A DNA stretch of 28,966 nt, from positions 23,879-52,844 of the forward strand of contig MGQK01000079.1 of NCBI GenBank assembly GCA_001797815.1, in the 5' to 3' direction. The translations under genes and the position numbers were made by a program. This document shows, piece by piece, positions 1 to 28,966 of this stretch. This DNA comes from Deltaproteobacteria bacterium RBG_13_61_14 (lineage in GTDB: Bacteria; RBG-13-61-14). The notes beneath the pieces are model-generated. The model saw only the letters and a list, made by a program, of their open reading frames with translations, did no database searches and was not told where the DNA came from. Within the stretch, counting starts at the first letter, position 1; each line of letters opens with the position of its first letter.

Positions 1-2
1 CT

Positions 3-236
3 ATGGTAGCAGCCTATGTCCTGATCGAGACGGTTCCCGGCAAGAACGTGAAAAACGTGCGCGGCGACATCCTGCGGATCAAGGGCGTCAAGTCCGCCGA
101 ATACGTGACCGGCCCTTACGACGTGGTGGCCCGGATCGAGGCCAAGGACATGACCGACATCACCCAGATCGTGGCCATCAAGATCCAATCCATCAAGGGG
201 ATCGCCAAGACCATCACCCTGGTGGTCTTGACCTGA
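3..236 (+). CDS. Stand-alone Lrp/AsnC ligand-binding (RAM) domain protein
   Basis: This 77-residue protein consists only of the alpha-beta RAM domain found at the C-terminus of Lrp/AsnC regulators, with no helix-turn-helix. The order beta strand (AAYVLIETVPGK), helix (VRGDILRIKGV), strand (SAEYVTGPYDVVARIEA), helix (DITQIVAIKIQSI) and final strand (IAKTITLVVL) is typical, and GPYDVVARIEA is the family's signature region. Stand-alone members are thought to bind small effectors such as amino acids, or to form mixed oligomers with full-length regulators; the ligand here is unknown. The ATG lies two bases from the window edge, so its ribosome binding site and any operon partner are not visible. 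It ends 14 bp from the convergent oxidoreductase. Confidence 0.85.
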   Translation: MVAAYVLIETVPGKNVKNVRGDILRIKGVKSAEYVTGPYDVVARIEAKDMTDITQIVAIKIQSIKGIAKTITLVVLT

Positions 237-250
237 CCCAAGGCCGACGC

Positions 251-1540
251 TTAAATCCTCTTGGCCAGATACTTGGCCAGGGCGATGAGGGTGAGGGTGG
301 GCGGCCGGCCGGGCGAGCGGGGGAAGACCGAGGCGTCGCACACGTAAAGATTTTTCGCCGCCAAGGCCTGGAGTTCTCGGTCCACCACCCTCCCGATGGC
401 CGCGGTGCCGCCCGGATGGCCGCCGATGTCATGGGCGATCAGGATGGAGTCCGGGTCAGCCCCGGCCTTGAGCAGGATCCGCTGGCAGGCCTCGGTCCCC
501 TTGCGGAACTTTTCCCGGTCTTCCGCCGGGTAAGGCTTGTCAATCGTCCCGTCCGGGTCAATCCGTCCGCCAGGGGTGTCGCCGATCTTGGTGAACATGC
601 CCATAATGCGGCGGAGGTCGAGGACCCGGCGCCAGGCCCGGAAGGACCGGCGCTGGGCAAGCTGTGCGCCCAACACCATGAGCGCGCCCACGGTGCCGAC
701 CAGAAAGCCGTCCGATTCCACGAACTCCTCCGAGGCAAAGGCAAAGGTCATCTCGCCGCGGGTGCCGTGCTCTTTGCCCACGGCCAGCACCACGTTCATG
801 GGATCAATGAAAAAGCCCTCTCCCGCTTTCTCGATCCCGGAGCGCATCAGGATGAGCGGCGTGCCCAGGCCGCCGGCCGAGAGCACCACCTTTTCGCCGC
901 GGACCTCCTGAAGCCCGCCCGGTCCAGCCAGCTTCACGCCCTTGGCCTGGCCGGCCTCCAGGATGACCCGATCCACCTCCGCGTTGAGTAAAACCCGCGC
1001 GCCGTGCTCCCGCGCTTCTTCCAGAAAGCTTCGCGCCGTCCACTTGGCCCCTTGCCGGCAGCCGAACATGCAGTCATCGCAGCGCGGGTCGCATTTCTCC
1101 GGATCAATGAACTTGGCCTGGGGATGGAGCGGGATGTCGAGCTCGCCCGCGGACTCGACCAGCCGGCGGGTCGCGGGCCAGGACTGGTAGAAGCTTTCGG
1201 GCAGGGGCTTGATTCCGAGCTCGGCCTTGGTCGCGGCCGTCTCCGGGCAGAGGTCTATCCCCAGTTCCGAGCCCAGCCAGGAGGGCGGGTCATAGGCATT
1301 GCCGTTGAACACGACCGAGGACCCGCCGGCGGTGATTCCCCGGGCCATCAGCCCGCCCTGCCGGGAGCGGACCGTCCGGGTGATGGTGCCCATGGAGGCG
1401 AACCGGCCCACGGGCCACTGGTGCCAGCGGCCCTTTTCCAGCAGGACCACCTTGCGGCCCTGCCGGCAGAGCTCCCGGGCCAGAGTGGCGCCGGCCGGTC
1501 CGGAGCCGACGATGACGATCTCCGTCTCGATCCGTGTCAT
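251..1540 (-). CDS. GMC-family FAD-dependent oxidoreductase
   Basis: The 429-residue protein begins with a Rossmann FAD-binding motif, IVIVGSGPAGATLAREL (residues 9-25), followed by an acidic end (LLEKG) that would bind the ADP ribose. The C-terminal GMC domain is recognisable from HPGGTAAIGRVVD and from NLYVCDASVFPRSPGRPPTLTLIALA, the usual FAD-contacting end of glucose-methanol-choline oxidoreductases. Four cysteines at about 150, 154, 157 and 161 (CDPRCDDCMFGC) form a cluster absent from classical fungal GMC enzymes and could hold a metal or Fe-S centre. There is no signal peptide, so it is probably cytoplasmic. The substrate cannot be told; alcohols, sterols or sugars are family precedents. 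A TTGACA-16-TAAAGT promoter lies upstream, and the gene is transcribed toward the Lrp-like gene. Confidence 0.88.
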   Translation of the reverse strand: MTRIETEIVIVGSGPAGATLARELCRQGRKVVLLEKGRWHQWPVGRFASMGTITRTVRSRQGGLMARGITAGGSSVVFNGNAYDPPSWLGSELGIDLCPETAATKAELGIKPLPESFYQSWPATRRLVESAGELDIPLHPQAKFIDPEKCDPRCDDCMFGCRQGAKWTARSFLEEAREHGARVLLNAEVDRVILEAGQAKGVKLAGPGGLQEVRGEKVVLSAGGLGTPLILMRSGIEKAGEGFFIDPMNVVLAVGKEHGTRGEMTFAFASEEFVESDGFLVGTVGALMVLGAQLAQRRSFRAWRRVLDLRRIMGMFTKIGDTPGGRIDPDGTIDKPYPAEDREKFRKGTEACQRILLKAGADPDSILIAHDIGGHPGGTAAIGRVVDRELQALAAKNLYVCDASVFPRSPGRPPTLTLIALAKYLAKRI

Positions 1541-1622
1541 GGGAAAATCTACTTTCCTTGGCCAGGCCCGGAATCAGCCGGAAAAGTCTGATTTGGTTCG
1601 GGTGCGCGATGGCCGGTTTCTG

Positions 1623-1650
1623 ACTTTAGCATTCCGGCTTATCCTGTCAA
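1623..1650 (-). promoter_or_regulatory. Sigma70-type promoter for the GMC oxidoreductase
   Basis: On the minus strand TTGACA (1645-1650) is separated by 16 bp from TAAAGT (1623-1628). It points toward the ATG at 1540 and leaves a leader of about 75 nt. The -35 box is perfect and the -10 box moderate. Confidence 0.5.
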
Positions 1651-1750
1651 TGATGGTCGCGGGCAACTCTTGCGGGCAGACGGGGGCGAATACGAGATTC
1701 TCCCGACGAATTTTTTTGGACATATTCGACATTTTTTGTGGGTCGGAGCG

Positions 1751-2401
1751 CTAGGCGACCCGGTCCCGGTCGCCGATCTTCTTGATCACCCGCGCCGGCC
1801 GGCCCGCGGCCAAAGAATGGTCCGGGATGTCCTCGGTGACCAGCGAGCCGGTGCCGATCACGCAGTGGTCGCCGATGGTCACGCCCTTGAGCACGGTCAC
1901 GTGCGAGGGCATCCAGACGTGCGAGCCGATGCTGATGGGGCGGGTCTCGAGCCGGGCCTGGTTGTCGAGCTGGTGGAGGTCCGAGTCCAGGATCATGCAG
2001 CCGTAACCGATCAGGGTATGTTCTCCGATGCTGATCCTCTCGCTCGCTCCATACAGCCCGCCGGAAAACCAGCAGTTCCGACCGATGGTGATTTCTGCCC
2101 CGGCCTTGCAGGAAAACACGCAATCGTCGTTCAAGGTCTGGATCCACACTCCCGGGCCAAAGGTGACGCGGCTTCCCGGCTCCAGGTTGAAGAGCACCCG
2201 GTGGATGCCCCGCTCGATGATCACGCCCTCGCCCAGCACAAGCTCGCCCAGGCCGCGGAACACAAACGTGCGCCAGTCCACCCGGCAGCCGCGGCCGAAG
2301 CGCACCCGGTCCCGGTAGCGCCAGCGCAGCCACCCCCGGCCCAGGGCCTGCTCCAGGGCGATCCCGCGCAAGAGCGCCCGCTCGCGCCAGGTCCAACCCA
2401 T
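1751..2401 (-). CDS. Hexapeptide-repeat (left-handed beta-helix) acyltransferase
   Basis: A 216-residue protein whose second half is made of hexapeptide repeats (for example ISIGEHTLIGYGCMI and ISIGSHVWMPSHVTVLKGVTIGDHCVIGTGSLVTEDIPDHS, quoted as separate segments), the coil-forming pattern of LbH O-acetyltransferases of the WbbJ/maltose O-acetyltransferase type. The ending AAGRPARVIKKI is the standard C-terminal cap. The likely role is O-acylation of a surface sugar or polysaccharide. The frame is open upstream to 2524, but that stretch runs through the transposon end, so the ATG at 2401 (MGWTWRERALL) is chosen. This ATG uses the outermost base of the element's inverted repeat, and no ribosome binding site precedes it. 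The gene may therefore have lost its original start or promoter to the insertion. Confidence 0.8.
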   Translation of the reverse strand: MGWTWRERALLRGIALEQALGRGWLRWRYRDRVRFGRGCRVDWRTFVFRGLGELVLGEGVIIERGIHRVLFNLEPGSRVTFGPGVWIQTLNDDCVFSCKAGAEITIGRNCWFSGGLYGASERISIGEHTLIGYGCMILDSDLHQLDNQARLETRPISIGSHVWMPSHVTVLKGVTIGDHCVIGTGSLVTEDIPDHSLAAGRPARVIKKIGDRDRVA

Positions 2402-2430
2402 AGTTGGGGTCAGGTCTTCACATTTCACAT
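2401..2430 (+). repeat. Left terminal inverted repeat of the Y1 transposase element
   Basis: These 30 bases are the exact reverse complement of 3404-3433. Identity stops at both borders: the flanking bases 2400/3434 and 2431/3403 do not pair. Confidence 0.9.
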
Positions 2431-3368
2431 AAGTCTCGCATTCTCTTGGCCAGAGCCCGATCATTTTGCATCCTTTGCTCGAGTCGTTTGACGCCCATGC
2501 TGACCGCGGAAACACCGACTCCAAGAGCCCGGCCCACTTCGGTCAAGGGATAGCCCCGGCGGGACACCAAATACCAATAGGCCATCTGCCGAAACGGACC
2601 GGCGCCTCGCCCCTTTTGCAAGTTGGCCGCGCTGACACCCAAGCCCTCCGCCACCCGATGCAGAGCCACGGTGAGTTCCCCCCTCGCTCTTGCCCGCCGA
2701 TAGTGCGGGACGGTTTTCGGGTTTCCTTGCGGCCGGTATTTCTCCGCCAGGCGCGCCAAACTCTCGGGCGAGCCGGCCGGCCCTTGGCCTCGAAACTGAT
2801 CCCAAATCGCTTCCTGGTTTCCGGCCAGCGCCTGGCAGACCTGACGGTAATACCGGCGTTGATGGGATTCGGTGCCTCCATAGCTCCCCAGGATGGCGCG
2901 GGATTGAAGCCAAAGGAAGCGTGGCCTGGGCCGGGTATATTCGCGGAAGCTTGACCAGAAATAATCCGCCGGGTCTTTGACCAGCCCCGCCCGGACCGGG
3001 TTCAGGTGGAGGTAAACGGAGAGGTGTTGCCAATGGTTTTCGTCGGTAATCAGAACGGCTTTGAACCGGCCCTGGAGAAGATGGCCGTCGGTGCGATGCC
3101 GGCGGTTGAAGCGGACGGTGTAGGTGACGTTCAGCCAATGCATGGCCTGACTCAGGTTCGCCTGGGGAGTGCGCAGGAAGAGGTGGTAGTGGTTGCTCAT
3201 CAAGCAGAAGGCGAAGAGATGGAGCTTGTAACGCTCCCCAGCTTGTTCGAGTAATTGCAGGAAGGTTTGACGATCCGAGTCGTCGAGGAAAATGTCTGCG
3301 CGCTTGTTGCCCCGGGCGGTGACATGGTAAACCGCGTCGGGGAACTGGATACGCCAGGGTCTGGCCAT
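2418..3368 (-). CDS. Y1-type (HUH, RAYT-like) transposase
   Basis: A 316-residue protein starting MARPWRIQFPDAVYHVTARGN, the typical opening of REP-associated tyrosine transposases. The HUH metal motif is H60-Y-H62 (LMSNHYHLFLRTP) and the catalytic tyrosine is probably Y119 in VYLHLNPVRAGLV. These single-strand nucleases cut and join DNA through a 5'-phosphotyrosine bond. Residues of about 250-305 (GYPLTEVGRALGVGVSAVSM) form a DnaA-domain-IV-like or helix-turn-helix DNA-binding tail, as in the longer members of this family. All motifs are present, so the enzyme may be functional. Its 3' end runs into the left inverted repeat, and its start lies about 36 bp inside the right one. Confidence 0.92.
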   Translation of the reverse strand: MARPWRIQFPDAVYHVTARGNKRADIFLDDSDRQTFLQLLEQAGERYKLHLFAFCLMSNHYHLFLRTPQANLSQAMHWLNVTYTVRFNRRHRTDGHLLQGRFKAVLITDENHWQHLSVYLHLNPVRAGLVKDPADYFWSSFREYTRPRPRFLWLQSRAILGSYGGTESHQRRYYRQVCQALAGNQEAIWDQFRGQGPAGSPESLARLAEKYRPQGNPKTVPHYRRARARGELTVALHRVAEGLGVSAANLQKGRGAGPFRQMAYWYLVSRRGYPLTEVGRALGVGVSAVSMGVKRLEQRMQNDRALAKRMRDLCEM

Positions 3369-3403
3369 GGCCCGATCATAGCCAACTCTAATCGCCCTGT
3401 CAA

Positions 3404-3433
3404 ATGTGAAATGTGAAGACCTGACCCCAACTA
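3404..3433 (-). repeat. Right terminal inverted repeat of the Y1 transposase element
   Basis: Exact reverse complement of 2401-2430. Its last three bases, read on the minus strand, are the TAG stop codon of glnD. Confidence 0.9.
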
Positions 3434-6109
3434 CTTCAGGGCCGCGTAGATCTTTTCTTTCAGTCGTTCCACCGCCTCCGGCTCCTTCACCTTGCCGTCG
3501 CCGGCACGGAACACGTAAAAGACGTCCGCGGCCTGGTCGGCCTTGGTGCTGATCTTGGCCAGGTGGATATTCAATCCCAGCTCGCTGAGCGCGGTGGTAA
3601 TGTCGTAGAGCAGGCCCACCCGGTCGGGCGCGAACACGTCAATCACGGTGTAGCGATCGGACACGGCGTTGTCCACCTCGACCACTGGCGGGTAAAGGGG
3701 CACCTGGCGGGGCTTGACCAGCGAGGGCCGCTGGCGCCGGGCCACCCGCTCCGCCACCGAGACCTGGCGCCGGAGCACCTGCTCCAGGGTCCGATGGAGC
3801 CGCTCTTGCCGCTCCGGGTCGGAGAGCACCCGCTCGCCGTTGGTGGCCTGCTGCACCGGGTCGTTGACCTGGAAGATGTCGAGCGCGATGCCCTCGGCCA
3901 GGGTGTTGATCTGGGCGGCCAGGATGTTCAGGTTCAGCGAGGTGAACACCCCGGCCAACTCGGCGAACAGCCGGGGCCGGTCGCGGGTGACGATGATCAC
4001 CTCGCTCGAGCCTTCCTCGGGAACCGGCCGCACCTCGGCCAGCACCGTGTGCCCTTTCAGCGCCGCGGCCAGCTCAAAATGGCGCGCGATCTCCTCCGGG
4101 CTGAAGCCCAGGAAATACCGGGCCGGCAGGTCGGTGAACCGGCGGTCCACCTGAGACGCCGGGAGTTTGCCGGCCAGAAGCTTCTTCACCTGCTGCCGGG
4201 TCTTTTCCATCCGCTTCTGGGTCTCTTCGCCGAAGAACCCACCCCGCTCCAGCACCCGGGCGGTGAGCTCGTAAAGCTCGCGGATCAGGGTGGACTTCCA
4301 GGAGGTCCAGGCCTCCGGGCCCACGGCCTTGATGTCGGCAAAGGTCAAGAGGTAGAGCAGGCGCAAGGTCTCCGGGTCGCCCACCTCCCGGGCAAAGTCG
4401 AGCACCAGGCGTTCGTCGTAGATGTCGCGGCGCTGGGCCAGGTGGTTGAGGCGCAGGTGCCGGCCGACCAGGAAGGCCAACTGGGCGATTTCCGAGGGCG
4501 CGAGCCCCAGGCGCCGGCCGGCCCGGCGCGCGAGCTTTTCCCCCACTTCCGCATGGTCGCCGCCCGAGCCTTTGCCCGCGTCGTGGAGCAGCGCGGCCAG
4601 GAAGAGAATTCCGGTCTCTTTCACCTCGGCCATGGCCCGGAAGAGCGCCGGCTCGGCCTCCGCGTATTCGCCCCGGTCCAGGGCCTCCAGCTCGCGGATG
4701 GTGAAGAGCGAATGCACGTCCGCGGTGTAGGCATGGTAGGCGTCGTGCTGGGCCAGGTGAGTGAGGTTCCTGAACTCGGGCAGCAGCGCGCTCAAAAGCC
4801 CGGCCTCGTGCATCCGGCGCAGGGTCTCGAAGGCGCGGCCCCGGTCCTCCAGGATCTCCCGGAACAGTCCGCGCACGGCCGGGTCCTGCCGGAAAGCCCG
4901 GCGGATTTTCGGGATCGCCGCCTTGGCCTCCTTCAGCGCCGACTCGCCCACCGGCACCTGGAACCCGACCGCCTTGCGGAAAAGCCAGAGCAGTGGCGGG
5001 CCGGGCGCTTCGCTCAGATACCCGGTCCGCTCGTGCCGGAGCACCCCGCCGGTAACCACAAACCCGTCTCCGGCCGACCGCGGCTTCCAGGCCTTGGGCG
5101 ACCACTCGCCCCGCTCCAGGCACCGGTCCATCAGCGCCTCGCTGAACCGGCGGACCGCCGCGGTGTGGCGGTAGTAGTTCTCCATCAGCCGCTCCACCCC
5201 CAACTGGGAGCGGGTGTCCGAAAGCCCGAAATAGGCGGCGCAGCGCTCCTGCATGTCAAAGCTGAGGTGGTCGTTCTTGCGGCCGGCAAAGTAGTGCAGG
5301 CAGAAGCGGATGCGGAAGAGGAAGGCGAGGGAGCGGCGAAAGACCTGAAGGTCGTCGGTCGAGATCTGGCCCTTGAGCACCAGTTCATCCAGGCTCTGGA
5401 CCCGGAATTTGACCTTGGCCACCCACAGCGCCGCATGGTAATCGCGCAGCCCGCCCAACCCCTCCATCAGGTTGGGCTCCACCAGGTAGATGCTCCCCTG
5501 CCAGCGCCTCAGCCGGTTCTCGCGCTCCTTTAATTTCCCTTGCAGGAACCGGGCGACCTGGTCCGGGATGATCTCCTGGTCGCGCACCCGGGCGAAGTGA
5601 GCGAACGCCGCGCCGGGCTTTCCGATCGGCCGCGCGTCGAGAAAGGCGGTCTTGATGGTGAGATCCGCGCGGGAAAGCTCCAGGCATTCCCGGGGCCGGC
5701 GGGTGCTGTGCCCGACCTTGAGTCCCAGGTCCCAGAGCAGGGTGAGCAGGCGGTCGGCCAGCTCGGGCAGGGGAGGAGCAAGCTCGGTGTCGTAGAGGAG
5801 CATGAGGTCGAGGTCGGAATAGGGGCAGTTTTCGCTCCGGCCGTAGCTGCCGAGCGCGACCAAGCCAAAGCCGATATTTTGACGTGCAACGGGTTTAAAA
5901 CCCGTTGCCACTAGCGCCGCCTGCGCTTCCAGGATCAGTTGATCCAGGAGCCGGGTATAACCCAGGAGCAGGCTCCGCACCGGGGCGTGGCGGTCATGCT
6001 CGGCCCGGAGCCGGGCGCGGCCTTGGGCGAGCAGGGTCTGGAGCCGGGAGAAGAAACCCGGGGCCGCGCCTTTTCCGGGTCGGCCTTTTCCCTTGTCCGC
6101 GCCCGGCAT
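3431..6109 (-). CDS. glnD: Bifunctional PII uridylyltransferase / uridylyl-removing enzyme
   Basis: An 892-residue GlnD, the nitrogen sensor that uridylylates PII (GlnB/GlnK) when glutamine is low and removes UMP when it is high. The nucleotidyltransferase domain shows GSYGRSE (residues 87-93) and DLDLMLLYD (99-107). The HD uridylyl-removing domain follows with LLHDAGKGSGGDHAEVG near residue 510. Two ACT glutamine-sensing domains lie at about 695-765 and 815-880. The length matches the family. The ATG is 4 bp after the amidase stop, indicating co-transcription. Two oddities: a palindromic repeat has been absorbed in frame just before the catalytic domain (ATGFKPVA, residues 68-75), and the TAG stop is formed by the end of the adjacent transposon. 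No PII gene is in the window. Confidence 0.95.
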   Translation of the reverse strand: MPGADKGKGRPGKGAAPGFFSRLQTLLAQGRARLRAEHDRHAPVRSLLLGYTRLLDQLILEAQAALVATGFKPVARQNIGFGLVALGSYGRSENCPYSDLDLMLLYDTELAPPLPELADRLLTLLWDLGLKVGHSTRRPRECLELSRADLTIKTAFLDARPIGKPGAAFAHFARVRDQEIIPDQVARFLQGKLKERENRLRRWQGSIYLVEPNLMEGLGGLRDYHAALWVAKVKFRVQSLDELVLKGQISTDDLQVFRRSLAFLFRIRFCLHYFAGRKNDHLSFDMQERCAAYFGLSDTRSQLGVERLMENYYRHTAAVRRFSEALMDRCLERGEWSPKAWKPRSAGDGFVVTGGVLRHERTGYLSEAPGPPLLWLFRKAVGFQVPVGESALKEAKAAIPKIRRAFRQDPAVRGLFREILEDRGRAFETLRRMHEAGLLSALLPEFRNLTHLAQHDAYHAYTADVHSLFTIRELEALDRGEYAEAEPALFRAMAEVKETGILFLAALLHDAGKGSGGDHAEVGEKLARRAGRRLGLAPSEIAQLAFLVGRHLRLNHLAQRRDIYDERLVLDFAREVGDPETLRLLYLLTFADIKAVGPEAWTSWKSTLIRELYELTARVLERGGFFGEETQKRMEKTRQQVKKLLAGKLPASQVDRRFTDLPARYFLGFSPEEIARHFELAAALKGHTVLAEVRPVPEEGSSEVIIVTRDRPRLFAELAGVFTSLNLNILAAQINTLAEGIALDIFQVNDPVQQATNGERVLSDPERQERLHRTLEQVLRRQVSVAERVARRQRPSLVKPRQVPLYPPVVEVDNAVSDRYTVIDVFAPDRVGLLYDITTALSELGLNIHLAKISTKADQAADVFYVFRAGDGKVKEPEAVERLKEKIYAALK
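5884..5911. repeat. Palindromic repeat inserted in frame within glnD
   Basis: The arms GCAACGGGTTT (5886-5896) and AAACCCGTTGC (5898-5908) are perfect reverse complements around a single A. Outer GTG/CAC pairing with one extra base extends the palindrome to 5884-5911. It is translated on the minus strand as part of VATGFKPVARQ between the N-terminal helix and the nucleotidyltransferase domain of GlnD. I recall the same peptide from many unrelated environmental proteins, where it marks a selfish palindromic unit; that recollection needs a database check. Confidence 0.7.
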
Positions 6110-6113
6110 CGGC

Positions 6114-7928
6114 TTACTCGCCCCAGGCGGCGGCCAGCTCGGGATGCTCGTTCAGATATTCGCGGATGCCCCGCGCCATGGCCCGGGCCAGGTCGTCCTG
6201 AAAGGAAGAAGACACCAACCGCTTTTCTTCGCGGCGGTTGCTGATGAAAGAGGTCTCCACCAGCACGCAAGGCATGCGGGCGCCGGTCAAGACCCAGAAG
6301 GGCGCCTTCTTCACGCCCAGGTCGTGGACGTTGGAATACTCTTTTTTCAGCTCCCGCACCAGCGACTCCTGGACCAACCCGGCCAGGGGCACGGAGTCGT
6401 TGACTTTGGTAGTAGTTTGCAAGTCGGCCAGGATCAAGTTGGTGATGCTGTCGGCTTTGGTCTGCTTGTCCTCGGACACAAAGTTCTCCCGCGCCGCCAG
6501 CTTGAGCGCGGCCCGGTCGGTGGTGTTGTCCAGGTAATAGGTCTCGATGCCCGCGGCCTCCCGGTTGGGGCTGGCGTTGCAGTGGATGGAGATGAACAGG
6601 TCCGCGTCCAGGGTATTGGCCCGGGCCGTGCGCTCGACCAAAGAGAGGTAGCGGTCGTCGGAGCGGGTCAGCACCACCTTCAACTCCGGGTTCTCCTTTT
6701 CCAGCCGCGCCTTGAGCTTCTTGGCCAGGGCCAGGGTCACGTCCTTCTCTCGCGTCCGGCCCGGGCCGATCGCGCCCGGGTCTTTGCCGCCGTGCCCGGG
6801 ATCAATCACGATCACGGATCGGGTCGGGGCCTTGCCGGCCTTGGCTGGGGCCGGAGCCGGCTCGCGTTTCTTGGCGGTTGGCCGGGGGCCGGGTGCGGGA
6901 GCAGTAGTGGCCGGCGAGGCCGAGGCCGAGGGCTGCGTCGCGGGAGAGCGCGCCGGAGCCGTCTTTTGGCCGCTGATATCCATGACCACCCGGAACCCGC
7001 CGTCCTCCCCGGGCAGCGGAAAACAGTGAAAGTCGCTGATGCTCTTCAAGTCCAGCACCACCCGGGCCGCGTCCTGATCGTGCTGGCCGGCGCGGGCCTT
7101 TTCCAACAAGCCGTCGCCGATGGGCAGGTCGTAAAAGCCGTCCCGGAGCGGCGTCTGCTCCCGGAACTCCTGGCTGAGCACGGTCCCGGGAAAATCCACG
7201 TAGAGCCGGGGCGGCGCGCCCAGGTTCGGATCCGGCTTGAGCAGGTGGGGCGGCAGGAATTCCACTTCCCGGTCCAGGTCCACCACCACCCGGGTGTAGT
7301 CCTGGCTCGACCAGTAGCGGATCGTGAGGATCTGCGCGGGCGATGCCCCCGGAGCCGGGCTGACCGGAGCGGACGGCGCGGCAGGGCTGGGGGATGGAGC
7401 CACCGGCGCCGGCTTAGGCGCCGGAGGGGCGCTGCCTTGGGGCAGCCCGGCCAGTTGGGCCTGGGCCTGGCGGACCATGTCGCCCCGGCGATAGCGCTGG
7501 ATCGCGCGCTGGTATTCGATGCGGCCGCGGTCATAATCGCCCATCAGCTCAAAGCAGCGGCCGCGCAGGAACTGGGCGTCATCGGCCAGGGTCGAGTCCG
7601 GGTATTGGGCGATCAGCGCCTGGAACGGCCCGAGCGCGGCCTCAAGGTCATTCGGGTTCTTGGAAAAGGCGTAGCAGTCGAAGCGGAGCTTGCCCGCCAT
7701 GTAAAGGGCGTCGTCGGCCTTGTGGCAGTCCGGGTATTTCTCCGCCACCGCCTCAAACTCGCCGGCCAGGCTTTCCCAGCGCTCGTGATATTTCTTCTGG
7801 GCCGGGGACCGGATAAAAGAGGAATAATGATCGGACGCGCGCGCGTAAGCCGCGGTGCAATCCGAGGCTTGAACTGCGGCCGGGAGAGACCAAAAGACTG
7901 CTATTACCGCCGCCACTCCGATCCGCAT
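6114..7928 (-). CDS. N-acetylmuramoyl-L-alanine amidase (TPR-like, AMIN and Amidase_3 domains)
   Basis: A 604-residue periplasmic enzyme that would cut the amide bond between MurNAc and the stem peptide during cell division, like AmiA/B/C. After a signal peptide (MRIGVAAVIAVFWSLPAAVQAS) come a tetratricopeptide-like helical region (about 40-140), a Pro/Ala linker, an AMIN peptidoglycan- or septum-targeting domain (about 200-313), a second Pro/Ala linker, and the catalytic domain (about 368-600). The catalytic domain shows the zinc ligands and base expected: DPGHGG, the Glu of TREKDV, SIHCNA, and the Glu of VLVETSFISN. The ATG at 7928 is preferred over an in-frame ATG at 7952: it has GGAG upstream and opens directly into the signal peptide. 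The gene heads a unit with glnD. Confidence 0.92.
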   Translation of the reverse strand: MRIGVAAVIAVFWSLPAAVQASDCTAAYARASDHYSSFIRSPAQKKYHERWESLAGEFEAVAEKYPDCHKADDALYMAGKLRFDCYAFSKNPNDLEAALGPFQALIAQYPDSTLADDAQFLRGRCFELMGDYDRGRIEYQRAIQRYRRGDMVRQAQAQLAGLPQGSAPPAPKPAPVAPSPSPAAPSAPVSPAPGASPAQILTIRYWSSQDYTRVVVDLDREVEFLPPHLLKPDPNLGAPPRLYVDFPGTVLSQEFREQTPLRDGFYDLPIGDGLLEKARAGQHDQDAARVVLDLKSISDFHCFPLPGEDGGFRVVMDISGQKTAPARSPATQPSASASPATTAPAPGPRPTAKKREPAPAPAKAGKAPTRSVIVIDPGHGGKDPGAIGPGRTREKDVTLALAKKLKARLEKENPELKVVLTRSDDRYLSLVERTARANTLDADLFISIHCNASPNREAAGIETYYLDNTTDRAALKLAARENFVSEDKQTKADSITNLILADLQTTTKVNDSVPLAGLVQESLVRELKKEYSNVHDLGVKKAPFWVLTGARMPCVLVETSFISNRREEKRLVSSSFQDDLARAMARGIREYLNEHPELAAAWGE

Positions 7929-7963
7929 TTTCGCTCCACTCCGCCCGAGCATGGCTGATCTTC

Positions 7964-7993
7964 ATTATAAACGATTGGACCCCAAGAAGGCAA
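7964..7993 (-). promoter_or_regulatory. Sigma70-type promoter of the amidase-glnD unit
   Basis: On the minus strand TTGCCT (7988-7993) is followed after 18 bp by a perfect TATAAT (7964-7969). Transcription would start near 7957, giving a leader of about 30 nt to the ATG at 7928 and almost none to the ATG at 7952. This supports the later start. Confidence 0.6.
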
Positions 7994-8050
7994 GCATTTT
8001 TTGCGGCGAAAAAATGAAACTTTGCCGCCTTCTTCCAAGTTGAGCCTGCT

Positions 8051-8180
8051 TTACTAATGGGAGCATGAAATATTGGACACTTCCCGCGGCGGGCAAACCC
8101 CGTAGGGGCACGGCATGCCGTGCCCCTACAATCTGTGCCGGGGTTCCTCACTGTCCAATGAATAGCGCTCCCATTAGTAA
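8051..8180. mobile_element. MITE-like element A (130 bp)
   Basis: The outer arms TTACTAATGGGAGC (8051-8064) and GCTCCCATTAGTAA (8167-8180) are perfect inverted repeats. A second paired block, TTGGACA / TGTCCAA, lies just inside them. The core holds a perfect 28-bp palindrome at 8102-8129 (GTAGGGGCACGGCA and its complement). There is no coding capacity, so it would depend on a transposase elsewhere. Confidence 0.7.
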
Positions 8181-8229
8181 CCCGGAAAATGCAATCAGGA
8201 TTTTACCACGAAGACACAAAGGCTCTAAG
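8181..8229 (+). repeat. Dispersed repeat, copy 1 (second copy at 28916-28964)
   Basis: This 49-bp stretch, starting CCCGGAAAATGCAAT and ending GACACAAAGGCTCTAAG, recurs at the very end of the window with three mismatches. It abuts the right end of MITE-like element A, and its last five bases are the first five of element B. Confidence 0.7.
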
Positions 8230-8362
8230 AAACTATCTCAAAACCGGCAAGGTAGGAGCGGCTCGCGAGCCGCCCCTACGCCGTGCCCTTGATTTTATCG
8301 CGGGTCAAAATTGCCATGGTGTATAATTATCCAAAACCAGAGGTTTTGAGATAGTTTCTTAG
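8225..8362. mobile_element. MITE-like element B (138 bp)
   Basis: Perfect 21-bp inverted ends at 8225-8245 (CTAAGAAACTATCTCAAAAC...) and 8342-8362. The core carries a near-perfect 28-bp palindrome at 8252-8279, of the form GTAGGAGCGG...CCGCCCCTAC, related in design to that in element A. It is non-coding. Confidence 0.75.
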
Positions 8363-8754
8363 TGCTCCAGTTCATAATTTCGATGAGGTATTTTCACTGC
8401 TCGCTCCCGCCTTGCCCCATCACGCTCCCCCTCACCCTCCCCTCTCCCCCCAGCGGGGGAGAGGATAAGGAGAGGGGGGTGGCCTTTCGGTGTCCCAGGA
8501 CTGATATGAAGATCAAGAATACGCCATGATATTTATGAAATAGCCCACTAAGTCAGAATGATTTCTTGCCGATTCGGCTGGGATTTTCTTCCCGGTCCAA
8601 GTTGACCGCTCGCGCCGGTCCCCCGTGCTCTCAACCCGCTTATTCTTCGTGACTTTGTGCCTTGGTGGTTAAGAAATCTTTTTCCCAACCGCACGATTCG
8701 GGTTTAAATGAACAGCATTGCGACCTGCCCCCCATCCCCAATCCATCCTTCACC

Positions 8755-10248
8755 CTAGCGGTTTAGCCTTCTCCAGATGCGGATCAGGATCCCCAGCGTA
8801 TAGCGCGGTCGTTGGAAGAGAAGATCAAACAGGAATCGCTTCAGGAACACCCACGGACGGCGCAGGAACGAGCGCAGGCTGTAGTAGAGGAACGCCCGGC
8901 TCACGATCCGCTCGAGTTCCCCCGCGGCAAAAATCCCTTCCCGGTAAGGGGAGCGGGAGTAAGAGAGATTTTCGAAATTGAAATCCTCCTGAAGCAACCG
9001 GCGCGACTTGGCGATTTCATACAGTTCCGTGCCGGGGAGGGGATTGGCCACAAAAAAATAGGCGAGATCCGTTTTCATCTGGTGGGCGAAGCGAATGGTC
9101 TCGCGGATTTGCTCCCGGGTTTCGCCGGGGAAGCCGCAGATGTAAAAAGCGTCGGTGCGGATCTTTTTGGTCCGGATGTAGCGGGTGATCTCCGCCGCCT
9201 GCTTGAGCTGGAGCGGCTTTTTCACGATCTGGCGCAACACTTCTTGACAGCCGCTCTCGTAGGCCAAGGTCATCTCGTAACAGCCCGCCGCCACCATTAA
9301 ATCCACTAATTCCTCGTCCAGGGTCCACAGACTCACGCCGTTCGGATAATTGAACTTGATCTGGTAGCCGCGAGCGATCATCCCGCGAAAGATGGCCTTC
9401 GCCCGCTTGCGGTCCGCGGTCATGTTGTCATCTTCGAATTGGATTTCATCAATCCCCCACCGGTTGATCATCTCGCCGATCTCGTCCAAAACATTCTCCG
9501 CCGAGCGGGTCCGATAATGGTTGCCCCAAAAGTGCGTGCTGGAGCAAAAGATACAGCGGGCCGGACAGCCCCGGGAGGTGAGCATCGGGGCGTAGTGGCG
9601 GCTGGTCGTGCTTAAGCTGTGCGACGCCCCCACCCGGGGGTAAAGCTTCATCGGCAAAAGCTCCCGGGCGGGGAAGGGGATCGAGTCCAGATTTTCAATC
9701 CATCGGGTTTTGGGAGTAATCACCGCCTGTCCGTTCTCTTTGAAGGCCAGGCCGTCTATTTCCGAGAGCGCGCGGCCCTCCTGCAAGTGCCGGATCACGG
9801 AAAGCAGGGTGATCTCTCCTTCCCCTAAGGCAATCATGTCCAGGGAAGGCTCGTGCAAGCAATCTTCAGCCAAGAAAGTAGGATACCCGCCCCCGGTGAT
9901 GGTCAAGATCCTGGGATCTATTTTTTTTACCGTCCGGCACACTTCCCGGACCACCGGAAAAACCGAGCTGAAGATGCAACTAACTCCCACGAGGTCGGGC
10001 TGGAACCGTTCCATCCGCGCCTGGATTTCCGAGAGCGGGGAACCATACCAGGTAAAAACCGGGTCCAGTTTTTTTTTGTAATCACTTTCCGCGACCGCAT
10101 CCATGATCTGAACCTCCGCTTCATTTCGGATCACGGCCGCCAGATAGGAAACCCCCAAGGGCGATGAAGCTACTTTCATTGTCTCCCGCGCCAACCGGAC
10201 CGGCGGGAACAGCAAAAAGACTCGTTCGATTTTTCTTTTTTCGGGCAT
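8755..10248 (-). CDS. Cobalamin-binding-type radical SAM protein
   Basis: A 497-residue protein with the B12-binding/radical SAM architecture of the BchE-like family. Residues of about 10-150 form the Rossmann-type cobalamin domain (VFLLFPPVRLARE, then LVGVSCIFSS and ITGGGYPTFLAED), but without the DxHxxG motif of base-off binders. The radical SAM core starts with the 4Fe-4S motif C228-x3-C232-x2-C235 (SRGCPARCIFCSS) and continues through QFEDDN, AYESGC and CGFPGET. The C-terminal 70 residues are basic and arginine-rich. Relatives catalyse methylations, ring formation or oxidations in lipid, hopanoid and tetrapyrrole pathways; no neighbour tells which. It is flanked by repeat-filled gaps on both sides and is apparently transcribed alone. 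No strong promoter was recognised. Confidence 0.88.
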   Translation of the reverse strand: MPEKRKIERVFLLFPPVRLARETMKVASSPLGVSYLAAVIRNEAEVQIMDAVAESDYKKKLDPVFTWYGSPLSEIQARMERFQPDLVGVSCIFSSVFPVVREVCRTVKKIDPRILTITGGGYPTFLAEDCLHEPSLDMIALGEGEITLLSVIRHLQEGRALSEIDGLAFKENGQAVITPKTRWIENLDSIPFPARELLPMKLYPRVGASHSLSTTSRHYAPMLTSRGCPARCIFCSSTHFWGNHYRTRSAENVLDEIGEMINRWGIDEIQFEDDNMTADRKRAKAIFRGMIARGYQIKFNYPNGVSLWTLDEELVDLMVAAGCYEMTLAYESGCQEVLRQIVKKPLQLKQAAEITRYIRTKKIRTDAFYICGFPGETREQIRETIRFAHQMKTDLAYFFVANPLPGTELYEIAKSRRLLQEDFNFENLSYSRSPYREGIFAAGELERIVSRAFLYYSLRSFLRRPWVFLKRFLFDLLFQRPRYTLGILIRIWRRLNR

Positions 10249-10959
10249 CGGGTTCGGGTCTCTTTTTCCAGTAAGGGCACAGCCGATTGATCCGGCAATG
10301 CCCGCCAGCCGAGATCAACTTTTCAGCGCTGGCGACGATGATAACACTTCAAAGGTTCATCGCGTTCAGGTGTGGATCATTTTTCTCAAAGGACGAAGAA
10401 AGCGATTCCTCTTGAGGACTTCCTGGCCTTGCGCAGATCCTGATGATAAGCGCCGAAAAAGACCGCCTCCGCCCACTAGCCGCCGGCGAGCAACGGCGCG
10501 AGTCCGAATTAAGCGAGACCCAGGTTGAGGGTTTGGAGTCAGAAATTCAGGGCGTGTTGCCCAAATTAAATTTCGATTCAGCCTCGCCTTTCCATCATCG
10601 CAAAATCGCGGGGTTACCTCGTCAGGGCGACCGGACTTCGGCGAGCTCAGTCGAGCCGCCGGTCACCCTGGCCGTGGCTGCTCGGGGCGGATTCCAAACC
10701 CGCCCTACTACTCGGGCAACCCTTTTCAGGCAACTCCATTTTAGGCTTTGAGCGTTCTCTATGTCAAGGGAAAAATTCTCCTTGCCCACCCCCATTTTTT
10801 ATCCGCACCGCATATTTTCGGCCTGCGTAGGGGCGCAATTCATTGCGCCCCTTTCCCGCAAGGGCGCGATAAATCGCGCCCCTACCCCCGGTTTCCAAAA
10901 AATGGGTGTGGGCAAGAAAAATTCTCTGACACTAAAACTTGTCCGCGGCGGAGAAGGTT
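10249..10959. other. Intergenic region with repeats and possible gene debris
   Basis: About 700 bp without a convincing gene. Between roughly 10378 and 10560 short open frames in different phases (for example PLEDFLALRRS, then AGEQRRESELSETQ) look like a decayed, frameshifted coding sequence, but I cannot name it. At 10623-10670 there is a hairpin with arms CAGGGCGACCGG / CCGGTCACCCTG (one mismatch). A MITE-like element fills 10762-10931. Confidence 0.45.
10762..10931. mobile_element. MITE-like element C (170 bp)
   Basis: The imperfect inverted ends begin TGTCA (10762-10766) and end TGACA (10927-10931). Inside them lie TTGCCCACCCCCATTTTTT on the left and its near-complement AAAAAATGGGTGTGGGCAA on the right. 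The core holds two palindromic cassettes, GGGGCGCAATTCATTGCGCCCC and GGGCGCGATAAATCGCGCCC (written here without the flanking GTAG/CTAC). It ends about 30 bp before the -35 box of the next gene. Confidence 0.6.
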
Positions 10960-10988
10960 TTGGTTTTTGCCCGATGGTCGGTTATAAT
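10960..10988 (+). promoter_or_regulatory. Sigma70-type promoter placed for a leaderless transcript
   Basis: TTGGTT (10960-10965), a 17-bp spacer and a perfect TATAAT (10983-10988). A start seven bases after the -10 box falls on the A of the ATG at 10995. No Shine-Dalgarno-like sequence lies before that ATG. Confidence 0.6.
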
Positions 10989-10994
10989 TCTTTT

Positions 10995-11774
10995 ATGAGC
11001 CGCTCCGGCATCATCACCCTGACCTCCGACTTCGGCGACCAGGACAGCTACGTGGCCGCCATCAAGGCGGTGATCCTGGGCATTTTCCCGGAGGCGCGCT
11101 TGGTGGACATCAGCCACCAGGTCCCGGCGCAGGACATCACCCATGCCGCTTATCTCTTGAAAAGCTCGGCGCTTTACTTTCCGGCCGGCACCGTGCACCT
11201 GGCCGTGGTGGACCCGGGCGTGGGATCGTCCCGGCGGGCCATCGCGCTCGAGTCGCAAGGCCATTTCTTTGTCGGGCCGGACAACGGGATCTTCACCGAC
11301 TTTCTCGGACCCGAATCCAGAACCTTCCTTCTCAACCGCCCCGAGTTCTTCCGGCCCCGGGTCTCGGCCACCTTCCACGGCCGCGACATCTTCGCCCCGG
11401 TCGCCGGCCACCTGGCCAAGGGCGCGGACCTGGAGAGCCTGGGCGAGCCGATCTTTGACCCCAAGAAGCTGCCCCGGCCGGAGCCCAAGGTCTTGCCGGA
11501 CCGGATCGTGGGCGAGGTGATTCACGTGGACCGGTTCGGGAACCTGATCACCAACATCCCCTCCGAGCTGATCCCGTCGCGCTCGACCATCCGCATCATG
11601 GGCAAAGACATCCCGGGCCTCTCTCCCCACTACCAGAGCGCTCCGGCCGGAGTGCTCCTGGCCCTGATCGGCTCGACCGGGCTCCTGGAAATTTCCCTGC
11701 CCGAAGATTCCGCGGCCCAGCGGCTCAAAGCCTGGACCGGCCAGGCGGTGGAAGTGCTTTTTACCGGGGAGTGA
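10995..11774 (+). CDS. SAM hydroxide adenosyltransferase (DUF62 / fluorinase-like family)
   Basis: A 259-residue member of the family that splits S-adenosylmethionine with water to adenosine and methionine; it is related to fluorinase and chlorinase. Seen here: ITLTSDFGDQDSYVAAIKA at the N-terminus, the conserved VVDPGVGSSRRAIAL with Asp73 and Arg80/81, VGPDNGIF, and FHGRDIFAPVAGHL with His128. Asp-Arg-His is the triad described for the water-using members. The C-terminal beta-barrel contains HVDRFGNLITNI. The open frame continues upstream to 10761, but that part is the repeat element, and a -10 box lies in it. The ATG at 10995 gives the normal family start. It is probably transcribed without a leader, from its own promoter. 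Confidence 0.92.
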   Translation: MSRSGIITLTSDFGDQDSYVAAIKAVILGIFPEARLVDISHQVPAQDITHAAYLLKSSALYFPAGTVHLAVVDPGVGSSRRAIALESQGHFFVGPDNGIFTDFLGPESRTFLLNRPEFFRPRVSATFHGRDIFAPVAGHLAKGADLESLGEPIFDPKKLPRPEPKVLPDRIVGEVIHVDRFGNLITNIPSELIPSRSTIRIMGKDIPGLSPHYQSAPAGVLLALIGSTGLLEISLPEDSAAQRLKAWTGQAVEVLFTGE

Positions 11775-11780
11775 CCTGAC

Positions 11781-11793
11781 CCGGCCAAGCCGG
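11781..11793 (+). terminator. Short hairpin after the SAM hydroxide adenosyltransferase gene
   Basis: CCGGC, a three-base loop CAA, then GCCGG, starting six bases after the stop codon. It is followed by an A/G stretch and only a short T run (TTTT at 11803-11806), so it is a weak candidate for an intrinsic terminator. Confidence 0.3.
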
Positions 11794-11807
11794 AAAGAAG
11801 GATTTTC

Positions 11808-11914
11808 AACACAGAGATCACGGAGAACACTGAGGACAAAGATTCAGAAATGAGGTCTGGTTTTTTTGAGCCTGCTTTTAATTTCTTCTCCGTGCTCTCT
11901 GTGCGCTCTGTGTT
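11808..11914. repeat. Imperfect palindromic CACAGAG-type repeat
   Basis: The left arm AACACAGAGATCACGGAGAA (11808-11827) faces a right arm containing TCTCCGTGCTCTCTGTGCG and ending CTCTGTGTT at 11914. It belongs to the same sequence family as the large array at 21910-22530. Confidence 0.6.
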
Positions 11915-11944
11915 AAACTCTTGTTCTCCTCTCTTCGCAGTAGG

Positions 11945-11972
11945 TTGCTATTTCTCCGCCAGCCAGTATAAT
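11945..11972 (+). promoter_or_regulatory. Sigma70-type promoter of parA-parB
   Basis: TTGCTA (11945-11950), a 16-bp spacer and TATAAT (11967-11972). Transcription would start near 11979, leaving a leader of about 13 nt before the ATG at 11992. It excludes the in-frame ATG at 11971, which lies in the -10 box. Confidence 0.6.
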
Positions 11973-11991
11973 GAGGCCGGGTCAAGCGCGG

Positions 11992-12765
11992 ATGGCCAAA
12001 ATCATCGCCATTGCCAATCAGAAAGGCGGCGTGGGCAAGACCACCACCGCGGTCAATCTGGCCGCGGCTTTGGCCGTGGCCGAGAAAAAGACCCTGCTCC
12101 TTGACCTCGACTCCCAGGCCAATGCCACCTCCGGGCTCCTCAGCAACGGCGCCTCGGTCGCGGCCAGCATCTACCCCGTGCTCCTGGGCGAGCTCCCCCT
12201 GGCGCAGGCCGTCATCCCCACCGAGCTGCCTTACCTCTTCCTCGCCCCCTCCACCCCCGACCTGGCCGGCGCCGAGATCGAGCTGATCGAGACCGAATCC
12301 CGCGAGCGCCGGCTCCAGCAGGCCCTCACGCCCGTGGCCAAGGACTATGCCTTCATCATCCTCGACTGCCCGCCCTCCTTGTCCCTGATCACCGTCAACG
12401 CCCTGACCGCGGCCCACCGGGTCCTGGTGCCGCTGCAATGCGAATACTATGCCCTGGAAGGACTGGGCCGGCTGCTGAAAACCGTCGCGCTGGTGCGCGA
12501 GCGGCTCAACCCCGCGCTCGCCATCGAAGGGATCCTCCTCACCATGTATGACCGCCGCAACAACCTCTCGCGCCAGGTGGAGGAAGAAGTGCTCAAGCAC
12601 TTTCCCAAGCTGGTCTTCAAGACCGTGATCCCCCGCAACGTCCGCCTGGCCGAAAGCCCCAGCTTCGGCAAACCCATCCTGCTCTACGACGCCGCCTCCA
12701 CCGGCGCCGAGAGCTACCTCCGCCTCGCCCGCGAGATCCTCGACCGGGCAGGAGCCAAACGATGA
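11992..12765 (+). CDS. parA: Chromosome-partitioning ATPase ParA (Soj)
   Basis: A 257-residue ParA/Soj ATPase. The deviant Walker A motif is IANQKGGVGKTTTAVNLAAAL near the N-terminus. Walker A' is LLLDLDSQANAT and Walker B is FIILDCPPSLSLITVNAL. Dimers bound to ATP coat the nucleoid and are released by ParB, which moves the origin region. The chosen start gives the standard MAKIIAIANQKGG opening. There is no long N-terminal extension, so it is the short chromosomal type rather than the long plasmid P1 type. It overlaps parB by four bases (ATGA), meaning translational coupling. Its promoter sits directly upstream. Confidence 0.95.
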   Translation: MAKIIAIANQKGGVGKTTTAVNLAAALAVAEKKTLLLDLDSQANATSGLLSNGASVAASIYPVLLGELPLAQAVIPTELPYLFLAPSTPDLAGAEIELIETESRERRLQQALTPVAKDYAFIILDCPPSLSLITVNALTAAHRVLVPLQCEYYALEGLGRLLKTVALVRERLNPALAIEGILLTMYDRRNNLSRQVEEEVLKHFPKLVFKTVIPRNVRLAESPSFGKPILLYDAASTGAESYLRLAREILDRAGAKR

Positions 12766-13664
12766 GCAAACGCAAGGCGCTGGGCAAGGGCCTCGACGCC
12801 CTGATCCCCGCCAGCCCCACCGGCGCCGCCGCGGCCGAGGTGCCGGTCCTGAAAAAAGGCGCGGCGCTTCCCTCCGGGCCGGTGCTCTGCCCCATCGAGG
12901 AGATCGTACCCAGCCCGCATCAGCCCCGCAAGCGCTTTGACGAGAAAGCCCTGGCCGAGCTCGCCCGGTCCATCAAGGAGAACGGGCTGCTCCAGCCGAT
13001 CCTGGTCCGGCCCCGCGAGGGCAAGGGCGCCAGGTTCGAGCTGGTGGCCGGCGAGCGCCGCTGGCGGGCGGCCCAGCGGGCCGGCTTGAAAGAAGTGCCG
13101 GTGCTGGTCAAGAAGATTGACGGCGACAAGGCGCTCGAGCTGTCGCTGATCGAGAACTTGCAGCGGGAGGACTTGAACCCGATCGAAGAAGCCGAGGGCT
13201 TTCGCTGGCTGAGCGAGGAGTTTGGCTGCACCCAGGAAGAGGTGGCGGACAAGGTGGGCAAGGACCGGTCCACCGTGGCCAATGCGCTTCGCTTGCTCAA
13301 GCTCCCGGCCCCGATCCGCAAAGACCTGGAAGAAGGGAAGCTCTCCGCCGGCCATGCCCGGGCCATCCTTTCCCTGGAATCCAATGCCGACATGAATAGG
13401 CTGCGCCAGCAGATCCTGAAACACGACCTCTCGGTGCGCCAGGCCGAAGCCCTGGCCCGGCGGATGGCCCAGACCGGCGCCAAGCCGGCTAAACCCGCCA
13501 AGGCCAAGCCCGACGTGCACGTGCGCCAGCTGGAAGAAGACCTCCAGCGCGTCCTCGGCACCAAGGTCTCCATCCACTTCCGGCCCGGCAAGCCCGGCAA
13601 GATCGAAATCGCCTACTCCTCCCTCGACGACCTCGACCGCATCATTGCCCGCCTCAAGCGCTGA
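12762..13664 (+). CDS. parB: Chromosome-partitioning CTPase ParB (Spo0J)
   Basis: A 300-residue ParB. The first residues, KRKALGKGLDALIP, are the arginine/lysine-rich ParA-stimulating peptide. The ParB/Srx CTP-binding domain carries SPHQPRKRFDEKAL, ENGLLQPILVR and GERRWRAAQRAG, then ENLQREDLNPIEEAEG. The KorB-like helix-turn-helix (CTQEEVADKVGKDRSTVANALRL) recognises parS. The C-terminal dimerisation domain ends the protein after a Lys/Ala/Pro-rich linker. It binds parS near the replication origin and slides as a CTP clamp. I saw no sequence resembling the usual parS palindrome (TGTTTCACGTGAAACA) in the window. Confidence 0.95.
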   Translation: MSKRKALGKGLDALIPASPTGAAAAEVPVLKKGAALPSGPVLCPIEEIVPSPHQPRKRFDEKALAELARSIKENGLLQPILVRPREGKGARFELVAGERRWRAAQRAGLKEVPVLVKKIDGDKALELSLIENLQREDLNPIEEAEGFRWLSEEFGCTQEEVADKVGKDRSTVANALRLLKLPAPIRKDLEEGKLSAGHARAILSLESNADMNRLRQQILKHDLSVRQAEALARRMAQTGAKPAKPAKAKPDVHVRQLEEDLQRVLGTKVSIHFRPGKPGKIEIAYSSLDDLDRIIARLKR

Positions 13665-13741
13665 CGCCAACTTCGGGATGACATATCCCGTTGATCGTGC
13701 TTGGTCAAGCTGACTATCCAAGGAGGAAACGAGCCTTACGG

Positions 13742-14155
13742 ATGAGATCAAGGGAAGAAAAGGCGCGAGTGCTGGCCCGGACGCTGATCATCGCGCTGGC
13801 TTTGGTCCTGGCCGGCGGCTGTTCCGTCTTGCACCAAGGAGCGGAGCAAGGCCGCGACCCGGAGCTGACGCTCCCGGCCGGCGCGCTCGGCTCGAGCCGG
13901 AACCCGGTGAAGTGCGACGGGCCGGCCGGCGAGCATCAATACCTAAAGCGGCTCCGCGGGCCGGACGGCCAGCCGGTCCGCTACCAGCGCCTGGGCAGCG
14001 TGGGCCAAGGCGCGTTCGGCCACGTCGTGGACCTCTACCTGGTCGAGTCGCGGGACGGCACGGTCCGCCGCGAAGTCTTCCTGGACATGTATTGCCCCGG
14101 CCACCGCGAAAATCAGCCCGTCCCCGGCTTCTTTCTCGCCGACCAGACGCTCTAA
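13742..14155 (+). CDS. Small putative lipoprotein of unknown function
   Basis: A 137-residue protein with a basic N-terminus, a hydrophobic stretch (TLIIALALVLAGG) and a lipobox-like LAGGCS, so it is probably lipidated at the cysteine and anchored in an outer or inner membrane. The mature part (PVKCDGPAGEHQYLKRL, YQRLGSVGQGAFGHVVDLY, VFLDMYCPGH and VPGFFLAD) looks like a compact conserved domain, but I cannot assign a function. The frame is open back to 13691; the ATG at 13742 is preferred because it opens into the signal peptide. The AGGAGG at 13721-13726 is 15 nt away, farther than ideal. It stands alone between parB and an acyl-CoA dehydrogenase. Confidence 0.7.
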   Translation: MRSREEKARVLARTLIIALALVLAGGCSVLHQGAEQGRDPELTLPAGALGSSRNPVKCDGPAGEHQYLKRLRGPDGQPVRYQRLGSVGQGAFGHVVDLYLVESRDGTVRREVFLDMYCPGHRENQPVPGFFLADQTL

Positions 14156-14195
14156 CCTCTTACCGAGATTGATATTCTATTCCTGACCTGGACTT

Positions 14196-14223
14196 TTGCC
14201 CCGCCGATGCACAATGCTACAAT
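14196..14223 (+). promoter_or_regulatory. Sigma70-type promoter of the acyl-CoA dehydrogenase/hydrolase/ABM unit
   Basis: TTGCCC (14196-14201), a 16-bp spacer and TACAAT (14218-14223). It leaves a leader of about 25 nt that contains GGGGAGG before the ATG at 14255, which argues for that start over an upstream in-frame ATG at 14207. Confidence 0.5.
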
Positions 14224-14254
14224 AACCCTGCCGGTTTACGGGGAGGAAGCCAGG

Positions 14255-15406
14255 ATGGACGATTGGACTGACGAACAGACCATGATGCGGGAGATGGTGC
14301 GCCGGCTGGCGCGGGAGAAGCTTCTTCCGCTCGCCGCCCGGATTGACGAGGAGGAGGTTTTTCCGGAAGTGGCCTTTCGCGCACTGGCCGGGGCCAAGCT
14401 TTTCGCTTTGGCCGTGCCGGAGCGCTACGGCGGGGCGGAGGCGGACGTGACCACGCTCTGCCTGGTGATGGAGGAATTGGCCAAGGTCTCGCCGGCCTGC
14501 GGTCTCATGGTCTTTTCCACCCAGGCGGTCTATCGGGCGCTGCGGGAATGCGCCAGCCCCGAGCAGGCGGACCGCTTTTTCCCGGACATGGGCCAGGGCG
14601 ACAAGCTCGCCTCTTTCGTGCTCACCGAGCCGGACTTCGGCTCGGACGCGGCCTCGCTCCGCACCCGGGCCGAGCGGCGGGGCGACGGCTACCTGCTCAA
14701 CGGCGCCAAGGTCTTCATCACCTCGGCCTCGGCCGCCCGCTATTTCCTGGTCTTTGCCCGCACCGGTCCGGGCGAGCGGGAGCAAGGGATCAGCGCCTTC
14801 CTGATCCTGCGCGACACGCCGGGCCTGGTGGTCGGCAAGGCGGAGGACAAGATGGGCCTGCGCGGCTCCATGACCAATCAGGTCATCCTGGAGGACGCCC
14901 GGGTCTCCGCGGCGAACCGCATCGGCCAGGAAGGCGAGGGCTGGAAGATCCTGACCGAGGTCGCCAACGTCATGCGCTTGTGGGGCGCGGCCTCCATGGC
15001 GCTCGGCATTGCCGAGGCCGCTCTTGAATGCGCCGTGGCTTATGCCCGCGAGCGAAAGCAGTTTGGCCGGCCCATTGCCGGGTTCCAGGCCCTCCGCTTC
15101 ATGCTCGCGGACATGGCGATCCTGGTCGAGGCCTCCCGCAGCCTGATCTATTCCACCGCCGGGATGATTGACCAGGGCCGCGGCAGCAAACCGGAAATCG
15201 AGTCGCGGGTCTCGATGGCGAAGTGCTTCGCCTCCGACGCGGCCATGAAAGTAACCACCGACGCGGTGCAGATCCTCGGCGGCTACGGCTACACCAGGGA
15301 TTACCCGGTCGAGCGGATGATGCGCGACGCCAAGGCGCTGCAGATCCTGGACGGCACCAACCAGATCCAGCGCATCGTCATCGCCCGCAACCTGATCCAG
15401 GACTAA
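14255..15406 (+). CDS. Acyl-CoA dehydrogenase with Asp at the usual catalytic-Glu position
   Basis: A 383-residue flavoenzyme of normal family length that would introduce a double bond next to an acyl-CoA thioester and pass electrons to ETF. Family signatures: FVLTEPDFGSDAASL, the FAD-contacting NGAKVFITSASAA, RKQFGRPIAGFQ, ILGGYGYTRDYPVERMMRDAK and the C-terminal ILDGTNQIQRIVIARNL. The residue that is the catalytic Glu in short- and medium-chain enzymes (EGTxxI) is Asp366 here, and the alternative isovaleryl-type position is Met240. This may mean altered kinetics or substrate, for instance cyclic acyl-CoAs. The start has GGGGAGG 8 nt upstream. It is followed 23 bp later by the hydrolase gene. 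Confidence 0.92.
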   Translation: MDDWTDEQTMMREMVRRLAREKLLPLAARIDEEEVFPEVAFRALAGAKLFALAVPERYGGAEADVTTLCLVMEELAKVSPACGLMVFSTQAVYRALRECASPEQADRFFPDMGQGDKLASFVLTEPDFGSDAASLRTRAERRGDGYLLNGAKVFITSASAARYFLVFARTGPGEREQGISAFLILRDTPGLVVGKAEDKMGLRGSMTNQVILEDARVSAANRIGQEGEGWKILTEVANVMRLWGAASMALGIAEAALECAVAYARERKQFGRPIAGFQALRFMLADMAILVEASRSLIYSTAGMIDQGRGSKPEIESRVSMAKCFASDAAMKVTTDAVQILGGYGYTRDYPVERMMRDAKALQILDGTNQIQRIVIARNLIQD

Positions 15407-15429
15407 CCCTGCCCCGGAGGAATGAAACG

Positions 15430-16503
15430 ATGAAACTAAAAACCTGCTGTCTGGTATCGGTTGCCATCCTGGCTTGCATGGGGCGAGCTTCATTCGGCGC
15501 GGAAGCGCCTCCGCGAACCCTGACCGTGGCCGCGGTGCAAACCGCCAACCGCGACGGCGACTACGAGCAGAGCCGGGCCATAGCCGAGCGGATGGTGGTT
15601 GAGGCGGTGGAAAAGGGCGCGCGGTTGATCCTGCTGCCTGAGTTCGCCCTGATCGGCTACCGCTTCCATGACGATATCTGGCAGATGGCCGAGCCGCTGG
15701 AAGGCCCGACCCTGGCCTGGATGCAGGCGCTCTGCCGACGCTATCAGATCTATCTCGCCACCTGCATCCTCGAGGTCAAGGACGATGACTTCTACGACAC
15801 CCTGGTCCTGGTGGGACCGGGCGAGGGCGAGCTTTGGGTCCATCGCAAGATCGAGCCGGCCCTGTTCGAAGCGCGTTACTTCAAGGGCGCGGGGCTGAAC
15901 CCCTCGGTGTTCGAGACCCCGCTCGGCCGGATCGGCGTGGCCATCTGCTACGATACCTCCAAGAGCCACACCATTCGCGACCTGCTCCAGGGCCGGCCGG
16001 AAATTGTGCTTATGACCTACTCGGCGCCGGAAATCCCCATTGCGCTCAAGAGCATGAACCGGCTCAACATCCAGGCCAACCTGGAGCTGCCCGTGCTCTA
16101 CGCCCGCGTGCTCGGCGCGCCCGCGGTGATGGTGAATAAGACCGGAAAATGGGACTCGCCTTTCCCCATGCTCCCCCTCGTGCCGCTCCGCTCGGAATTC
16201 GCCGCCCGCTCCCGCATCGTGGCCGCCCAAGGCAACGTGCTCGCCAGCCTGGAAAAGGAAGAGGCGGTGATCGTGGCCGAGGTGGAGCTGGGCGCCGCTA
16301 TCCAGCCCCGGCCCCAGGAGATCCCGGTGGGCCGCTGGTTTGTCCCCTACAATGGGCTGATGCGATGGTTCAGCGATTTCACCTTTCACCGCGGCGAGCG
16401 CCGCTACCAGCGGAGCCAGGCCCGCCAAAAGGCGGTGGAGGAAGCCAAAGTTCGGCACCTCGTCAACTCCCCGTGTGCCGGCGACAGCGGGAACGAAGAT
16501 TGA
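15430..16503 (+). CDS. Exported nitrilase-superfamily (carbon-nitrogen) hydrolase
   Basis: A 357-residue protein with the nitrilase triad Glu71 (LLPEFALIGY), Lys140 (WVHRKIEPALFEARYF) and Cys173 (IGVAICYDTSKSH). The superfamily hydrolyses C-N bonds in nitriles, amides and carbamyl compounds; the substrate class is not clear here. Unlike most members it begins with a signal peptide (MKLKTCCLVSVAILACMGRASFGA), so it should act in the periplasm. The frame is open upstream into the acyl-CoA dehydrogenase, but GGAGG at 15416-15420 precedes the ATG at 15430. It sits between the dehydrogenase and the ABM gene with gaps of 23 and 21 bp, indicating one transcript. The linked function is unknown. Confidence 0.85.
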   Translation: MKLKTCCLVSVAILACMGRASFGAEAPPRTLTVAAVQTANRDGDYEQSRAIAERMVVEAVEKGARLILLPEFALIGYRFHDDIWQMAEPLEGPTLAWMQALCRRYQIYLATCILEVKDDDFYDTLVLVGPGEGELWVHRKIEPALFEARYFKGAGLNPSVFETPLGRIGVAICYDTSKSHTIRDLLQGRPEIVLMTYSAPEIPIALKSMNRLNIQANLELPVLYARVLGAPAVMVNKTGKWDSPFPMLPLVPLRSEFAARSRIVAAQGNVLASLEKEEAVIVAEVELGAAIQPRPQEIPVGRWFVPYNGLMRWFSDFTFHRGERRYQRSQARQKAVEEAKVRHLVNSPCAGDSGNED

Positions 16504-16524
16504 GGAAAACCAAGAAAGGAGAGG

Positions 16525-16821
16525 ATGCAAATGATCGTGTTGGCGGCCACGTTGAAGGCGAAGGCGGGCAAGGAGGACGAGCTGATTGCGGCCATGAAGA
16601 AACTGGTGGCTGCGGTCCGGCAAAACGAGCCGGGCGCTCTCGATTACACGCTCCACCGCTCTAAAAAAGACCCGGCCACGTTCCTGGTCTATGAAAAATA
16701 CCGGGACGATGCGGCCATGAAAGCGCACATGGGTTCAGTCCATTTCCAGGAGGCCAGCAAAAAGTTCGGAGAGCTTTTGGCCGGCCCGCCCGGGCTGGAG
16801 ATGTTCGAGGTGGTGGAGTAA
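16525..16821 (+). CDS. Antibiotic biosynthesis monooxygenase (ABM) domain protein
   Basis: A 98-residue protein with the dimeric ferredoxin-like ABM fold of the YgiN/YcnE type: MIVLAATLKAKAGKEDELIAAM, then EPGALDYTLHRSKKDPATFLVYEKYRDDAAMKAH, quoted in its two conserved segments. YgiN-like members act on quinols; others are heme-degrading or of unknown role. The start is ambiguous: ATG at 16525 is only 3 nt after AGGAG, whereas ATG at 16531 (MIVLAAT) is at the ideal 9 nt. It is the last gene of the unit that starts with the acyl-CoA dehydrogenase, and a hairpin follows it. Confidence 0.85.
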   Translation: MQMIVLAATLKAKAGKEDELIAAMKKLVAAVRQNEPGALDYTLHRSKKDPATFLVYEKYRDDAAMKAHMGSVHFQEASKKFGELLAGPPGLEMFEVVE

Positions 16822-16827
16822 GCCTAT

Positions 16828-16850
16828 AAAGTAAAAATTAGTCTTACTTT
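16828..16850 (+). terminator. Hairpin terminator candidate after the ABM gene
   Basis: AAAGTAA (16828-16834), a nine-base loop, then TTACTTT (16844-16850), leading into TTTTC. The stem is A-T rich and therefore weak. Its right arm also encodes the end of the RHS fragment on the other strand, so it may work bidirectionally. Confidence 0.4.
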
Positions 16851-17119
16851 TCAAACTGCGCTCGCGGACCAATGTCTTGCAGAAATATTGATTGCAAATT
16901 TAAGGAGCTATGTAAAAAGATAAACAAGCAGTTGAAGGATTGATAGATCTTTCCATCTTGCCGCGTACTTCCAAGCTGATCCTTGTGGTAGTAGAGCACG
17001 TCACGCTCCAGGGTCTGCGCTTTGGCCGATCGAGGCCCCCAAAGCTTCCCCGACTTTTTAGCCTGTTTCAGATTGTCAAAGAGCTCTTGCGTCAGTTGAC
17101 TGAATGGGATCTTAGTTTC
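16844..17119 (-). pseudogene. Remnant of an RHS-repeat core protein
   Basis: On the minus strand a frame without a start codon reads ETKIPFSQLTQELFDNLK, QAKKSGKLWGPRSAKAQT and LERDVLYYHKDQLGSTR. The last part is the RHS/YD core signature (normally YYHxDHLGSTR). Homology stops right after that motif; the frame then runs on through about 35 unrelated residues to a stop at 16844. GC content is normal here and drops sharply beyond 17120. RHS proteins are large toxin-delivery shells whose C-terminal tips vary, and displaced core fragments are typical debris of tip exchange. This piece lies directly downstream of the probable immunity gene. Confidence 0.6.
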
Positions 17120-17133
17120 CCTAATAAATTGAT

Positions 17134-17685
17134 TTATAAAATTATTTTATATTTTTGTAAAGATTGTGAAATGATATTATATACAAATAATATATTTATA
17201 TTTTCCTTATAATTTATTATATCATAGCGCTTAAATCCTAAATAGTTATTATTATTTATGTTCTTTATTTCAATTTCTACATTTGTTCCTCCAAAACCGG
17301 TCTGCTCGGGAGATTTAAGTTCAAAAATGTTAGCCTTTATTAAATTACTTATTAAATTACTAAAATCCTCACATTTGATAATTACAACTGACCTGCTTTT
17401 TCTATTGTTTTTAATTTTGAAGTTTTTCTTATATGTAATAATCTCATCTTCAACAATAATATTTTCATTATTGAATGTTATAAAAGTATAGTAAGCAATT
17501 CTTTTAGTAAAGTTGATAGATGATGTTTTTATTATAAGAGTATAATTATTTAAGGTTTCTCCATTTATAATTTGCTTATCGCAATCTTCATTACCTCCCC
17601 CAAGATGCGAACTTAAAAAAACAAATATTAAACAATAAAAAAATATAAATAGAAGAATACTTCTTATCAATTTATAAGCCATCAT
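17134..17685 (-). CDS. Putative immunity protein, AT-rich, membrane-anchored
   Basis: A 183-residue protein, with two consecutive ATG codons at its start and AGGAG about 10 nt upstream. The first 27 residues (MMAYKLIRSILLFIFFYCLIF...) form a signal anchor, followed by a hydrophilic, asparagine- and isoleucine-rich domain containing FGGTNVEIEIKN. I recognise no family. Position is the clue: its ATG follows directly after the TAA stop of the small tip-like frame, and an RHS-core fragment follows it. This is the usual order of toxin tip, immunity gene and displaced core fragment. The very low GC compared with the chromosome points to horizontal transfer. Confidence 0.55.
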   Translation of the reverse strand: MMAYKLIRSILLFIFFYCLIFVFLSSHLGGGNEDCDKQIINGETLNNYTLIIKTSSINFTKRIAYYTFITFNNENIIVEDEIITYKKNFKIKNNRKSRSVVIIKCEDFSNLISNLIKANIFELKSPEQTGFGGTNVEIEIKNINNNNYLGFKRYDIINYKENINILFVYNIISQSLQKYKIIL

Positions 17686-17955
17686 TTATCTTTCTCCTGG
17701 AAATTTATAATCACTTGGAAAAACATAGCCACTTTCTTGTAATGTTCTTGGAGCGGGATATCTTGGAAGGATGCTTCCGTAACCCATATTAATAACTCTT
17801 AAATCATAATTATTTAGGCTTTTCGTAGTTAAATTTGCCATAAACTCAGATGTTCCAATCTGATTCAATACATCTAAACCCATTGTTTCAGTTTGAGCAC
17901 ATACTCTATGAGATAAAAGCATATGTTCATCTTCAACCAAATTATTAGGAAGCAA
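17686..17955 (-). CDS. Possible 5'-truncated toxin C-terminal tip
   Basis: An 89-residue AT-rich frame, from a TTG at 17955, whose TAA touches the start codon of the next gene. The sequence (DEHMLLSHRVCAQTETMGL, then RYPAPRTLQESGYVFPSDYKFPGER in its last quarter) resembles no family I can name. The frame is open only two codons further upstream before it meets a stop inside the mobile-element end at 17970-17989, so any delivery domain has probably been cut off. No ribosome binding site is evident. It could also be the end of an unrelated protein; the toxin reading rests on the neighbouring immunity-like gene and RHS fragment. Confidence 0.4.
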   Translation of the reverse strand: MLPNNLVEDEHMLLSHRVCAQTETMGLDVLNQIGTSEFMANLTTKSLNNYDLRVINMGYGSILPRYPAPRTLQESGYVFPSDYKFPGER

Positions 17956-17969
17956 ACCCGCTTAATTCG

Positions 17970-17989
17970 GGGGACACCATACTTAATTC
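17970..17989 (-). repeat. Mobile-element end motif, copy 1
   Basis: On the minus strand this reads GAATTAAGTATGGTGTCCCC. The identical 20 bases occur on the plus strand at 24252-24271. I associate the motif with ends of Y1-transposase elements in environmental genomes. It borders the truncated tip-like gene. Confidence 0.6.
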
Positions 17990-18229
17990 TCCTTATTCGG
18001 ATATTCTCTCTTGCGCATTCATTACCGGAAAGCGCCTCGATCAATATGGAATTTTACGCTCCGGGCATTTCCAAGTCAAGCATTTTCTTCACAAGATTTG
18101 ATAGGAAAAATGCTATTGAAAATCAAAGGGTTGGGAGATGTTTTGCCTGACGGGGAACAGTGGACAGGGGTGCAAGGGACTTTCGGCGTTAGGCTTTTGG
18201 CTTTAGGCACAGGAACGAAAAAATCTGCG

Positions 18230-18250
18230 TAATCTGCGAAATCTGCGGAT
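18230..18250 (+). repeat. ATCTGCG-type repeat, copy 1 (inverted copy at 21877-21897)
   Basis: These 21 bases (starting TAATCTGCGAAATCTGCGG) are repeated exactly on the opposite strand at 21877-21897. The two copies bracket the winged-helix, acyl-CoA dehydrogenase and deacylase genes. Confidence 0.6.
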
Positions 18251-18308
18251 CCTCCTCTTCTTCTCTTCACCTTGCCACCCTGCCACTTTGACACCATGAC
18301 ACCTTCGT

Positions 18309-19397
18309 CTATTCCTCCCCGGCCAGGGCCTGGTGGATGTAATAGGCCAGCCGATCCAGCTTGCGCGCTTTCTTGAACCTCTGTCCATACCACTTCGCCG
18401 CCCGCAGCACTTCCTCCCGGGCAAACCCGTCCTCCAACAAAGCCGTGATCTCGGACAAGGCCGCGTCCCGCTCCTCCGGCGTCGCCTTGACCCCGCTCGC
18501 CTGGAAAAACCCGGCCGCGATCTCGCCCACGCTCACCCGGGGAGGGCCGGCCTGGTTCACATCGGCAAAACGCTCCTCGTTGAGCGGCGACTCCAAAGGC
18601 TTCTCGCGGAGCTTTTCCGGCCGGGCCGCGGCCGGCTTCGCCGCCGTTGCCTCTTTGGGCGCTGCTCCGGGTTTGCCGGCCCGGATTTTAGGGGAAGTCG
18701 AAGGACCTGCCGGCACGGGCTTTTGCCTCCGGCCGGGGGGTCTTTTCAGGATGGCTGGACCCGGCGCGGCCGGTTTGGGCATAGGGGGTGCACTATATGT
18801 AGCTTCTTCTCTTTTAGTCAATCCCGTTGGCTTTGCCGGTATTCCGGCCCCCGGCCGGGCCGCTTCCGCTCGCGCTCCCTCCTCCCGCTTTTCGCCCAGC
18901 CGCACTCCCGGCTCCCCCACGCCGTCCAGCGCCTCGGCCGGCAGGAACACGCGGTAGAGCGTGCCCAGGTTCTTCCGCGCCAGGGGCTTGAGGTGCCCCT
19001 TCCGCACCAGGCCGTCGAGCGCCACGTGCAGCCGGCGCTCCGAGAGCCGGCAGCGGCGCATCAGCTCGCGCTTGCCCACCCAGCAGTAGTTGCGGCCCTC
19101 GCCGTAAGCCAGGCGGACCAGGTGCTGGTAAACCGCCTGCTCGATCGGCGTCTGCATCAGGGCGAGCCGGTCCCAGACCGAAACCGGGATCGCGGCAAAG
19201 CCGGCCTCGACCCGGGCGCCGGCCAGCCCTTCGCCCGCGACCGAGAGCAGGGGCAGAAGCCCATCGGGTCCGGGCCGGGCCAGTTCCAGGGCTTTCAGCT
19301 CCGGGCTGTGGTCCAGGCTGCCGGTGATCAGTTCCCGGCTGCCCGGCACCGGCCGGTAATAGTATGGGGCCGCGGTTTCCGGTTCATCGGTTTTCAT
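18309..19397 (-). CDS. Winged-helix DNA-binding protein, replication-initiator-like
   Basis: A 362-residue protein in three parts. Residues of about 65-155 form a winged-helix DNA-binding domain (VSVWDRLALMQTPIEQAVYQ, WVGKRELMRRCRLSERRLHV, LDGLVRKGHLKPL) of the kind seen in plasmid Rep proteins and DnaD-like factors. A long Pro/Ala/Lys linker follows. A helical C-terminal domain (SVGEIAAGFFQASG to ARKLDRLAYYIHQAL) ends it. The role is unknown; replication or regulation are both possible. The ATG has GGAGG upstream and a near-consensus promoter. A 15-bp site at the promoter start point is repeated inside the linker-coding region, suggesting autoregulation. The linker codons around that internal site are unusually AT-rich. 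Confidence 0.7.
   Translation of the reverse strand: MKTDEPETAAPYYYRPVPGSRELITGSLDHSPELKALELARPGPDGLLPLLSVAGEGLAGARVEAGFAAIPVSVWDRLALMQTPIEQAVYQHLVRLAYGEGRNYCWVGKRELMRRCRLSERRLHVALDGLVRKGHLKPLARKNLGTLYRVFLPAEALDGVGEPGVRLGEKREEGARAEAARPGAGIPAKPTGLTKREEATYSAPPMPKPAAPGPAILKRPPGRRQKPVPAGPSTSPKIRAGKPGAAPKEATAAKPAAARPEKLREKPLESPLNEERFADVNQAGPPRVSVGEIAAGFFQASGVKATPEERDAALSEITALLEDGFAREEVLRAAKWYGQRFKKARKLDRLAYYIHQALAGEE
18788..18802 (-). promoter_or_regulatory. Candidate operator inside the winged-helix gene
   Basis: The minus strand reads CTACATATAGTGCAC, matching 13 of 15 bases of the site at 19420-19434. The preceding GAAGA is also shared. It is an AT-rich patch in otherwise GC-rich linker codons. 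Confidence 0.4.
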
Positions 19398-19419
19398 TTC
19401 ATCCTCCGATCTGAAGATA

Positions 19420-19434
19420 CTACATAAATTGCAC
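19420..19434 (+). promoter_or_regulatory. Candidate operator over the transcription start of the winged-helix gene
   Basis: CTACATAAATTGCAC lies where transcription from the adjacent promoter should begin, about 20 bp before the start codon. Its near-copy is within the coding sequence in the opposite orientation relative to the chromosome. Confidence 0.4.
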
Positions 19435-19439
19435 TCTCT

Positions 19440-19468
19440 ATAATATCCCCGGTTAAAAACATTGTCAA
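19440..19468 (-). promoter_or_regulatory. Strong sigma70 promoter of the winged-helix gene
   Basis: On the minus strand, a perfect TTGACA (19463-19468), a 17-bp spacer and TATTAT (19440-19445). The predicted start is near 19433, and the leader of about 36 nt carries GGAGG before the ATG. Confidence 0.75.
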
Positions 19469-19475
19469 GTCAAAA

Positions 19476-19498
19476 GTCAAGGCGACCTCGCCTTTGAC
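19476..19498 (-). terminator. Intrinsic terminator candidate after the second acyl-CoA dehydrogenase
   Basis: The stem GTCAA-GGCGA / TCGCC-TTGAC (one bulged base) has a two-base loop. On the minus strand it is followed by TTTTGACTT. It separates the acyl-CoA dehydrogenase from the promoter of the winged-helix gene. Confidence 0.5.
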
Positions 19499-19558
19499 CA
19501 AACCGGAGATCCGGCGGCGGGAGGGGCGCGCGGAGGATGAAGCGAGACCGTCGGTCGT

Positions 19559-20716
19559 TCAGGGCTTGCGCTGGCTGATTTTGCGGTCGAGGAGGAGCGA
19601 GGCGATGGTGTTTTTCTGGATCTGGGTGGTGCCGCCGGCGAGCGCCCAGGCCCGGGCGTCGCGGTAAAGGCGCTCGACGGCATAATCCTTCATGTAGCCG
19701 TAGCCGCCGTGGATTTGGAGGGCGGCGGAGACCACCTCGTTGACCGTCTCGTTGCAAAAGGCCTTGGTGATCGAAGCGAGGATAGGCTCGGGGAAGGGTT
19801 CGGCCGAGGCGGCGGCGCGGTAGAGCAGCGAGCGCATGGCCTCGACCTTGATCTTCATCTCGGCCAGCATCCACTGCAGGCCCTGGAATTCGGCGAGCTC
19901 GCGGCCGAACTGCTTGCGCACCCGGCTGTGGTCCAGGGCCAGGTCGAGCGCGGCCGCGGCCAGGCCCAGGCAGACCGCGGAGTTGCCGCAGCGCTCGCTG
20001 TTAAAGGCCTGCATCATCTGGCCGAACCGGCCGGCCGGCAGCAGCAGGTTTTCCGCGGGCACCGGGCAGTCCTCGAAGACCAGCTCGGCCGAGGAGAAGC
20101 CGCCCAGCCCCATCTTGTCCTCGATCTTGCTCACGCTGAATCCGGGCGAGCCGCGGTCAATCACCAGCGCGCCCAACCCCTTGGCCCCGGGCCGGTCCAG
20201 AAGCCGGACCACGGTGGTGAAGATCTCGGCCTCGGCGCCGTTGGAGATGAAGCGCTTGGTGCCGTTGACCAGAAAATGATCGCCCTTGAGCACGCCGCGG
20301 GTGCTGAGATCGGTGGCCGCGCTGCCGGCCTCCGGCTCGGTCATGGCAAAGGCGGCGAGCTTCTCCCCCGAGGCGCACGCGGGCAGGTATTTTTGCTTGA
20401 GCGCGTCCGAGCCGAAGGCCGCGATGGCGCGGGAAGCCACGCCGGCGTGGATGAGGTAAACCCCGGCGGTGGCGGCGCAGGCCCGGGCCAGTTGTTCGAG
20501 CACGAGCACGAACTCGAAGGTGGAAAGCCCCTGGCCGCCAAAGGCCTCGGGCAGGCAAAGTCCCATCAGTCCCAGCTCCGAGAGCCGGGCTACGTTCTCG
20601 GCCGGGAAGCGCTTCTCCCGGTCGCAGGCCTCGGCCCGTGGCGCGAACTCGCTCCGGGCGAGCTTTCGCACCTGGTCCTGGAGCAAAGACTGTTCTGAAC
20701 TGAGGCTGAAATCCAT
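19559..20716 (-). CDS. Acyl-CoA dehydrogenase, isovaleryl-type catalytic arrangement
   Basis: A 385-residue acyl-CoA dehydrogenase with the usual blocks: MTEPEAGSAATDLSTR, NGTKRFISNGAEAEI, RKQFGRELAEFQGLQ, IHGGYGYMKDYAVERLYRDAR. At the position of the catalytic Glu in short- and medium-chain enzymes it has Gly361 (LAGGTTQIQ). The base is instead probably Glu241 in FNSERCGNSAVCLG, which aligns with the alternative Glu of isovaleryl-CoA and long-chain dehydrogenases. This points to branched or bulky acyl-CoA substrates. Electrons would go to ETF, not encoded here. It is about 80 bp downstream of the AstE/AspA-type gene on the same strand and may share its transcript. A terminator hairpin follows it. 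Confidence 0.92.
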   Translation of the reverse strand: MDFSLSSEQSLLQDQVRKLARSEFAPRAEACDREKRFPAENVARLSELGLMGLCLPEAFGGQGLSTFEFVLVLEQLARACAATAGVYLIHAGVASRAIAAFGSDALKQKYLPACASGEKLAAFAMTEPEAGSAATDLSTRGVLKGDHFLVNGTKRFISNGAEAEIFTTVVRLLDRPGAKGLGALVIDRGSPGFSVSKIEDKMGLGGFSSAELVFEDCPVPAENLLLPAGRFGQMMQAFNSERCGNSAVCLGLAAAALDLALDHSRVRKQFGRELAEFQGLQWMLAEMKIKVEAMRSLLYRAAASAEPFPEPILASITKAFCNETVNEVVSAALQIHGGYGYMKDYAVERLYRDARAWALAGGTTQIQKNTIASLLLDRKISQRKP

Positions 20717-20798
20717 CCCTTTACCCCCGCTATTTTTTCCAATTCAGGTCTTAATCGCAACCGCGGCGAGCCGGTCTTTCACCCGGACGAGCGCGCTT

Positions 20799-21821
20799 CT
20801 ACGGTTCCGGAATCCCGAAGGCCATGACCGGCAGCCCGGGCAAAGCCAGCGAGGTGTCGGCGTGGCCCAAAACAATGGCGGCCCGGGGCGCGAGCAGGGT
20901 CTCCTGGAGCTTCCCGAAGACGTTGTAGATCCGGGCGATGGGCTGGCCCTGCTTGACCAGGTCGCCGGGCTTGGCCATGAACCGGATCACCCCGCTCGAA
21001 GAGCTGCGCGGCTGGTGGGAATACCAGAGAAGCTTGTCTCCGAACTCCACCGGCAACTGATAAGGCGGCGTCTCTTCGGCCGGCGCCGCCATGCCCAACT
21101 CCACCAGGATCTTCCAGGCCGCGTTGACCCCGCGCGTCACATTCATCTCGTTGACCACGTAGGCCTCGCCCAGCTCCAGCGAAAGCGCCGGCACGCCCTG
21201 CTCGAGCAGGCTTCCGGTCAAGGTTCTCTTTAGTTCCTCCACCTTGACGTCCGACTCCCGCTCGTGGATCACCAGGAACCCCGTCTGCCCGGCAAAGCGC
21301 TTGACCGTTTGAAAGACTTCCTGGCGCTTGGGCCCGGGGTTGGGATCCACCAGGGCGTAAGGGATGGACTTGATCCAGTCGTTGTGCAGGTCCAGCACCA
21401 GGGCCGGCTGGGTCTGGACAATGGAGCTGAAGATCTTGTGCGCGATCCGCTCGGCCACCGAGCCGGCAAGGTTGCCCGGGAACGAGCGGTTGAGGTCTTC
21501 CTTGCTCACCCCGATGTGGCGGGACGCGGTCTCGAAACCGATCGGGTTCATCAGCGGGAAGGCGGAGAGCGATCCCTTGAGCAGGGGCCGTTTGCGCAGG
21601 CGCCGGAAGATCTCCTGGATCACCACCATCCCGCCCACCTCGTCGCCGTGCACGCACCCGGTCAGCCAGACCATGGGGCCGGGGTGGATGCTTTTGGCTT
21701 CCATCAGCGCCAGCCGGCGGGAGGACAGGTCCGAGCCGGTCAGGATGCGGGAGAAGGAATACTTCAGCCGCTGCACCGATTTCGGCTCCACCTTTCTTTC
21801 CGCGGCAGACTTCTGAGCCAT
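20799..21821 (-). CDS. Succinylglutamate desuccinylase/aspartoacylase (AstE/AspA)-type zinc hydrolase
   Basis: A 340-residue M14-like metal-dependent deacylase. The zinc site is His58 and Glu61 (CVHGDEVGG) with His146 (LDLHNDW). Arg112 in NRSFPG is the usual substrate-binding residue, and ELGE near residue 200 supplies the likely general base. Members remove acyl groups from N-acyl amino acids. The last 80 residues (VIRFMAKPGDLVKQGQPIARI, then LLAPRAAIVLG) form a lipoyl-like beta-barrel, as is common in bacterial AstE/AspA-type proteins. No signal peptide is seen. The ATG at 21821 follows GGAGG. The substrate is unknown; proximity to the acyl-CoA dehydrogenase suggests a link to acyl-amino-acid breakdown, but this is a guess. 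Confidence 0.88.
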   Translation of the reverse strand: MAQKSAAERKVEPKSVQRLKYSFSRILTGSDLSSRRLALMEAKSIHPGPMVWLTGCVHGDEVGGMVVIQEIFRRLRKRPLLKGSLSAFPLMNPIGFETASRHIGVSKEDLNRSFPGNLAGSVAERIAHKIFSSIVQTQPALVLDLHNDWIKSIPYALVDPNPGPKRQEVFQTVKRFAGQTGFLVIHERESDVKVEELKRTLTGSLLEQGVPALSLELGEAYVVNEMNVTRGVNAAWKILVELGMAAPAEETPPYQLPVEFGDKLLWYSHQPRSSSSGVIRFMAKPGDLVKQGQPIARIYNVFGKLQETLLAPRAAIVLGHADTSLALPGLPVMAFGIPEP

Positions 21822-21876
21822 GCCAACCTCCGCCGATCATCCTAGCATAATTCCCCAAAGAAGAGGAAAAAGGCTT

Positions 21877-21897
21877 ATCCGCAGATTTCGCAGATTA
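21877..21897 (-). repeat. ATCTGCG-type repeat, copy 2
   Basis: Exact reverse complement of 18230-18250. It stands immediately before the tandem array. Confidence 0.6.
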
Positions 21898-21909
21898 AGG
21901 AAATTCTTT

Positions 21910-22178
21910 AACACAGGGACCACAGAGGACACTGAGCTCTAAAGCCAAAAACCCCAGGAAAATTGAAACACAGAGACCACAGAGGACACGGAGCTCTAAA
22001 GCCAAAAACCCCAGGAAAATTGAAACACAGAGACCACAGAGGACACTGAGCTCTAAAGCCAAAAACCCCAGGAAAATTGAAACACAGAGACCACAGAGAT
22101 CACCGAGGCTCTTAAGCCAAAAAACCCGAGGAAAATTGAAACACTGAGACCACAGAGATCACCGAGGCTCTTAAGCCA
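21910..22178 (+). repeat. Tandem array of 57-bp repeats, block 1
   Basis: Units start at 21910, 21967, 22024, 22081 and 22140 with AACACAG or AACACTG. The first three are exactly 57 bp and nearly identical; the fourth is 59 bp and diverged, and the fifth is partial. Each unit reads AACACAGAGACCACAGAGGA, then CACTGAGCTCTAAAGCC, then AAAAACCCCAGGAAAATTGA. Confidence 0.9.
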
Positions 22179-22261
22179 TTGAGAACATGATTCTCTGCGT
22201 TCTCTGTGCGCTCTGTGTTTGATTCCTGATTCAAGTCTCCAGGCCAGAAAAGGAAGATTTA

Positions 22262-22375
22262 AACACGGAGACCACAGAGAAATCTGAGCTCTAAAGCTAA
22301 AAAACCCAGGAAAATTGAAACACAGAGACCACAGAGGACACTGAGCTCTAAAGCCAAAAAACCCCTGTGCTCTCT
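22262..22375 (+). repeat. Tandem 57-bp repeats, block 2
   Basis: Two further units start at 22262 and 22319, again 57 bp apart, separated from block 1 by an inverted segment (CTCTGCGTTCTCTGTGCG, ending CTCTGTGTTT near 22220). Confidence 0.85.
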
Positions 22376-22530
22376 GCCTTCGGCCCGAGCTCAGGCCGAG
22401 GGGTGCGCTCTGTGTTGAAATCCTGATCCTCCTGTTTTTTCTTGTCTTTGCCCAGGCTCTTAACTCTTTAGAAATAATATACTTTGTGCCCTCTGTGCGC
22501 TCTGTGAGCTCTGTGTTAAAATCCTGATCC
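22376..22530 (-). repeat. Inverted arms of the CACAGAG-type repeat family
   Basis: GTGCGCTCTGTGTT at about 22402-22415 and CCCTCTGTGCGCTCTGTGAG near 22490-22509 are complementary to the AACACAGAG starts of the direct repeats. The whole array therefore could fold into long imperfect hairpins. Confidence 0.6.
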
Positions 22531-22862
22531 TTTTGCATTTTTTGCTTGACTTTGCTCAAGCTCCTGGCCTAGAATGGCGACAAAGGAGGCCAGAGCACCC
22601 GGAGATGAAGACCTCAGAAACCATGACTCAAGTTTGCAGCCCACCCCACCCGGCCGCGGCAGGGTGGGTCACTGACATCCCTCGATTACGACTCGGGACA
22701 GGCCCTGACACCTCTTTGAGGACCCGGAGGCCAAGATGAGGCAAGGTTCTGAAAACCAAAACTTTAATGACAGCCAGAAATGGAAATGCGGGCTTATGCC
22801 CTCCTCTTCTCTGGCCAATGACCGTCCGCCTATAGCCTTGGCCTCAATTGAAGGAATTAAGC

Positions 22863-24161
22863 ATGGTTTTCTCTAAATCGAAGTATTCTGGATTCTACTA
22901 TGGTTACCATGCCCCTGGTGGACCAACATTAAAAAAAGCTTTACTATTATATGATGAAATTCATATAATGGATAGGCCTTCTTTCACAATTGATAATAAA
23001 TTTGGTTCAATCGCTCAGGACTCACCATTCAGACTTCTTCCTCAAATATTGTCTAATTCAGATATAAATATTATATGTCATGAGCCTCATTGGGGACTAC
23101 TTGGAGGAATTCTTAAACAGCCACTTCTTACGAGCCTAGAAGAAGACATGAATGATCGAGATTTTGTTAATATATTTATAGATGGATTAATTAACGATCC
23201 AATTTTTTCATCAGTTATTTTGAGAGATAATCCAACATTCCGCGTTAAAAAGGTTCCATTTTTTGTTGAATTGGGTTTGGTTCAGTTAGCCGCTAAGGCA
23301 GTAGCCAAAGGTTTCCCGCCATCATTATTAGGAGATAGTTATTTCCCAGAGCTTGAGAAAATGACAAACTTTAAGAAATTGAAATATTCTCGCATTCAAA
23401 ATTCCATTATCAATAAGGACTGGAGTAATGTTGAATTTAGCCTTGAAAGGTTACAAAAAGCTGATCCTTCAGCAATTGTCAACCCAGATTCAAATGAGGG
23501 AATAGAATTGATTGTAAATTGGCTTTTATGCAAGGCATCTCATATGCTAAATAATTTTATGTTAACAACTATAGAAACAGATTCCGTTCCTTTTACTGAT
23601 TTGATGACTTATCACAAGTTATTAGCTATAAAATACCATAGGGCTTCAAATAGGATACCTAATTCTTTATTTGGGGGATCAACTTTCGGTATTATAGCTA
23701 ATACTATATTAGATGATATCCTTTTATCAGATAATCTTAAGAAAAGAAAGATTAAAGATCTACTAAAATATAGAAAAAAGCATAAAAATGAGTTAATTGA
23801 ATTTAGATGTTACCTAGCTGAACTTCAGCATAAAATAGAGAAAGAACCATTCGATGCAGAAATAGAAAAAGAAGTTAGTAAACTTATAAGTCTGGAAGTA
23901 ATGCCAAAAGCTCGAGAATATAGGGAAAGATTAATTAAATCATGGGAGAATTTATTTGGATCACTTGCGAAATCCATAGGAAGGCCTGGCTGGAAGGCTA
24001 TGACAATGTTGGTTCTTTGGGGATTACCGCTGGACAAGCTTGTTACCATGGGCTCAATAGCTGCTTTGGGAGCATGGGCTGCTCCATCAGTTGTAGATTT
24101 TATTATTGAAAGAAGAAAAATTTCTAGAACAAATGGATTGGCATACTTATTGAAAATATAA
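22863..24161 (+). CDS. Unknown 432-residue protein of the AT-rich island (defence candidate)
   Basis: An AT-rich gene (neighbouring chromosome is GC-rich) with no family I can name. The ATG at 22863 is chosen because AAGGA lies about 8 nt upstream; the frame also has a TTG five codons earlier. The N-terminus (YYGYHAPGGPTLKKALLLYDEIHIMDRPSF) has the look of proteins that open with a strand, a helix and an acidic turn. The middle is helical. The part from about residue 285 to 365 is strongly charged and may form coiled coils. Near the C-terminus TMLVLWGLPLDKLVTMG and SIAALGAWAAPSVVDFII (about 381-415) are hydrophobic enough to insert in a membrane, followed by IERRK. It stands about 200 bp upstream of the TIR-like gene on the same strand. 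Confidence 0.6.
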   Translation: MVFSKSKYSGFYYGYHAPGGPTLKKALLLYDEIHIMDRPSFTIDNKFGSIAQDSPFRLLPQILSNSDINIICHEPHWGLLGGILKQPLLTSLEEDMNDRDFVNIFIDGLINDPIFSSVILRDNPTFRVKKVPFFVELGLVQLAAKAVAKGFPPSLLGDSYFPELEKMTNFKKLKYSRIQNSIINKDWSNVEFSLERLQKADPSAIVNPDSNEGIELIVNWLLCKASHMLNNFMLTTIETDSVPFTDLMTYHKLLAIKYHRASNRIPNSLFGGSTFGIIANTILDDILLSDNLKKRKIKDLLKYRKKHKNELIEFRCYLAELQHKIEKEPFDAEIEKEVSKLISLEVMPKAREYRERLIKSWENLFGSLAKSIGRPGWKAMTMLVLWGLPLDKLVTMGSIAALGAWAAPSVVDFIIERRKISRTNGLAYLLKI

Positions 24162-24185
24162 AAATGTTTGAGATAAGATCATTAA

Positions 24186-24240
24186 ATTAAATTAGGGAAA
24201 TTAGGAAATTAGGGAAATTAGGGACAGTCACCTATTTCAA
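24186..24240 (+). repeat. Short direct repeats with a mobile-element end
   Basis: Four successive copies of AAATTAGG(G) lead into GGGACAGTCACCTATTTC. I associate such sequences with ends of Y1-transposase elements; the remainder of any element is missing. It lies between the two AT-rich genes. Confidence 0.5.
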
Positions 24241-24251
24241 GACGGCAAAAG

Positions 24252-24271
24252 GAATTAAGTATGGTGTCCCC
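24252..24271 (+). repeat. Mobile-element end motif, copy 2
   Basis: GAATTAAGTATGGTGTCCCC, identical to the minus strand of 17970-17989. The two copies are inverted and 6.3 kb apart. Confidence 0.6.
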
Positions 24272-24369
24272 GGATGTTACCGGATTTTGGATTTATATAG
24301 AGGGGCGAGGAATCCGATTCAATTTATGGTTCCAATTTCTCTTTAATTGATTGTCAAAGGAGGAAAAGG

Positions 24370-25305
24370 TTGATTTCAATTGAAGCTCACCATCTGGATT
24401 CGAATAAAATACAGTGGATAGCAAAAGAAGTTGGCGCAACCTCATATGATATTATTCATATAGTATTTAATATCCCAAATGTTTTCAATCAAAGGGAAGC
24501 ATTGTTATTAATTCTTGATACAATAAAAAGAAATAGTATTATTTGGTTAAAATCTATCAATTACGAAGAATGGATTATTGACCTTGATAGTTTAAAATCA
24601 TCTTTTGATATTCTAAAATCCATTGATTGGTTAAAAGGTAAATTACACATAAAACCAGAATTCACTCCTAGTATTTCTGTTGGCCGTACGTTCACTCTAG
24701 CTAAAGTAAAATTTATTATTTCTTCATTTGATAGCAACCAAACACATGATGATTCGCAATCAGCCAAGGTGCTGAGGCCTGCGCCACAAGAGCAAGCAAT
24801 GGAAACAGAAACTACAGAAAAACGTGATGGTTCAATGGTAGAAGCTCATGGACAATCCCTAATAGGTAACAATATATTTATAGGCCATGGAAGATCCAAT
24901 GCTTGGAGGGAGCTTAAAGATTTTTTATCCGAGCGTTTAAAACTCAATTATGATGAATATAATAGAGAGGCAACAGCCGGTTATTCAAGAAAGGAAAGAC
25001 TTCTGCAAATGCTTGCAGGTGCGAGATTTGCATTTTTGGTGTTGACAGCTGAAGATGAGCATGCAGATCGCGAAAAGCATGCACGAGAAAGTGTTATTCA
25101 TGAAGTTGGATTATTTCAAGGGAAGCTGGGGTTTGAGCGAGCAATAATTCTCTTGGAAGAGGGCTGCAATGAATTTTCAAATATTGAAGGGCTGGATCAA
25201 ATACGTTTTCCAGTTGGTGATATCAGCGCAAAATTTGAAGAAATAAGAAGAGTTCTTGAAAGAGAAGGAATAGTGGAGAAGATTAGAGATCAGGGTCAAA
25301 TCTAA
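24370..25305 (+). CDS. TIR-like (PF10137-type) nucleotide-binding effector with unknown N-terminal domain
   Basis: A 311-residue protein starting at TTG with AGGAGG 6-7 nt upstream. Residues 168-300 match the 'predicted nucleotide-binding protein, TIR-like' domain: NIFIGHGRSNAWRELKDFL, then AGYSRKERLLQMLAGARFAFLVLTAEDE, and ARESVIHEVGLFQGKLGF, with EEGCNEFSNIEGLDQIRF near the end. Domains of this class occur in CBASS (Cap12-type) and Pycsar-like antiphage effectors that degrade NAD+ on sensing a cyclic nucleotide. Glu245 of VIHE is the probable catalytic residue. The first 125 residues are an unrelated alpha-beta domain that I do not recognise and that may be the sensor, joined by a charged, Gln/Glu-rich linker. 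No cyclase gene is beside it. Base composition is AT-rich like the upstream gene. Confidence 0.85.
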   Translation: MISIEAHHLDSNKIQWIAKEVGATSYDIIHIVFNIPNVFNQREALLLILDTIKRNSIIWLKSINYEEWIIDLDSLKSSFDILKSIDWLKGKLHIKPEFTPSISVGRTFTLAKVKFIISSFDSNQTHDDSQSAKVLRPAPQEQAMETETTEKRDGSMVEAHGQSLIGNNIFIGHGRSNAWRELKDFLSERLKLNYDEYNREATAGYSRKERLLQMLAGARFAFLVLTAEDEHADREKHARESVIHEVGLFQGKLGFERAIILLEEGCNEFSNIEGLDQIRFPVGDISAKFEEIRRVLEREGIVEKIRDQGQI

Positions 25306-25650
25306 AGATTAAACTTTACATAATTGCATGGCGAGGATCTGCGCTTTCGGTTCGTGGTTCGTGGTTGGTGGTTCGTGGACCCACCCTCGCCGGAGCGAGG
25401 GATGGGCTACAAGGATGGTTAAAGGCTGACGAGAAGGAATGCCTGTCCCCCTCTAGGAAAAGTTCACGGTTGGCGGTTCGCGGGTGCGGCTTCGGCCGTG
25501 AGCTCCCTTCGGTCTGAGCCTCAGGGTCGAAGACAGCCCGAACGGGCACCCGCGCCCCTAAGGTCAGCCACGCCCCGCAGGTTCGGTAGTTGGTCATCAC
25601 TTTTCAAATCTCTCAAGCCTCCTGCTTCCAGCCTCTTGCCTTTTCATTGC
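25306..25650. other. Intergenic region with simple repeats and hairpins
   Basis: No gene seen. It contains several GGTTCGTGG / GGTTGGTGG units at about 25349-25378, a CCCTCGCCGGAGCGAGGG hairpin at about 25384-25401, and a larger fold pairing GCGGGTGC with GCACCCGC (about 25481 and 25548), with an inner GGCTTCGGCC loop. Confidence 0.6.
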
Positions 25651-25679
25651 TTGACGGGCCAAAGGCTTTGTGCTAGTTT
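25651..25679 (+). promoter_or_regulatory. Sigma70-type promoter of the small membrane protein gene
   Basis: TTGACG (25651-25656), a 17-bp spacer and TAGTTT (25674-25679), with a TG two bases before the -10 box (extended -10). The start would be just before the GTG at 25695. Confidence 0.45.
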
Positions 25680-25694
25680 TGAAAGCGGGAGGGG

Positions 25695-26258
25695 GTGAGT
25701 CCAACAGTCCCTTTTGACATCGTCTTGAGCTTCATTTTCGGAGCTGTGATCGCGCTCGCCTGCTCGGCCCGGGTGAAAGAGGAGGAGTCTGCCTTTTTCA
25801 ACCCCTATTTCCTGGGCGCGGTGTTGTTCGAGGTCTGCTTCTTTTTGCCCTTTGGCGTTTACCTGTATTATTTCTACCCCGACTGGAGCTGGATGTATTT
25901 TTTCGACCCGGGTAGGCTTCAGCCGCGGACGCTGAAGCTCCTGGGACTGGTGGCCATGGCCTGCTACCTCGGTTCCCTCATCTTCGGCTTTCAGATGGCC
26001 CAATTCCTGATCCGCCGGGGGCAGGGAAAGGCCGCCGGGTGGATGGCGCTCACGGCCCTGGGGGGGTTGGGCATCTTCAGCCTGATCACCATTGACCGGC
26101 TCTTTCACATCGGCAGTTACGCGGACTACCAGGCCGGGCTGTCCACCCTGCTCTTGCGCCACCGGGTCGGATACTTGAATACCCTGGTCGGCATCATCAT
26201 GGCCGGCGCGCTCTTCTTCATGATTCGGACGTTCCGGGCCGCTCCGGAAAGGCATTAG
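25695..26258 (+). CDS. Integral membrane protein of unknown function
   Basis: A 187-residue hydrophobic protein starting at GTG, with GGGAGG a few bases upstream. About five membrane helices can be seen: near residues 8-24 (IVLSFIFGAVIALACS), 38-60 (YFLGAVLFEVCFFLPFGVYLYYF), 83-108, 118-135 (MALTALGGLGIFSLITI) and 162-180 (TLVGIIMAGALFFMI). The loop after helix two is rich in aromatic residues (YPDWSWMYFFDPG). I recognise no family or active site. It has its own promoter and normal GC content. It is separated from the PD40 gene by a palindromic repeat, so it is probably transcribed alone. Confidence 0.7.
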   Translation: MSPTVPFDIVLSFIFGAVIALACSARVKEEESAFFNPYFLGAVLFEVCFFLPFGVYLYYFYPDWSWMYFFDPGRLQPRTLKLLGLVAMACYLGSLIFGFQMAQFLIRRGQGKAAGWMALTALGGLGIFSLITIDRLFHIGSYADYQAGLSTLLLRHRVGYLNTLVGIIMAGALFFMIRTFRAAPERH

Positions 26259-26317
26259 TCCCTGACGGCTGAAATTGTCGCCAAAACGGACACGAAATTA
26301 TGCAGGAGGGGAAGGAA

Positions 26318-26418
26318 GATTTTCACGCCAAGGCGCAAAGAAGCAAAGGCGCAAAGCCTTATACATTTCTCATTGCTTTTACTCTTGGCGTCTTTGCCCC
26401 TTGGCGGCTTTGCGTGAA
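26318..26418. repeat. Long imperfect palindrome of the GGCGCAAAG type
   Basis: The left half has TTTTCACGCCAAGGCGCAAA and AAAGGCGCAAAGCC; the right half has CTTGGCGTCTTTGCCCCTTG and GGCGGCTTTGCGTGAAA, roughly its reverse complement. It is a MITE-like or REP-like intergenic unit with no coding capacity. Confidence 0.6.
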
Positions 26419-26507
26419 ACTCTGGTTCTTGTTTTTGGTTCCGGCTCGGCCGGGTTAGGCTTTAGACCTTGGGCTTTAGGCTGCAAGAGGATGGATTGAG
26501 GAATCGA

Positions 26508-27764
26508 ATGCCGGCGCTGAAATTCAATCTTTTCCGCCTCTGTCTCTCCGCGGGGATTCTGGCGGCCGGGCTGGGCATAGCCGCCGGCCTGGCCCAGGAG
26601 CCGGGGCCAGGGGAGGATGTGTTCGCGGCGCCGCCATCCGAAGCGGAAAATAAAGGGGTCAACCTGGGTCCGAACGTCAATTCGGAGTTCTCGGACTTTG
26701 GCCCGGTGATCTCGGCCGACGGCAATTTCCTCTATTTCACCTCCGATCGTCCCGGGGGCCTGGCCGGCCAGGAATTCTGGGTCTCGGAGCGGGTGAACGG
26801 GGTCTGGCAGCCGGCGAAGAACCTGGGCCCGCCGGTGAACACCCCGGGGGATGAAGGCCCGGACGTGTTTTCGACTGCGGAGGACGCCCTCTACTTTACC
26901 GCGTGTAATCGCTCGGACGGCCTGGGCGGATGCGACCTCTACATCACCCGCAAGACCAAGGAGGGCTGGACCGCTCCCCTCAACTTGGGCAAGCCGATCA
27001 ACACCGCGTCGAACGAGGTCAACGCTTCCATTGACGCCACCGGCGCGATCCTGGTTTTTGCCTCGGACCGGCCGGGCGGGCTGGGCAATTATGATCTCTG
27101 GATCTCCCGCCGGGCGAAAAACCCGATCGGCGCGGTCCCGCTTCTCCCGGAACATTTCCGCTGGGGCACTCCCGAAAATCCGGGCCCGGCGATCAATACC
27201 CCGGGCTGGGAAGGCGTGGGCTTCCTCCTGCCCGACGGCAAGACCCTTTATTTCAGCTCCACCGGCCGGGGCGGACTGGGCAAGGCCGATATCTTCAAGT
27301 CCATCTTTGACGGCGACAATTGGAGCAAGCCCGAGAACCTGGGAGAAATTATCAACACGCCCCGGGACGATATTTACTTCTCCCTGCCCGGCTCGGGCGA
27401 GCTCGCCTACTTCAGCTCGGACATGCGCGGCGGCCGGGGCCGGGAGGACATCTACTCCATCTCCCTGCCCTTCCTCATTCCCCGCCGCCTCGTGCACGTC
27501 GTGCGCGGGTTTGTCCGCGATGGCAAGAGCGGAGGGGCGGTGGCCGCCCAGATCACACTCCTGGACCCGAAGACCAGGCAGGATTTTGCTTACACCGAGT
27601 CGGACCCGGAAACCGGGGCTTATCAGATCATCGTGTGCAAGTCGGAGGCCGAGTTGGTGGTCAAAGCGAAAAGGTATCAAACCTTTTCCGAACCCATGGC
27701 GCTGGCCGGCCAGGCCAAAATGTTGATCCTGAAAGACGTCGAGCTTGTCCCTCTCTCGAAATAG
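26508..27764 (+). CDS. Secreted PD40 (TolB-like beta-propeller) protein
   Basis: A 418-residue protein with a signal peptide (MPALKFNLFRLCLSAGILAAG, cleaved before QEPGPG or nearby). At least five PD40 blades follow, each with the pattern DG..LYFTSDRPGG..G..D/EFW: for example ADGNFLYFTSDRPGGLAG, ATGAILVFASDRPGGLGN, and PDGKTLYFSSTGRGGLGK. The last 95 residues form a separate domain (VVRGFVRDGKSGGAVAAQI to ILKDVELV) resembling a carboxypeptidase-regulatory-like or PEGA-type beta sandwich. Such proteins often work with OmpA-like domains at the cell envelope, but no OmpA domain is present here. The ATG at 26508 is preferred over an upstream TTG, as GAGG precedes it. It is 9 bp upstream of the next gene, so the two are co-transcribed. 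Confidence 0.85.
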   Translation: MPALKFNLFRLCLSAGILAAGLGIAAGLAQEPGPGEDVFAAPPSEAENKGVNLGPNVNSEFSDFGPVISADGNFLYFTSDRPGGLAGQEFWVSERVNGVWQPAKNLGPPVNTPGDEGPDVFSTAEDALYFTACNRSDGLGGCDLYITRKTKEGWTAPLNLGKPINTASNEVNASIDATGAILVFASDRPGGLGNYDLWISRRAKNPIGAVPLLPEHFRWGTPENPGPAINTPGWEGVGFLLPDGKTLYFSSTGRGGLGKADIFKSIFDGDNWSKPENLGEIINTPRDDIYFSLPGSGELAYFSSDMRGGRGREDIYSISLPFLIPRRLVHVVRGFVRDGKSGGAVAAQITLLDPKTRQDFAYTESDPETGAYQIIVCKSEAELVVKAKRYQTFSEPMALAGQAKMLILKDVELVPLSK

Positions 27765-27773
27765 GAGACCCGC

Positions 27774-28847
27774 ATGACCCCGTCCTCTGCCCATGCCCTC
27801 TCCGCCCTGACCGACCTCTCCCTCTACCTGCCCCTGTTCGGCCTGCTGGTGCTGTTCGTGGTGCTTTTCTCCCTGGCCCTCCGGCGCGAACGCTGGCTTT
27901 TGCCCGGCACCCTGGCCGGAGTGGTGGTCTCCCTGTTCGTCTTCGGTCTTGTTGAATACCAGGGCCGGCTTCATGCCGCACTGCAGCCAAAGCCGGCTCC
28001 GGTCGGGGCGCAGGTGCCCGCGCCTGAGCCCCAACCGCTTCCGGAGCCGGTGAAGGAAGAGCCGGTCAAGCCGGCCCCCCCGCCGGTGGCAGCCCCCAAG
28101 GCCGAAGGACCCAAGCTGATCCCGGTGGACCCGAGCCAGATCCGCCTGGCCCAGCCCGCGCGGGAAACAGGGGATCTCAAGACCATCCGGGAAGCGCCTG
28201 CGCCCAAACCCGCGGCAGCGCCCGCTCCGGCTCCCGCGCCGGTCACTCCGTCGCCGGCTCCTTCACCCAAGCCTGAACCGGTAGGGGCGCGGGTGCCCCC
28301 GCCTGCGCCACCCTCAGTCCCTGCTGCGCCACCACCCAAACCGGCGCCTCCTCCTCAACCCATCGGTCCGCCGGCCCCGGGGACCGCGCCGGCCAGCGGC
28401 CTGCGCCTCGCGGTGGCATCGCCCTCGGCCAACTCCGGGAACTTGCTGGTGGAGATCAAGGGTCCGCTTTTGGAGACCGTGAAGGCGCACCAGCCCGACG
28501 CGCATTTGCTGATCGTGGTGGACGGCAAATACCGGCAGGTGATCAAGCCCACGCGGATCAAGCAGGACCGGGCGATGACCGAGCTGGGTCAGGCCGGGCC
28601 GGTGACGGCGATCAATTATTTCTGGGAAAATGTTTCGATCACCTTTGAGAACCTGCCCGCGGGGCCGCATTCGGTGATGATTGACGCCTCCTTGGATGAC
28701 GCCGGCGGCCATTTCAGCGCGATGACCGGCGCGGAAAGCACCAAGAACGACTGGAACGGCTTTGTGGATATCTCGCCCGGCCAGACCACCACCATTGCCT
28801 TCGGCGGCAAAAACTGGATGAGCCAGCAGTTGGATCGCTTGCGCTAG
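27774..28847 (+). CDS. Membrane-anchored proline-rich protein
   Basis: A 357-residue protein with two N-terminal membrane helices (about 16-36, LSLYLPLFGLLVLFVVLFSLA, here listed only as a range with its first residues, and 44-60), then a Pro/Ala/Lys-rich linker of about 140 residues that could cross the periplasm. A C-terminal domain of about 145 residues follows (SGNLLVEIKGPLLETV, HLLIVVDGKYRQVI, VSITFENLPAGPHSVMIDASL), which is predicted all-beta. The layout resembles TonB or other envelope-spanning linkers, but no TonB motif is seen. GGAG precedes the ATG, and the PD40 gene lies 9 bp upstream. Two linker segments (PVGAQVPAPEP, PVGARVPPPAP) look like translated palindromic repeats. Confidence 0.75.
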   Translation: MTPSSAHALSALTDLSLYLPLFGLLVLFVVLFSLALRRERWLLPGTLAGVVVSLFVFGLVEYQGRLHAALQPKPAPVGAQVPAPEPQPLPEPVKEEPVKPAPPPVAAPKAEGPKLIPVDPSQIRLAQPARETGDLKTIREAPAPKPAAAPAPAPAPVTPSPAPSPKPEPVGARVPPPAPPSVPAAPPPKPAPPPQPIGPPAPGTAPASGLRLAVASPSANSGNLLVEIKGPLLETVKAHQPDAHLLIVVDGKYRQVIKPTRIKQDRAMTELGQAGPVTAINYFWENVSITFENLPAGPHSVMIDASLDDAGGHFSAMTGAESTKNDWNGFVDISPGQTTTIAFGGKNWMSQQLDRLR

Positions 28848-28915
28848 CAAGCGGTAGCCGGTAGTCAGGTCAAGAAAAAACCATCCACGAAAAGACACGA
28901 AGGGACGCGAATAAT

Positions 28916-28964
28916 CCCGGAAAATGCAATTAGGATTTAACCACAAAGACACAAAGGCTCTAAG
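28916..28964 (+). repeat. Dispersed repeat, copy 2
   Basis: Matches 8181-8229 at 46 of 49 positions (CCCGGAAAATGCAATTAGGA to CACAAAGGCTCTAAG). After CTAAG it continues TC, unlike copy 1, which continues into MITE-like element B. It runs to the window edge. Confidence 0.7.
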
Positions 28965-28966
28965 TC

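Follow-up and report, generated by a model that had tools for sequence, protein, structure and literature searches.

Two adjacent AT-rich genes in a GC-rich bacterial chromosome, here termed P1 and P2, raised the question of whether they form a new two-gene antiphage system or came to lie side by side independently. Our analysis indicates that P2 probably works as a phage-defence switch made up of one gene, rather than as half of a new two-gene system. The window, by which we mean the whole analyzed stretch of 28,966 nucleotides, corresponds to positions 23879-52844 of contig C79 in a 4.7 Mb genome that is distributed over 132 contigs and is 95% complete. The collection compared includes three genomes of this phylum, and the gene flanking the locus upstream is absent from both of the others.

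According to the ORF listing, P1 and P2 are both encoded on the plus strand and lie 208 bp apart. The GC content drops from about 65% to 28-39% across the pair, with 33.4% in P1, 28.5% in the part of P2 encoding residues 1-125, and 39.0% in its TIR part, compared to 63-65% in the flanking genes. These coordinates and GC values agree with the description of two AT-rich same-strand genes given in the first-pass annotation, and both genes are genuine. No defence genes were recognized around P2 within the window. Another AT-rich stretch, with GC down to 29%, lies at 16500-18100 of the window, and the minus strand at 17134-17685 encodes a 183-aa ORF with 21.7% GC, a hydrophobic N-terminal segment, and no significant Pfam family. 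The features of the locus and of the related operon on contig C12 are compiled in Table 1.

Table 1. Coordinates of the genes, domains, and repeats discussed in the text (window positions unless a contig is given).
Feature	Position	Strand	Remarks
Dispersed repeat upstream of P1	22534..22712		copies 82-84% identical on contigs C65 and C127
Dispersed repeat running into the P1 start	22724..22879		copies 86% identical on contig C75
17-bp direct repeat, left, AAGGAATTAAGCATGGT	22851..22867	+	includes the P1 start codon
P1	22863..24161	+	432 aa; remote DUF6236-like; frame open from TTG 22848
Dispersed repeat between P1 and P2	24203..24274		20 further genomic matches, full or partial
17-bp direct repeat, right, AAGGAATTAAGTATGGT	24249..24265	+	between P1 and P2; 16/17 identical
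P2 ribosome-binding site AAGGAGG	24357..24363	+	6 nt before the TTG start
P2	24370..25305	+	311 aa; orphan N-terminal domain, linker, and TIR domain
P2 N-terminal domain	24370..24744	+	residues 1-125; predicted alpha+beta; candidate sensor
P2 linker	24745..24864	+	residues 126-165; pLDDT <50 at residues 124-165
P2 TIR domain, PF10137	24871..25209	+	residues 168-280; E 7.3e-20
E245 codon	25102..25104	+	putative catalytic glutamate, by alignment
Apparent operon of methylase, P2 paralogue, and 337-aa ORF	contig C12 (L107) 7383-12632	-	

The TIR domain of P2 and its family

The position of the TTG start codon of P2 agrees with M1 of a paralogue encoded in the same genome. The PF10137-type TIR-like domain that had been noted in P2 was confirmed by the Pfam search, in which the match reached 71.6 bits and thus passed the curated cut-off of 24.7, while matches to euk_SelB_III and IMS stayed below their cut-offs and were discarded. 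The conserved glutamate of this family is the catalytic residue. Its counterpart E245 in P2 is invariant in 22/22 aligned sequences, the paralogue among them, and pairs in the alignment with the glutamate of DNVVFEFGLF in structures of Cap12 proteins, whose sequences are the closest to P2 in the PDB. In SfTIR-STING, this glutamate has been described as catalytic (PMC13142454). An AlphaFold2 model of P2, generated with 21 relatives (mean pLDDT 71, pTM 0.45), had its best fold match in the TIR domain of SfSTING/TIR-STING (Foldseek E 6e-7), with a superposition of Z 15.2 and rmsd 2.5 over 124 residues (7un8), and SPARTA TIR domains and nucleotide hydrolases ranked next. Based on sequence and model, the TIR domain of P2 probably destroys NAD.

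In principle, the TIR domain of P2 could instead produce a nucleotide signal or hydrolyze another nucleotide and thereby feed a separate effector, as deoxyribosyltransferases and nucleotide hydrolases share this fold (DNPH1, Z 12.3), and the C-terminal domain of the paralogue is nearer to PF05014. We regard this chemistry as unlikely, since the TIR domain of Cap12/SfSTING is the best match of P2 in both sequence and fold, with the glutamate in place, and no signal-receiving effector adjoins P2.

A scan of the genome contig collection with the TIR alignment detected 239 loci encoding relatives, the best 80 of which reach 52-72% identity in their best segment. With the taxonomy as given in the records, these represent over a dozen phyla. 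The hosts of these best 80 loci belong to Planctomycetota, several proteobacterial classes, Desulfobacterota, Myxococcota, Campylobacterota, Acidobacteria, Verrucomicrobia, Cyanobacteria, Nitrospirae, Actinobacteria, Chloroflexi, Poribacteria, Cloacimonadota, and Delongbacteria. For the clustering of N-terminal regions and for the neighbourhoods, we used these 80 genome loci together with 4 plasmid loci, i.e., 84 in total. The N-terminal regions fell into clusters of 62 members (mostly about 235 aa), 11 members (about 110 aa), 3 members, and a cluster of 2 formed by P2 and its paralogue, in addition to ten singletons, which include truncated genes. Judged by sequence, a strongly conserved TIR domain follows N-terminal regions of about a dozen unrelated kinds, as expected for an effector module whose input domains can be exchanged. 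ORF families within 2.5 kb of the TIR genes each occurred in at most 3 of the 84 loci, in a clustering of six-frame ORFs (BLAST, E 1e-8) that fast-evolving partners would escape. As no flanking family recurs and the N-termini vary, these TIR genes are most simply read as a single-gene module in which the input domain is exchanged.

Two TIR genes of the same family lie close together in Rhizobium, Agrobacterium, and Neorhizobium (L002, L003, and L081). Of each two, one carries the N-terminal region of 235 aa that is common in the family, and the other a different one; in Rhizobium leguminosarum (L002), the gene with the 235-aa region is split over several frames. When P2 was used as a single-protein query, nothing was found in the genome contig or viral contig collections. 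A TIR relative with 43% identity over residues 187-299 is encoded by the Microcystis phage vB_MaeS-yong1 (MT855965.1, 3421-3759), where it is annotated as CMP/hydroxymethyl hydrolase.

P1 and the repeats that surround it

The P1 protein has four landmarks: the N-terminal LKKALLLYDEI, a central DLLKYRKKHKNELIEFR, a C-terminal hydrophobic pair, and a final AYL. The hydrophobic pair, to which the first-pass annotation had drawn attention, is visible in the translation at about residues 380-415. No family was assigned to P1 in Pfam, PADLOC, NCBIfam, or PHROG; a Nucleoprot-TPR match in Pfam was below cut-off and discarded, and a single-protein scan of the viral contig collection found nothing. P1 also fails the Pfam cut-off for DUF6236 (PF19749), with no match at E up to 10, and a search of its own genome with PF19749 yielded nothing.

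A weak match among 386 genomes (E 0.0014, residues 296-423) was to a clear DUF6236 member (E 3e-22), and phmmer detected P1 with a DUF6236 protein at E 3e-4 among the 6,890 ORFs of the loci examined. A profile built from six DUF6236 members gave 19.5 bits with P1, a value that was approached by none of 20,000 local shuffles (none at or above 18, best 16.9), and in the 6,890 ORFs this family's profile matched its own source proteins and one homologue of them, and nothing else. The alignment of P1 with DUF6236 by hhalign covered residues 293-373 (probability 79.5, E 1.5e-5 for a single comparison). The N-terminal motif, which scores weakly (LKKALLLYDEI opposite YWDEI), and the final AYL are also collinear. 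Taken together, the shuffle test, the profile, hhalign, and the collinear motifs show P1 to be DUF6236-like despite the missed Pfam cut-off, so that the earlier view of a protein without any known family had to be given up. The relationship is remote: P1 shares three collinear motifs and the profile match with DUF6236, but its 432 aa contrast with a model of 324 positions. A structure prediction of P1 without alignment was useless (pLDDT 37), and a match of P1 to a very long frame (L011) was judged to be a coiled-coil match.

The DUF6236 genes that we opened are found on plasmids and in two Vibrio prophage records, where they lie past the tail-fibre genes at the accessory end; this placement fits an accessory gene. 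In the two related prophages, they occupy the same accessory end (L016, 4635-5507, and L017, 4671-5534), and one of them adjoins an HNH endonuclease gene. The Vibrio prophage genes constitute a candidate phage-borne cargo family; no mention of DUF6236 was found in a literature search.

Element ends beside and between the two genes had been suspected, and three dispersed repeats were indeed found there (Table 1). One of the C75 copies of the repeat that runs into P1 lies upstream of another ORF, and the best copies of the repeat between P1 and P2 are on contig C85, with 94% and 84% identity. Direct repeats of 17 bp with the sequence AAGGAATTAAG(C/T)ATGGT bracket P1. The left copy forms the end of the dispersed repeat that takes in the P1 start codon, and the right copy belongs to the dispersed repeat between the genes. 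With these repeats around P1 and between the genes, the locus looks like two acquisitions at a repeat-rich site, and P1 is probably an independent acquired gene.

Dispersed repeats ending in GGAATTAAGTATGGTGTCCCC recur in the genome (C65, C75, C85, and C127), in several cases directly upstream of AT-rich sequence or genes, and are possibly mobile-element ends or an integration target. At 21899-22522 of the window, 57-bp repeats (TAAAGCCAAAAACCCCAGGAAAATTGAAACACAGAGACCACAGAG...) form an array that has inverted copies on the right. On the minus strand at 2418-3368, a 316-aa ORF resembles, by inspection, a REP-associated tyrosine transposase (Y1_Tnp type), for which a link to the dispersed repeats is conceivable.

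The proposal that P1 and P2 form one defence system, with a membrane-associated P1 as trigger or sensor and P2 as the NADase, draws on their common strand and short spacing, the strong AT-richness of both, the hydrophobic pair in P1, and the accessory DUF6236 genes of the Vibrio prophages and plasmids. We nevertheless consider it improbable. A P1 homologue or DUF6236-like gene was found in 0 of the 84 TIR loci (80 genome, 4 plasmid), and P1 homologues are also absent beside the paralogue on contig C12, the sole other example of the P2 N-domain. Conversely, a TIR gene was present in 0 of 4 annotated DUF6236 neighbourhoods that we opened. Furthermore, the dispersed repeat separates the genes, the direct repeats bracket P1, no neighbouring family recurs, and P2 has a strong ribosome-binding site of its own. 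The conserved pairing on which the single-system proposal would depend was thus not seen, with no neighbouring homologues of the two genes in the loci compared, even if the N-domain offers just one other example for this comparison. That P1 and P2 cooperate in this genome alone is conceivable.

The N-terminal domain and its paralogue

The N-terminal domain of P2 is predicted to have an alpha+beta fold, with pLDDT mostly 75-89 per 10-residue block in the AlphaFold2 model, and fold searches with this model returned TIR matches only. Its sole detectable relative is encoded in the same genome on contig C12, in a 293-aa protein with 48% identity over residues 27-125 (E 1e-20). The C-terminal half of this paralogue matches PF05014 (E 1e-4) and PF10137 (E 0.005), both below cut-off, and is a domain different from the TIR domain of P2, but of the same superfamily and with the glutamate retained. 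The paralogue gene begins within the last codons of a methylase gene and overlaps it by 4 bp. The methylase (1117 aa) is Eco57I/TaqI-like with an HSDR_N-like N-terminus and distant similarity to BREX PglX, and a 337-aa ORF without family follows downstream of the paralogue. The GC content is 32-38% in the paralogue gene and the 337-aa ORF, and 54% in the methylase gene.

No third copy of the N-domain was detected by a single-sequence search of 290 genomes, in any of the proteins of the 84 TIR loci, or with the N-domain alignment in the viral contig collection. The 11-member class of about 110 aa gave no match to it. An N-domain profile produced five matches in 385 genomes with E 0.003-0.009, which is about the number expected by chance, and these were rejected; three of them, when opened and inspected, were in or overlapping RluA-like, DAHP-synthase-neighbouring, and isoleucyl-tRNA-synthetase-like regions.

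As the N-domain is common to two proteins with swapped effectors, a modular sensor is its likeliest reading, and the suggestion that this unrecognized domain could be a sensor has gained strength from the paralogue. With two proteins of one genome known to carry the domain, it is their architecture that points to a sensing role. Tentatively, and with some doubt, the N-domain may even be a common trigger of a Cap12-like TIR and of a TIR/deoxyribosyltransferase-like effector encoded by a gene that overlaps a type IIG-like/PglX-like methylase gene. If true, restriction-modification status and NAD-depleting suicide would have one sensor in common.

A small non-enzymatic alpha+beta domain on two TIR/DRHyd-type effectors of one genome is also reminiscent of the effector-associated domains (EADs) described in PMC7159879, three of which are alpha+beta, and as an EAD it would dock the TIR domain onto a conflict system built around an NTPase and encoded elsewhere in the genome. 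By definition, however, an EAD always has a copy fused to a core component (PMC7159879), whereas the two copies found by single-sequence search in this 95% complete genome are both on effectors, and none was found in fusion with a core NTPase component. There is hence little probability that the N-domain acts in this manner.

Proposed mechanism and known systems

A TIR domain combined with a rare N-domain that is reused on a second enzyme beside a DNA-modification gene is what makes P2 probably a single-gene phage-defence switch. The mechanism that we favour, and consider fairly likely, is that of an acquired, self-contained, NAD-targeting TIR protein with a sensory N-domain that acts by abortive infection, separately from P1. 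P2 would have been acquired horizontally as a stand-alone gene, and its N-domain (residues 1-125) would sense an infection- or damage-related cue. Binding of this cue may cause P2 to oligomerize, which would bring the TIR active sites together, and with E245 NAD+ would be cleaved, so that growth of the infected cell stops. The most likely target of this action would be phages. P1, as a separately acquired, remote DUF6236-type gene, would have landed beside P2 and stand outside this mechanism. That P1 and P2 are merely decaying, non-functional passengers of horizontal transfer would fit their orphan distribution, their foreign composition, and the repeats all round, but is very improbable given intact frames with good ribosome-binding sites in both genes, and TIR motifs and glutamate retained at 60-72% identity to distant relatives.

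The large, strongly conserved, and partner-free TIR family, with its freely swapped N-termini of about a dozen kinds, provides a panel for studying how unrelated input domains activate the same putative NADase. The presence of one N-domain on two effectors in the same genome amounts to a natural domain-swap experiment, and the pair of P2 and its paralogue possibly links a DNA-modification gene to an NAD-targeting effector.

Three PADLOC models matched P2 (PDC-S35, CBASS-effector, and PycTIR), all through the TIR part. With Cap12 (TIR-STING)/SfSTING (7un8, 9lmq), P2 shares the PF10137 TIR domain, the superposing fold, and the aligned glutamate motif. It differs in lacking a STING domain, in carrying the TIR domain C-terminally instead of N-terminally as in Cap12, and in a sequence identity of 21-24%, with an NCBIfam Cap12 score of 33.7 bits against a cut-off of 450. 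P2 does not belong to CBASS of the Cap12 type, as it has no STING match and no CD-NTase was seen on reading the window ORFs. PycTIR of Pycsar resembles P2 in having a C-terminal PF10137-type TIR domain behind a regulatory N-domain (PADLOC E 5e-9), but the match is limited to the TIR part. No cyclase was recognized beside P2 in the ORFs read, and the absence of both CD-NTase and cyclase, which the first-pass annotation had already stated, agrees with our reading of the ORF lists. The PADLOC single-gene phage-defence candidate PDC-S35 is, like P2, a single protein with a variable N-terminus and a TIR domain. It matches a relative of P2 (L085) over nearly the full length (E 2.8e-32), whereas with P2 itself the match is confined to residues 119-276 (E 1.2e-11; widest match residues 87-279) and thus centred on the TIR part, and the N-domain is different. 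A TIR family with variable N-termini is already known in kind, and what is new is the N-domain of P2 together with its second effector beside a methylase gene.
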